A stretch of 64,000 nt of DNA from Hydractinia symbiolongicarpus (Eukaryota > Cnidaria > Hydrozoa > Anthoathecata > Hydractiniidae): the NCBI RefSeq assembly GCF_029227915.1, contig NC_079886.1, positions 17,272,501 through 17,336,500 of the forward strand, given 5' to 3'. The translations under genes were made by a program, and so were the position numbers. Positions 1 through 64,000 of this stretch are shown piece by piece; within the stretch, counting starts at the first letter, position 1; the number at the start of each line of letters is the position of its first letter. The notes beneath the pieces are model-generated. The model had not been told where the DNA came from, searched no databases, and saw only the letters and a program-made list of their open reading frames with translations.

Positions 1-2703
1 AGACACCAGATAGTTCAAAGCCCTATTGTCTTGCCATTCATGACAAACGCATTGGGGAGGATAAATCACAATTTTCGGATAAGTTGTCTTGGGAAAGGTT
101 AAAATGGATTCAATGTGTTGCTCCACAATGTACTGTTAGACAGGTATGGAGTTTAGTTTTAATGTATTAATGTCGGCTTCTCTTCTTGGATCCTTTTAGT
201 AAACCGTGTAACTTCAACTTAGTTGCCTAAACATAATATTTTGAGTATTAACTATAGGAGATTTTGAAATATTTTTATTTGTCCAATGAAATTAAAATGT
301 TTAAAGGGTTTCTTTATTTTATGGTCTATTTTTTTTCTTGGGTGCAGAGAAACTGCGTTTTTACATCAACGTGAGACCATTTAAATAACGTTTAAAACAC
401 TATTTTTCCTGACTATTTGTGTAAACATTATAACACAAAATGAACGTACTCTTAGAGTACTAAATAATCTCCACCACAGATTTAATTTTAACTTTTGTTT
501 TTTTAAAAATTAAAAAGGGAATAGCCCCAGTTTTTTCCGCAATATTTGCATTATCTAACAATATAGCCACGACACGTAAAGGCCCGACTTCTAACTGCAG
601 GTAAAACCTCCCAAATTGTACAATCCGTCTTGATTCCTTAAGAACCTCGATAGCTTACCAATTTAAACGACTTGTTTACCTGTGAATTACTTGATGTCGT
701 TTGATAGTCGCAATAAGCATTCTACGTCTTGTTAGGAAGGATGCGACTACTGTTTGCGCATATGAATCAAGACTTGTTATAACTTATAGTTTTCAGTCTG
801 CTTCAGGGGTTCTTCACGCGGATTTTTTTATCAGAAGCAGAAAGTTGTGGCGATATTTCTCTCAAATAAACCGTGCCAATCCTTACTTGCGTCTTCTACA
901 GTGTTTACAATCCTTGTCGTAGTAAAAAAACTTTCCCTAGGTTTGGTTTTTGTTCTTGGGCACCAATGGAGAGCTACACCATGCGTTAGCCAACAAAAAA
1001 CATGTTGAAGTGCCAATCTACGCTGGAGAAAATGCAGAGGTTAGATTCTTCCATTTTGGCACATCTATGTGTTCTGGTATGAGTTTGGAATACGAAGAAA
1101 GGTTAAAAGGATTTCGCGCTTTTTTCAAACTTGTTTGTAAGCCAACACCGCAAATGAGCAAGATTATGATAACAAAGCCAGTTGAAGAAATGGCTGGAAA
1201 GTACAACCTCAGGTATGGTAATGGCGATTCACTAATACAAACGCAGACATAAAGAATAAATTTCAATATCGAAAGAGCGCTCAAGTGTGTCCCTTTTTTG
1301 TTGATGGTTTTGATGATTAAAAATTACCATTAAGGACTAACTGCTTCATGCTAACTGTTACAAACCTAAATACCCTCTACTTATTCAGCATCCACCTCGA
1401 TCTCAGGGTCTGTTGCGATGGACAAAGAGCTCTGCGGACGAGGTTGATGTAACATGTCTTCTTATGGATCTTTAAGTTTGATAGCACATATATTTCCTGG
1501 ATTTTCTTAGGTATGTTTTCCCGGAAGGTGCTCCGCTGATAGAAAGTGTAGAATATAAGGCAAATTTCGAATTGGTTATCAAAAGAAGAAGCAAATTAGT
1601 GTTAACATCAGTCTATATCTGTCCTGGCTATCCAGCTAAGATTAGCCTTTCTGTGGTTGGATCTTTCAAAATTATCTCAAACACACTAAAGTGGCAGTAC
1701 AAAAGCAATGCCTCAGATTGGGCGTCTGTTGATACTGAGCTGACCAGATTCAACTTGTCCCCTAATGGCTTAACCCTCACAATGCAGAATATAAAGGAGA
1801 ACATTATAGTGAAAGTGTCGGGAAGGAGTCAGTCTGGTAGAATGGAAGTAACTCAACATGTAAACGTGCGTGGTGAGTTGGTGATTTTGTCTTTGATAAC
1901 AAAAGAAAAGAGGATAAAATAGCAGGACCACAAAACTACAGTATTTATTTGTGTACGCATACATGAATACATTTCTAACTTTTGTAATAATTTGTGTATT
2001 CTGAAATTAAGAACTTTTTAACGTCTTGATTAGAAGAAATTTGCAAAATAGCGAAGATTGTTGTAAAAAGCGGTGTTTGTTACGAAGTTTATTTTTCTTA
2101 AAGCAGTTGAGGTCTTTTCCTCACTTTTCCCGAATTTTGTACAGAATGCTATTTACGTCTTTTCATAAGCGTATTTAAGATAGCCGCTCAATATTAGCCT
2201 AGTATTAGCTCATCAAGAGACAAGCTAAAAAATCTGGTTTGCTTATATTCTAATTTTTAAAAATCGTGTTACGAGTAAATCAGCGCAGCTCCACAAGTCA
2301 AAGAACATCGCAACAGTTGGCGCATCTAGAGGAAATGTTTTCATTAACTTGCACTAAACTTGCATGTGTTATCAATGATCTTCTGTTATTCTTTACTTTT
2401 TCAGCCCGTCCGTACTTGAAAGTTATCACCAATAGTGTTGTAGGTAAAAATGGAGAAGAAGTCGTTCTGCAAATTAAGTGCAACAGTAAAGCAAAGATAG
2501 AGTGGATCTTTTCTGGTCTAATAATCGATGTAACTACGATAGACGCTGGCTATTCCGTTTCGTCTAAACTTGAAAAAAATAAGAAAATTGAATCTTTAAG
2601 AATAAAAAGCTTAGACAAGACGAAAGAAGGTATTTACACAGTGGAAATCACGGATGAAGGATGCAAAAATCAAGGTGTAATACACGTGAACATATCCTCA
2701 TGA
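1..2703 (+). CDS. Immunoglobulin-like domain protein, 3' part of gene (partial)
   Basis: Four exons join in frame: window start to 143 (donor GTATGG), 941-1212, 1511-1872 and 2405-2703 (stop TGA), with introns of phase 0, 2 and 1. The last exon encodes a typical Ig-like fold: a strand-B cysteine (IKCNS), a strand-C tryptophan (IEWIF), then an 'LDKTKEGIYTVEI' strand-F-like motif in which the usual Tyr is present. The third exon holds a second Ig-like region (LKWQY, LTLTMQNI). The second exon (VPIYAGENAEVRFF) may be a more divergent one. No transmembrane segment follows the last domain, so this end looks secreted, or this is a soluble isoform. The signal peptide and 5' exons lie outside the window. 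Cnidarian genomes carry many rapidly evolving Ig-like genes, including the hydroid allorecognition Alr family; assignment to that family is inference only. Confidence 0.6.
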
Positions 2704-5700
2704 AATTGAAAAGTAGTTTCACTCATTTCACTACACTGCAGAGCGTAATACAAGCTCTGAAAATCATGTTATTGGCATCGAAACTGATAGATTCCAACCT
2801 TGTAAAAATAATTTCAATCACAGTTGCATTTGGAAAAAGGAAGTAGTTTTAATTAACGAATGAGTAGGGAGTTAAATTATATACATATGTATGTTCCATA
2901 GTCACTAGGCTACATACAGAAAAAGGCAGATAATACTTTATTCACGTTTAGGGTCAATAGTTTACTTGTATTTTTGTTCCAAGAATATAGTAATTTCCTG
3001 GAATATTTTTTTAGTTCTTATTGTTGTCATTGTTGTACTTTTTCACTATAGTGAGACTTTCACACTTTAGTAGAGGTTAGGAACTTTCTTTCCAACCCTC
3101 TGTCAATTCTCTTGCAGTCCAACGTATAACTGGTGTAGGAAAAGATACAACTGGTTGAGACAGTCGGTGTCAACTCTTGGATATCTAAACGAAATATAAA
3201 CATGCAATCTAGATATAAAAATGTACATATATATCACAGAGAATTAAATTTCCTTTCCGGGAGTATCCAACACAGGCAAGCTGAAGCGGTAGATGATTAG
3301 AAAACAAGTTTAATGAAGAGACACCGTTGCTAGAACAGTCATTGACATTCAGGACTTTTAAAGTCTTTTTTTGTCCAATTAAGGTGCACAACATTCATTA
3401 TTATCCGTAACTCTGACTGTTGTATTTTTGAGAAGACCAAAATACTGTAAAAAAATAAGCGCATTCTAACTCAACTGAAAATCTATGAAAGAAATTATGT
3501 AACATATAATTTATAATAATCATAAAAATAGGAACTATATGTGAAGAATATTATTTGTAACCATATTCTTTTATGTATTAATGCAAAACAACAATCCCGT
3601 AGGCCTAATATGGTTTCTGAACTCACTAGCTAGTACTGGTAACTCGTGGTTCCAAACTTGCGAAATTCTACAGTTTAAATTAGACTCGAAATTTCATTCA
3701 TTCCAGACCAACATCTATAGTGGAAAAACTATATTTTTATACTAAGGATGCTTAATTATAGCTTGCACCGTTCATAACTTGAACTGTATTTTAAGTTCCC
3801 CTTACAAAGTATGTTTTATAAATAATTGATAATTTGAACCTCGAGAAAGCATTTTAGCGAAAATACCCCCTGATAGTTTGGAAACAATGTAAATAAAATG
3901 AGTAAAATCATTTCAGTTTGATCCGATTAGCTATAGCGAAAGATAAAATATAATTAATTTTTCACACAAAAAAATTGATTAACAACCTGTCGCCACTATT
4001 AGCATATTGAAAGCAGGAAAATATTCCGAATCTCTATTCATTGTACCTTATGTTCGGTGAAAACCAATTTGAGATTTTTATAGGTTTTCTAGGTGAATAT
4101 TAAATTAAGGCATTTACATTTTTTTCAATACTTTTGGCTTATGTAATTTTGATTTCCATCGACGCTGCAATATGCTGCTGATTAAATGAAACCTTAGGGA
4201 CCAAAAATCAAATTTTTGCAAAAAATAAAAATAATTTGACTAACCTAAATAAGACTCGAACATAAACCCACCCGCGTGTAACGCCCTCCCCCCTCCCTCC
4301 CTCTTTCATAAGTCCTTCATTTCATTGCGAAAATTTTACAAGCATAAGCTCTCCCAAAAAAAACGCAGAAGAGAATTGGTGAAACTGTAACAGCGCAATA
4401 ATAATGTTTTGTGAAGATGGAAATCCAAATATACCGTTGAAAATTAATGAATAATTAGATATTTATATTAATTTTTTATTTGGAAAATTTAATGTTTCGT
4501 GCAAATTATTTTGTTTTCAAAATAAATGTTATTATCTTTTATGTATAATCACATCCGAGTATAAGCCAATCTCTCGTGTATAAACCCACCCTAACAAGCT
4601 TACGAAAAATTTATAAGCCCAAAGGTATACGGTACGCTGCACGATTTATTTCGTACGTTTTTAATCGCGCCTACTTAAATTGTAAAACAGAATTCTCTAC
4701 ACACTTTAAGGTAGTGGTTTTAACACTATGATTTTTATTTCCTATCATCTAGCACCACCTTTAAAAAACTTAAAAACATAAACGGAAGAATTAAAAAAAG
4801 GACAAAACAATAAAATAAATCGAAAAAAATATAACCTAAAATTTTTCCAAAGAATTTATTTTATTAGCCGTTTTAGAAATCATTTCTAATCAATACGGCT
4901 TTTAAATACGTTTATTTATTTCTACGCAAATTGGCTAATTTTTATAGGATATCGTATGAATGTTGAACTCATATTCTCTCAGTAGTTAAATCTCTCGTCA
5001 AACTTCCCCCTGTTACGTTAGAATTTGCTAGGAATTCCATTGTACTATTTTGGAGTTTATTTATACAATGTTCTTTCTTCAGAAAATAGGATCTTTCCTA
5101 ATTTTTGAAGGAAGAGCATTGTATAAATGAGATTCATTCTCACTTTTTAAAACAAGTTGTACGAATTCTACGAAGGTTGATAGGCTTTCTACTCTGTAGT
5201 CTCTTTGTTGCTTTTCTTTTTATCAGACACTGAACTAGAATTTGTACAACTTGTCTACTCTAAGTGTTTTTAATTTATGTCTTCTTAAGTTTTATGTAGA
5301 AATATAATATATTTTTTTATCCCCACACAGGACACATGTTAATAGCTGTATATTTCTCTTCAGAAATGTATATCCTGTTAAAATATATTCATGAATGATA
5401 ATAAAAATAGTGTGATATGTTTTTCTATAATCTTGAATGTATACGTATCGTATCGTATCGTGTACTTTAGCAGTCATTTTTAACAGACGTAAGAACAAAC
5501 ATTTCTAGTTATAAATTCTAGTCATAAATTCTAGTTATTGCAAGGAGGCTCAAATGGCTTGCACTATGAGTTTTTTCTCTAAAAGACGTTTTTCTTAAGT
5601 GCTATGATGTGAGGGTCGAAACAGGTGAAAATGGTAATGGTTATAAACATGAAAAATTATTCAGAAACGTTTATTGGGCACTAGGAAGTCTTCCACTACC

Positions 5701-7103
5701 AGGAGAAATTACTCCAGAACATACGCTTTTCCCAATGCGGCTTTGGATGTTAAAATAATAGAAATCATGATAAACTAACATAAAAAAACAACAAAAAAAA
5801 AACGAATCAGAATAGAAAGATAAAGCTTACAAAAAAAAAAGTGAAAAATACACAACAAAAAACAGAAGAGTTAAATAAGGTACATTTATTTCTTCATTGA
5901 TTTATGAAAGTGGATTTACAGCTATTTAAACGACTTAACAGCCATATGCTACACCATCATTAGTTTCGTGGAAATAAAACGTTTTCAAACTTATAATTTT
6001 TCGTAATAATAACGTAAAATAGAATCCGGTAAAAATAATGAGAAAGAACAAAACTTTGATATTTCATTTTTTCTTCCTTCCTCAATCTCATTCCAGCAAA
6101 GTCTAGTTAATTTGATGTCATTAAATCTTAATTCCTTCAAAAAGAAAAAGCCACGAAGATTTAGTATAAAAACATGTTGAAAAAAACAATCTACTAAGTC
6201 TTGTACTGTGTAGAGAGAAGAAAATTTTAATTCGTAAAGGGGAAAGGCAATATTCAAAGGTAACACTTTCTTTATTTAATATTTTTTCTAATTTATGTTT
6301 TCTTCTCTTTTTTATATTTGTCTGTCTCTATAATAATACACGTATTTTGTCTGTCTCTGCGCTAAGTTACAAAATGATGTTACGGAAACACGAATATCAA
6401 ATGCGATATATCTTTATCCACTTTGTTGCGACGGGTAAATATAGAGGACGGGCGAACCCGTGGATTTTTCCACGGGCAACGACTAGTATATTATTAATAC
6501 TCACATTCTGTCTGTTCAAAATAGTTAGGCTGCAGAAACTCTTTTACTGTTACAATCACATTCAGTAAACATTTTTTTGCAAAGTGCAAATTCTCTGTCA
6601 ATTCTCGCAGTAAGAATGCAACAAAATTTTCCCAAACTGGCCAAAAATAATTAACGATTTTTTCTTACTGATTTTTTACCTAAAAGCACATTTAGCAAAT
6701 TCTAGCAAGTTTTCGTTGCATTTTTACTTCAATGGAAATAGAAGGATAATTATTTTTTTAATAGTAATAAGATATCCCCTTTTTTCACGATTAATTTTGT
6801 AAAAAATGAAGAAATTAAGCACCCTTTTATGATAGTAACTGAAATTCAGCCGATTTATTTTGACCAGATTTTGGTGCGTTTATCCATGGATGTAGAAATA
6901 GTCTTAGTCTTTCTACCTCCATGGCTTATCGACTCCAAGTTTAATTTAAATACTAAAACAAAGCATTATTTTCCCAGGGTGAATACTTGTTAATTTCATG
7001 CCCTCCATATACAACGGGTTCTTAATTAAGCTAGCACTTGCATTAAAACTGTTTGCTTCAAAATAAAAAATTGAGCTCATTATTTTATTTTAGATCATTT
7101 GAA
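2704..7103. other. Intergenic stretch, repeats only
   Basis: No convincing exon was found. The stretch is very AT-rich. Around 4249-4640 the phrases ACTCGAACATAAACCCACCC and CCGAGTATAAGCC / GTGTATAAACCCACCC recur, as in an old interspersed repeat. A Helitron-like short element lies at 6325-6486 and is listed separately. Confidence 0.5.
6325..6486 (+). mobile_element. Helitron-like non-autonomous element, copy 1
   Basis: It carries the family's TGTCTGTC-type 5' region and ends with the hairpin CCCGTGG-attttt-CCACGGG, then GCAACGACTAG, followed by T. The 3' end CTAG|T, 9-11 nt after a GC-rich hairpin, is the Helitron 3' signature. The exact 5' end is uncertain because the TC repeats are ambiguous. 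Confidence 0.6.
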
Positions 7104-7637
7104 ATGAAATTTCAACAGTGGAGCGTTATATTTTTGCTTTCATCATTAGTCGGTAAAAAAATTTAGTTAGCTTACTTTAACAGGACAGCTTGTATTGTTA
7201 TATGAACTACACCCTCAATCTTTTATCTACTTGTTTCTTTTTTAGGTGTACTATGTTCAAATAAACAAGACACATCATACGATGTTAAGGTGAAATACAG
7301 GGCAATAATTTTGTCAGAAGATGATTTCAGGAATCTCCTAGATGATGTTACAACAGACGATAGAGTAAACCAACCCTTAGACATACCTGATGACGAATTT
7401 AAACATCATCTAACAGTGCGAAGACAAAATCACCAACAAAAGTCGCATTCACTCAAAAATTTTATGTTTCAAGACGAGGAAAATGATCCGGGCATGAAAG
7501 CGTGGCGTGGTAAGAAAGAGTTGGAAGAAGGTGGTGTCAAATCTGGAAAAAATGGAAACGACGCACGAGGTCCAGAAAGACGTCACCCAGGGCTGCAAGC
7601 CTGGAGGGGTAAAAGAAATATGATGGAAACAGTGTGA
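7104..7637 (+). CDS. Candidate AWRamide neuropeptide precursor
   Basis: Exon 1 (7104-7152) encodes a signal peptide beginning MKFQQWSVIFLLSSLVG. Exon 2 (7246-7637) follows a good acceptor (ttcttttttag) and completes a 146-residue protein with a TGA stop. The mature part is acidic and polar, without cysteine-rich or globular features. It contains two related cassettes: NDPGMKAWRGKK (about residue 103) and HPGLQAWRGKR (about residue 131). In each, Gly plus a basic pair is the standard amidation and cleavage signal, giving PG-(M/L)-x-AWR-amide products. The second cassette is preceded by RR. The first follows an acidic DEEN run, matching the acidic N-terminal processing known for cnidarian preprohormones. 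The PGL...W core recalls GLWamides and the Trp/Arg end recalls anthozoan RWamides, but I do not recognise the exact family. Function as a secreted signalling peptide is inferred. Confidence 0.75.
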
Positions 7638-8760
7638 AAACACACAATTTAGATTATAAAGTAATTTTAAATATATTTTGAAATTAAAAAAGATTTTTTC
7701 TCTCGATAAAAACAAACCCATGCTGCAGTCATATGATAAAAAAAACATGCCATTCGTATAGCAAATATGGAAACTTCTAAAGAGTTAATTATTTAACAAA
7801 AATTAATAACCCCGCGTCAAAGAGTAATATAATGATTTAAAGTGAATTTAAAAAACAAAAGCAATAAAGAACCAAGTAAAAGCTGCTTTAACTATTGCAC
7901 TATTCAGCACGTGCTGGCTAGTTATTTTAAATAAACATTAAACAGTGTCGGGGGGCCATTTTTTTCAAACCCGTGTATATATACAATTAAGTAAGAACTG
8001 GGAAGTATGTATTTGCAAATTTTCTTGAGACATATAGCTTTAAGGTGTTATCTTTGCCACACAAACGAGGTGTCTGGTATAGCTATCTAGGATTTGTTCA
8101 GAGAGGAACAATATATTTTTGTAACTATACGTCGTGTAGGTTAGTTTAGTCGTAGGAGAAAAGTAGAAGATTTTAGTACTGGAATGAAATTTTAACACTC
8201 TGTACAAAGATTATAAACCTTTTTTATAAATTAATTTTTTATAGGTAACAGGTATTACCGCTGTGTAGAAAAAATCACAACCCGATATTGTGGAATTTAT
8301 TGTGAAGCTACACGTTTTTCTTTTATAAGCATCTAGTAGGCTTAAATTTGGTTTTTTTTAAGCATATGCTAAGCATTATGTGAAGCCTAAGAAAATGTTG
8401 TGAATTTTTTTATGTATTTAGTTTCGTGAGCTGTTTTTCTTTTTGTTCTATATGTCTGCATTAACCAGTATATAGTGAGATAAAAGTCGTTGCAAATTCC
8501 TATAGAAGTATAATAATTAAAATGAAATTCCCAATGTTTAAAATTCAAATACAATATTTTTTCAAAATAAGCATATTTTAAGCCTGATCAAGAGTTTTTT
8601 AAAAGCATGTTCCAATAATTTTTTTTGCCATTAAGCATAACAAGCATATTTTGTGCCTAAAAACGTATTTTTTATAAGCATCCGTTATGGAGCTTTGGAA
8701 AAGAAGATAAAAATTGCCGTCTCTTAGAGATTTTAAATTTCAGGTCAATTTGACAAAATA

Positions 8761-8847
8761 CAACCTCATTCCCAGGGATATCCGAGACGGCGCGTCTCGC
8801 CGTCTGAGACTGTCAGAAAGAGAAAAATAGGCCTGAGGACGAGGTTG
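8761..8847. mobile_element. Short inverted-repeat element with 9-bp target duplication
   Basis: The ends are inverted: CAACCTC at the left and GAGGTTG at the right, with CCCAGGG and CCTGAGG just inside. It is flanked on both sides by the identical 9-mer GACAAAATA (8752-8760 and 8848-8856), a clear target-site duplication. Nine-bp duplications are typical of Mutator-like elements. It has no coding capacity. Related copies lie at 16149-16259, 39867-39946 and 42568-42623. Confidence 0.75.
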
Positions 8848-10131
8848 GACAAAATATTCACTGGCAGCGAGACATCATTTACTCACAGATTATCATAAGT
8901 TTATCGAATAATTCTACCTGTCAAGATATTAAGTAAAAAAGGGACCTCCAAGAGTGCATAGTGTCACGAAATAAGCTAGCTATTGTCACAAAAGTAGTGC
9001 GAAAGCTGTCCGAAAGTGCACATGGGTGAACGCATCGAAAAACGTGTCTCATATGCACATTGTGTGTCAAATGCCAATATCAGTCGACAACCTGAAATAG
9101 TAAAAAACACACTCAATTGAAGCTTTGTCTGCCAACATCGCAGACATCGCAGATTTTTGTGACTTTGTTTATTTATTGAGAAAAGCAATAGATTAAAAAA
9201 CTATTTGACAGCTGGAATTCAAAACATTTAATTTTTTTCAATAGTTAATGTCGAATGAATATTTATCTTCGCTGTTAATGCAGTAGCTACTTCATGATAT
9301 TACACTGTTGTTGGAGAAGTTTGTTGCTAAATTTATTTGTGAAAAAATCTTTAAAAAATCGTTAAAATTATTTGTGCACAACAATCTCTTTCCGTTTTTT
9401 CTTATTTAAAAATCATTTTTTTAACTGCACACGTACGTGAAAAGATTGTTATTGTTGACATTTTTATCATTCTATGGAGCAGCAGTACATAGTACAGATG
9501 TGCTTTTGATTTCGTGGATCTGTAAGTGCGTCAGAGATTATACGTCACTTTAGAAGGGATTTCCCACTGGCTAACGACAAGATGAGCTATGTATTTGATG
9601 TTTGTAATAAGGGGCAACTGCTTTCCCAATAATTTTGCCATTTTATTATCCGCACAAGAGTTGATTATACATAATTTGCATTGTTTTTATATTATTAACT
9701 CTTAAATTTGTAAACATTTTTAACCCTAGGGGCTAACCATGGGAGAGGAGATACGGTTGTTGAATATGGAATATATTTATGATCAACAAAGTTCAAGTAA
9801 TAAATTTTAGGTTCTAACCAGTCGTTTACGCATACGTGTTATTAAAGCCTTTTAAAAGTTACTTTGAAAGTTAACTGTAAAGAAGATTGTGCTGCAATGA
9901 ATATAATTCTTTTATGAGTGAAGAAAAGGTTATGGAGTTTTCATTCTACTAGTAAATAGAGCTAGCCTTCCTTGTGGTTTGCTCGCCTGTGTCGGCCATT
10001 TTGCTTTTTCTTGAAGGGAATCACTGTTGCCCTGGGTAAGGCGCATTGTTTAACGGAAAAAGTTGTGAATTTTTAAAAAAACAGCCTAGTAATTTTTTCT
10101 TTGCTCTTATATAATCGTATATTTCTTTTAG

Positions 10132-10269
10132 GTAAAAACGATTTCCAGTAGAGCAGTCAGCAAAGCAGATGTAAAAGTTTTGGGTGCGAATTTGATAAAA
10201 GCTGGCCAGGGTTTAAAGCATTTTCCAGTTCAAATTATGGAAAAACTGGTTCATTCGCTTGTTTTTTAG
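10132..10269 (+). CDS. Possible orphan terminal exon, unrecognised
   Basis: A polypyrimidine tract and acceptor (atttcttttag) precede 46 open codons ending in TAG; the translation includes SSRAVSKADVKVLGANLIKA. Composition looks protein-like, but no partner exon was found within several kb and I do not recognise the sequence. It could be a decayed exon or chance. Confidence 0.25.
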   Translation, partial: VKTISSRAVSKADVKVLGANLIKAGQGLKHFPVQIMEKLVHSLVF

Positions 10270-10778
10270 TCTTGACAGTACATGGAAACATGCAGTTATT
10301 TTTTATCATTTTATCAACACTTGTTTAAGCACAATGTTCAGAACAATATTAATTCCCAGAGAATCGCAGTACTCCAAAACTCTTCACTTCATGCGTCAGT
10401 CTTTTATTTTGTGAAAACGTCCCGCCTTCTGGCTTTAAAAAGTAAATAACTTATTAAAATCCTTATATTTCCGCAATCTTTTTTAAATTTAATTAGAAAA
10501 GATTTGTAGTACAAAATGGTATTTCAATCTGCATAATGCTGACTTCAGCACTTTTTCAGTAAAAAAGTGAAAATATTAAGAATGAAAAAGCCTTATTTAC
10601 CATTTTAAGTACTTATTTAATTTATTCTCGCGCTGTTAAAGACATATTGACATCTAGTAATTGGATTTGGAATACAAGGCTCTTCGCCATGGGCAAAGTT
10701 AAATATTTTGTTCTGGTCGGGCTTTTTCGAAAATACTATGACGTTGGGGAGGGGGGGGGGACGTTTTTTTAATAACTC

Positions 10779-10950
10779 CTTATTGCTATGTTATATGGTT
10801 ATGTAACTTATTGCTATGTTATATGGTTATGTTAAATTTTTAGGTCCCATATCTTTCACTGAAAGTTATGGGACCTAAAAATTTGGCATACAGGTGTCTA
10901 ATAGATAAACATTGAAACTCAGTAGGTTATATAACCATATAACATAGTTT
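10779..10950. repeat. Nested foldback (inverted repeats within inverted repeats)
   Basis: The centre (10834-10884) is a near-perfect hairpin: AAATTTTTAGGTCCCATA pairs with its complement, and the inner CTTTC/GAAAG continues the stem around a 3-nt loop with one mismatch. Outside it, CTATGTTATATGGTTAT (present twice as a tandem duplication) pairs with ATAACCATATAACATAG near 10931. It looks like a miniature foldback element. Confidence 0.6.
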
Positions 10951-12548
10951 CAGAGACTTTGATATTGGCTATTACTCGAAACTAGCCCTAAAAATCTCTA
11001 TGAAATCCTTATGATGGGGAAATTTAATAACTCCTGTTAGGATTATTCTTAGAACTTGAAACTTGCAACACAACTTTGTTTTATTAAGAAAAATCATTTT
11101 GCATAATTTGGACACGCGAGTAATCCTATTTCCCGATTTTATCAGACTTTACCCAAAAATCAGAAAAACCGGATTTTCGGGCAATTTTTGACAATGTTTT
11201 ATGCGATTCACGTAAAAACCGGAAAATATGTTAATTAACATTTATTCAGCTTTCAGAAACTTCAAACAGAATGCAAAAATTCGCTCTAGAACTAAAGTAA
11301 TTAAATTTTAAGCAGATAGTGGCAATTTTAACAAATTTCTAGCTTCTGGTGACGTCACAGAAAATGTGCTGATTCAAGCAAAAATTTATTGCTGCCATTA
11401 ACTTCCTTTTATGACGTACTATAAGTGTGCCAAGTTTGATTCAATTCGAACAACCCTATGCAAAGTAAAACATACTATGTTTTTGAAAACATGACTGTAT
11501 ACCGACATCTTCATTTAAGTAGTTTTATAAATTCCCCCCAAATCATTGTTTTTGTGCAAAACAGATTTTTTTGTAGCTATTTTTTTGTAGCTACTCTAAA
11601 TCATTTGACACAAATTTAGTATCTAAATATATTATTGATTTACAAACATAGAACAGATAAATGCATAAGAAGTTCCCGTCTCTGTTTACCTACATTTCTG
11701 GCCAAGAATAGTTTCGCAAACGCAGATTATAGATTTTCTTTTATCTTGATTTCTGTAATAACAAACAAATATTTGTTACTGCTGATAAGTTTGTTGATAT
11801 TTAGCAACGATTTTAAAGTATTATGTTTACGAATTATTTTGTAGTTCCTGTTTACCATTCGTCGCAGCAAAGTGTTCTTGATTTTCCACTGCAAGAAAAT
11901 TTTTCGGGGAACGGACCAGACAAGAACAGAAAGCTTCTGAGCATGCTTAAAATGTTTACATCACGCCACTAGAAAATTATTTTTTCCGTTCTGTTCCGGG
12001 GAAAGTAGAATCGGGCTCAACTTTTTCTTTGCATTCTGCGCGGAAACGACTAGTAGCCAATCAAATTTATTTAGTGAGATTATATATACTTTCTGTATTG
12101 AAATGTATGCAATAATATGAAGTGGAGAACGACCTTTAGTTTTCATACCCACGTCTTCAAATGTGTGAGTAACGTTGTTAAAAAGAACAGTTTGGAATCA
12201 TCGCTAGCCAAGTTAGGTTATCTAGTCGGAAAGAATTTGTCCAAGAAAAGTGGCGAAAATTTTGTCAAGATAATACACCCAGAATAGATGCTAACCTATT
12301 ATTACGCTTTGCAAAAAAAGTTAAACTGCAAATATTTTAAGACTATTCTCAGCCCCCAATATTGTAACTGGGTTCGTTAGGTTCTAACAGCCCTGGAAAC
12401 AAGGCTAGGGAAATTTTTAAAACTATAAAGCTTCATATGAAATACCGATCTTGTTTACAGTTTGCTTTTAATATTTTCACCGAAATTGACTTTTATTGCC
12501 CATTTTAAATATTCAAAGGAAGATTTTCTCTTTTCTTGTAAGGTTTAC

Positions 12549-12646
12549 CTGCTGCTTTTATTTTAGCCAGCTTTCCGTACATTCTCTTCGGTGTTTCTGA
12601 AAAGGTCACCCATTCTCTGTCGGCCTCAAGTTTTGAATACTCACAA
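12549..12646 (-). CDS. Possible orphan internal exon, unrecognised
   Basis: On the minus strand an acceptor (acctgtgcag) is followed by 32 open codons, including CEYSKLEADREW and TPKRMYGKLAKIKAA, then a good donor GCAG|GTAAAC. The phase is 1 at both ends, so it would be a symmetric exon. No neighbouring exon was identified, so this is a weak call. Confidence 0.25.
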
Positions 12647-13570
12647 CTGCACAGGTTTTACCCAAAATATCAAAAATAAATAGACATTTTATTTTTAACT
12701 TTTATTTTTAGAAAGTTACCTCTTTATGGTTTAGTATACAGGAAGATAATTTTTTTACATAAGATTATTTACGTCAATGCCGAATATTGTTAGGAAAAAT
12801 GTTTTTTTTCTTTTTACAACTTTATTTATAGGAAACCTCATTCACTAGTTTGAAAACGTAATTTCATCGGTATTCGTCACTTCCACATTTGATCGCCCAT
12901 GTTTGTTGCATGATGAAGTCTTGCAGCAGCTGGCCTAAAGTGTTGTCATAATACGTGTTAATAAATCTTCCAATATATTTTACGTTAGACTTCTTAACCT
13001 TGTTAGGTAAGACATTTGAAGACCTAATTCCCTGATAAATTTTATAAATACCTATTTAACTGAACACGATGTCAAAATAGGCGACAAAAGCGACAATTTG
13101 TATGTGTTTAGCTGACGCCAGCGCTTTTAATTTGACGTCTATAGGGTTAGAAAAATTTGAAATTAAAGTACTACTCGGCTTTTTATCAGGGTGAAAATGA
13201 AGATGGAGAATTCGACAGGCGTGCATGTAAATTAAAAGAATTGACAGCAAAGAGAATTTTATTTCAAGGTATTCGTTAAATATATTATTCCAGAACTAGC
13301 GGAATTTCTGTATCTGAAATGTTTCTAACATTTTAGCGCAACATACTGCAATCGTGGTAAAAATGTTTTTGGGAATGATAATTTCAAAGAGAGATTTTCA
13401 AATTAGACCCACGGCCTTATACCATGTCAAAGTTCACTCAATGTTTACAGTCAATGTTTAGATGTTCAGCAGAATTAGAACTTAGGGCTTAGGTTATTTG
13501 TTTTGATTCGAAATTTTAAACTGTGATAATTCTCGCTTACATCAGCCATTTTAACAATTTGCTGGAGCGT

Positions 13571-13695
13571 AGTAGTTAGTCCGTGTAAAAAATCCACGAG
13601 AATTGGATAAAAATATCGTGTATGTTTTAGCATGAATCGGTTTTGACCGATGGACCTAAAGAGATGCAATTGTTGTCTGTCTGTCTACGGATTTC
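13571..13695 (-). mobile_element. Degenerate Helitron-like copy
   Basis: On the minus strand it begins with the TCTGTC-type run (read as GTCTGTCTGTC on the plus strand near 13676-13686) and ends with a GTGGATTTTTTACACGGACTAAC hairpin region. The terminal CTAG is not intact. Confidence 0.4.
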
Positions 13696-13899
13696 GAATG
13701 TGACGTATTTCTTTAAAAAAAACAGTAATTTGTTAAGAGTGTCTAAAAATCACATTTCGCACAATTTTAATCATATCTTGTGAAGAAAGTAAGCAAGAAT
13801 GTATCACACCAGATTTGATTGCGAAAGAACAAAAGTACAACAGTTGAAAGATACTTCATGTGTTTACTAATAAATCCTTTTGCTTGCCAAGCCCCGCAG

Positions 13900-14805
13900 T
13901 CAATACAGTTTTGTTTGTTGCCAAAAATATAACAATATGCTGACCTTGCATTTTTCATACCCAAGTACAAAGAACGCTCTGCAGTAAAGACTGCAGCCAA
14001 ATTGCGAATTGATGCATCGTTTCTGGACGGTATGCATTATCTGTGTACCATTACTCCTTCTTCTTGTATAGGAATACTTGATATTTAAACACAAACTTTT
14101 CTCGTATGAACACTGCGTTTGAACTTGCTGCAATTCACATTCTTCTTCGTTTGTAGCTTTGCATTTAAAGCAAGTTAGAGAACACACTATAAAGAAAAGA
14201 CCAAAAATTGGTATACTAAATCGAAAATAAGCATCAAGATTTACACATATATCTATATATACATAGATATACATCTATATATATCGCTTGAAAAATAAGC
14301 CATACCACATTTTAATTAGGCCGCTAGGGACACAAGGAAATACTTTTAGGCGATGATTTTGTTACAATCAGCTAACATATCGTGCCGCCACGCAGTGAAA
14401 TAGGTAATATCTTCGTCACAACAAAAAACAAACATTCGCCATAATTACTTCATTCTAATTGGCTGGATACAAGATAGTGAATTGTTGTTGAAAGCGGCGA
14501 CACGAATTTTTTTTATTGGTAACAAAAACATGTTTTTATACTAAACATGTATTTTGCTACCAGTAACAAGATACGAAATCAGATCGATCTTGGATCTTGT
14601 TACTGGCGTCAAAATTATTGTCGAGAAACCCAAAATATGTAGCGAGCATATAAAACGTTACAATAACGACACCAGTCAGCATTTTTAGGCGATAGTCAAT
14701 AACATAAATTTGTTACTATTGCCTAAATAATTTGCCTCGTGGCCCTTAAGCATTACCTGGTCCTGAGAAAAAAATGACGAGCATTAAAAACAGTATGCTA
14801 TACAT
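13900..14805 (-). CDS. Ly6/uPAR-like small secreted cysteine-rich protein
   Basis: Exon 1 (14805-14757) encodes a signal peptide starting MYSILFLMLVIFFSG, with donor CCAG|GTAATG. Exon 2 starts at 14186 after a strong acceptor (cttttctttatag), in matching phase. The mature protein begins with the classic Ly6 N-terminal pattern LTCFKC, followed by spaced cysteines (EEC, TQC, SLC, KRC, FGC, LYC, EKC) over about 80 residues, typical of a three-finger Ly6/uPAR fold. The usual C-terminal CC-x4-CN motif is not reached: the frame stops at about 13900 after a weak potential donor (AAG|GTCAGC, near 13945). A further exon carrying that motif and a GPI signal may exist downstream, but I could not place it. 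Partners are unknown; Ly6 proteins commonly bind receptors or other surface proteins. Confidence 0.6.
14327..14748. mobile_element. Degenerate terminal-inverted-repeat element in Ly6 intron
   Basis: The left end (GGGACACAAGGAAAT, then TTTTAGGCGAT and GTTACA) is an imperfect inverted match to the right end (GTTACTATTGCCTAAATAATTTGCCTCGTGGCCC, read in reverse). An internal ATTGGTAACAAAAACATG / CATGTATTTTGCTACCAGT pair adds more inverted structure. No clear target duplication was found. Confidence 0.4.
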
Positions 14806-17369
14806 GACTGACACTAATGACTTGATAACGTTCTTCTAACGATGCCTGCTCCTTGCTGGTCTGTGTGTGTTTTGCACTCTTTCCAAATGTTTACATTTTA
14901 TAGACAAAAAAAATATTATTCTTGTACTTAAGAGAGATTTAATCTAACCGTCTGTTTCCTTGTAAAACACTATACACGGTGAAGTCTGCTTGAAAATAAA
15001 GTTACGTTATATGAAAACACTTTACAATGTTATTTTGTTTTCAATCATCAGCTAGATAATTCCGTATTTGGGTAAAGTAGGTTTAAAACGAGATCCCTGA
15101 TGTATTTATTATTCACATGAATCTCACCAGCACTCAAGGTCTACTTCAGAAAAGGTGTAAACACAAGGTGTTAGTATAAGCAAACTTTTTTGTTAGTCAA
15201 GTAATTACTCTGACTAATTTACTAAAATTAACTTTAATATTACACACAAAATAAGATTCCGTCCAGTGCTTCATGAAATCTTCTCACCTTAATAATTGAA
15301 AGATTAACCTAGCGACAACCCTGCTTTTAGAAACCTCTGATTGGAGAAGGTCACTAGTGCGAATTTTTTGCACTTGATAGTGTATCGAATATATCTCAAG
15401 CCAATTACATTATTTTTAAAGGTCTTTTTATAATACTGTTGCCGCACGTATAAAATCGCGCAAAGACAGACAGACGATAACGGGTATTATTAATATAGAA
15501 ACTAATCATTAGCGCGTGGAAAATTTGATGCGTTCGTTAGTCCTCAGATTTGCGCCGTAGTATAAACCGAACATTGGTATTTAGTGTATCCTTAGCGAAA
15601 AGATACGTGCCTATACACACGATAAAAGCGTAAGCGGCATTATTGGATGGAGTTTCGACAACTGACAGAGTTTTCTTTACTCTTTACGAATGACTTTTTT
15701 TCATTCTTCAGTTTCTTGAGACTATCTAAAAAACTTTAAGTTTCTTGAATATTGATAGTACGTGTTGACCTTTACACCTTTTTAAGCGTCTTTATGGTTG
15801 TTTTTAGATCTAAAGATAGAGTAAAATAGCATAGTTTACTCAATAAATAAAGTTATTATTGGTCTCTTTAAACCACCTGAAGGGATATTCTAATTACCTA
15901 AAATCCCGGACATAATCATGGCAAAGAAGGGCGAAATTTAAAGCTTTTAACCACAAGCAAATGTAAATAATGTTCAAAACGGACTTAGGACTTGTTACAT
16001 CCAAAACCTTAAAATGTAGTAGCGCAGTGCAGCAAATTGTTCCATAATGCAGACTTTGTGGAAAGTGCTCCTGTCATGTTGATTACTCGATTGACACACC
16101 AGCCAAAGTAAAACATTTACAGCCGACCGTCTAAGTAATGCCGTTTGGCAACCCCGTTCCCAGCGCCTGTTATCTTTTTTTATCCCGGGACAGCGAGACG
16201 AACATCGTATCTCCGTCCCAGGGTCAGAAAAGATAAAAGATGCCATGGGGACAAGGTTGTCCGTTTGGGTAATTGGAGAAACAGCCAAAAAACAGCCTTT
16301 CGTAAAAATATTATGCCAGAATTGTACCTATGCAACTTTTGTGTCAGTTAAATTAGCCATGACAGGTTTCTAAATTTAGGAAATATCTTTAATAATTCTA
16401 TATAACTTTGAAATCATTCAGTAAATTTATGAATAGAGGTTAAATTATGCGAAATTCCACCCTGAAGACACAAGAGTTTCAGGCTTGGTAAAGTTTAATA
16501 GCAGGTGGTATATCTTTAATTTGATATACTACCATCTTGGCCTAAAGCCATTTTCTTATTCTCTGTTCTTACTAAAAGCCATACAATGCATTTTTCGCTC
16601 CTATAGTTTTAAGTAAGCATGCTATGTAACTATTGTGACGCTTATTTGCTAAACATGGCCGTATGTTGTTACCCGTACTCCGTAGAGATGCCGTTAATGC
16701 TATAGGCGAAACTTAAATACAGACAAGCGTATGCAAGGCCAACAGTCTTGTTTAACTTCAATATTGCAAATAATGTTGTTTATTTAACCCAAAAAACCGG
16801 TTTATTAAATATACGATAAATACTCTATTTGGATATGATGGGAACAATATTCCCACACCAATTCGTTTTTCATGACAATTAAAAATTACATAGAATGGTT
16901 TTAAGAATTGGTGGAAAAACAGGTGTCTTCATTGAAACGCTTATAACGATACATGATGTCGCACTACGCCGCATAATTAACGCATTGCAATATATAATCA
17001 AAATGAATTATCAAAATAGTTCAGTTTTTTAGAAAAAGGATTTAAACAAGAGCTGTTTTTAGGAAAGAGAGTTTTTAACTAACTGTTTTTGACTATATAA
17101 GTAAGTATATAGTCAAATATATTATATAGTACATATTCAATTTTTAGTTCACAGATTTAGGATATCAAATTAAATGATTTCTTGTCTCGCTGTACGTGAA
17201 TCTGCGTTTTTGAAAATAAATAAATCATTTTAGTGTGTACAACACCACTTATTGTGGCAAAATTAACGCCATTTGAAAGACCCTATGTTTGAGCACCTGT
17301 CGATGCTTTGTAATCATTCTCCAGCATCGTTTCATACCTGTTCAGTACTTGCGAAAGATTCTAATGATT
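14806..17369. other. Intergenic stretch between Ly6-like gene and GPCR remnant
   Basis: No exon was recognised. It holds a Helitron-like 5' fragment on the minus strand (about 15440-15501, reading TCTATATTAATAATACCCG then GTCTGTCTGTC) and the inverted-repeat element at 16149-16259. The rest is AT-rich. Confidence 0.45.
16149..16259. mobile_element. Short inverted-repeat element, 9-bp target duplication family
   Basis: Ends CAACCCCGTTCCCAG and CATGGGGACAAGGTTG are inverted. The flanks GCCGTTTGG (16140-16148) and TCCGTTTGG (16260-16268) match at 8 of 9 positions, agreeing with the 9-bp duplication of the copy at 8761-8847. Confidence 0.7.
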
Positions 17370-18447
17370 TTAACTCTCAATATCTCTTTTTTCTTCTTCT
17401 TCGTCTTTGTTTTTTTCTAAAATAACGAAACGAATTAATGACTCGTCTAGTTCTCTCGTTGGAAAATCATGCTTTTGAATAACATGTAAAGAAGTTGTAT
17501 TGTGCTTATTATTGACCTTCTCTTTTGAAGCTACAACAAGCCGATTTTCGTCACGATCAACGTGGAACTTACCGTCCGAACTCACTCTCTGAAGCGTTAT
17601 AACATTTGGTTGCTCTAAAGTTATTTTTTTATATTGTTTTTTTGTGGTGTCACTTGTTTTTTTTTGTTTTTTTACACGAACCCAAAATTTGAAGAATACA
17701 CTTTACAGCTTCCAACATAAATAGGTGGTTTTATAGCCGAGTTCACAGTGCCACTCTACTAACACCAATAGATAACATTGTTGAACCATTGACTTCAGCT
17801 ATACTTATTGGAAGTATACATATACTGTAGAAAAGTAACAGTAATAGAACACCTTTAGTCAGTCTTATCTCATACAACGTCATACAACGTATTCTTTCCA
17901 ACTTCTCTGCAACACGATTTATCCTAGAAGATTCTACTTCAGCCAGTGGCTGAATAGAAGCTTTGATGTGGTTAAATTTATAAATTGTTAAAAAAATTTT
18001 ACAGTATGTGAAAACAATAATAAGCCATGGGACAACCATACCAGCTAATTCCACAAATATAACGTAGCCTAGTTCTAATACAGTACAAAACCTACAGTCG
18101 GTAACTACTAAATTAGCTACACGTTCCTTTCCTTCATAAAAAACAAACAGGAATGTCCCAACAACTATAGACATTACCCAAACCGATGCTATTGCCCAAC
18201 AAAGCACTGATTTGGAAATACTTTTTACTTTATACTTCGATGATTCCATTCTATGGCATTCTATGGCATAAAATCGGTCCAGTGTTACTAAAAGCAAATT
18301 AATGCCGAATGACGTCAACGAAAATATAGCGCACATTGGAATAGATAAAAAATGATAACTATGACAGTTCTGGAGCAACCTTATTGATACGTCCATAGCA
18401 ATAAAAAGCAAATCAGACATCGACATGTTAAAAATTTTCCATTTCCA
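17370..18447 (-). pseudogene. Class A GPCR with frameshifts in TM7 (broken or mis-sequenced)
   Basis: Minus-strand frame from about 18447: KWKIFNMSMSDLLF is the typical intracellular loop 1/TM2 start with the conserved Asp. TM3 ends in TLDRFYAIECH (the DRY position). TM4 (SVWVMSIVVGTFL), TM5 (MVVPWLIIVFTYCKIF) and TM6 (GVLLLLLFYSICILPI) follow. The frame then meets a stop (SRVAL*). Shifting by one base gives NSAIKPPIY, clearly the TM7 N-S-x-x-(N)-P-x-x-Y motif with Lys for Asn. A second one-base shift is needed to enter a long open tail (FFKFWVRVKK, then about 90 residues to DEEEEKRDIES*). TM1 is absent: an in-frame stop lies just upstream, so it must be on another exon or lost. I read this as a pseudogene, but two sequencing or assembly errors would look the same. 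The ligand class cannot be assigned. Confidence 0.65.
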
Positions 18448-20554
18448 TCTTCACAATAATTTTGCAACAAGAAAATCTGGATATCTTCAAAAGATAGATA
18501 GAAGATAAATGTTTTTGGCAGTTTTTCCTTAAATTCGAAAGTTTAAATTTGCTTTCTTTAACTATAATAAATATGCTATTACTGCAAGCGGGAACCACAA
18601 CGGGGGGTTAAAAAAAAACTTAAATCCAACACACAGCCTTGATTTTGTTTTACCTTTAACTTACCTTCAGACCTTTCACTTACCTTCAGAACAACGATAT
18701 AAATTTATAATTTAAAAAAAAACATAAAAATATTTTTTTGTACCCCCCCTCCCCCCCTAGAAGAAATAATTGGTAATTTGTATTAAAGAATGGCTTAGAA
18801 TATCGTCCAAACGACTTTTGATGGTAAAAAAAAAACGCCATTTGGAATTTTAGAAACACCAGTAAACAAGAACTCGATTTTCTTGCTAAACAAAAAACAC
18901 GGATAAACAGCGGTACCAATATACTTTTAAACATTTTGTTATGTTAAAAATGAAACAAGTTACATGGAGTTTTGAACTATAAGGAAAAAAGATACAACCC
19001 ACGGGGAGAAAAAGCAAATTAACTTTTATGTCAAAACAGTGATGCTCAGTGTGGTCTGTGAGTCTGTATCTCTACAAAACAAAGCAAAACAACAATGACC
19101 AAAACATTTTGTGATAAACAATAGGTAGTCCTTTTCTGCGTGATTCCTTTAGAAGACAGAGCTAAATAATTGGACACATGTGAACCCTAAAATCTAATCG
19201 ACCTTTTTTTATTCTTGTTAAACTGAAGGTTGTTTTCCACTTGAAGAAAATTTCCTGCAGGATGAAACGAAAATGAGCAGAACTCTTTGGGGAAGTGTAC
19301 TCAAAATGTTTACACCACGTGAAAAAAAGAGGCACTAGGTCAGATGAAGGACACTGCTTTTGAGCCATACGTGCTAGGAGATTCCATCCCTGCGGCTCCC
19401 CCCCCCTTAGACTGCATATATATCTTACATTACCCTACTGATACGTACAACAATGTTCTAGCTTGCTAGCTGGGTCTCGGCCAGTAGGTGGCTCTAAATG
19501 GCCTGGACTAAAACTGGTCTAATTCAACAGACCTTACAGTTATCTCTTGAATTAATACGCAGCTTCTGCCTGCAAATGCTAAGACAGTGCCTATAGACAC
19601 CCCTAAAAGGTCATTTACATAAGATTGAAGAGTAAAGCGAAGTGAAATTCCAATGCGCTGCGATAGAGGGGGTAGAAGGTCAAATCTCTTGTGTTCATGA
19701 CTTTTAAGCATGTGCATTAATCGAAAACACTTCCTTCAAGCTCATACGGGTCTAAAATTTCACCCGAAGCAATAAAAGTGCATGAAAATAGTTCTAGGCA
19801 CTGATGTAGCTGCGCATTATTTTCATCAATGTTTAAAGACGTACACAACGAAAACAATGAACAGACTTTGTTTTTTTTACATAAATGATTAAAATAAATG
19901 TCACGTAAAGCGATACCAAAGTTTGCTTGAAGTTGGCTTTGTAATACCCCTCCATGGGTCACCATAAGCCTTCTTTAAGGTTATCAACTTAACACAGTTG
20001 TAGAATGTTATAAAAAAAAAACATGGTTGAAATAAATTTTGTTGTTGTCAGCACTTTTTCTGCCACGTTATCAGGAGCCTAAAACTTGTCTAAAATTCCA
20101 CCGTCTACTTAAAATTTAAGAACTTTAGTTCTAGAACAATTCCTAACATCTTGTTTAAAATTTATGTTAGCCAAACATACATCCAGGGTTTTTTTCATAT
20201 TTTGTCCGACAGCCAAATAAAAAATGTGTAAAACATCTTTAAAATTCTTCACTCTTTTATGTCATAAAATTCCAAAAATCGCCAAAAATTGTATAAACAT
20301 GTTTGTAACGTGTGAAAATTTGTACAATGATAGTTGAAGAACTCTCAACGTAATTTCACTCCTTTTGTTACAAGCTATAAATGTTACTCGCTCATATAAA
20401 CATGCAGATTTATTAGGAATAAAGAGTCAGTTGCAGGCATAATAATTGCTTCACGTATTCTGGAACATGAACGACGAATAAATTAGAATACCAAGATAAT
20501 TTGCTTGAGTTAGTATGAACGTTGCGTTAATCAGTACAGTGGTGAAAAAAACAC
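18448..20554. other. Intergenic stretch, mostly unassigned
   Basis: No whole gene is visible. It holds homopolymer runs near 18740, a repeat shared with about 11.9 kb (19230-19350), and the decayed coding-like stretch at 19508-19965. Confidence 0.4.
19508..19965 (-). pseudogene. Decayed coding-like stretch, unrecognised
   Basis: Two minus-strand open frames abut. The first (19965-19717) includes LQSQLQANFGIALRDIYFNH and QLHQCLELFSCTF. The second (19717-19508) includes SQRIGISLRFTLQSYVNDLL. They are offset by one base at about 19717, suggesting one coding unit with a frameshift. Composition looks like real protein, but I do not recognise the family. A fragment of a mobile-element protein is possible. 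Confidence 0.3.
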
Positions 20555-20955
20555 TATTTAATTACGAGCTTTTATATAATAATATTAGTAGAACAAATGA
20601 ATGCAATTACTTTCCACAATAGAAATCATATGTTGTTACTAAGCCTCAATAAAAAACTCTGTATTTTAATTAAAGTTAATGCCAAGATCTTTTTAGTTTA
20701 CATGTAAAAGTGCGTTATAAGTAAACACTGATGCGTTATGAGCGTTTTTATAAATTGCATAATTTTTACTTACATTTCTGTTGTTTGATGTTTGCATCAT
20801 TGTTGTACCAAGCGACGTCCCGATATTTTGTTACTATCACTGCTAATAAATTCTTAGAAAGATGAGAAATTATTAAGGTAGCTTTGTTGGTGTTACGTTT
20901 AACTTGTTGTGTATTCCTGTTCGTAATGGAAGTAACATATTATAGTAACATATTA

Positions 20956-21004
20956 TTTGGTATCTTGTACAGATATATTTCATATATCTGTACAAGATAC
21001 CAAA
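20956..21004. repeat. Perfect 23-bp hairpin inside left arm
   Basis: TTTGGTATCTTGTACAGATATAT is followed by a 3-nt loop and its exact complement. The right arm (around 31690-31730) has only one copy of the half-site, so the second half was gained in the left arm or lost from the right. Confidence 0.75.
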
Positions 21005-22237
21005 AATGTTTTGTGTATGATGTCGTAAACCATCCACATCAAGATTTTGTTTTTTATCTGTTTTTTTGTTCAGCGTCATTTTTAGTGTCAATACATATGT
21101 CAATGTGCACCATTCAGATTGCTGCTAATTGTTTACAGGAATCTTTAAGAAATAAAAAAAAGCCTAATTCTATACTTTTTAAGGCTATCGCACCATAGAA
21201 ATTGAATAAAATACGGATTAACTTCAGAGGTTGCATGTTTTTCTGTTTAATTGGAATAGAAAAATTGATCTAAAAACCATGTAGTAAAATTTTTTAATCT
21301 AAAAAGGCATTATTGGGTGCAAAAAATAAAAATTTTGACATCTTCATAATGTAAGGGAGTGTTTTTCTAGGACTATTAAAGGTAAATCACTTATTATCAG
21401 GTAATCATAGTCTCATTTTTCCTTGGTTTTGGAAAGTGTCATCAAATCGAAAGAATCCAGAGAACATTTTTTAAGATGTGGTTTTTTATTAAAGATCTTA
21501 AGCGCGGTTAAATATGTCGAGAAGTAATATCAATGAAAACTTAATTACTTGGTATGATTTTTTACATATAAAAAATTGAGTGCTTCAAATATATGGGTAA
21601 CACAAAAATTATTGTAGAGACAATGCCAAAAAAGCTTGTAACAAAATACAAGAGTGGTAATAGACTGTACGGAAGTTACCATAATTGCCTAGGTCATAAA
21701 TCGATTCGAACAGGAACGTTTCCCTTCAATCGATTTTTTCGGTGATAATGAACCATCCGAGTTGCATCCTAACCATGGTCATTTTGACTTTATCAACAAA
21801 AAAAAAACAATTCACAGCGTTGGATTTTGTTCTTTCTTCATAGCGCGCAATAGGTGATTTATCGTTGCTACACCACGTACAATTCTCCCCAAAGAACTGT
21901 CTATGATTTTCTCCTGGCAAACCCTTTTGCAAAAGCGACTTAGGATATAAATTAATTCACCCTCTGGATCATGATTTGTAATTACTGATAGGGGTAAAAA
22001 GTAATTTCTTTTTGTAAATGGAACAAAGTAAGTAGGCTCATTAAAAAATTGCAGCAAAGAAATTGCAAGTGTGGGGTGTGGCAAGTGTGCACTTGTCTAA
22101 TAGGGTTAAAAAAATCAAAGTCAGTCAGCAACAAAATTCATATAGTAATCACAGTTACCTATGCCCGTTAAACAATGACGTATTGTAATTTGATATGTAC
22201 TTTTCTTGTTTGATCAGGTATAAAAATTATATCAAGA

Positions 22238-23908
22238 ATGACACATCAGAACAGTTCCAATTCAGCAAATCTGCATCAAGAAAATAACAAAACAGAAGAA
22301 AAAGATAATATCATGAAGTGGAGGAAAACGAACTTGAAGAACTTATTATCTAGATTATCCTCGAAAGATATAAATTTGATTGAAACGACCATCATCATGA
22401 TTAGCTTGTTGGGAAGCTTTATAATGGTTTTACCATACACTGTTATCCAACTTGGCTTACCTAGTTGGCTATTGCTACTTGCCGTTATAATATTGCTTTT
22501 AGCATACACAAACCATTTAATGAACCAATCATGTTTACGCATGCTTGAAGAATATAAGGATGAAAAGTTGGTGCGTGCACCACAAGTTAAAGTTGCTAAG
22601 TTAGCAGGTGGTAATGTATTGGCATATGCTGTTGCCATAACTATTAATATCACATGTGTTAGCATTGCAGTTGCTCAAATCTTGGTTTCATCCACAATTC
22701 TTAGCGAAATTGTTCCGATATCTGGAGTGTCTGTGGACAACAGAGTGAGAATTTGGGCTATTGTCCTACTGGTATGCATATCTCCGCTTGTGTATATTGG
22801 TTTTTACAAGGATTTAAAACAAAGTGCTCTCCTATCTGCTTTATTTGTAGTATTGGGTTTACTTCTTTCTCTTGGGATCACTGGTTATTTAGTATTAAAA
22901 GGAAACCATTCTGTAGTAGCAAAAAGTACTTTGTATCGTTATGAACATGAGAGCTTTTTTAAAACATTTGGAACAATGTTTTACACAATAGGGGGCATTG
23001 TATTAGTAACTCCTGAGGTAATTGTGTTTGTGACGAAACCAACCAAGATGGTTTATTGCGTTCTATCTGCATATGGTGTGATTGCATTCGTGTATACAGG
23101 ATACTGCATTATAATGTATTCAGCATTTAGTATGCAACTTCAGCCATCCATGACTGCCACACTTCTTAAGGCAATATTGCTGAATGGAAATTCAACCATG
23201 GCAGTTATATGCATCCATATATTACAGCTAAGTTTGTGTTTGCACTTAATGTTGTCAACAGTTTTGTATCTTAATCCATTCTTTACAAACGTGGAAGCAA
23301 ACCTCAACATTCCTATAGGTAAGTAGCAGTGGTTAATCATGAAGCCCTTTGCGCCCTTTTTATAAACAAAGTGCTTGCAAGGTCAGCAAACACAACAAAT
23401 TATTATTCCCAAATTTTGCTATAAGGTTTTGAGTTTCGCGATAATTTAATTTAGCGAATGACGAAATTGATAAAAATTCGCAAGAAAATATTTTTACGAA
23501 TGACGACAGTGGCAATTAAGACATTTCGCGAAAAAACAGAAAATTTGCGCATTCACGAAACTTAATTCTTGCAAGCATTCACTTCTTTAAGATAATTTAT
23601 TCAAATCGTCTTGTTTTATTTGTTTAGAAATGAATTGGAAAAGATTTGCTTTCCGAACCTGTGGATTGTTGACAATTGCAGCAGTTTGCCTTTTAATTCC
23701 AAAATTTCAGTCAGTGTTATCTCTAGTCGGTGGTATTCCTTTGGTAATGTCAGTTGTGATATTTCCAATTGTTATATATGCAAAGTTGTATGAACTAACG
23801 CTGAACAAAAAGGTTTTATTGGTTTGTTTATGGTTATTTACCGTTATCTGTATGGTCGGAAATTTTGTGATTAATCTGCAGGATATTGTCACTGGTGTGC
23901 CGAATTAG
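22238..23908 (+). CDS. Amino acid/auxin permease family transporter, copy A (SLC32/36-like)
   Basis: Exon 1 (22238-23318, 1081 nt) and exon 2 (23628-23908, 281 nt) give 453 residues. The donor is ATAG|GTAAGT and the acceptor is ttatttgtttag. A polar N-terminal tail (about 45 residues) is followed by roughly eleven hydrophobic spans. The first (IETTIIMISLLGSFIMVLPY) has the 'GSxxxxLPY' signature seen at the start of Aa_trans carriers such as SLC32 and SLC36. A charged loop (LEEYKDEKLVRAPQVKVAKL) follows, as in vesicular and lysosomal members. The last three spans are in exon 2, and the protein ends VTGVPN. Probably a proton- or ion-coupled carrier of amino acids on vesicles, lysosomes or plasma membrane; the substrate is not determinable. 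A nearly identical, oppositely oriented copy lies at 28384-30400. Both look intact. Confidence 0.85.
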
Positions 23909-24335
23909 TAGTTTAGCTATAGTCCGTTGCCAGCTTATCGTAATACTCTGAAAATATTATTTTAAGAGTGGTAATTATACTCAGGTCGAATGACAAAGTT
24001 TTTTTCCATAGCTAAAAGTCGCAGATTATTTGTGCCCTAAATTACTTATAATACAAGTGATAAAATGTGAAAGATAAAATGTGAAAATACAAGAAAATTT
24101 TTCCTTTGTACCTTTTAAAATTCATATTACAGTTAGGAATAATTAATGGTGTAATATTTAATGTGAAAAAATATTTGTTAAAAATGTTTTTTAAAATATT
24201 TAATACTTTGATTTAAATTTTATGTTTAGTATCATTGAGTCGGTGTGACATGTAGCTTAGTGGCATTATTGCTATCGTGAAAGCCTTACTAATTTTTGAC
24301 TTGTATTAATGTGCCTCGTTTTCAAGCAGAGGCTA

Positions 24336-27300
24336 ATTGTAGAAGGTTGTTAGTTTAATATCTGATCCTAAAAATCTCTAATCCTATTACATTTTGTGAA
24401 GAAAAGTGAAGATTTCACAATTTTCTTTAAAACGACGAGAAAAGGATGTGGTGGGGAGGTGTATAGGCTTAAACTATTGTGCAAGTTTTTATCGCGAGGA
24501 AAACAATGTGCTATTATTAAAAATCTTAATCCAGCGATGCTACATGTTTGTCAGACTCACAAGTATGAAAGATACCCAACGATAAAAACTACGTGTGAAT
24601 GGATTTTCCCTAGTCGATAAATTTGTGAAAAGATTTAACTAATGCAGAAGAACAACAGAGTGAATGATTTCAGCAGTGCATAAGCACAAATTTATTTATG
24701 ATATTTGCTCAGCGGTTACCTCGGATGCTTAGAACTTGAAACGGTGATAAAGAAAATGTATAGAATATTGTATGCTTGACGACCAGTTAAGGGGATATAA
24801 AAGTTAAAAAATTCGGCTGGCGTTAACAAAGAACCACCAAAGTACAAAAACTATTCTGCTGATCCGGTCTTAAGTGTTACTGGCAATTGTAAACACGTTT
24901 CCACGGGGTAGCACGCCAGGGCTAAAATATGCTGATATCAGCAGCGAAAATCTAATTCATAAAGCAGGACCACGTTTCTTTAAATTACCTAGGGCTCCGC
25001 GACGTTGTCCCTAGTTTTAGCGCTGAACGTTTTGAAAGCGACACGACTAAACCTCACTGCTGACTAAGAAATCATGACTTGAAACTAAATACAATGCAAA
25101 GAATTGCCATAAGTAACATAAGTGAAAGAAGAGGAAGTTTGAAACAATTATTCCATTAGATTTACAAAAATTAGGCGCACCTCAGAACGACGATTACAGA
25201 ATAAAAACTCCTTTCTGGTGTCTGATGAATGGGATAGTCACTTTTTGATAATATTTATTTTTAAAATTTTGAGCCACCTAATACAAAGTCAGGGCTCCAG
25301 TTGCAATTGTTTGGGAAATGATGGCTCAAATTAAAGCATACCAGCATACGTCACGTTTATATGGGGTTAGGTAGTATAATTTCAAAGGAATTCTTTTATT
25401 TTAATAGTAAGGTCTACCTGGCTAGCTACATGGACCATTGAGTATTTACAATCTTCTAGTAAAAGTAAATAGTCAAGACTGGATAATATAGCTAGGTATG
25501 CAGGGTTACTGTATGTTGGCTAATTTTTTATATAACTATCTGGAAGACCTGTAGTCTCAGTCTTGGTCGAACACTTAGTACAGGGTCAACTGTGTCACAC
25601 ATCGAGTAGGGCGCTTAGAATGAGTTTTTTTGTTTCAAACCCGGTGCTTAAACGTGTTTAAACAATAATCGTGGTTTAACTGTATTTGTATGGTATAAAA
25701 TTTAGGTCAAATGAGCGCATTATCAACTCTCTGGGACCTGACTTATTTCAATTTTGGGTATTGCCTTAAACTGTTTCCGCACATGTATTATTGTCAAAAT
25801 TAATAATCAAGAACTGTTTATCGGCGTCTCCGAAAATAGCTAAACTCGAGAACTCAGAAACTATGATAATAATGAAAACTTATCATTATTCGACTTGAAC
25901 TTGAACTAAAACCACGGTTATCATATCGCTGACACCAAAATGGCTGCTGGGACCAATCGGTTTGAATCATTGTGTAAAATTTTATAATGTTTGCCGTCTT
26001 GTAATAATATTAAAAGTCTTAATAATGTACCACAGCAGTAAGCAATTTAATGTTATCACTACTGATGGAATTGTCCATAATCAGCTTTATAGCTTAAGAG
26101 CAGCATAAACTTTATACTTTGTCTTGATTTGTGAAGTTCATGGGGTAATTTTTTTTAATCGTTAACACTTTAGGCTACTTTGTCTGTAACAAAAAAACGA
26201 AGTTGTTGCATAGCTTATTTATGACCATAGGGTAAAAAAATGTCTATCAGCAGTCCGACATATTTTAAAGTATGTAAAAAGTATGACTTATAAAACTTTT
26301 TCAACTCATGGATTCATGGTTTTTTAGACTCAGAAAAGTCTTTCTGACTTTTATAAAAAACTCCATATTTTTTACCTTTAAAAAAAGGCTGTGTGCAACC
26401 ATTTCTTAAAATAAGGCCATATGGGGTGACATGGTAAGCCATGAAATTTCCCAGGTGCTTTCAAATACGTGTAGCGAAGGTAAGAAGCTGTGTTGGTATG
26501 TTCTCTATCAGGTCTTTACTTTTAGCTAGCTAGCTAAATCTCGTCCTTTCATAGTTACTCTAGCTAGCTATGCATACAAAAAAAGCGCGGTATTTAAACA
26601 TATTACTTAGTAATAATAAATAAACTAGCTTAATCCTAAACGTAACTAAGGTTACTAAGCTCCCTCTTTAAGAAGAATATGAAACAACCTCGAAGTTGTT
26701 ATCTCTATGTAAACATCCGCCGGTGGTATTTCTGACAAATACAAAATTTAATATGTATAAGTGTGTACAGCACATGTGAATGCAATTCTAGTACCTTTTA
26801 CAGAATTGCTAAAAAATTGCGTCATTGAATCACTCTTCATGAATGACACCAACGAACACAAAATCCGTCATAACCAATGCCAAGATTTGGGTGTGATGCA
26901 TGTCATGATCAATTGTCTATATCAGAAACACGATTATGGTTATAACTACAATTAATTTGATTCTCAAAGTAGTTTCGAAGAATCCCCAGATAAAATATAT
27001 TCGAAACCACATACTTAGACCTACATGATACATAGCAACCCTGAATTGAATAGTTTACTTTTAGTTTATTTTAAGTCCAGTGAAATGAGCAATTACAATA
27101 CTGATTTAAATCCAGTGTTATAAAAATGTCCTGGAGACCACCGTAGCCGCGACAGTTATAACCAAGTGTGAATTGAGCTTAATAAAGAAAAAGAAAATTA
27201 TAGATTTTGTTTATTTTTGCCGTCCTGCAATAAAGGGCGTAGCTTGCTTGTGGCGCATTGTTATTAGTCAAAGGTATATTAATTAAAATTCAGAAGCTGC

Positions 27301-27654
27301 AAATGTAAAGTAAAAAAACTAAAAAACATTTAACGCCATATCATACAGATAAATTTTGTTGAAGGACACAATACTTTTCTTACCTCTTGCGATTATTAAC
27401 TGCTTTTGGGCCATTATGCACTATTGCTGAAGTAATATTTTCGATAATAGCACATTGTTTGCCTCGCGATGAAAAATTGCAATTATTATAAGTCCTTAAT
27501 ATACCCTTCCGGGTTAGTTTTTTTTTGTGTGCCGCATTTCTTTCTCGACTTTTTTTGTTATATTTAAGTTTAGGGAGTTTTTGGAATCTGATATTAAACT
27601 TACAACTTTTTGCAACAGATTTTCCAATTCTGTCTGGCCTGTACCTGTGGCCTC
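24336..27654. other. Spacer between arms of the inverted duplication
   Basis: About 3.3 kb without a recognised gene. At 24715-24830 it contains a unit (CTTGAAACGGTGATAAAGAAAATGTATA, ending in a GCTGGCGTTAAC site) related to the tandem units at 35.8-36.2 kb. A short open stretch at 24396-24620 is not recognisable. GCTAGCTA runs occur near 26520-26575. Confidence 0.5.
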
Positions 27655-27806
27655 TGCTTAAAAACGAAGCACATTAATACAAGTCGAAAATTAGTAAGGC
27701 TTTCACGATAGCAACAATACCACTAAGCTACATATCGGATAATGTTAAAGTCATATACACACCAACTCAATGATGCTGAACATAAATTTAAAATCAAAAT
27801 ATCAAA

Positions 27807-28060
27807 TCTTTTTAATAATAGCCGTATTTTGTCTGTCTGTCCGCGAAAACATGTTACGGAAACACGAAATGCGATATATAAAGAACGGGCGACCCCGTGG
27901 ATTCTTCCACGGGTTAACGGCTAGTCTATATTATAATGCCCGTATCCGTCTGTCTGTCTGTCACGCAAAATGGTAGCTTATCTGCGCAATAGCGAGAAGC
28001 ACGCAATGTGGTATAAAAAGGACGAGCGAACCCGTGGATTTTCCACGGGCTAACGACTAG
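27807..28060 (+). mobile_element. Tandem pair of Helitron-like elements with known empty site
   Basis: Two head-to-tail units: 27807-27924 (starts TCTTTTTAATAATAGCCG, ends GTTAACGGCTAG) and 27925-28060 (starts TCTATATTATAATGCCCG, ends CTAACGACTAG). Each ends with a CCCGTGG...CCACGGG hairpin 8-10 nt before CTAG. The left flank ends in A and the right flank begins with T. The left arm of the duplication lacks the insert and reads straight through at the corresponding A|T (24198/24199), with no target duplication, as expected for Helitrons. Confidence 0.8.
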
Positions 28061-28383
28061 TATTTTAAAAAGCAATCAGCAAACGTCTAACAAAAAATGT
28101 AATCTCCAACTTTGCTCCAAAGTCTTTACGTTATTAAATATTATTCCATTAAATACAATATCTATCAAAAAATAATTTTCTTGTATTTTTACATTTCTTT
28201 ACGGGAACGCTGGTGTTAAATAAGTGTTACATAAAAATTGGATGCCACCTAATTTTACAGTTATAAAAAAGTGAAAAATCCTTACTTGTAAAAATGTTAA
28301 TTTTATATGAGCTAAACATAATTCTCGCTATGGGTATAAGATCTTGAAAATCTTGTTATAAACTGGCGACGCACCATAAATAT

Positions 28384-30400
28384 CTACTTCACCACACCAG
28401 TGACAATATCCTGCAGATTAACCACAAAATTCCCGACCATACAGATAACGGTAAATAACCATAAACAGACCAATAAAACCTTTTTGTTCAGCGTCAGTTC
28501 ATACAACTTTGCATATATAACAATTGGAAATATCACAACTGACATTACTAAAGGAATACCACCGGCTAGAGATATCATTGACTGAGATTTTGGAATTAAA
28601 AGGCAAACTGCTGCAATGGTCAACAATCCACAGGTTCGAAAAGCAAATCTTTTCCAATTCATTTCTAAACAAAATACCACAGGACGACGTGTATAAATTA
28701 CCTTAATGAAATAAATTTCACGCATAGTTAAACTTTTTTACAAAATGTTCTAATCGTCACTATCGCCTTTCGTAAAAATATTTTCTTGCGATTTTTTGTC
28801 AACTTCGTCATTCGCTAAATTAAATTACCTGAAAACTTAAATTCAAAGTCATGTTTCTTTTTACACATTTGAATAACAGAAATAATTTTAGTGTTGAGTG
28901 GAGTTTCATCAGCCCGTGATTTCCTACACAGGTTTGAGAATCATCCTTACTACGTTAATGACAGAGTTGATGATTCTGTTAAGAATCTAATTTGGACATA
29001 ATACTTTGTTATTGATGTACGATGAAATGCATTCTAACTATTTGATGAATTGTCGTCAACTTGCGCCGGAATAAATACAGTAATCATGCAAATTATGCAA
29101 CATTATTGGCCGTTTGCCATAATTAAAATGTCTCAAAATCTATAAAAACCACCCATTCGCGAAATTCAATTCCCACGAAATCTAAAAATTTTAAAACATC
29201 GATTTTCGAACAACAGCTAAAAGCAAACCGCGAGAAAACGTTATTTACAAAAATAGACAATAAAACAATAAGTAACAACGCAATCACAAAGTTCTTCATT
29301 GTTGACTACCACAACTTACCTATAGGAATGTTGAGATTTGCTTCTACGTTTGCAAATAATGGATTAAGATACAAAACTGCTGCCAGAATTAAGTGTAAAC
29401 TCAAACTCAACTGCAAAATATAGATGCATATTATTGCCATGCTTGAATTTCCGTTCAGCGATATTGCTTTAAGAAATGTGGCAGTCATGGATGGCTGAAG
29501 TTGCATTCCAAATGCTGAATACATTATAATGCAGTATCCTGTATACACGAATGCAATCACACCATACGCAGATAGAACGCAATAAACCATTTTGGTTGGT
29601 TTCGTCACAAACACAATTACGTCAGGAGTTATTGCTGCAATGCCCCCTATTGTGTAAAACATTGTTCCAAATGTTTTAAAGAAGCTCTCATGCCGAAAAT
29701 GATGTGAAGTATCTTTCGTTACTGCAGAATGATAACCCTTTATTACTAAATAACCAGTGATACCAAGGGAAAGAAGTAAACCCAATAATACTGATAAGGC
29801 AGCGACGAGAGCACTTTGTTTTAAATCCTTATAGAAACCAATATACACAAGCGGAGAGATGCATACCAGTTGGACAATAGCCCAAATTCTCATTCTGTTG
29901 TCCACAGACACACCAGATATCGGAACAATTTCGCTTACAATCGTTGATGAAAGTAGGATTAGTGAAACTGCATTGCTAACACATGTGATATTAATAGTTA
30001 TGGCAACAGCATATGCCAATACATTACCACCTGCTAACGTAGCAACTTTAACTTGTGGTGCACGCACCAACTTTTCATCCTTATATTCTTCAAGCATGCG
30101 TAAACATGATTGGTTCATTAAATGGTTTGTGTATGCTAAAAGCAATATGATAACGGCAAGTAGCAATAGCCAACTAGGTAAGCCAAGTTGGATAACAGTG
30201 TATGGTAAAATAATTATAAAGGATCCCACCAAGCTAATCATGATGATGGCTGTTTCAACTAAATTTATATCTCTTGATGACAATCTTGATAGTAAGTTCT
30301 TCAAGTTCGTTTTCCCCCACTCCATGATTTTATCTTTTTCATCTGTTTTGTTATTTTCTTGCTGCAGATTTGCTGAAATGGAACTGTTCTGATTTGTCAT
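28384..30400 (-). CDS. Amino acid/auxin permease family transporter, copy B (SLC32/36-like)
   Basis: Exon 1 is 30400-29320 (1081 nt) and exon 2 is 28664-28384 (281 nt), the same lengths, phase and donor (ATAG|GTAAGT) as copy A. The product has 453 residues. Most residues are identical to copy A. Differences are scattered (MTNQNSSIS versus MTHQNSSNS) and cluster in one loop at about residues 230-240 (AVTKDTSHHF versus VVAKSTLYRY). The C-terminus ends VTGVVK instead of VTGVPN. No frameshift or stop was seen, so both copies should be functional. The same SLC32/36-like inference applies. The two genes lie tail-to-tail across the spacer, each transcribed towards the centre. Confidence 0.85.
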
Positions 30401-30484
30401 TCTTGATATAATTTTTATACCTGATCAAACAAGAAAAGTACATATCAAATTACAATACGTCAATGCATAGGTAACTGTGATTAC

Positions 30485-30521
30485 CCTTGGAGGAAAGAAT
30501 ACCGTATTCTTTCCTCCAAGG
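30485..30521. mobile_element. 37-bp perfect palindromic insertion with 5-bp target duplication
   Basis: CCTTGGAGGAAAGAATA, a 3-nt centre, and the exact complement. It is flanked by ATTAC on both sides (30480-30484 and 30522-30526). The left arm has a single ATTAC (as GTAAT, 22145-22149) and no palindrome, so the insertion occurred after the arms were duplicated, or was lost cleanly from the other arm. Confidence 0.75.
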
Positions 30522-32143
30522 ATTACCATATGATTTATATTGCTGACTATAGTGCATAGACAGACAATATAACTTTTTGGTTTATTTAACCCTATTAGGC
30601 AAGTGCTAGAGTTGTCAACAACTCTTTCTTTCACCTTCCTCCACCTCCAAGTTCCTAGATGCAACCTTTGATAAATTTAATCAGTTTTTAGTCACTTTAG
30701 ACTAAGCTTGAAGAAGTAATGAGATGTTTTAACACTCTAAGGGAATCCAACGCTTTCTCTTTCTCCCGTTCGACTGCAATACCGGTACGCGGGCATTGTC
30801 CCCCCTTCCTCTCATTCTATTGCTACAGGCCTGCTACAGACATGTGAAAAATCGTTGTGAAAAAAACTCTGGATAACAGATCCGAGGGGGTAGAAAAATA
30901 TGCACATATAAAAGCGATATTAACTAATCTTAGTGTAAGAGGTATATGTTAAGTATAAAACAAATGCTAATTCTCCTGAATAAACCGACTTTTGATTTGT
31001 TTATTGAACTATTTACTATATTGAAATGTATTTCAGATGGTGAAGTGTCGCAATTTCTAAAAGTGTCGTCCACTCACGGTTAAAAACACAACTTAAAATC
31101 TTTGAAGCTAGTGTTTACAATTTCTCATTTTTTGTTCTCATGGCTTTTCACCGCTGTGGCACAAAATGACATGGTTAGCTAAATATCGTAAATTTCCATG
31201 GATCAGCAATGTTTCAGGTAAAATAAAGGATTACTACTTGTATAGCGCTATAATTCATTTCCTTTTGTCCTTAGATTTCATGACACTTTACAAAAACAAG
31301 AAAGAGTAAGACTATGTTATCATAGTCTGATGATAAGTGTTTTACTTCTAATACGGTCTCAGAAAAGAACTACCTAACATTATGAATACGTCAGAATTTT
31401 TATTTTTTGAACTTAATAATGTTTTTATCCTAGTTATTCCATTTCTAGTTTAAGAATTTTATTATATGGTCTTTAACATCGATTTCTCTATCACAGTTAA
31501 ACAGAAAAACTTGCAACGTCTAAAATTACTTAACAGGTTATGCTTACTTTATTCCATTTTTATAATACGATACAATGACAAGTAATTAGCAAGTTTTCCT
31601 GTTTATATCGGTCCTTAAAAAACGTATGAAATGACGCTGGACAACAAAATAGTAAAAAACAACTTTGATGTGGATGGCTTACGACATCATACAAAAAACA
31701 TTTTTGGTATCTTGTACAGATATATGAAAGCAATATGTTACTTCCATTATGAACGGGAATACACAACAATTTAAACGTAACACCAATAAAGCTACCATTA
31801 GTAATTTCCCATCTTCGTAATTATTTATCAGCAGTGATATTTGCGAAATAAAATATCAGGACGTCGCTTGTTAGGGAAATTTCTGCAACTTATAAAAACG
31901 CTTATAACGCATCAGTGTATTTCTGTTCATCTTTTTTTACATGTAAGTTGATCCTTTTTTAATACAATGTCGAAGTTTTTACTGAGGCTTAGTAACGACA
32001 TGATTTCTATTGTGAAAAAATAATTGCGTTTATCTGTCATAAAAAAGCTAGTAATTAAATAAATCCATAAGGAATTAAACTAATTACAGAAAATATTGCT
32101 ATTGTCACTACAGTAATAATAAACATAAATTAATTGATAATAA

Positions 32144-32254
32144 CTAGTCGTTAGCCCGTGAAAAATCCACGGATTCGCCCGTCCTTTTTATACCGCATTG
32201 CGTGCTTATCGCTATTGCGCAGCTAAGCTACCATTTTGTGTGACAGTAGAAGTG
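32144..32254 (-). mobile_element. Helitron-like copy, minus orientation
   Basis: On the minus strand it ends TCCGTGGATTTTTCACGGG then CTAACGACTAG, followed by T (plus-strand A at 32143). Its body shares GACGGGCGAA, GCGCAATAGCG and AAGCTACCATTTTG (in reverse) with the other copies. The 5' end is truncated. Confidence 0.65.
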
Positions 32255-32329
32255 TGAGTGTGTGAGCGTGTAACAATTAAAGTTTGTAACAGTAGGAATA
32301 AATAACTGTACGTTGAAAGTTCTTCTACA

Positions 32330-32510
32330 TCTATATTATAATGCCTGTATACGTCTTATACGTATTATAATGCCCGTATACGTCTGTCCGTCCGTCCGTC
32401 CGTCCGTCTGTCACGCAAAATGGTAGCTTAGCTGCGCAATAGCGAGAAGCACGCAATGCGGTATAAAAAGGACGGGCGAACCCGTGGATTTTCCACGGGC
32501 TAACGAATAG
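32330..32510 (+). mobile_element. Helitron-like copy with expanded (GTCC)n
   Basis: It starts A|TCTATATTATAATGCC and ends CTAACGAATAG|T with the CCCGTGG...CCACGGG hairpin. The 5' segment is duplicated, and the GTCTGTC run has expanded to about five GTCC repeats. With the minus copy at 32144-32254 it forms an inverted pair just outside the right arm. Confidence 0.7.
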
Positions 32511-34079
32511 TTATACAAATTTTTCACACGTTACAAACATGCTGTATTATACAAGTTTTATTCAGCTGTCATTAGAAGTATAATTTTCGTTAAAATCTTT
32601 GTTAAAATTGTTTAGCTATTAGAATGTTAAGATTTAAATAGAATGATAAAATTTAGTCGAGAACTATTTGGATTGCAAGTAGACGGTATCATTTTAGACA
32701 AGTTTGAAGCATCTGAGGACGTTACAGAAAAAGTGCTGACAGTGACAGAAATTTATTCCAACTATGTTGTTTTTTTAACATACTACATAACATACTACAA
32801 CTGTGTTAAGTTTATTACATTTAAGAAGGCTTATGAAAAGTCATGGAACAAAATTACAAAGCTAACTTCAAACAGGCGTTAGTACCGACATTTATTTTAA
32901 TCATTTATTTACAAAACAAGGAACACTGTTGGTTGTTTTATTGTATATGTCTGATGAAAATAGGTTCATATCAGTTTTTAGGACTGTTTGCATGCATTAT
33001 CACGTCGGATGAAGTGAATAACGTCGGGTAAAATTTAGACCTGTACACAAATTGAAATTACAGTCAGAGATGTAGCTGTGTAACTACATTTAACATCAGA
33101 AAGACTTAGTTGGTTAGCTAACCATTTGAATGTTGCAACCAACTGTAGTTAGCCTTTACCTTTCTAGCTACAGCCCAACATGCAGCTTAGTTAAAAACAG
33201 TTTAGTGAATATAACACAAAAAAACTGACTAGGATATCACTTTTACCAAACTTAGCTAGTTAAACCTAACAAAAAACCCGAAAATACAGTTAGCTGCTTG
33301 ATATGCTTCTCACGTTGTACATAGAATAAAAATTCAAGAACAAAAGTTTAAGAACTCCGTAAGCTTTATTACGCAAGTGCCTGTTATCGTGCCTCCAATG
33401 CAACATCAACCACAACACCAGAGAACAGTCTAGCTACGTTGAATAAATAAAATATATATCGCAGCCTTCTGATTGGCTTTTTTCACCCACTTCGGAATGT
33501 TAGTAATAATTCTACGAACAACCTGTAAGGATAAAAAGAAGTGCGTTGAGGAAGAAAACCCGTTTTTCGAGTTTTGTCTAATCAATATGGATTCCGAGCC
33601 TGACAAAAAATAAAAGATATCAACAAGGCTAGTTTATTGGCCTGTGAAATATTCCGCTTAAATAGATCAAAAATTTTAGCCTCAGGGATATGATGCAACT
33701 TTGTTTTCTGGTGTTCTTAGTTAGCAACATAGCAATGTAAATCAAGTTATTTAGCCTCAAAGTTATAAGAGTAATACAATAACATCGCTGATAATAATTT
33801 AGTTATTGGCGTTAAACTTATACACTCACATTAATGAATCAATTAGGTAATTATTGAATCCTCCTTGCATAAAAAGACGGACACACAGAATTAGTGGATT
33901 AATATTTGAGAACAGTTTGATAATCTGTAGAAAGTTCATAAAGGACGCAAACAATTACAGAGATTTAATATATATTTAACCCTTTTGAATACCATCAAAA
34001 AGTCACGTAAAAATCATACAGCAAAACCGAGTGCGCACAACCTGCGAAGCCATAACCGCCTATTTCGTTGGGTCCTACC
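32511..34079. other. Intergenic stretch, nothing recognised
   Basis: AT-rich sequence with TAGCTA-rich patches (33060-33330). A short open stretch at 32643-32882 has no recognisable features. Confidence 0.4.
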
Positions 34080-34535
34080 AATAACAAAGAGGAATGGTTT
34101 AAGAATGCTAAATGACGTTTCTTGCGTGGATCCCCTACGAACTCAGGCATGTAGAACAAAGCTGTTGAGAACAAGCCCTGGATGTTCAGGTATGTCCCAA
34201 ATCATATCAAGACAAAAGAGTTGTGCAATAAAGCTGTTGATGGTGGACTCTGGATGGTTAGGGTGGTGGAAGGGAACCGCTACATACTTGAGTTTGTCCC
34301 AGACTGGTGCATTTCACCGAAAGTGTATTTACTGGTGGTCTAAACACTGTGTTGACGAGTAGCACTAGGGAAAAGTACACAGAAAGCTCAAATAAGAGAC
34401 GAGCTAGAATCAGTAGCGTGGTATCCTGACAGAGTCCTTGTCTGGTTCTTTTCTGAAGATGAGAAAAAGGATCTAGAACAGTTGTGGAACTGCGTGAAGT
34501 CTCAGACTTTATTTCCTGGGCTTGCTAGGCCATAG
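34080..34535 (+). pseudogene. Remnant of Polinton/virus-like element, repeat-type protein
   Basis: One plus-strand frame carries FVPDW and FRYVPNHIKTKELC, resembling the 'VPDH(F/L)KTQEMC' repeat proteins that are abundant in cnidarian genomes and associated elements. A following stretch in another frame, ending at 34535, has RDELESVAWYPDRV and ends in GLARP. The WYPDRV/WHPDRV motif is also familiar from giant-virus and Polinton-type proteins. Stops and frame changes show decay. The assignment rests on remembered motif resemblance, not a search. Confidence 0.45.
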
Positions 34536-34579
34536 AATAGAGCGATAAGTTTGATCATATACTAAGTGGCTATGATAGG

Positions 34580-35640
34580 TATCCACTTTAAAAATTTTGG
34601 TACAGACAGTGTGAAAAGAAGTGGCAAAGACGGCGATCTATTTTCTTTACGTAGAAGGAGTGTTCTTCCAACATTCCAAGAGTGATTCCATCTAGCACCT
34701 CCGTGTATTGGTTCTTACCATAGACGAGTATTCATGGTGCCTTTTTGTTGTTTGTCTAGGACTTATAGACTCCGATGTTGAGGTTGAAGTGACTTGGTAT
34801 TTCGTGCATAACTACCAACTTTCTAGAGCGCAGGTCCTTAGGTTTCAGCTTGGGGTTCTCGTAGTACTGCCGAGCTAGGGCAAGGGCCTCTTCCGTGAAA
34901 TATTTTCCGCGCTTCTTTCCGTCTCAACGGTAATGTGCGGCAAGACGTCGCCACATACATAAATTGTCGGCCCCCTTGTCAAAGCTGTAGATGTACAGCT
35001 TTTTCCGTCTTTAGTCTGGTGAAGGACCACAACCTAACAGTGTCTCCCTTGTTTTATGGTCTTTAAGCTTAAAGAATAGCTTCTCTTTGTATGATCCTGA
35101 AGTCTCGATCGTTCTTTCTACTGATAGGTATGGTTTGCCTGATTTTGCCACCCTCTTCAAGATCAAAGGACTTTAGTTCAAGTTCCTATACGAAGTCATA
35201 GACTTCAGCAAGACTTAAAAGTGAATTCGTGTCTTTAGTCTTCGGTTGTGTCTTTAGACTTCATCACCTTCTTTGAGAATGTCGCATCAGAAGCTGTAAA
35301 CAACTTTCACCTCATGTATATGTGTGGCGCAATTTTATGCATGATAGCATCGGTAAGTGGCTGGTTTATTTTCTTGTTAAACCGCCATGTCTTGACACGA
35401 GTCCCGCCTTCTAGCATTTGTGTGTCCTTTACATCGAATCAGGCTGAATGTCTTCAACTTGCCGATTGCGTTTCTGAACTAACTCATTTCTCTTTATTAT
35501 AGAAACATTCCAACCACGAAAACAGTGGTCATGATTTGAGTATGGAATTCTCCTCTTTCTACTCAACTTGCGTATGATGTGCGCTCCCGAACTTGCTGCA
35601 TGATGGTCACGAGACTTTCTTCCCATGCGTAATTCTGATG
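34580..35640 (-). pseudogene. Remnant of Polinton/Maverick-type DNA polymerase region
   Basis: Several minus-strand open pieces line up in order from high to low coordinate: one with RVKTWRFNKKINQPLTDAI, one with KLYIYSF and LCMWRRLAAHYR, one with GKYFTEEALALARQYY and SRKLVVMHEIPSHF, and one with GMLEEHSFYVKKIDRRLC. The LC-x-W-R-x-LA-x-H and EHSFYVKKID patterns resemble the N-terminal half of protein-primed PolB proteins of Polintons and related viruses. In-frame stops (for example after AAHYR and after IGVYKS) separate the pieces, so the gene is dead. It converges with the plus-strand remnant at 34080-34535. Confidence 0.45.
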
Positions 35641-35745
35641 TCAGCTTTACTCATTTGATGTATAATAAATTTATGACGTCATAATGGGTGGTAAAGGAGC
35701 GTTTTGAACATTCTACTCCAGCGCAAACAGCGTATTATTATTAAA

Positions 35746-36300
35746 CTAGTCGATAAAGACCCGTGGAAAAATCCATGTAGGCAATAGGACATTGAAAAAG
35801 TTGGTTTGCTGACGTCAGCATTGCAAATCCAAAAAGGAATTGGCGAAATTTAGTTTATTCGTTGCCTGTAACGTGTAGAGGTTGAAACGCTTATCAAAAT
35901 AATATATAGGATCATATCTTTTCTACGAACGACAAAGAACATAAAAGAGTTTAAAAATTTTGCTGGCGTCAGCAATGGCCCTTTAAAACGCAAAAAACAT
36001 TTTCAGAAATTTATATCCCTGTTACATTCATCGTATAGATCTTGAAACGATGATCAAGAAAATGTATAGGATCATGTACTTTTGACTAACGGTTGTAGAA
36101 ATATTGGGGTTAAAAGGTTTTTTGATGACGTCATCAACCCTTCCATTCCGAAACAGATTGGGGAACCGGGTTTTGGAAAATTAGCCATATTGGTCCTAGG
36201 TGCTCCCTAGTTACCTACGCGGTGAAAAATCATTGACGTCACCACCTCGTTTCCAAGTTATTTGGCCTCTAAGTTTTAGGTGCACTGTAATGGCTTCATT
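35746..36300 (-). mobile_element. Longer Helitron-like element with internal ~156-bp tandem units
   Basis: The minus-strand 3' end is at 35746 (CTAG|T, preceded by a CATGGATTTTTCCACGGG hairpin). To its right, three units start about every 156 bp with a palindromic site: GCTGACGTCAGC (about 35807), GCTGGCGTCAGC (about 35963) and GATGACGTCATC (about 36121). The first two contain a shared GAAACG..ATCAAxAxAATxTATAGGATCAT phrase. Internal tandem repeats are known in some Helitron-derived elements. The right end is not defined. Confidence 0.5.
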
Positions 36301-38626
36301 ATTTTAATGTAGGATATTGACGTTACTTTAGTGTTATTGACGTCGCGCCGTAACGTCAGAAAATTTAACATATTAGAGATAAGTTTTTCGGCGACATCAA
36401 AGGAAAATGACGATATCCACTTTGCCTGTTGCAAACAGACAAAGTCTCTGTATTATTATGAGAGAAAAGTTTAGTTAATTGTCCAGTGGGAAATATCCAC
36501 TTAATTAGAGGGGCAAATATTTAAAGAAATACAATCTCGACGACGTGTGAAATAGGCTTCCTATACGCAAAAAGCAATTTAATAATCTGTCTCACTATTT
36601 ATAAATCACCACCCTTTTTTATTAAGTTATTTGACCCAAAATTAAAGAAATAACGTAGAGACTTTACTACTTTCAAAATTGCTATGGATGTCATAATGCG
36701 TCCTCAGTGCACATTCAATGAATTTGTTTAAAAAATATGTCTACTTTTTCTGTTAAAAATCGCGATATTAGCGTACTATTTTAAGGAACAAATTCATTTC
36801 ATTACAAAAATTTTGACAATGTCGTAAAAACAAATGATACACATACACAAACAAACATCTTTTGTATCAAGTATATTAAGTGCAGTCCAAAGACTGGCAC
36901 GAGTGACAAAGTTCACTGGTTATATAAAGGTCACGTAGCAATCATAACATACCACTTCCGCCTCTGCTTCACAAATATAACGTATAAAATATCAAAACAC
37001 AAACTAATAACAACGTCAAATTGATGTATGAAATGTATACGATGTTCCGAGGATCAATTTCCGCTGCAGGATATTGCTTTCTACCAACAACACAATCGTC
37101 ATTACTTCAATTATTTTAGTTCTTGTCTCTCGTTTGAAATCCTTAAAGTTTGACCAGACTTTCCAGACACATCAATGTTTTTTTTTATTATCATTATTGT
37201 TATTCCGAATATTTATACAGGATGTAGCCACTTCAGTGTTCCGAAGAAAGAAGTCTAGCAGCCGTGTTTTACAGGATTTAAAAGATCTTATGTGTTGGTA
37301 AGTTGTAAGGCTATAGTCGAAAAAGACTGTGTTCCATTGCTTTTAAATGTGGTTAACAAACGTAAGTGTAAAAATTGTAGAGCTACTTATTTCAGTAAAA
37401 CTAACAAGTTTTATCAGTTAGGGCTTCTTAACATCTGAAAATGTTTCTTGTGAGTGAATGCTAAAAAAAAGCATCGTTTTATTGGCGGCAAAGATTCACC
37501 TAATGATTCTAAGGTTGTCACAACAAACTGCAATAAGCTACTTTTAGAAATTAACTCTTTCCATAAGTACACTGTTATTTCTCTCCAAACTGGAAAAAGG
37601 GTGATAATCTTTCTTTCTTATATTATCATAATTTTTTTGAGAATAATAATACTCCATTAAACCGGAATACTAAACGTCCAGATCGCAGTAGTGAACTTTG
37701 CATAGACATGAACCAAGCTACAATCTCAGTGAAAATATGTTGAGACAAGACAGATAATTTCGAATTTGGCCGCCACAAGTAATTGCTAAACTGAGGAGCT
37801 TAGCTTATTTGGTCGAGTCCAAACTCTTAAAACGTGCTAATTTATGCTGGTGTCAGCATGGCCATCTCAACTAATTTCAGCGCCTTCGTAATAATGCGAT
37901 TAGCATATTTTCAACGCTGTCTGCCTAGCCAACGTGTGTGCAAAAGTAGCGACTTTGCAGACTGCCGGTTGCAGAGCCTTGGCCGTTTGATGCTTTTGTC
38001 CATATTTGAAAAACAAAGAAAAAACTGCCTTTGTCTCAATATTTTGTGTCCAAGATCGTAGGCAAGCTGAGCATCCTTTTATTTTTACCGACTCCATACG
38101 TCATTTCTAAGAAGAGCTGGGGACAAATAGAAAATTTGTCGAAAGAATTTTGGTGGAAGAAAAGTTAAGAAACGGCTGAACGTTTGTGAGAATGAAAAAA
38201 TCAAACAACTCTGGTTTAATTAATTTGAATTCATACTTACGGGGATTCATTTCATCACCAACTCACTTTTTCATCGTAACTTACTGCTCCAGCAGGTGTA
38301 ACAACTGGTTGATTTTTGAACTCCCATAATGATGAAAGTTGCAATGACGACTGTGTTGTCAAATGTGGTGGCCAGAAAAAAAGCTTGATTTTTTTTAAGT
38401 TCTGTTTTTGCACATTTCACCTTGGTTCTCCTTTTTATTTACTACGACAGTCACGTGTTTTGATCCTGCATTTTAGCATGCATAGTTTTTCTACACTTCT
38501 GTATGATCGTTTTTAGAAGAATATAGTCCCATCCCAAATCCCTCCCACGGTTCGCCTGTTTAAGGTCTCTAGGAAGGCCTCTTAGTTTTTGATATTCGCT
38601 GCTCACAAACTGCCATATTGCGTCAC
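36301..38626. other. Intergenic stretch, nothing recognised
   Basis: AT-rich sequence with further GACGTCA-like sites to about 36360. No exon or RNA gene was seen. Confidence 0.4.
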
Positions 38627-38629
38627 TTA

Positions 38630-39352
38630 AGGCCGGTTTCCATACAACTTCATTTTGCGCCCAGTCGTAAAAAGCGCCGTGACTTTTGATCTACGCATGC
38701 GCATTATCAGAATAATGCCGCTGACCTCGCGCTTTTGCATGCGCTGGGGTGATTTAAAAAAAATAGAACAGGCTCTACTTTTTGCGAGCTACATTTTGCG
38801 CTTCAGCTTAACAGCCAATCAAAAGGTAGCAATCTACATGAATTACGAAAGAATTTTTAATTAGATCATTTCAATATGGCTAGCAACATCTCGTTTCTGT
38901 GTTAAATTTTTGTCAAAGCCAAATGAATGTAGAGAATCAGAATATATATCAATCAAGTGAAGTAGATGAAAAACAAAATAACATTAATGAGTCTGTGGAG
39001 GCACAAAGAAACAACATTGTAAACAAACTTAAAAAGACTACTCGTGATCTGACGACATTAAACCCATAAGCAAAACGTTGTATAGTCCTTTGATTCTTCT
39101 TTCTATGGAAAGTCGTCTCATCCACATGTTTTTCTTACGTATTATACAACGTTGTTTATTTCTACGCCTCAAAAATATTGCTAGGACTACTCTCAAATTT
39201 TGCAGCAACAAATATCGTCTATTTACATCAGCCATGTTTTGCAAAAAACACGTGAGCAAAAATCGCTAAATGGAGATGGTTCGGTATATGTGATAAAAGT
39301 CGCGGCGCATTTTACGACTGGGCGCAAAATGTAGCTGTATGGAAACCGGCCT
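38630..39352 (-). mobile_element. PIF/Harbinger-type DNA transposon, non-autonomous derivative
   Basis: Terminal inverted repeats of about 60 bp start AGGCCGGTTTCCATAC and continue with CATTTTGCGCCCAGTCGTAAAA at both ends. Both sides carry TTA (38627-38629 and 39353-39355), the 3-bp target duplication typical of Harbinger elements. Inside, a minus-strand open frame (39259-39038) encodes NMWMRRLSIERRIKGLYN, resembling the 'RRWWVR...G.Y..L' N-terminus of Harbinger transposases. The catalytic core is missing, so the element cannot move by itself. Confidence 0.8.
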
Positions 39353-41515
39353 TTAGTCACAAAGAGTCAGTATCTTATCTTACAGGTGCAATTCATCTAC
39401 CAATTATAATTATCCATACGTTGACTCTCCTAAAGTGATAAAGAAAAAACGATTTCCTTTTTCTAATTAACCTGACTAATTACCACACGTTAATTCTGTT
39501 AGTAGCAAAAGCATGTCTAACAACAAACAAGTCGAAATAGAATCAAATTAAAGGTCTTAAATGCACCTAAACGACCGAATGTTAACGTCGGTTAGGTAGC
39601 TTTAATTTCATTATAGATAAATGTCACTATCCGGGCAGAAACCATTATAAGCTGGACATCTAAAATACACGATCTTATTGGGAAATTTAAAAATATTATG
39701 AAAACCAACGCATGTTGTTTATCTCCCTAAAAATATTACTTAGAGTGAAACAGTTAACTTCGTTCCTGATTAAATTAGTTTCATTTCTTAAATTTCTCCT
39801 GTAAACAGTTAATCTCAAATACTTCCAAGGCTTTCACGAGCTCTCTGTAAAGGGTTGAGTGTAAGGCAACCTCGTCCGCAGGACATTTTGTGTTTTCATT
39901 GGTGATACGTCGCATTGTCAGAAAAGATGTCCTGGAAACAAGGTTAGATAAAAAAGGCAGTACCTCTAGGTTTATTGCCTAATTTGTCTCCAGTTTTTTT
40001 TCTTTTTTTTTTTTTTTGCGTTTTTGTTATGACAGTTATCATGTTAAAAATGTAAAAAAAAAACTGGGAAAGAGGGTAAGTTTATTGCACCATACATAAT
40101 TTGATCGCATGGAAGAATATGGTGGAAAAAAGTTCTTTAAAATTTGATGCTTGATTTTAAATATAATTAATTAATATTGATTTTTTGGGGTTTATAAATT
40201 TAGTATTTATTTTTTAAAGAAAAAGTACTTCTAGACAAAGGGACATGCATTATTTAGGTCTTGAAATCCGGCGTTTTTAACCGGAATGTAGCGTTCCAAA
40301 ACGGAATAATTCGGGATGCGTCTACAAGGTTAACGTCCAGTGAGGAAATAGCCAAAATTATTTGACAGACAAATGGTCAATGCCATTTCTGTAAACATTG
40401 ACATTTAAAACCTTTATATATTTTTTCAAGATATTTTATAATAAATGTAAAAAGCGTTCCTGAAACTTTGTATGGGGGTGTGAAGTTAAAGTTACATAAA
40501 TCGGAATGTCCCGTTTGGAAACGGACGCGTTTAAATCGGGTCACTGGATCAGCGATATAAAAATCACGCGATCCTCATTCCATATTTGTTTTGTCGTTTT
40601 TGTTTGGGATGAATTGATGAAGCACTGGAGACAGACAACCAAAACAGACCAATTTTCCGTTACGTTACAGACAGAAAGGCTTAGCTAAAGCTTTTTCTAG
40701 CTATGTTTTAGTTTTTCTTTCTCTCCCCTGCACTCACTTGCTAATTAAGCAATAGCTAGCTACTAATGGTGATTTTTACTAAATTTTATGTGATTAGCCT
40801 TAATAATTTTAAAGTATAGTTTACCCTGTCAATTGTTTCGAGGTGGTACCGCAAAGATGGTTTTGGATTGTTTAAATCTAACCTTGAATTTATTGCCAAA
40901 CTAAAGACTCTAGAAGACAACAGCCTTTATGTGTGTAGATAATGGTTATTTAGTCTACAGAAATCTAAATTTTGGGACTTTTATCAATAAAAATTGTATC
41001 ATTTATTTGACCTCGGTATTTATTTGCAAGCTTAGACTGGGTGATATTTTGTGGTACAGCATAAGCAATGTTGTACGGGGCAGTTTTCAAAGGGTGGTTG
41101 CTACATGTATGCTGTCAATCTTTCATAGCTATATAAAAGTTTGACTCTATACATTGTTTGTGACTTGTGAAACTCTTTTTCAGCTATAGCGTTGTTTGCA
41201 TGTTATTTGATTATTGTGAAGAGAGCATAACTAGAAAATTTGCCGTAAAAACTTTGCAGAAGTCTTTTTTTAAGATATTTACATGTGAAATTATCGCTAA
41301 TAAAAATTATTCATCTGCAAACTGGCCAGCAGGTAATTATTTAGTCTGTAAAATAAAACTACCACCCCAACATTACCCCATGCTTTCAATTAACAGGCTT
41401 AAATCAGATTTTAAAGCTGTGTTAGATTTATAGGCCTAACATGTCACCATCCATGTCTTGTTTTTACTTGTGTCTAATCTTATGTAGAGAACAAGAAACA
41501 AAAACAAAAAGCATA
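39353..41515. other. Region upstream of ceramide synthase
   Basis: It holds a copy of the 9-bp-TSD inverted-repeat family at 39867-39946 (CAACCTCGTCCGCAGGAC / GTCCTGGAAACAAGGTT), a T-homopolymer near 40000, and AT-rich sequence. A possible 5' UTR acceptor (tcttatgtag) precedes 41485. No other exon was identified. Confidence 0.45.
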
Positions 41516-44500
41516 ATGGAGCAGATATCAGAATGGATTTGGACAGATAGTTTCTGGTTACCTCAAGGTTATACATGGAAAGATCTTGAGCCAACTCCAG
41601 GTGTTAACAAGCCAGACTTCTACGATCTTTACTATGTTCCAATCTTTGCTATCCTGATTTTATGTATTCGTTATGTTTTTGAAAGGTACGTAAAAGAGAA
41701 TTGAACTTTATTTAAGTTTCAATGCAAGCATATGCGAATGGACCTTAAATGGATCTCAAGATACTTTTACAAATTGGACTTACATGAAAGATCTTGAGAA
41801 ATTCCCAATGACAGGCCTATCAATAAGGGAAGAGCAATTGCTCTTGCTCACGCAAAGACTCGCCCAATTCTGAGAAATGAAAAACAAGCGGAGCCATTAA
41901 TTGCTCCCCCAATTCCAGAAAAAGGTTTTCTGGCTGAGCAATATCAATTTATCTCACAATGGAAAACAATGTTTTCTTTCTTCTTATTTACAGTAAAAAA
42001 GTACCAAAATATATAAAAAAGACAATAATAAAATATGCGTTTATAAACTTATTCTATTTATTTAGATTGCTCACCCAGTTTAATTTATTGTAACATTGGG
42101 GGAGCGATTTATTGCTCGGGTGTTATTTTCTTATTGATAGGCCTGCAATGACTTATCTACTTTTTGTTAAAAGTTCATGTAGCCCTAGATATTGCTTTTT
42201 AAATACTTGTTTTTCTTGCCACCACAACCTTAGACCTTCTTCTTTGTCAAAAAATTCAAGCTTGCTTCAGTCTTTTCTTTTGGCATGGGGCCCAATTATA
42301 TAAGATTTACTACCCTGCTCAAATTAATGACTTTCATTTGGTAGAATTAATGGCTTATACAAATAAGTTTTGTTTTTTTTAAAAAGTAATTCAACATGAT
42401 ATACTGGGGAAGCTAATCAATAAAATGAAAAAATAATATATTAGCAGCAGGTGTGTCCATGATTTGTTTCAAATTGCAAAGAATTTATTTCCAAAAATAG
42501 GTATATAATGGAATTTACTGATCTATAGCCTGTTGACCTGGGTATGATGCTCAACTGAGTATTATTTAACCTCGTTCCAAGGGGTTATTTATAAAACAAG
42601 CCAAAAATCCTTTGGTACGAGGCTCCCAAGTTACTGAATGATATATAGATTAAAAACACTAAAAGAAATGCTAAAGCAAGTTAAAAGCATATTGAGGAAA
42701 ACTACTTTATGCACCCCATAAATAAAAGTTAATAGAAAAGGATCTTGTTTTATCTGTGTTGTTATTATGATAAATATAATTTAGCTTTGGTATTTTGTTT
42801 TGGTGTTTCCCGCATGTTTCTGAAAAAGACAAACAAAGAATTAATTGAGGATTGGCTCTTCCATGTTTTTTTGGCTACATGTTGATGTCCTTGTTGATCA
42901 CACTTTTTTCTGCCAAAACGACTTTCCCACCAAAAACAGTGTAAATTAATATATAATTTAATAAACACTAGTCTCACAAAAAACAACACTACCATTTCCT
43001 TATACCCAACTTTTGCTTAGGTTAGTATCTCCGTGAGGCACCACCATGGTTGTTGGCAAAAGGAAAATTTTGGTTTTTAAGGTCCCTAGATCGCCGGAAA
43101 ATGGCTTTGTGGCACTCAAAGCAACAAAATTTTGTACAATTATTACTTGCATTTTATTACATAATTTTATATTAATATATTAGTCTTTGTTGCTGATAAA
43201 AAGTACCTGTTAAACCTGTTAAAAATTAAACATTACACCGTCGTGTCCACAATAGATAACTTCTATTGTAAAACAACAAAGACCGTATTAGTTTTTTTCT
43301 TTGCATTTTTTAATTTTTTTGGAATAAGAATTTGGGATCCCATACCGGTAACCGGCAGCAAAACCTCTCTGGATACGTCAGTGCCACTGTCAAAATTTAG
43401 CTGATTTATTGTAATGTCAATGTATATAATGCATTTAAAATAATTGTAATCCTTCGCAAATGTTTTATTTGTTGTGACATTTCAGAGACGTTATATGCCA
43501 CCGCTAAATTTGTTTTTATTAAATATTCATTTATGACATTTTGTTTTTGTTTGATGTGAATAGGGCTGCGCTATAAGCTGGTTAAGTTGGTTGAAACCAA
43601 TTTATATCTAGATTTATTGCAACACCATTTTGTTTATCTCTTGGCATAGCAAAACATATCAAAGTGGTGTACGAAGAAAACCAAATATGTGAGCATGTAT
43701 TCTTAGCTAACACAAAACATCCTAATGAAAAGCAAGTGCAGGGTCTTGCTAAGCAATTAGGGTGGACCCCTCATAAAGTTAACCGTTGGTTCCAAAAGAG
43801 ACGAAGGTCAATTCAGGTGCCGTTACTGAACAAAGCATCTGAGAGTTGTTGGAGATGTGTTTTTTATTTCTGGTTATTCTGTTTTGGTGCCTACACTATT
43901 TTGCCAACAGAATGGTTTTATGACACGAACAAGTGGATGGAAGGTTACATCAGAAAAGTAAGTACCTAAGTGTTGTTTAAAATTTTTAAATGATTACTCT
44001 ATTGTTATTCAATTTGCAGAGATGTCCCAATTGAATACTTTACTTTCTTTATTTTCTAGCAAGATTTCAACATGTATCTAAGATCGTATTATTTGATGGA
44101 GCTCTCATTTTACACCTCGTTATTATTTTCTCAATTTATTGATGCCAAGAGAAAGGTAAGGGAGTGCATGTTTAAATTTTTAGGCAATTGCAGAGGTAAA
44201 TGCTGACTTTCCAAAATTATGTGATTCACTACAGCAAATATTTGCTGATGTAGTTTCCTTCAATTTAGATGTGACTTAAGCACATGAAAGTTTTGCTCTA
44301 ATTTTCTCCCTTAATTTAACTTCTGTTCATGTATGGGAGCAGAGAGTGTTCACGCAACAAAATTAAAATTTACAACCTAAAACACAAGTTTGTTGGCAAA
44401 TAAGATGTCTATTCGGCAGTTTCTCAATTCATTAGAGAGGCAATCTGTTATGCTGTGTAAAATATCAAGCAAGTATCAAAAATGTCTGTGCTTAGTATTG

Positions 44501-47500
44501 TGGGCCACATTGTATGTTGTTGCATGAATATTCATTAAACAACCTTTTAATGTTTCTGTGATTTGACAATGTCCTAAAGTAATTCTATAAATAATAATTG
44601 TTTGCACTATTTTTTGTCATTTCAGGACTTTTATCAGATGTTCTTGCACCATATTGTTACCATCATGTTAATTTTTTCTTCGTTTGCTATCAACCATCAT
44701 AGAATTGGTGTAGTTATTATGTTTTTGCATGATGCGTCAGACTTTTGGCTTGAGGTAAACGTTTTACTTGTTGTGACTATTCATAACTATATATGTAAAT
44801 ATATTGACCAAAACATTTTATATACAATATAACCTGAGAACAGATTATTATTGACAAATTTCATTTGATTTCATGTTTGTTAAAATTCATGGGGCCAGGC
44901 AACATGCCCTAACTTCCTAAATTAACGGGAAAAAAGGTATACGTTTATCTAAAAATTCCATTGTATCATTTTTTATGCTTTGATATTCGTGTGTGACGAT
45001 TATGATGTAAACTTGTTTTGTAATAGGTTTGTCTCTTTGCTGATCTTCCTATTCCTATTATAATTTTAAAGTTTGTCATCTACAAAAGTTTGTAAGAAAT
45101 TTATAATATGATACGCTCATGGATTTGGTACACACACGCCTAGGGAACATCCATTTGCTGAACTAAATTTTTATAATGGATTTTTTTTCTGTGGAATGTA
45201 AGTCTAAAATATTTTGGCATTTGCAAATGCAAAATTGAAATCAATCCAATTTATATTCCTTGATTAATTCTCTAGATATTCTTGATTCTTGGGATTCTAA
45301 GTTACACTTACACTAATTTAAATTCTCCTTAAAATTTTTGTTTCCCTTACTAATCTAAAAATCTCTTAAGGTGGCAGTAACCCTTTTTTTTTAGCTGTCC
45401 AAATAGCTGAATTATTTACTCAGTGTTTTATTTATACCATATTTTTTACTATTTCCTAAAAATATGGGCCTTAATACATAATAAAATGATTTTAACTTAA
45501 CACTAAAATTGCTGAGTCAGCAGAAATTTCTTTTTAAAAATGTATTAAAAACAAGAAAAAAATCGCTTCTACGGGCTCCAACTTTTTACAATCTCGTTAT
45601 TTTTTAAATGAACCTTGGGTTAACCCTGTTAAAACGGTGTCGGTTTTTTTTTCTTTCTTATTTTTTTAACAATAGCCTTTTGTTTTTTTCAAAATATTCT
45701 TTGTTAGCATCCCCTGTTGCATCACACTCTGTTAAAACAAAAATATTCAGAATAAAAAGATTTCCGCACACCATATCATGGCTGCATGATTCACCAAGCA
45801 TGTCTGAAAATTTTAAAGTAAAACGAAAATGCTATCGAAAGTTAAAGCTCGTGCAGTGTAGCATAATGAAGATCTTCTTAAATTTCTACGTAATGCGCCA
45901 TCTTTGTTGTTACTAACGTTTCTCTCTAATAATTACGTCATTTCTTTCTGTACAATTTTGCAAGCACGTACTAGACCTAAACTATATTCAGCAGAACTAA
46001 TTAATTATTCATGAATTTTATTTTAAAGAGGAATTGTTGAGGCTGAATATTTTTGGTGAAAGATAATAGCATTTTAGCCATAAAATCGTGACGAGTGTGT
46101 TATAACAGAAAAAATATGAATAATAATCTGAAAATAACCTTTCGTAACTAATTATGCAATAAAAAAATTCCAATTTTTAAAAGGGTTACTGCCACCTTAA
46201 ATCTTGTGTGGGACGAAGTGTGAAAAATCAATTAATTATAAAAAATATAAAGAAATGCTTACCTTTGTGGGTTTCTAGAGAAAAAGGTGAAAATGTGTTA
46301 AATATATGTATATATTTTGTTTTTTTCCTATTATAGGCTGCGAAAGTGTTTAATTATGCAAAAAAACAAAGACTATGTGATGGATTATTTGTTATGTTTG
46401 CAATATCTTTTTTCATAACCCGTTGGATCTATTATCCTATCTGGTATTTATTTATTTATTTTGTTCGACAACTAAAATTTGAATTGACAGATTACAGTTA
46501 ATTATGCACTTCTGTATGGCATTTTTACCACAAATAATTTGATAATACTGCAGAACATTCAGATGGCATAAAGTATTATGAACACAATGATTACCAAACT
46601 GTGGCCTAAAAGGCGTTTTTATAAAAAAATACATTACAATGATTTGCTTTTATGGTCGCCGAATTATCAAACGTGTTTTGTTCAAGTAGGCAGGCGAAAC
46701 AACTAAAAAAGAATAGGCCATTGCCACCTCTACTGAGTTACACAGTATGGGTTCACAACTTTTTTTGTTAAAAAACCTGAAAGTTAACTTACCATTTATT
46801 TGTACGCAAAGTTAATTTCCCATTTGCCATATTATGCTATTTTTCTTTAGCATGAATGATGAAAAAATGGCTGTTTCAAATTGAGAAGAAAAATCTTTAG
46901 TTTATTTGTGCTAATGTGTCTGTGATTCTTTGTATACTTTAGGGTTCTACATGCTTTTGTGTTTAAATGTGTAGCAATTATCGGACCCTGGAGGGGCCAT
47001 GTCGTAGAATGCAGTTTACTTATCATTCTTCAAGTAAGTTTAGGTCGTAGCCAGGGCAGGTATTTTCGTGCCAGGATTGGGTAAACCACTATGGGTGTTA
47101 GTAGGGAAAATAAAAGGGAAAAAAACAGATTTGTGGTAGCAATCAGCAATAACCAACAGTTCAGACAGAAGGTAGAAACAAGCTCATACATGCATAGAGA
47201 CATTTTTCAAAGTTTCTAAAATTTCTGTTTTTGTCATCTAACATTTTTTTTTTTACTCTTGAATCGATTAAACCTGTGATTGTTTAATTATAACATCCTT
47301 TTATGAAATTGACAGTTTAAAACTTTAACCTTCTCAATTTCCAAGGAACCGTCTTTTTGGCTGCCCTGAAACAGTCTCGCCTATTTTACAATGCAGTCAA
47401 AGCAATATGAAGTTAATGTTATTAATTTGTCTTGAAGTGTGGTTCACTGACTGGGTGGTTTTGTGGGAATAAACCATAAATGTAGCAGAACAATTAAACT

Positions 47501-50500
47501 TGTCCATGCAAGGAACTACTTTTATCCAATATAACATTACATTTTATGATTATAGAAAAAATAAATGACTATATTGTAAAATGGGTTTTTTAAAATATTC
47601 CAAGATCACTAACAACTGGCTATCATCTGGTACAAGACGGCAGACTAATTTACCATTATGCAACTCGTGTTTTTTTGTATTGTGTTGTGTCACCTTTTGT
47701 TGTATTGCATTGTGTTGGTCCATGTGGTTTTATGTTGTGTTACTTCATGTAGTTTTTTTCTTCGTTGTGTTGTTGCGTGTCGTGTAGTGTTTTTTATGTA
47801 GTGTTGTACTGGGTTCACCCTCTCATTCCAATGTTTGACCGATTTGACACTTATGTCCAAATAAACCTCCCTACTTAAATAAACGCTCTGGATTAAACTT
47901 CGAAAATACACTCGAACTGCAGGGTATTAAAGGTTATTAATATATTGGTATTATGACCAAACTTTGCGAAAGCATGAAAATTTGTTGGCTGAAAGTAAAT
48001 TGACATAGCCTAAAAGATTCTTAAGCCCACTGCAAGATTTTCTTGTCTACAATGGTCCAAGATGAAGAAAAAACGTTTTGAATTTTCTCTATTATATAGG
48101 TATATTTTGTTAAAAAGGGCCAACTTTGTGCAAGGGGTTGACGAAATAGAGATGACCCAAATTATGTATGATGGGAGTACCCATGTTTGAACGGGCTACC
48201 AACTAGTTTGTTATAACAAAATTTAATCTTGTTAATCATTGCAATACATTTTTGAATGAAAATGAAAAAGCGTTTCGTCGCCTACCTGAGCAAAGCATAC
48301 ACATATCTGTCTTTTTCAGAACGTATAATCCTACGATGATAATTCTGCGCTTAATAACGTAACATTTGCGAAACCACAGTTTTTTTAGATTTGAATATCG
48401 AGTGCAAAAAATCATATAAATATAAAATGTTTACTGTATTAATAGCAGTGTTAGTATGTTATCTTTGAATCAATCCATATTCATCCATTCGTACTGACAT
48501 CTTGGAATATGTTTATATGCAGGCTTCTTTAAACCTACTTTGTTTACCAAAAGGCTGACTGTATTGTTGGTGATTGCCCCTGCACACATGTTTTATTTAT
48601 CTTTGCAGGGTATTGCATTGCATGATATATATTAGTTGGGAAATTATTGGTCCATACCTGTCTTACTATTATTTCACCACCCTTCTATGTATTTTGCAGG
48701 TAAGGTGAAAAAAACGAAAATGATGCCAAGTTGAGAATTTAGATGTCTTTATTTTTCTCTACGCGTTTGTTTTATTATTTTTACTTGTTTGTGATTTATG
48801 ACACTATTACTTCTTCAAAATCTTTTCTTTTTTTTTACTGTGTGTTGATCTTTTAAACTGTTTTTTTTTATTATTATGATGTTTTTTGTTAAGCATGTTC
48901 TTATCTTGTAAAAAAATATTTTGAGCTAGAGAAGGGAAAACTAAATTTTCGAAAAAGGTTTTCCTAACATCAATAAAACAGACTTCGATTTCGATATTCG
49001 TTTAATGTTATTTTTTCTAGATATTACACATCTACTGGGGTAGTTTAATTTTACACATGGTGTATAAACTTGCGACGCAAGGAAAGGTACGTTTTTGATA
49101 GATTTTTTTTCTGTCCTAACTTTTGTAACGGGATAAATTTCTTAAGCAGATGTGTGCGTGGTTGGTTAATTAGTCGTTCTGAAATCGCCACTTCAACGAC
49201 TGTTTAACGAAAAGCTGCCTACCAAAAAATGTCACGTTTGTATTTCAGAAAATTTCGAACCAATCAAAGGACGTTATTTTTGTACACAAAAAACGTGAAT
49301 CTTGTGGCAGAACGCGAGTTATAATGTGTTTCCGACGATCATAGGTTAAAAGTTTTGGAAAGAAGTGTAATAGTAAATATCTCCAAAGTTAAAAAAATGT
49401 TAAGAAAAAATTTAAAAATCAGATTTTAAAGTTTTGTGATCCCAAAAAAGCAAACAGCAAACATGAGAACCTAGTAGTTTTGTAAATGGGATCTGATATT
49501 GATAGGAGAGGGGTCGTTTTTTATCAGTGTCTATTAAACCTTTTAAACTTTATTTTTTTTTCTTGATAATTTTTGTACCATTATATAGAAAATCATACAA
49601 GCTTTCTAAAAATATATACATTAATGTATCAAAATAAAGTTTTAGTGAATTAATAGCATTTTAAAATGTCACACCTTTTTTTATACTCACTCCTTGATGG
49701 TACAGAAAAAACGATTTTTATGATTATTTTTCAACATATTGGTTTTGCAGAAAAAAAGTGGAAAAGGATAAAAAGAAGTCTTCTAAGTTCTAAGTTATTT
49801 TTAGCCATCCTTTTTATGGAAGGAAAAACACTATTGTTATTAGCAAATTGTTAATATACACAATGTTAGCTAGGGGGTTAATCCTTCAATCATTAGTTTT
49901 GCAAAATCGAAAGCAGCTAATCGCTCATATGTAATTACAACATTTAATGTGTCAACCGTAAAAAGAATGATATCCTTACACGTTTCTTATAAAAAAAACC
50001 CCGAGAGTATGGGGTTAAATGAAGGTTCTAACCAGCGGGACAAAGAATCGCAATCACAAAATAGGTCTTTAAGAAGAAGTTTAAATTTTTGGCCAATTGC
50101 AATATGCATCCACGTTTTAAAAACACGCAAAAGTCAGTCAAGCATTAATGAATAATAAGGTCTTTAGTATTTTTATTGTCGTATTTGATAAGGCAACTCT
50201 TGACAATATATTTTACAGACCATTTGCTACTTATCCTTAAAACAGCCGCTCATAAGAAAACAAAATTTATATCCAGTGTAACATTCTCCAGCAACAGACA
50301 ACAATTTTTATTTCGTTACTTCGTTAACTGTTTGGTTGCTCCGTTAACTGTTTGGTTGCTCCGTTAACTGTTTTGTTGCTCCGTTAACTGTTTCATTGCA
50401 CCGTTAACTGTTTCATTGCACCGTTAACTGTTTTTTGCCCTGCTCCGTTACCTGTTTCGTCAATATTTATCGGCAAGAACTACTTCTCAATCAATTGTTT

Positions 50501-50671
50501 ATTTGCAGGATGTTTATAAAAGTTGAATTTTGAATTAAATAATGACGGATTGATGATGATTTGTTTGTTTAGGTCGACAGAGATACTCGTAGTGAGGATG
50601 AAACTTCAGATGGGGAAGTAGAAACCGTGGCGTCCAACAACACATCCGCTAATTCTAAGAAAAAGAAATAA
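41516..50671 (+). CDS. Ceramide synthase (Lag1/LASS family) with Hox-like domain
   Basis: N-acylates sphingoid bases with fatty acyl-CoA in the ER membrane. Exons: 41516-41685 (start; IWTDSFWLPQGYTWKDLEP then TM1), 43650-43957, 44060-44155, 44626-44754, 46337-46443, then one of 46943-47033 or 48609-48699, then 49021-49086 and 50573-50671 (stop). The second exon encodes the Hox-like segment (HPNEKQVQGLAKQLGW...VNRWFQKRRR) and the start of the TLC domain. The Lag1 motif is complete: FYQMFLHHIVTIMLI, the second part FLHDASDFWLE, with both catalytic-region histidines and both Asp. The tail is acidic (DRDTRSEDETSDGEVE), like CK2-phosphorylated mammalian tails, and ends KKKK. Phases agree throughout, except that a short linker exon of 3n+2 nt between TM1 and the Hox-like region was not placed. 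A stretch near 43488 (RYMPPLNLFLLNI) resembles it but lacks a donor. Confidence 0.88.
41812..42145. mobile_element. Terminal-inverted-repeat transposon in ceramide synthase intron
   Basis: The 16-bp ends CAGGCCTATCAATAAG and CTTATTGATAGGCCTG are perfectly inverted. CAATGA flanks both sides (41806-41811 and 42146-42151). Internal GAGCAATTGCTC-type palindromes and GCTCCCCCAAT/ATTGGGGGAGC add secondary inverted repeats. The CAG start is hAT-like, but the duplication is 6 bp, not the usual 8. No coding sequence. Confidence 0.7.
42568..42623. mobile_element. Short copy of the AACCTCGT inverted-repeat family
   Basis: AACCTCGTTCCAAGGGG at the left is inverted to CCTTTGGTACGAGGCT at the right. It is smaller and more diverged than the copies at 8.8 and 16.1 kb, and no target duplication is evident. 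Confidence 0.45.
45370..46196. mobile_element. TTAA-flanked inverted-repeat transposon in ceramide synthase intron
   Basis: Ends GGTGGCAGTAACCCTTTT and AAAAGGGTTACTGCCACC are perfectly inverted, and TTAA flanks both sides (45366-45369 and 46197-46200). TTAA duplication is typical of piggyBac, though the same ends could be read as a TA duplication with an AAGG start. The 827-bp body has no recognised transposase. Confidence 0.75.
46943..47033 (+). CDS. Ceramide synthase alternative exon 6a
   Basis: 91 nt, acceptor tatactttag, donor CAA|GTAAGT. It accepts the split Trp codon (TG|G) of the preceding exon and encodes 30 residues beginning VLHAFVFKCVAIIGP and ending LLIILQ. It has the same phase, length and boundary motifs as 48609-48699, and is therefore interchangeable with it. 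Confidence 0.75.
47680..47800 (+). repeat. GT/T-rich simple-sequence tract
   Basis: Irregular TGTTGTG, TGTAGTG and TTGTGTTG words over about 120 bp inside the ceramide synthase intron between the alternative exons. Low complexity, no coding meaning. Confidence 0.6.
48609..48699 (+). CDS. Ceramide synthase alternative exon 6b
   Basis: 91 nt, acceptor tctttgcag, donor CAG|GTAAGG. It encodes 30 residues starting VLHCMIYISWEIIGPYLSYY and ending LLCILQ. The SWEIIGPY core is very close to that of vertebrate CerS5/6, so this is probably the ancestral or canonical form. Joining it after exon 6a would add 91 nt and break the frame. Confidence 0.8.
50321..50460 (+). repeat. 20-bp minisatellite, about 7 copies
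   Basis: The unit CGTTAACTGTTTSRTTGCWC repeats from 50321 every 20 bp, with the last copy interrupted. It lies in the last intron of the ceramide synthase gene, about 110 bp before the final exon. Confidence 0.85.
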
Positions 50672-53412
50672 ACATTTCCTCTATTCTGTTCTATAGACAT
50701 GGAAAACACGCTTTTTTTGTTTTATATATATTTTGTGTTTTTTCAAGGCTTCGTGCTGTTTTATGAGTCAGGTCACTTCAATCGCAACGCCGATTTGAGG
50801 AACAGGTCAAATTTTATATTGGTATCGGTTGTTATTGTGCAGTGCTTCGACTTTCCATCGCTTCCCAAAAGTATACACTATAACTTAAGTCCCACTAGGC
50901 TCTGTTTTTCTCTAGGGTCACTTAAGCTGATTTTCCTGCTCGATACGCCATTGGTTTTGGAGAACTTCAATTTTATAATCACGTGGTTATGATTAATTTA
51001 ATTTTTTAATTCAGTATAATTCGCTATATTTTTTTGACAGTTTACTGTTTATACATTTCTGCGATCTTTGGTTTTGGAAGTCACTATGAGCATTGAAACT
51101 AAAGAAATATTTCTGTATGTGTGTGTGGACAAGAGGGTGCGTGCCACAAAATATTTATGCAGATGCGTTATAATGTTATATGATTTACTTTTTTGTAGAA
51201 AGTTCAAACTTCCCAACTCCCTTATATTTGTTTGTGTAACTAGAAACTGAGAAAGAAAGTTAATTAATTGGATAATTTTTTAAAAAGTACTATCGCTGTA
51301 CTAGTAAATAAGTAATTTTAATCAGTATATTTTCAAATGGTCGTACTTGAGATTATCCCAACTGATTTTATCTTTTTTTATTCGTTGCAAACAGGTGTTG
51401 CAATTGTTCTCTGAATTTTTTTATCATAAGAGCGTATTTGGGACTATGTTTCGTCAAAATGGGAAATCATTGGTTTCAGTAAGTAGTTTGCATGTTCTTT
51501 GTTTCTGTTTATCCACTTCGGACGTTAGTTACTTTGATCAGCAAACACCCTGTAACACTGCAACAATAAGCAAAATGTATAAATCGTTGTAGTACAAGGC
51601 GTACTTTTTTAAAAGAGAACTATTTCCATCGTTATTTCAAAAGAATTTTTAGTCTCCTTCTTATCAATGGGCCTCTTTTAATCCTATTTATTGGCTATTT
51701 TGCAAAACCATATTCTCGCAAAATTTATTGAACCTGTAAATTTGCGAAATTAAATTCGCGCGAAAAATTATTTCATTAAGGTAGATGATTTTTGACTGTA
51801 TGTATGCTTTAGAACCTATCGCAAAAATTTTAGTAAAAAAAGCCTCGAAAATGAAAATATAAACGTGAAAACTTCCATATTGTTGAAAATTTTTTATTCA
51901 ATTTGTTTGTTGTTCTATGTTTTTAACATTTACCATCTTTATAAAAGGTTTAATTATTTGAACCGTTTTTGTTTTTTTTAATTTGTGGAGTGCTGTGATA
52001 CAATGTCATGCGCTGTTAATACGATGTTGATATATTAAAATAGATGATATTTCGTTCAGTATTGAAAATATTAAAGTGTATTAACTTCAGCATTTCCAAT
52101 ACTAAACTAAAATAAAAAGTGTGAATTATATTTAGTATAGATTGTCACATGGTGTTTTTTTTTCGACCCAATCAAAGTCGGTTCGAAGTCACGAAAATTT
52201 ATGCCGACTTTCTTTGAGTGGATGTTTTTAGTGCGTGTCTCAATATATTTGTCCCAGAGAATGTAGCTTTATTTGTTAAAATTATAAAGTTCCTAGAAGC
52301 GTGTTTTTTATATGCGAACCGAGCTTTTAGCCGTTATAACGAATCAAAAACAAAATGCCTTAAGAACGAGGTTGACCTACTTTCAAAAACACGAAAAACG
52401 TAGCAGACCATAAGCGAGCGACAGATATGTACGCCCTGTTACGGCAAAACAGTTCATTTTAGGTCTTCAGTCCATGTTAAATTCAAACGTTTAAATTAGC
52501 TAGCTTTGACTTTCCACACTTATAAAAATTTCGAAACTCACTTGACAGTTTTGTAAAGAAATCCACAAAATTTGTTTAACTCATTCTGTGAAATAAGAAA
52601 AGCCAGTTGACTGCTTTAGCTACGAGAAGCTAATGACAGGATCTAGATTGTGTTTTTATGTAATCTGAAGTGACGATAACGTTGTTTTATATTTTAAAAC
52701 TAAATGCAGACTAATATTGCGTCTCCGTGGAATATGTTGTCGCTTTAAAAAACATTTTGTGAGAGTTAATTATTCTTGATCATGCGGCAACTTTTAGTTT
52801 TATTTATAGCTTCGTGCGCAGGCTTTTAACATTGTTTCTTTTAAAAGCAAGGCTGTTGAGGTTTTATTTTCAACGCTCAATGCTGAATCATTCAGTGCAA
52901 GGTTTCTTGGCTTGACATATATCGCCTTCACTACGGAAATTGTTAAGCTCCTAGGATTTTTCTTCTGTTTTGTAGAAGAGAATGGGTGGAAGGGTGTAAA
53001 GAGAAGTTCACGGATTACGAGATATTTTGTTTCATCGGCATTTTAATTTTCAAAATATCACCCGAAGGTTCGCAAGTCGGAGCCGCAGGTAGTGTTTTAT
53101 GATATGATATATTTACTATAAGGACTTCACAAGTTACAATTTTATCTACGAAGATATGTACAAGACCGTCACTATACACTCTCTTATAAACAATGGCAAA
53201 TTTAAATAATCGCCGCTCTGGTCAAAGTCTAAATGAAATAAGGGATTGTTAAAAAATGAGTGTATCGAACAGTGTAAAATGATAAAGAAAATTGGATGGA
53301 TAAAAATTACATAAATATCAAAATAAACAGAGATCATTTCCCACAGCTAACTAAACAACAACAACAAAAATAGTATTGTTACAAAACAATACTGCTGGTG
53401 CGAGTCGACAAA
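50672..53412. other. Gap between convergent ceramide synthase and STAT genes
   Basis: Presumably holds both 3' UTRs. An open stretch just after the ceramide synthase stop is taken as 3' UTR. No further gene, RNA or clear element was seen. Confidence 0.45.
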
Positions 53413-56400
53413 TCAGTTATTTTGCAACAGGTAGTGTGTGAAGGTTTCCACATTAGACACCGGATCCCTGGTTGTCACATCGTCAAACATTCTTTGGTAG
53501 TTTGTGTCATTTTCATCAAATAGTAACTCGGCTGACTGTGAAAGTCCTTGGTTTCCTATCGAGGGTATTACAGGCGGAGGTGAGTATGGAACAGGTTCAT
53601 GTGGAGAAGAAACAGGTCCCATAGCATTTATTTCCTGTAAAGCAAAACAAAGATGTTATCGCACTGATATGTCCTTTTAGAATTTTCTTGTTATGAGTTA
53701 TTTCGAGGTGACAGATTAAACTGAATAAAGTATAAACAAACGGCAGCCGAAAAGGTTTCTCTGTTTACCTTATAACAACTTTCTTGTCGATGCAAATGCA
53801 AATTAATACGCAATTTCTATTAATTTGGTATAAATATTGACGGGTCGAAAAAAATTATATTTCTCGTGCGGGTAGTAATTAAGGCAAGCGGCGTAAAATA
53901 TTATCGAATATCTCCACATAGTCACAGTTTTTCTGTTTAAAATGGTCGCGCGCAGCTTTATTTGAGCAATTTATTTGATGTTTACAAAACACACTGATAG
54001 ACAAATGATAGAGCTTAACGCACGTACCATTTGATTGCTTGGTGTCACTGGCTGAGGCGAATTTGCGAATTGGTTCATAGTATTAATAGATGGAAGACTA
54101 GAAAAAAAAAACATCACAATACCAGTAAGAAATTACAGGCGTTTTTTATTTATCTCCAACGATCTGCAGTAACTTACATGCGAGCAATAATGCCGGCACC
54201 GACATAACCACCAGAGAAGGTATCAGGATTTGTTGGAACTAAATAAAAACATTACACGTAACAAACCATTCACAAAATAATCAATGATTGACTTCTCAAT
54301 TTATTGGAAAAACAAGTTAAAAATCTGTGTTGAGAAACAATCAAGCATTTAACAGTATTAAAAGTCTGTGTGATTTTGTAGCAATAAGTAGCAGGATGAA
54401 GATAAGCTAAGTGAATGTCGGTTAAATTTAACCACTACAGCCTTCTCACTAACTATGCCACCTTTTCTGCCACCTTTTTAACAGTCAAAAATAAGTCACT
54501 GACTGTGACTTATTTTTTTAAATCTTTTTGTCTCAACAAATTTCGTGCAGGATTGTGAAATTCGAATAAACAGAAATACAACATATGGATTTGTTTTTCA
54601 GTCATTTTAGTTATTCTGAATAGTTAAAATGTATTTTCTTAACTTACCTTCAATTGAACGGAACCTGCCAAATGCTCGCTCCTTTGGGATATCCGGGAAT
54701 AAATGGGTGAGTTCGGGTATATCGAATATCCTTGTGGAATAAATGTTGAAATACATAATAAATATTAAAAAAAACAGAAACAAAGAACAAACGAACGCTT
54801 AAAATACTCATCAGTATTAACTAACGAACGTTCAAGCTAACCTATCAGCTAGGCCTCTGATAGTGAAATCTTTCGTACTCCAGGGTTGCAAATACCAGAT
54901 GTCTCTTCGGCCTACACAAAAAAATGATAAGAAAAGAGTGTCTTTTAAAATATTTTTAGGCAGTTAAACGTCTTTCTAATTCCTTCCAGCACAGCCAGCC
55001 ATTACAGAGAAAGAAACACACAGCTAGTCAGCCATTACAGAGAAAGAAACACACAGCTAGCCAGCCATTACAGAGAAAGAAACACGCAGCTAGTTAGCCA
55101 TTACAGAGAAAGAAACACACAGCTAGCCAGCCATTACAGAGAAAGAAACACACAGCTAGTCAGCCATTACAGAGAAAGAAACACATAGCTAGCCAGCCAT
55201 TACAGAGAAAGAAACACATAGCTAGCCAGCCATTACAGAGAAAGAAACACACAGCTAGCCAGCCATTACAGAGAAAGAAACACACAGCTAGCCAGCCATT
55301 ACAGAGAAAGAAACACTATTTATTTAGTTCTTTTGGTCTATAAAGCAGGGTACAAGCGATGCAAATAAAATATTACATATTTCACAAATGAGTTTGGAAA
55401 AATACGAAACAATAGCCTTAATGTTCTAAAAAAATCAATAGCTTGCCAACTAAGGACCTGTGAAGCAACGATCTTATTGGCACGAACTTAGACGCGAATT
55501 TCATTTGGAGATGGGGTGAAATGATTTTTGACATGTATTTAATTTGGCGAGGTATGAAAAAATTTAAATTTGGAGTTGGTTTAATTTGGCTGCCTTTTTT
55601 TAACATTATTTAATATTTTGAAATTTCTATGTTAAAACTAGAAAAACAAACTGCAATTGTTTTTGCCGATAGGACAATAAATCTTTTGAAAACGTGTTTG
55701 CCAATTTACATTTTAGAACAAAAGTATAAAAAAGCTATGTAAAGTTAGAGTTACTCTTGATAAAATAATCAATTTTTCAAAAATTGTTTTATGTATCATA
55801 GTTAAAAATTGTACTTACAATGTTAATAAAATATTTTCCAGGATGAAGAAAAAAATCGTTCTCTATTCATAAAAAATGTTTTAAAAAAATCAAATATCCG
55901 AGTGATCATTTTGAGTATTTTACTAACCGTTTCTTTCGCAACACCAAGCGATCGTGACAGCACCAAGTTCACCATCACTGAAGCGGATCAAGAAGGTGCC
56001 AGGAGGTTTCTCTAATAGCTTAGCATGTGCTGTTTGACGTGACATAAATTCTAGACATCTAAAGGAAAAAAAGACATGGCAGTGGACTGAGACGCAACGT
56101 AAAAGTCGAACAATCATTTCCGGCTGAGCACTCACTATCAAAAAAATAAATTCCAGGACTTTTCCAGGAGCTTTCCAGGAATTTTCTGACCTTTTCCCAA
56201 GAAGTTATTTCGTTCGACAGAAACGGAAATTCCAATGAAAAAAAAAAAAAAAGAACAAAAATTTAGATTTTGAAAAAAAAAAATTTCTAATAAGTTGTCA
56301 GGACCGCCCTGCGTTTAACTTTCTTTCAAAATGGCAATGCTGCAAAAAGATAACAAGCACATAGAAAAACCCAGAAATAGCGTTCTTACTGGTCCTTCCA

Positions 56401-59400
56401 ATGATCTCTCAGGTTTTTTCTCACAACTTCAATTGCTCCGTGAAACCATTCCCAAAAAGTAAATGTACGACCTTTTAGAGGTTCCTGAATAGTAAATAAA
56501 CTCATCGTTAACAAAAATTACTATCTCGAACACATCCAATCTAATACCACACCAGACTTTCTTAACATATAATCAGATTTATCCCGCAGTTAAATTTCAG
56601 GCTCAGTAGACAGTCGATCTCAGTAGACAGTCGATCTCAGTAGATAGTCGCTCCCGCTAGACAGTCGATCTCGACAGACAGTCGATCTCGGCAGACAGTC
56701 GATCTCGGCAGACAGTCGATCTCGGCAGACAGGCAATCTCGGTAGACAATCGATTTATTTAAAACATGTAGTTTAAGTTTCTAAGATGTTCTGTTCAGGT
56801 CACACAACTACACACAAACTATTGAAAATTCAAAAAAGTTCTATAAAACATTTAGAGGTAGATAATTAACAGAGAAAGAAAACAAACACTCACTTTGTTG
56901 AATAAAGCCCAAGGTACTTTGCTATCCGACGTGATATGGTCATGATCTTAAAAAAGAGGTATCGTTCAGTTACTTCACAAGAAATACTCAGCCAGGTGTG
57001 ATGACATGTGTTAGTGCGACTGTTTTAAAAGGCGGATAGAAAAAATATGTCTCCGTGTGCAAGTACTTTAAAAAAAAAGAGGAAAAACGTTATAACAGAA
57101 TTAATAAAATCAGCAGTTAACCTAGGTAATCCTAGGTTAACTGCTGTTGTTGGGAAACACGTAATTAAAATAAGTTTCCAATTAATCTCATGTGAGAAGG
57201 GTTTCGAAAAAAATACAAGTAAACCACCGAAATCAGCGTGAATGAAAAAGAGAACAGGATTGTGTCAATGGGTTTGAAGCAAAGCTTACCTATTACATTG
57301 GAGGAAATTTTCTCCCTTAAATACAGTAGGTGCTCATAATGTAATTCATGTTCGGTAGTCATCATCCATCGCGCATTCAGAGCAACTGACATTTCTTTCC
57401 ACGCGACTTCCTCGGGAACGTCAAAGGGCTCTCGATCCTAAGAAAATGAAACAAAAGCATGATGAAAACACCTCCTATTTTGAACATAGATCACAGAAAT
57501 TGGCAGTATCGGTCGAGTAGGAAGTAGAGTTGTTATATGTTAGATGCAATGATGACAAAAAAGGCGATCAAGAAATGTTAGGCCTAAATCAGGAGACATT
57601 GAATAATTGGTTAACCTAATACTTAACATTTAATATCAAGTTAAACGGTTTAGAGACTAGATTCTTTTTCGTTGGGGTTTTTAGCACGGCACAGTTTTAG
57701 CAAGCTTACAAATGTAATTAAACAGATTGGAAATCCAAAAGTAGAAGTTAACACTCAACCTCGCTACGGAAAAGAAACTCCGGGCATGAACTTGATTTAC
57801 ACTAAGTATTTAAGAAAAGTACAGATAAACACAAACATAAAATTTTCACTCAAAAAACTCCCCAAAATGTGATTATATAAGTGGAAATCATTGAAGAATA
57901 TTGTTTCCCTGAAAGCTTCAGCAATTCGCCGCAGACATACTGTTGTTCGAAGAAAACAACATTTATTTTCAAAACTTTTAAAGTGTACCATTCCAGGTGT
58001 GAAAATTTAGTGACTTTTAATAATTTTTAGTTAGCTTTAACACAAACAATATTTGGTATGACGTCATGCCTGTTGTCACCATTACTTATTGATAAACAGG
58101 TGGGTGGGAATAAAATAGACTTTTTTTCAAAGCATAACCTTTATCGCCATTTCTAGAGTACACATTCTAGTTTGCAACTTTTTATTTCAAAGATTACTTC
58201 CGCTGTTTTAGTAATTTTTACGTGTAGAAAAATATGATGCCGTCATTTTAAATTGGGTGACATCATTCTAATCTATTTAGTCTCAATTGTATCCAAGCGA
58301 GCTAACAAACAATTAACCAACTACCATCCGCCCATTCCCGCCTTATAAGAGCTTCCTTAAAAAGTGCAACCAAACTCATGCACATTGCCTTGTCAGAATC
58401 TGAAATCTATTTTCTTCACAGAAGAGAAGAGTTATTAAAATGGTGTTGGCAAGAAAACACCAATGCCAGATATTTCGTTTCATATATAGAGGAAAAAGTA
58501 AAGCTACTTACAGGGCTTGAAAACATGTTGTCCCAGATAATAGTAGCCTCCGAGTTAGGACCTTGGTTGCCATGAACAACAACAACAACAGGAACAGACA
58601 TGCACTATAGGTATAATAAAATTGTGGAATGTATAACACCAAAGGTTTGTGTAGAATCCAAGCAACAAATTTTATTTTCCAACCAGTAATCTGACCATCG
58701 GGCAGCAAGTTAAAATGACAGTACTACAAGAATTCATACCAGAACAGGTAATTCATCCCCACTGATATTAAGTTTAGCAGAAAATACCAAAGCACTTTTC
58801 GCCTCCAGCACAGACTGAAAAAGAATGCAGTAACATGCAATATTATTTAAATTCACTTCATCAAAATTGAAACTGATTTTAACTAGAAGGATAATTAACA
58901 ACAACTAAATCCTTGTAAACAGATAACTGGTCTAATTGTAAACAGATAACTCGTCTAACTTGACGTTCGGAGACTTTCTTTCAAGTAAAAATACAAGCTT
59001 ATAGTAAATATACCCGTATACGTCATCTCTCTGTCTGTCACGCGAAATATTAACTTAGCTGCGCAAGTAGCGAGACTGAGGCAATGCGGTAAAAAAAGGA
59101 CGGGCGAACCCGTGGATTGTTTCACGGGCAACCGACTAGTTAAATATATATTTTCAATGATCCATACGGATAATGCAACTAAAACACAGACCTCTTGACC
59201 TTTTCTGTCTTGCCTTTTTATCTTTTTCAGTTGCTAGAAAAGAAGAGAGAGAAACAAGTGTGAAATACATTGTGTGGCAGCTGATGTGTACTGATATGTA
59301 ATGTGATGCTGATGTGTAATTTATTGCTAGTCACGGAGATTCTCACGAATTGCGATAACCCTACAAATGCTACTGCAACATTGCTATCATGGAAGGTATA

Positions 59401-62400
59401 TTGTACAAACACCTCAGAACGTGTTGAAAAGCGTCTTAGCTACAAACACACAGAATGTAAAAATAGAATTTAAGATACCAAAAAAACAACAGTAAAGAAG
59501 TGAAAAGTTTTTAAAGAGCATAACTTTACCAAGTTTTTAAATTCAGCTTGCAAAGTCGTTCTGTCTTTATTGTGTTCCATAACCTAAAATAATCTGCAAT
59601 TTATAAGACATCAGTATTAAATATGAAAAATATTCCTTGGTTTATTCATAGGATTACACCTAACAGCAACCCATCTTGATTGGCAAATATTTAAACGAAC
59701 AGCGATTTCTACGTAATTTTAACATATTTTACGTTGTATTTCTAAGAGCAATAAATCTTTGATTTAAATGTCTGTAATATTACAGTAATTAGTATGTCAT
59801 TGGATTACCAAAAGGAAAGAATGACCAATCATCAATTATTTACAGTAACTATACATTAAAGTTGAACTTACACATTTTTCATTTAATATATCACCACAAG
59901 TTCCAATCTCTCTACAACATAAAAAAAGAAAACTTCTTGAAAATTCTAGAATTTCACATCAAAAAGAAAATTGTTTTTACGACGACCTTAAAATTGGCCA
60001 GATATCACCAAGAGAGGGTAACAAATATTAACAGCAACAATAATAATATAATATATTAAATGAATTCTGAACGTACTCAAGTTTTTTGCCTTGCACTAAA
60101 TCTTTGCACTGCTTTTCGCTGAAACAAAAACAAGTAAATATGACCAACAACAACAACAAGACCAGCAACAAAAACGACGACAACGACGAAAACAACAATG
60201 AACAAGTTGTATAGCATTTTTTATAAAAAAGAAGGAGAATATTTAATACCTTAAAATAGATACAGTCACTTCTGGACAATTCATCTGCAAATTTAGCTTT
60301 GAGCCAACAAGTAATCTACAGAGAGTTAGAGATAAAATTAGTTGAGCAAAAGAGTTAAAAACCAAGTTATCAGGAAGAATTCGTTTTACCTTACAGAAGC
60401 TTGAAACTTAGTTTGCGTTTTAAGAACTTGTGGTGGCTGTTTGTCTACAATGAAGGATCTACAAACAGAAAAAAAGAAAATACAAATTTGCTAAAAAACA
60501 CACTTTTAAACATTATTGTGAAAGATACTGGCTTCAGCAATTTTTTCTGTATTGTTGAAATGCGTCAGTAATTAAACCATTGGAAGTTACATTTTACAAA
60601 GTTTATATTTACTGTATGAAGAAACAAAATGCATACCTCATGATAAGTGTTGTAAGATTGGTTACAACGTCTTTCAGCAGTTTTTCGATTTGTTCTTTTT
60701 CAATGCCATATTTCGTGATTGGAAGCGTATCAAAAAGCAGTTTGTACTAAAAGTATAATAAGCGGTAACAATTATGATAAACAAATATTACAGAAAAATG
60801 TAAAAAAACAAAACTAAAATTTTTACCACTCTCAAAATCCCCTTCCCATTCTACCACTCTCAAAATCCCCTTTAGAATATATATTTTGGCACCTACTCAC
60901 CTGGGCAGCTAACGAATAAAAATGCCACAAGATGTCTGTCAAGTTTTCAAACCTGCAAAAAAAATATTCTTAAATTTAAGAATGTCTGCTCTGGACATCA
61001 GGGTGAGGTTTCAGATTTAACACAATAGGTTTATTATTTAGAACAAAAGAAATATGAGAATGACCACCTTCGACTTGTGGTACAGTAATAAAGGCAGAAA
61101 AGTCGAATATTTTAATTTCAAAGCTTTATTTTGATGACATAAAACCAAATAATATAATTGACCATTTTATAATCTCGGACATTAATACCCGTAGTCTGTC
61201 TTTTCAAAATGGCTGCGCACAGCTTCACTTCGAATTACCTCACGGTAATTCATTTTGCCGACGAGTGAACCCGTGAATTTTTCCACAGTTTCACAGCTAG
61301 TATAATTTATTGACGGATAGAGTGCAACATGTTTCAACGAAGATTATCTCTGTTGAAGAGATTAGTAATACCTACAGTGGCGAAATAAAAAATTTTTTCT
61401 TAGCGTTTAATATACTCTTAACCTTTAGCACTTGACTTGTTTTTATGTTTGGGATGTAACTTTTGAAATATGCTTAGCATTACCATTCCTGAATCTCATC
61501 TAATGCACCAGGCTTGGGAGCACCACTTAATGACTTCTGTTGCATCATCCTCCATCTTAGCAATTCTTCCACGATACGAGATCCAACCACTTCGATTTGT
61601 TGTTGAATGTTTATCAGACTAGTAATGATGTTCTGAAAAGATTGTAAATACCTGTAGATTTATGATAGGAGGTCCGATCGGGGTGAGCTATTCTAAGTAG
61701 GAAATTGACACACAAATGTGCCATGATGAAACTTTAAAATTAAACCGCCACCAGCGTGCGTCGCTAACATACTACCGCACGTACTGTAGGAACGAATTAT
61801 GCTAGACAACATGGTAGCAATGCACAAAGTAACTCTACTTCAATTTACACTTTTTTCAAAAAAAATTAAAAAACAACACCAACCAACAAATTAGTTTACT
61901 TTACTAGCTTGTTCTTGGCAAAATCTCTTGACTAGTTCAAACTTGTAAGCTTAAAATTAGCGACATTTCCTCAATTTTTCGGTATGCCGCCCTTTATTTG
62001 TAACAAAAGTCTAGGTGTATTAAAATTGTTGTCACGAAATCAATAACAACTTTAAAACAGACAATTTAAAATTTTTATTTTATTTGATTTTCCCTGTGCA
62101 TTCTTGATCTTCAGGCTTTAAAACATCACCTTTTATGGTCCTTTATTCATGTCGATATTTATACCTCTCTATCTTTTAAAAGCTGTTCTGCCTTCCCACG
62201 TAAGACGCTTTCAATCTCCTGTTTTCTTTTCAACATCATCTGCGTCTGCAAGAAATCGAAACGAAAAAGAAGGTAAAAACGTCTCAAATTCTTCTGAACT
62301 GACAGTAAATTACTCATTTAATGCATTTATCACTGCATTGATGGGAGCATTTACACCAGTTTGTTCTTGGTGATAACAGAAAGTATTATTACTGTTACTA

Positions 62401-63991
62401 ATTTTTGTTTTTTCAAGGGGTTCCTTATTAAGAATAAACAGCAGGAGATCAACGATTAGTTATACTGAAAGAGAACTACTTTGTTAATCACTACCATACT
62501 GCCTGGCAGTGAGCGGGATTCGATCCGCGGTCCCCATAACTGGGAGCCGCACACGAACCCACTACACCACGGGCGGCAATATGTTAGTGATGAACTCAGA
62601 TAGTTTATCCGGATGGTGTGTATACATAGGTGAATATTTATCATAGCACATCCCGCTCACTGCCAGGCAGTATGGTAGTGATGAACAAAGTAGTTCTCTT
62701 TCAGTATGACTTACACGCATTATACTCGCCCGTCATGATCAGAGGTCTGATCGGGGTGAAGCATTCTCTGTTGAGAATGAAATACGGATGTGCTATGATA
62801 AATATTCACCTATGCAACGATTAGTTGTTTATAAATATAAACATGATTTTCTATGAAATCACTGATATCGTACATTTTAGACGCACTTCAGCAACGCTAA
62901 AGAACATGTTTAAAAATGACAAAGGCGTTCCAGTCAAACATGGTCATCTGAAGCTAACAACATTCTGATTCAAATAGAATATAAAAAAAACCCAAAAAAA
63001 ACAGAGAGATAATTTAGATAATTTGTTGAAACACTCACATAAATTTATAAAAAACCAATCTATGCACTTAAAAATGAGATGACACCATTTCTTTTAGCTC
63101 GTGGTAAACATACATTCAGAGTGCGCCTTTTAAGTCTACTTAGCAAATAACGTTTTATAACAGATATTTACCTGCTGTTCTCGTTGACCTGTCAAAGCTT
63201 GGTTCTTCAACTGTTGAATGTCATCTGAAACAAGAAAAAGATATTAAATAAACGCCATTGATACAAATATATAACTCATTGACTATTGTCGGAATTAAGC
63301 ACTTTTGATTAGCAAAATCTAATTGGTACTAAATTTCGCGATATTATAAAAGATGTTATGCATTTTATAATTGTGTTTTAAAAACTAACTATGAATTAAA
63401 AACGAAGGCTTTTTCTTCGTATGGATGAAATTGTGCGATTAAAAACGAAAAAACAAAAAAAAAAAAAAAAAAAACAGTTAACATCTTGTTATGCCCTTGC
63501 TTCAACAATACCAACGTCTAAAAGGTAGACCAAAATAATTCACAAATCTATGGACAGATCTTTTGCGACAGGTTTTAAACCAAACTTTAAAACGTGACCA
63601 CAAATAAGAGCAAGACATATTTCACATGCTTATTAAAATTCTAAGTATGACTTCATGTTTTGGAGCCACGGTTAAGCTTAAATATCAGATGCAAGAAAAA
63701 ATAGCTTTACTTTCTACTTTGCACACATCTTGATACTGTAAGATAAAGTCTTCTTGGCGGTTTCGATATTCCTTAACATAACTATCAAGGTCCTAGGAAA
63801 CAACACACACAGTTACAAATCTTAATACCCTTGAAAGTTGATCGTAATTTTATTAGAGAATAAATTTTTCTTACCATGACTCGACTTTTTAACTCGTGCA
63901 ATGTTTGTCGAATATCGGGTTGAATAGCAGGTGGTGGTGGAAGTACTTGATCAACCATTACATTGTTTACTGGAGTCAATGTCACTGAGCT
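53413..63991 (-). CDS. STAT: STAT transcription factor (STAT5/6-like), lacking N-terminal domain exons
   Basis: Minus-strand exons (high to low): 63991-63875, 63792-63711, 63224-63172, 62245-62165, 61632-61484, 60952-60901, 60746-60637, 60458-60390, 60315-60250, 60118-60077, 59911-59872, 59583-59530, 59233-59192, 58814-58740, 58604-58512, 57437-57290, 56946-56894, 56484-56390, 56058-55928, 54911-54842, 54730-54648, 54238-54178, 54097-54028, 53634-53413. They join to 2058 nt, 685 residues, in one frame. Domains in order: coiled coil ([14 protein letters not shown]), DNA-binding domain ([34 protein letters not shown]), linker ([14 protein letters not shown]), SH2 ([19 protein letters not shown]), then [12 protein letters not shown] and the likely activating tyrosine in [14 protein letters not shown]-terminal transactivation tail follows. 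LLVGSKLN, the VMEH region and [12 protein letters not shown] favour STAT5/6 over STAT1-4. The N-terminal domain lies beyond the right edge. Confidence 0.93.
54996..55316 (+). repeat. 33-bp minisatellite, 10 copies, in STAT intron
   Basis: CAGCCATTACAGAGAAAGAA plus ACACACAGCTAG(C/T) repeats with exact 33-bp spacing from 54996. Copies are nearly identical (CACATAG or CACGCAG variants), so the array is young or homogenised. It sits between the SH2 exon and the next STAT exon. Confidence 0.9.
56604..56756 (+). repeat. 17-bp minisatellite, 9 copies, in STAT intron
   Basis: The unit CRGYAGACAGTCGATCT repeats nine times. The first units read CAGTAGACAG, the middle ones CGGCAGACAG, and the last two are diverged. 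Located in the intron between exons 56946-56894 and 56484-56390. Confidence 0.9.
59007..59139 (+). mobile_element. Helitron-like copy in STAT intron
   Basis: It has ACCCGTATACGTC, CTGTCTGTCACGCG, GGACGGGCGAACCCGTGG, a hairpin, then CAACCGACTAG|T. It matches the copies at 27.9 and 32.4 kb in order and length. The 5' limit is uncertain. Confidence 0.65.
60139..60199. repeat. ACA/ACG-rich microsatellite in STAT intron
   Basis: Imperfect (ACAACA)n and (ACGACA)n run between 60139 and 60199. Confidence 0.7.
61180..61300 (+). mobile_element. Diverged Helitron-like copy in STAT intron
   Basis: ATTAATACCCGTAGTCTGTC, CAAAATGGCTGCGCACAGC, GACGAGTGAACCCGTG, a weakened hairpin, then CACAGCTAG|T. Same order of blocks as other copies but more mutated. 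Confidence 0.5.
61667..61728 (+). mobile_element. SINE tail fragment
   Basis: GGAGGTCCGATCGGGGTGAGC...GTGCCATGATG resembles the 3' part of the SINE copy at 62652-62823 (AGAGGTCTGATCGGGGTGAAGC...GTGCTATGATAA). Confidence 0.5.
62456..62577 (-). mobile_element. tRNA-derived SINE, head region, minus strand
   Basis: On the minus strand the sequence reads GCCCGTGGTGTAGTGGG (RNA polymerase III box A) and, about 45 nt on, GGATCGAATCC (box B), as in a tRNA gene. It then continues into a non-tRNA body (CACTGCCAGGCAGTATGGTAGTGAT, then AAAGTAGTTCTCTTTCAGTAT) shared with the neighbouring copy. No clean cloverleaf was found, so it is a SINE rather than a tRNA gene. Confidence 0.7.
62631..62823 (+). mobile_element. 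Second SINE copy, 5'-truncated, with inverted tail at its head
   Basis: It starts within the head (TCCCGCTCACTGCCAGGCAG at about 62652) and runs through the body to CTATGATAAATATTCACCTATG. Just before it, CATAGGTGAATATTTATCATAG (62631-62652) is the inverse of its own tail, so the copy is bounded by a near 28-bp inverted repeat. Confidence 0.6.
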
Positions 63992-64000
63992 CTAAATACA

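Follow-up and report, generated by a model that had tools for sequence, protein, structure and literature searches.

Retuning of lipid enzymes through mutually exclusive exons has precedents in COQ-2 and ACSL6. The polyprenyltransferase COQ-2 of nematodes, annelids and molluscs is described as a membrane enzyme of a lipid pathway with two mutually exclusive exons (6a and 6e), the swap of which alters helices lining the presumed substrate tunnel; one form is pan-eukaryotic and the other lineage-specific (PMC7434440). For mammalian ACSL1 and ACSL6, mutually exclusive exons are reported to swap a short fatty-acid gate motif in acyl lipid metabolism (PMC1543647). Mammalian CerS1-CerS6 belong to the same family as the enzyme studied here, and the same loop is reported to set their chain choice (PMC10122649, PMC11919693). 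Splicing within this family has also been described: skipping of CERS5 exon 10 in glioma, a case from the same subfamily, alters C14 and C16 ceramide levels (PMC11142752), and skipping of CERS2 exon 8 in breast cancer alters ceramides (PMC7876150). An exchange of loop exons was not found for any ceramide synthase in the open-licence literature, which the wider searches sampled, nor in the examined passages on splicing of human CERS4, mouse Cers2 and human CERS5. Literature pairing Hydractinia with ceramide synthase was not found in open-licence PMC.

In the colonial hydroid Hydractinia symbiolongicarpus, the locus is best explained by tandem duplication of an exon in a CerS5/6-like ceramide synthase gene. 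The two copies would be spliced in a mutually exclusive manner, and the resulting isoforms would hold different acyl chains. We consider this reading likely. One gene would thus probably make two enzymes with different fatty-acid preference. Exclusivity in RNA, regulation and altered acyl preference are the parts that we infer.

Gene structure and identity

The gene occupies eight coding-exon positions of a spliced frame at 41516-50671 (+ strand) of the 64-kb window, which is the whole stretch of DNA that was analysed. Exon 1 (41516..41685) begins with the ATG, has a gtacgt donor and is identical to the isoform X2 record. Exon 2 (43612..43957) encodes the end of the first long helix, the homeodomain-like part and the next helix (helices at residues 35-66 and 128-153 in the model). 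It is followed in the frame by exon 3 (44060..44155), exon 4 (44626..44754), which carries the catalytic HH and HDxxD (H212, H213, D240 and D243), and exon 5 (46337..46443), which stops within a split Trp codon at the donor gtattt. After the two versions of exon 6, exon 7 (49021..49086) encodes the active-site side of TM7 (H316 and W319), and exon 8 (50573..50671) encodes the C-terminal DTRSEDE stretch and contains the stop. All lie on the + strand, and the spliced product is an intact protein of 367 aa with either 6a or 6b alone. A stretch between exons 4 and 5 (45027-45091) appeared exon-like by eye and was rejected, as its 65 nt would break the frame. In addition, 13 inverted repeats were observed within 46337-49100.

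On sequence evidence the gene is a CerS5/6-like ceramide synthase, for which N-acylation of sphingoid bases is predicted. The TLC domain (PF03798) scored 149.1 bits in isoform A (6a) and 155 bits in isoform B (6b) at a cut-off of 24.6, and a homeodomain match (PF00046; 26.5 bits, cut-off 22.9) covers residues 84-121, the homeodomain-like region of CerS2-6. The four catalytic residues of exon 4 are identical in 28/28 alignment rows. When the DTRSEDE stretch was compared with DxRSDxE, D, R, S and the last E were kept and the fifth residue was E for D; D339, R341, S342 and E345 are invariant in the alignment. The structure predicted for the 6a form remains confident across exon 6a and fits human CerS6, and isoform A is confidently modelled with the CerS fold.

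The 6a form corresponds exactly to the Hydractinia record "ceramide synthase 5-like isoform X2". A separate record for the Hydractinia 6b form was not found in the protein search (best match 95%); the isoform X1 sequence may be in the same 90% cluster.

The exon 6 pair

Exons 6a (46943..47033) and 6b (48609..48699) are adjacent, and both have 91 nt, AG/GT borders and good splice sites, at the positions and lengths given in the preliminary description. Its account of the phases (2 to 0) was also confirmed: either exon gives the third base of the TGG Trp codon that exon 5 leaves incomplete, and both exit in phase 0. The peptides are identical at 12/30 residues, as had been counted, and differ at 18/30, with a nucleotide identity of 39/91. 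The ungapped BLOSUM62 score between 6a and 6b is 52; when 6b was shuffled 20,000 times, no shuffle scored at least 52 (best 29) and none reached 12 identities.

The window contains 24 open 91-nt AG..GT cassettes on the + strand and 23 on the - strand, and only 6a and 6b are exon-6-like, the next best exon-6 score being 0. No third copy of exon 6 was present among these 47 cassettes on both strands. When 41516-50671 was scanned on the + strand in three frames with splice borders ignored, a peptide in the last intron (at 50152) scored 34, which is above the shuffle maximum. It was rejected, being the top peptide of an extensive scan and lacking cassette borders.

Inclusion of both exons breaks the frame, as had been proposed, and 6b is read for 8 codons before a stop. 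Relative to a transcript with one of the exons, the gain is 91 nt and not the 182 nt originally given; the frame is lost with either figure. When both exons are skipped, a stop arises at the junction. Frame and phase argue strongly for mutually exclusive use, and so far only the frame appears to supply a mechanism for it. Pairing among the three flanking introns showed no excess over chance: the longest exact complementary words were 9-12 nt, and of 100 simulated pairs with the same dinucleotide make-up, 21 to 95 reached such lengths.

The exchanged segment

In mammals, 11 residues of CerS5 (E299-S309) are reported to set acyl-chain choice (PMC10122649). These residues map to exon positions 8-18, which bears out the overlap with the mammalian acyl-specificity loop that had been claimed. 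Both exons encode residues 284-313 of their isoforms. The 6b loop (ISWEIIGPYLS) matches CerS5/6 at 8/11 residues and the 6a loop (KCVAIIGPWRG) at 3/11, in agreement with the earlier view of a CerS5/6-like 6b and a diverged 6a. Tidhar 2018 is said to be the primary paper on the 11 specificity residues. The loop is described as cytosolic in PMC8789539 but is on the ER side in the CerS6 structure, as described for it, and the topology used here follows the structure.

Residue 305 of isoform A, encoded by 6a, is Glu, where the remaining 24/28 rows have Phe, Leu or Met. This residue closes a GHxxE motif (residues 301-305 of isoform A) at the luminal end of TM7. Glu305 is presumed to be on the tunnel face of TM7, and it should lie three turns of the helix away from the active-site His316.

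In the proposed mechanism, exon 5 would be spliced to 6a in some transcripts and to 6b in others, with exon 7 following in each case, and transcripts with both exons or neither would be frameshifted and either degraded or translated into a truncated protein. The exchanged stretch of 30 residues runs from the luminal end of TM6 through the TM6-TM7 loop into the luminal half of TM7, where it makes up the acyl tunnel's cap and end wall, and the catalytic residues are encoded by constant exons. Because the catalytic residues are constant and the tunnel cap is swapped, the same chemistry on different acyl chains would be expected. Isoform B would take a CerS5/6-like chain and isoform A another.

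Relatives and alternative explanations

The protein search gave 208 matches, of which the best 120 were considered and 33 retrieved. The alignment has 28 rows: isoform B, 24 of the 33 retrieved sequences and three further matches (P0024, P0026 and P0031). The other retrieved sequences (P0019, P0033, P0079, P0080, P0095, P0097, P0101, P0110 and P0120) remained outside, and the tree was drawn from 26 rows, with isoform B and the truncated P0021 excluded. From the tree alone, we infer that the source species of P0002-P0011 are hydrozoans.

Three relatives (P0003, P0004 and P0006), with constant parts 69-72 % identical, carry the A form and the common GHxxE motif in full-length frames of 366-368 aa on contigs of 1.3-1.6 kb. 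Together with the annotated Hydractinia isoform, these frames support use of the 6a form. Other relatives, including Hydra, carry the 6b form. The 6a/6b split therefore looks older than the species compared, and as a new result of this analysis 6a is probably not decay. P0008, P0010 and P0011 (A scores +18.4, +4.0 and +5.7, respectively) have no GHxxE and are weak A assignments. A protein search confined to the A segment yielded no new A carriers (6 proteins from 7 candidates). No other species was found with both forms, each relative's cluster having one representative and one form. Other Hydractinia ceramide synthases served as controls: the two intronless genes L001 and L002 belong to other loop classes, and in a diverged gene with introns near C5:7.59 Mb tblastn showed a single loop copy within a longer open stretch.

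The 6a form might be used and yet be inactive or regulatory, folding and dimerising with isoform B and damping its activity with no chain choice. The 6a loop is unlike CerS5/6 loops, Glu305 is on the presumed tunnel face, and mammalian activity is reported to be affected by the dimer partner (PMC8789539). We nevertheless regard this as unlikely, considering that none of the six catalytic residues checked is altered and that the A segment is kept with a common motif in three relatives, which suggests a kept function.

Less likely still, P0003, P0004 and P0006 could represent a separate A-only gene, and Hydractinia 6a would be a recent capture or relic and not half of an ancient pair. Only one form was found per relative, as this would predict, but in the tree of constant parts the three proteins fall inside the Hydractinia and P0002 gene lineage and not with a far paralogue. 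Their fork is starred (the sole starred one within the group), and the support is 92/90 for Hydractinia with P0002 and 93/91 for the fork joining both. Moreover, 6a has intact phase and borders, contains no stop and is used by an annotated isoform.

That 6a is a non-functional duplicate (a cryptic or poison exon) is very improbable: the strong nucleotide divergence from 6b would fit, but 6a is open, in phase and more similar to 6b than any shuffle, its A-form residues are kept in the three relatives, the contigs of which are open over the full length, and the structure model is confident.

The preferred reading of an exclusive pair with different acyl chains can be extended, tentatively, to a hydrozoan one-gene splice switch for ceramide acyl type that is older than the split between Hydractinia and several lineages. 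Isoform A with the conserved GHxxE would then take an unusual acyl chain, for example polar-ended (hydroxylated) or of much different length, and its acyl acceptance would differ from that of the other ceramide synthase loops compared. We consider this extension possible but doubtful.

Comparison with known systems

COQ-2 is another enzyme with another substrate, and its product switch was tested by exon removal, whereas the ceramide synthase pair is known from sequence (PMC7434440). The gate motifs of ACSL1 and ACSL6 vary slightly (Phe or Tyr; PMC1543647), in contrast to the 18 differing residues of the Hydractinia exons. In the case of CERS5 exon 10, a single exon is described as in or out, which alters the cytosolic C terminus and phosphorylation and leaves the loop unexchanged (PMC11142752); skipping of CERS2 exon 8 is reported to remove nearly the whole catalytic motif, with no exchange of homologous exons (PMC7876150). 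The Hydractinia pair would be a clean, natural loop exchange that leaves the rest of the enzyme unchanged, in a laboratory animal, so that direct comparison of the two forms is possible for chain choice and also for polyp-, tissue- or stage-specific use. The exchanged loop is the chain-length ruler according to mutagenesis and cryo-EM. Mammals tune ceramide chain length through several genes (CerS1-CerS6, separate genes per chain length), whereas in Hydractinia one gene with two spliced loops appears to do so by loop exchange.

Structure of the gene and its alternative exons

The coding part of the ceramide synthase gene occupies 41516-50671 on the + strand of the window. Its spliced frame consists of exons 1 (41516-41685), 2 (43612-43957), 3 (44060-44155), 4 (44626-44754) and 5 (46337-46443), either exon 6a (46943-47033) or exon 6b (48609-48699), and exons 7 (49021-49086) and 8 (50573-50671), all on this strand. 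With 6a (isoform A) or with 6b (isoform B) the frame measures 1104 nt and encodes 367 residues without internal stops; a transcript lacking both exons meets a stop at the junction. When the spliced frame was re-read, the exon coordinates proposed in a preliminary description proved exact, as did its count of 12 identical residues among the 30 of the two peptides. The common length and phases that it claimed were also found: both exons are 91 nt long, supply at their start the last base of a split TGG (Trp) codon and end in phase 0. In the case of its statement that using both adds 182 nt and breaks the frame, the break stands (a stop follows after 8 codons of 6b) and the size does not, the addition being 91 nt when both replace one. 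The donors are gtaagt (6a) and gtaagg (6b), and the acceptors end in actttag and ctttgcag, respectively. The last intron also holds a tandem array (50311-50433; 20-nt unit, 6.2 copies).

The ungapped BLOSUM62 score of the 6a and 6b peptides was 52, which was reached by none of 20,000 shuffles (best 29). The window has 24 open 91-nt cassettes flanked by AG and GT on its + strand and 23 on its - strand, and only 6a and 6b are exon-6-like. Within the last intron, at 50152, a scan of the gene region disregarding borders returned one further peptide (score 34), which was rejected as a third copy, as it is the top score of a long scan and has no AG/GT cassette borders.

Over 367 residues the 6a form is 100 % identical to P0001, the top protein match, which bears the name 'ceramide synthase 5-like isoform X2 [Hydractinia symbiolongicarpus]'; the search with the 6b form returned P0001 again (95 %). 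No separate 100 % record for the 6b form was found in the protein database, which is clustered at 90 %, so such a record, if present, would be hidden inside the P0001 cluster. Since the name X2 also implies at least one further isoform, a public annotation probably includes the exon pair already. The literature search found no paper describing the Hydractinia pair.

Place of the exchanged segment in the enzyme

In both forms, a TLC domain and a region resembling a homeodomain score above Pfam cut-offs, and the B form aligns with human CerS6 over residues 4-349 (301.9 bits). In CerS5, E299-S309 is the 11-residue specificity stretch and W327 is catalytic (PMC10122649); rodent CerS5 (P0026) agrees with this numbering, as its matching stretch begins at residue 299 and its Trp lies at 327. 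The swapped segment had been claimed to cover the mammalian acyl-specificity stretch, and E299-S309 does fall on exon positions 8-18 (KCVAIIGPWRG in 6a, ISWEIIGPYLS in 6b). The description of 6b as CerS5/6-like and 6a as diverged is borne out here: 6b shares 8 of 11 residues with P0026 and 8 of 11 with CerS6 (P0031), 6a agrees with either at 3 of 11, and 6a and 6b have 4 of 11 in common. In the CerS6 structure, TM4, TM5 and TM7 form most of the acyl tunnel's lining, and the ER end of the tunnel is sealed by the TM6-TM7 loop (PMC11919693). From the alignment and this layout, the swapped exon covers the tunnel cap together with TM7's luminal wall and does not touch the active site. The catalytic residues checked are encoded in constant exons and are identical in all 28 aligned rows.

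Residues 301, 302 and 305 are G, H and E (GHxxE) in all four core A rows and in none of the other 24, where residue 305 is Phe, Leu or Met. Lying eleven residues before His316, residue 305 is placed on the same helix face by helix periodicity, not by coordinates. There is reason to expect, mainly from the charge that Glu at this position would place on the putative wall of the tunnel, that isoform A takes a different acyl group or is a regulatory form.

A and B forms among relatives and other loci

To judge whether selection maintains 6a, relatives were compared. Segments of the A form (e.g. AFIFKVPKLIGPWKGHWLE) occur in the database proteins P0003, P0004 and P0006, each from one contig of 1.3-1.6 kb with 366-368 aa, so their sources are spliced or intronless. 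The B form occurs in P0002, P0005, P0007 and Hydra vulgaris P0012. When a tree was drawn from the constant parts, encoded outside exon 6, of 26 rows, Hydractinia grouped with P0002 (92/90), followed by the A-form trio (starred), with P0005 and P0007 outside. Segment identities conflict with this tree: Hydractinia 6a is 63 % identical to the P0003 segment versus 40 % to its own 6b, and 6b is 77 % identical to the segments of both P0002 and P0007.

A and B profiles were compared by log-odds (positive, A; negative, B), with the eight training rows scored leave-one-out (A: +28.6, +66.7, +34.4 and +62.5; B: -54.1, -62.9, -28.7 and -59.9). Outside this set, B-side values were obtained for Hydra (-42.0), P0009 (-24.6), P0021 (-20.4), the jellyfish Rhopilema and a relative (P0016, -24.5; P0017, -28.4) and the vertebrate P0026 (-17.0) and P0031 (-19.5). 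P0008 (+18.4), P0010 (+4.0), P0011 (+5.7) and P0014 (+0.6) gave small, weak positive values, all without GHxxE; P0009 and P0011 are starred sisters with log-odds of opposite sign. With the constant parts, the AU test rejected a single clade of the six non-Hydractinia A-scoring rows (p 6e-5) and one including Hydractinia (p 1e-6), for groups named after the tree was seen and with three rows weakly assigned. The P0003 group may have A-only genes instead of an exon pair. The plainest reading of these sequences is that the pair would be older than the split of these lineages, the assemblies sampling either form.

Elsewhere in the Hydractinia genome, two intronless ceramide synthase genes (L001, G000:C5:18714133-18714720; L002, G000:C5:18700485-18701060) lie about 13 kb apart and are 48-49 % identical to the window gene. 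Each has its own loop class (a PLQSYFTFPY insert and a short loop without GP, respectively), and both are possible retrocopies in which other loops became fixed. In a diverged TLC/ceramide-synthase-like gene with introns (L009-L011, G000:C5 about 7588800-7592400, minus strand), the loop lies within one longer open stretch, in one copy by tblastn. Four single-exon TLC-domain frames (L003-L006, G000:C3:29079463-29086887; 224-267 aa open) lie on one strand in 7.5 kb, and none matched the window's ceramide synthase by tblastn at E 1e-3.

Uninterrupted reading frames in the window include two Aa_trans amino-acid transporters (PF01490; 22214-23323, + strand, and 29309-30424, - strand), oppositely oriented, 6 kb apart and 86 % identical over 370 residues, which form an inverted duplicate pair, and a rhodopsin-family 7TM receptor (PF00001, partial match; 17746-18450, - strand). 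A tandem array at 54993-55316 (9.8 copies, 95 % matches) has a 33-nt unit, a length that would preserve a reading frame.

Proposed exon choice and known splicing systems

In the proposed mechanism, splicing would pick either 6a or 6b, products with both or neither would be removed, and the choice would change the acyl group. What the sequences and records show directly is the exon anatomy, the frame logic, the annotated A form and the presence of both forms among relatives. Base-pairing between the flanking introns was not found beyond chance. The regulated site could be the donor of exon 5 (gtattt), in which the usual G at +5 is missing; this is a weak lead, because the donor of exon 4 (gtaaac) has no G there either.

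Tandem exons used in a mutually exclusive way form an established and mostly ancient class (PMC9741552), and those of COQ-2 (PMC7434440) and ACSL6 (PMC1543647) are the closest in logic to the Hydractinia pair. For ceramide synthases, the reports listed describe skipping of CERS5 exon 10 with altered C14 and C16 ceramides (PMC11142752), skipping of CERS2 exon 8 (PMC7876150), two major CerS6 isoforms and other splicing events in CERS4 and Cers2; in the portions of these reports available, none is a mutually exclusive loop pair. Hence, the exon class is already known and, relative to the splicing reports listed, which describe other types of event, what is new is its occurrence at the ceramide synthase loop, an apt place for it.
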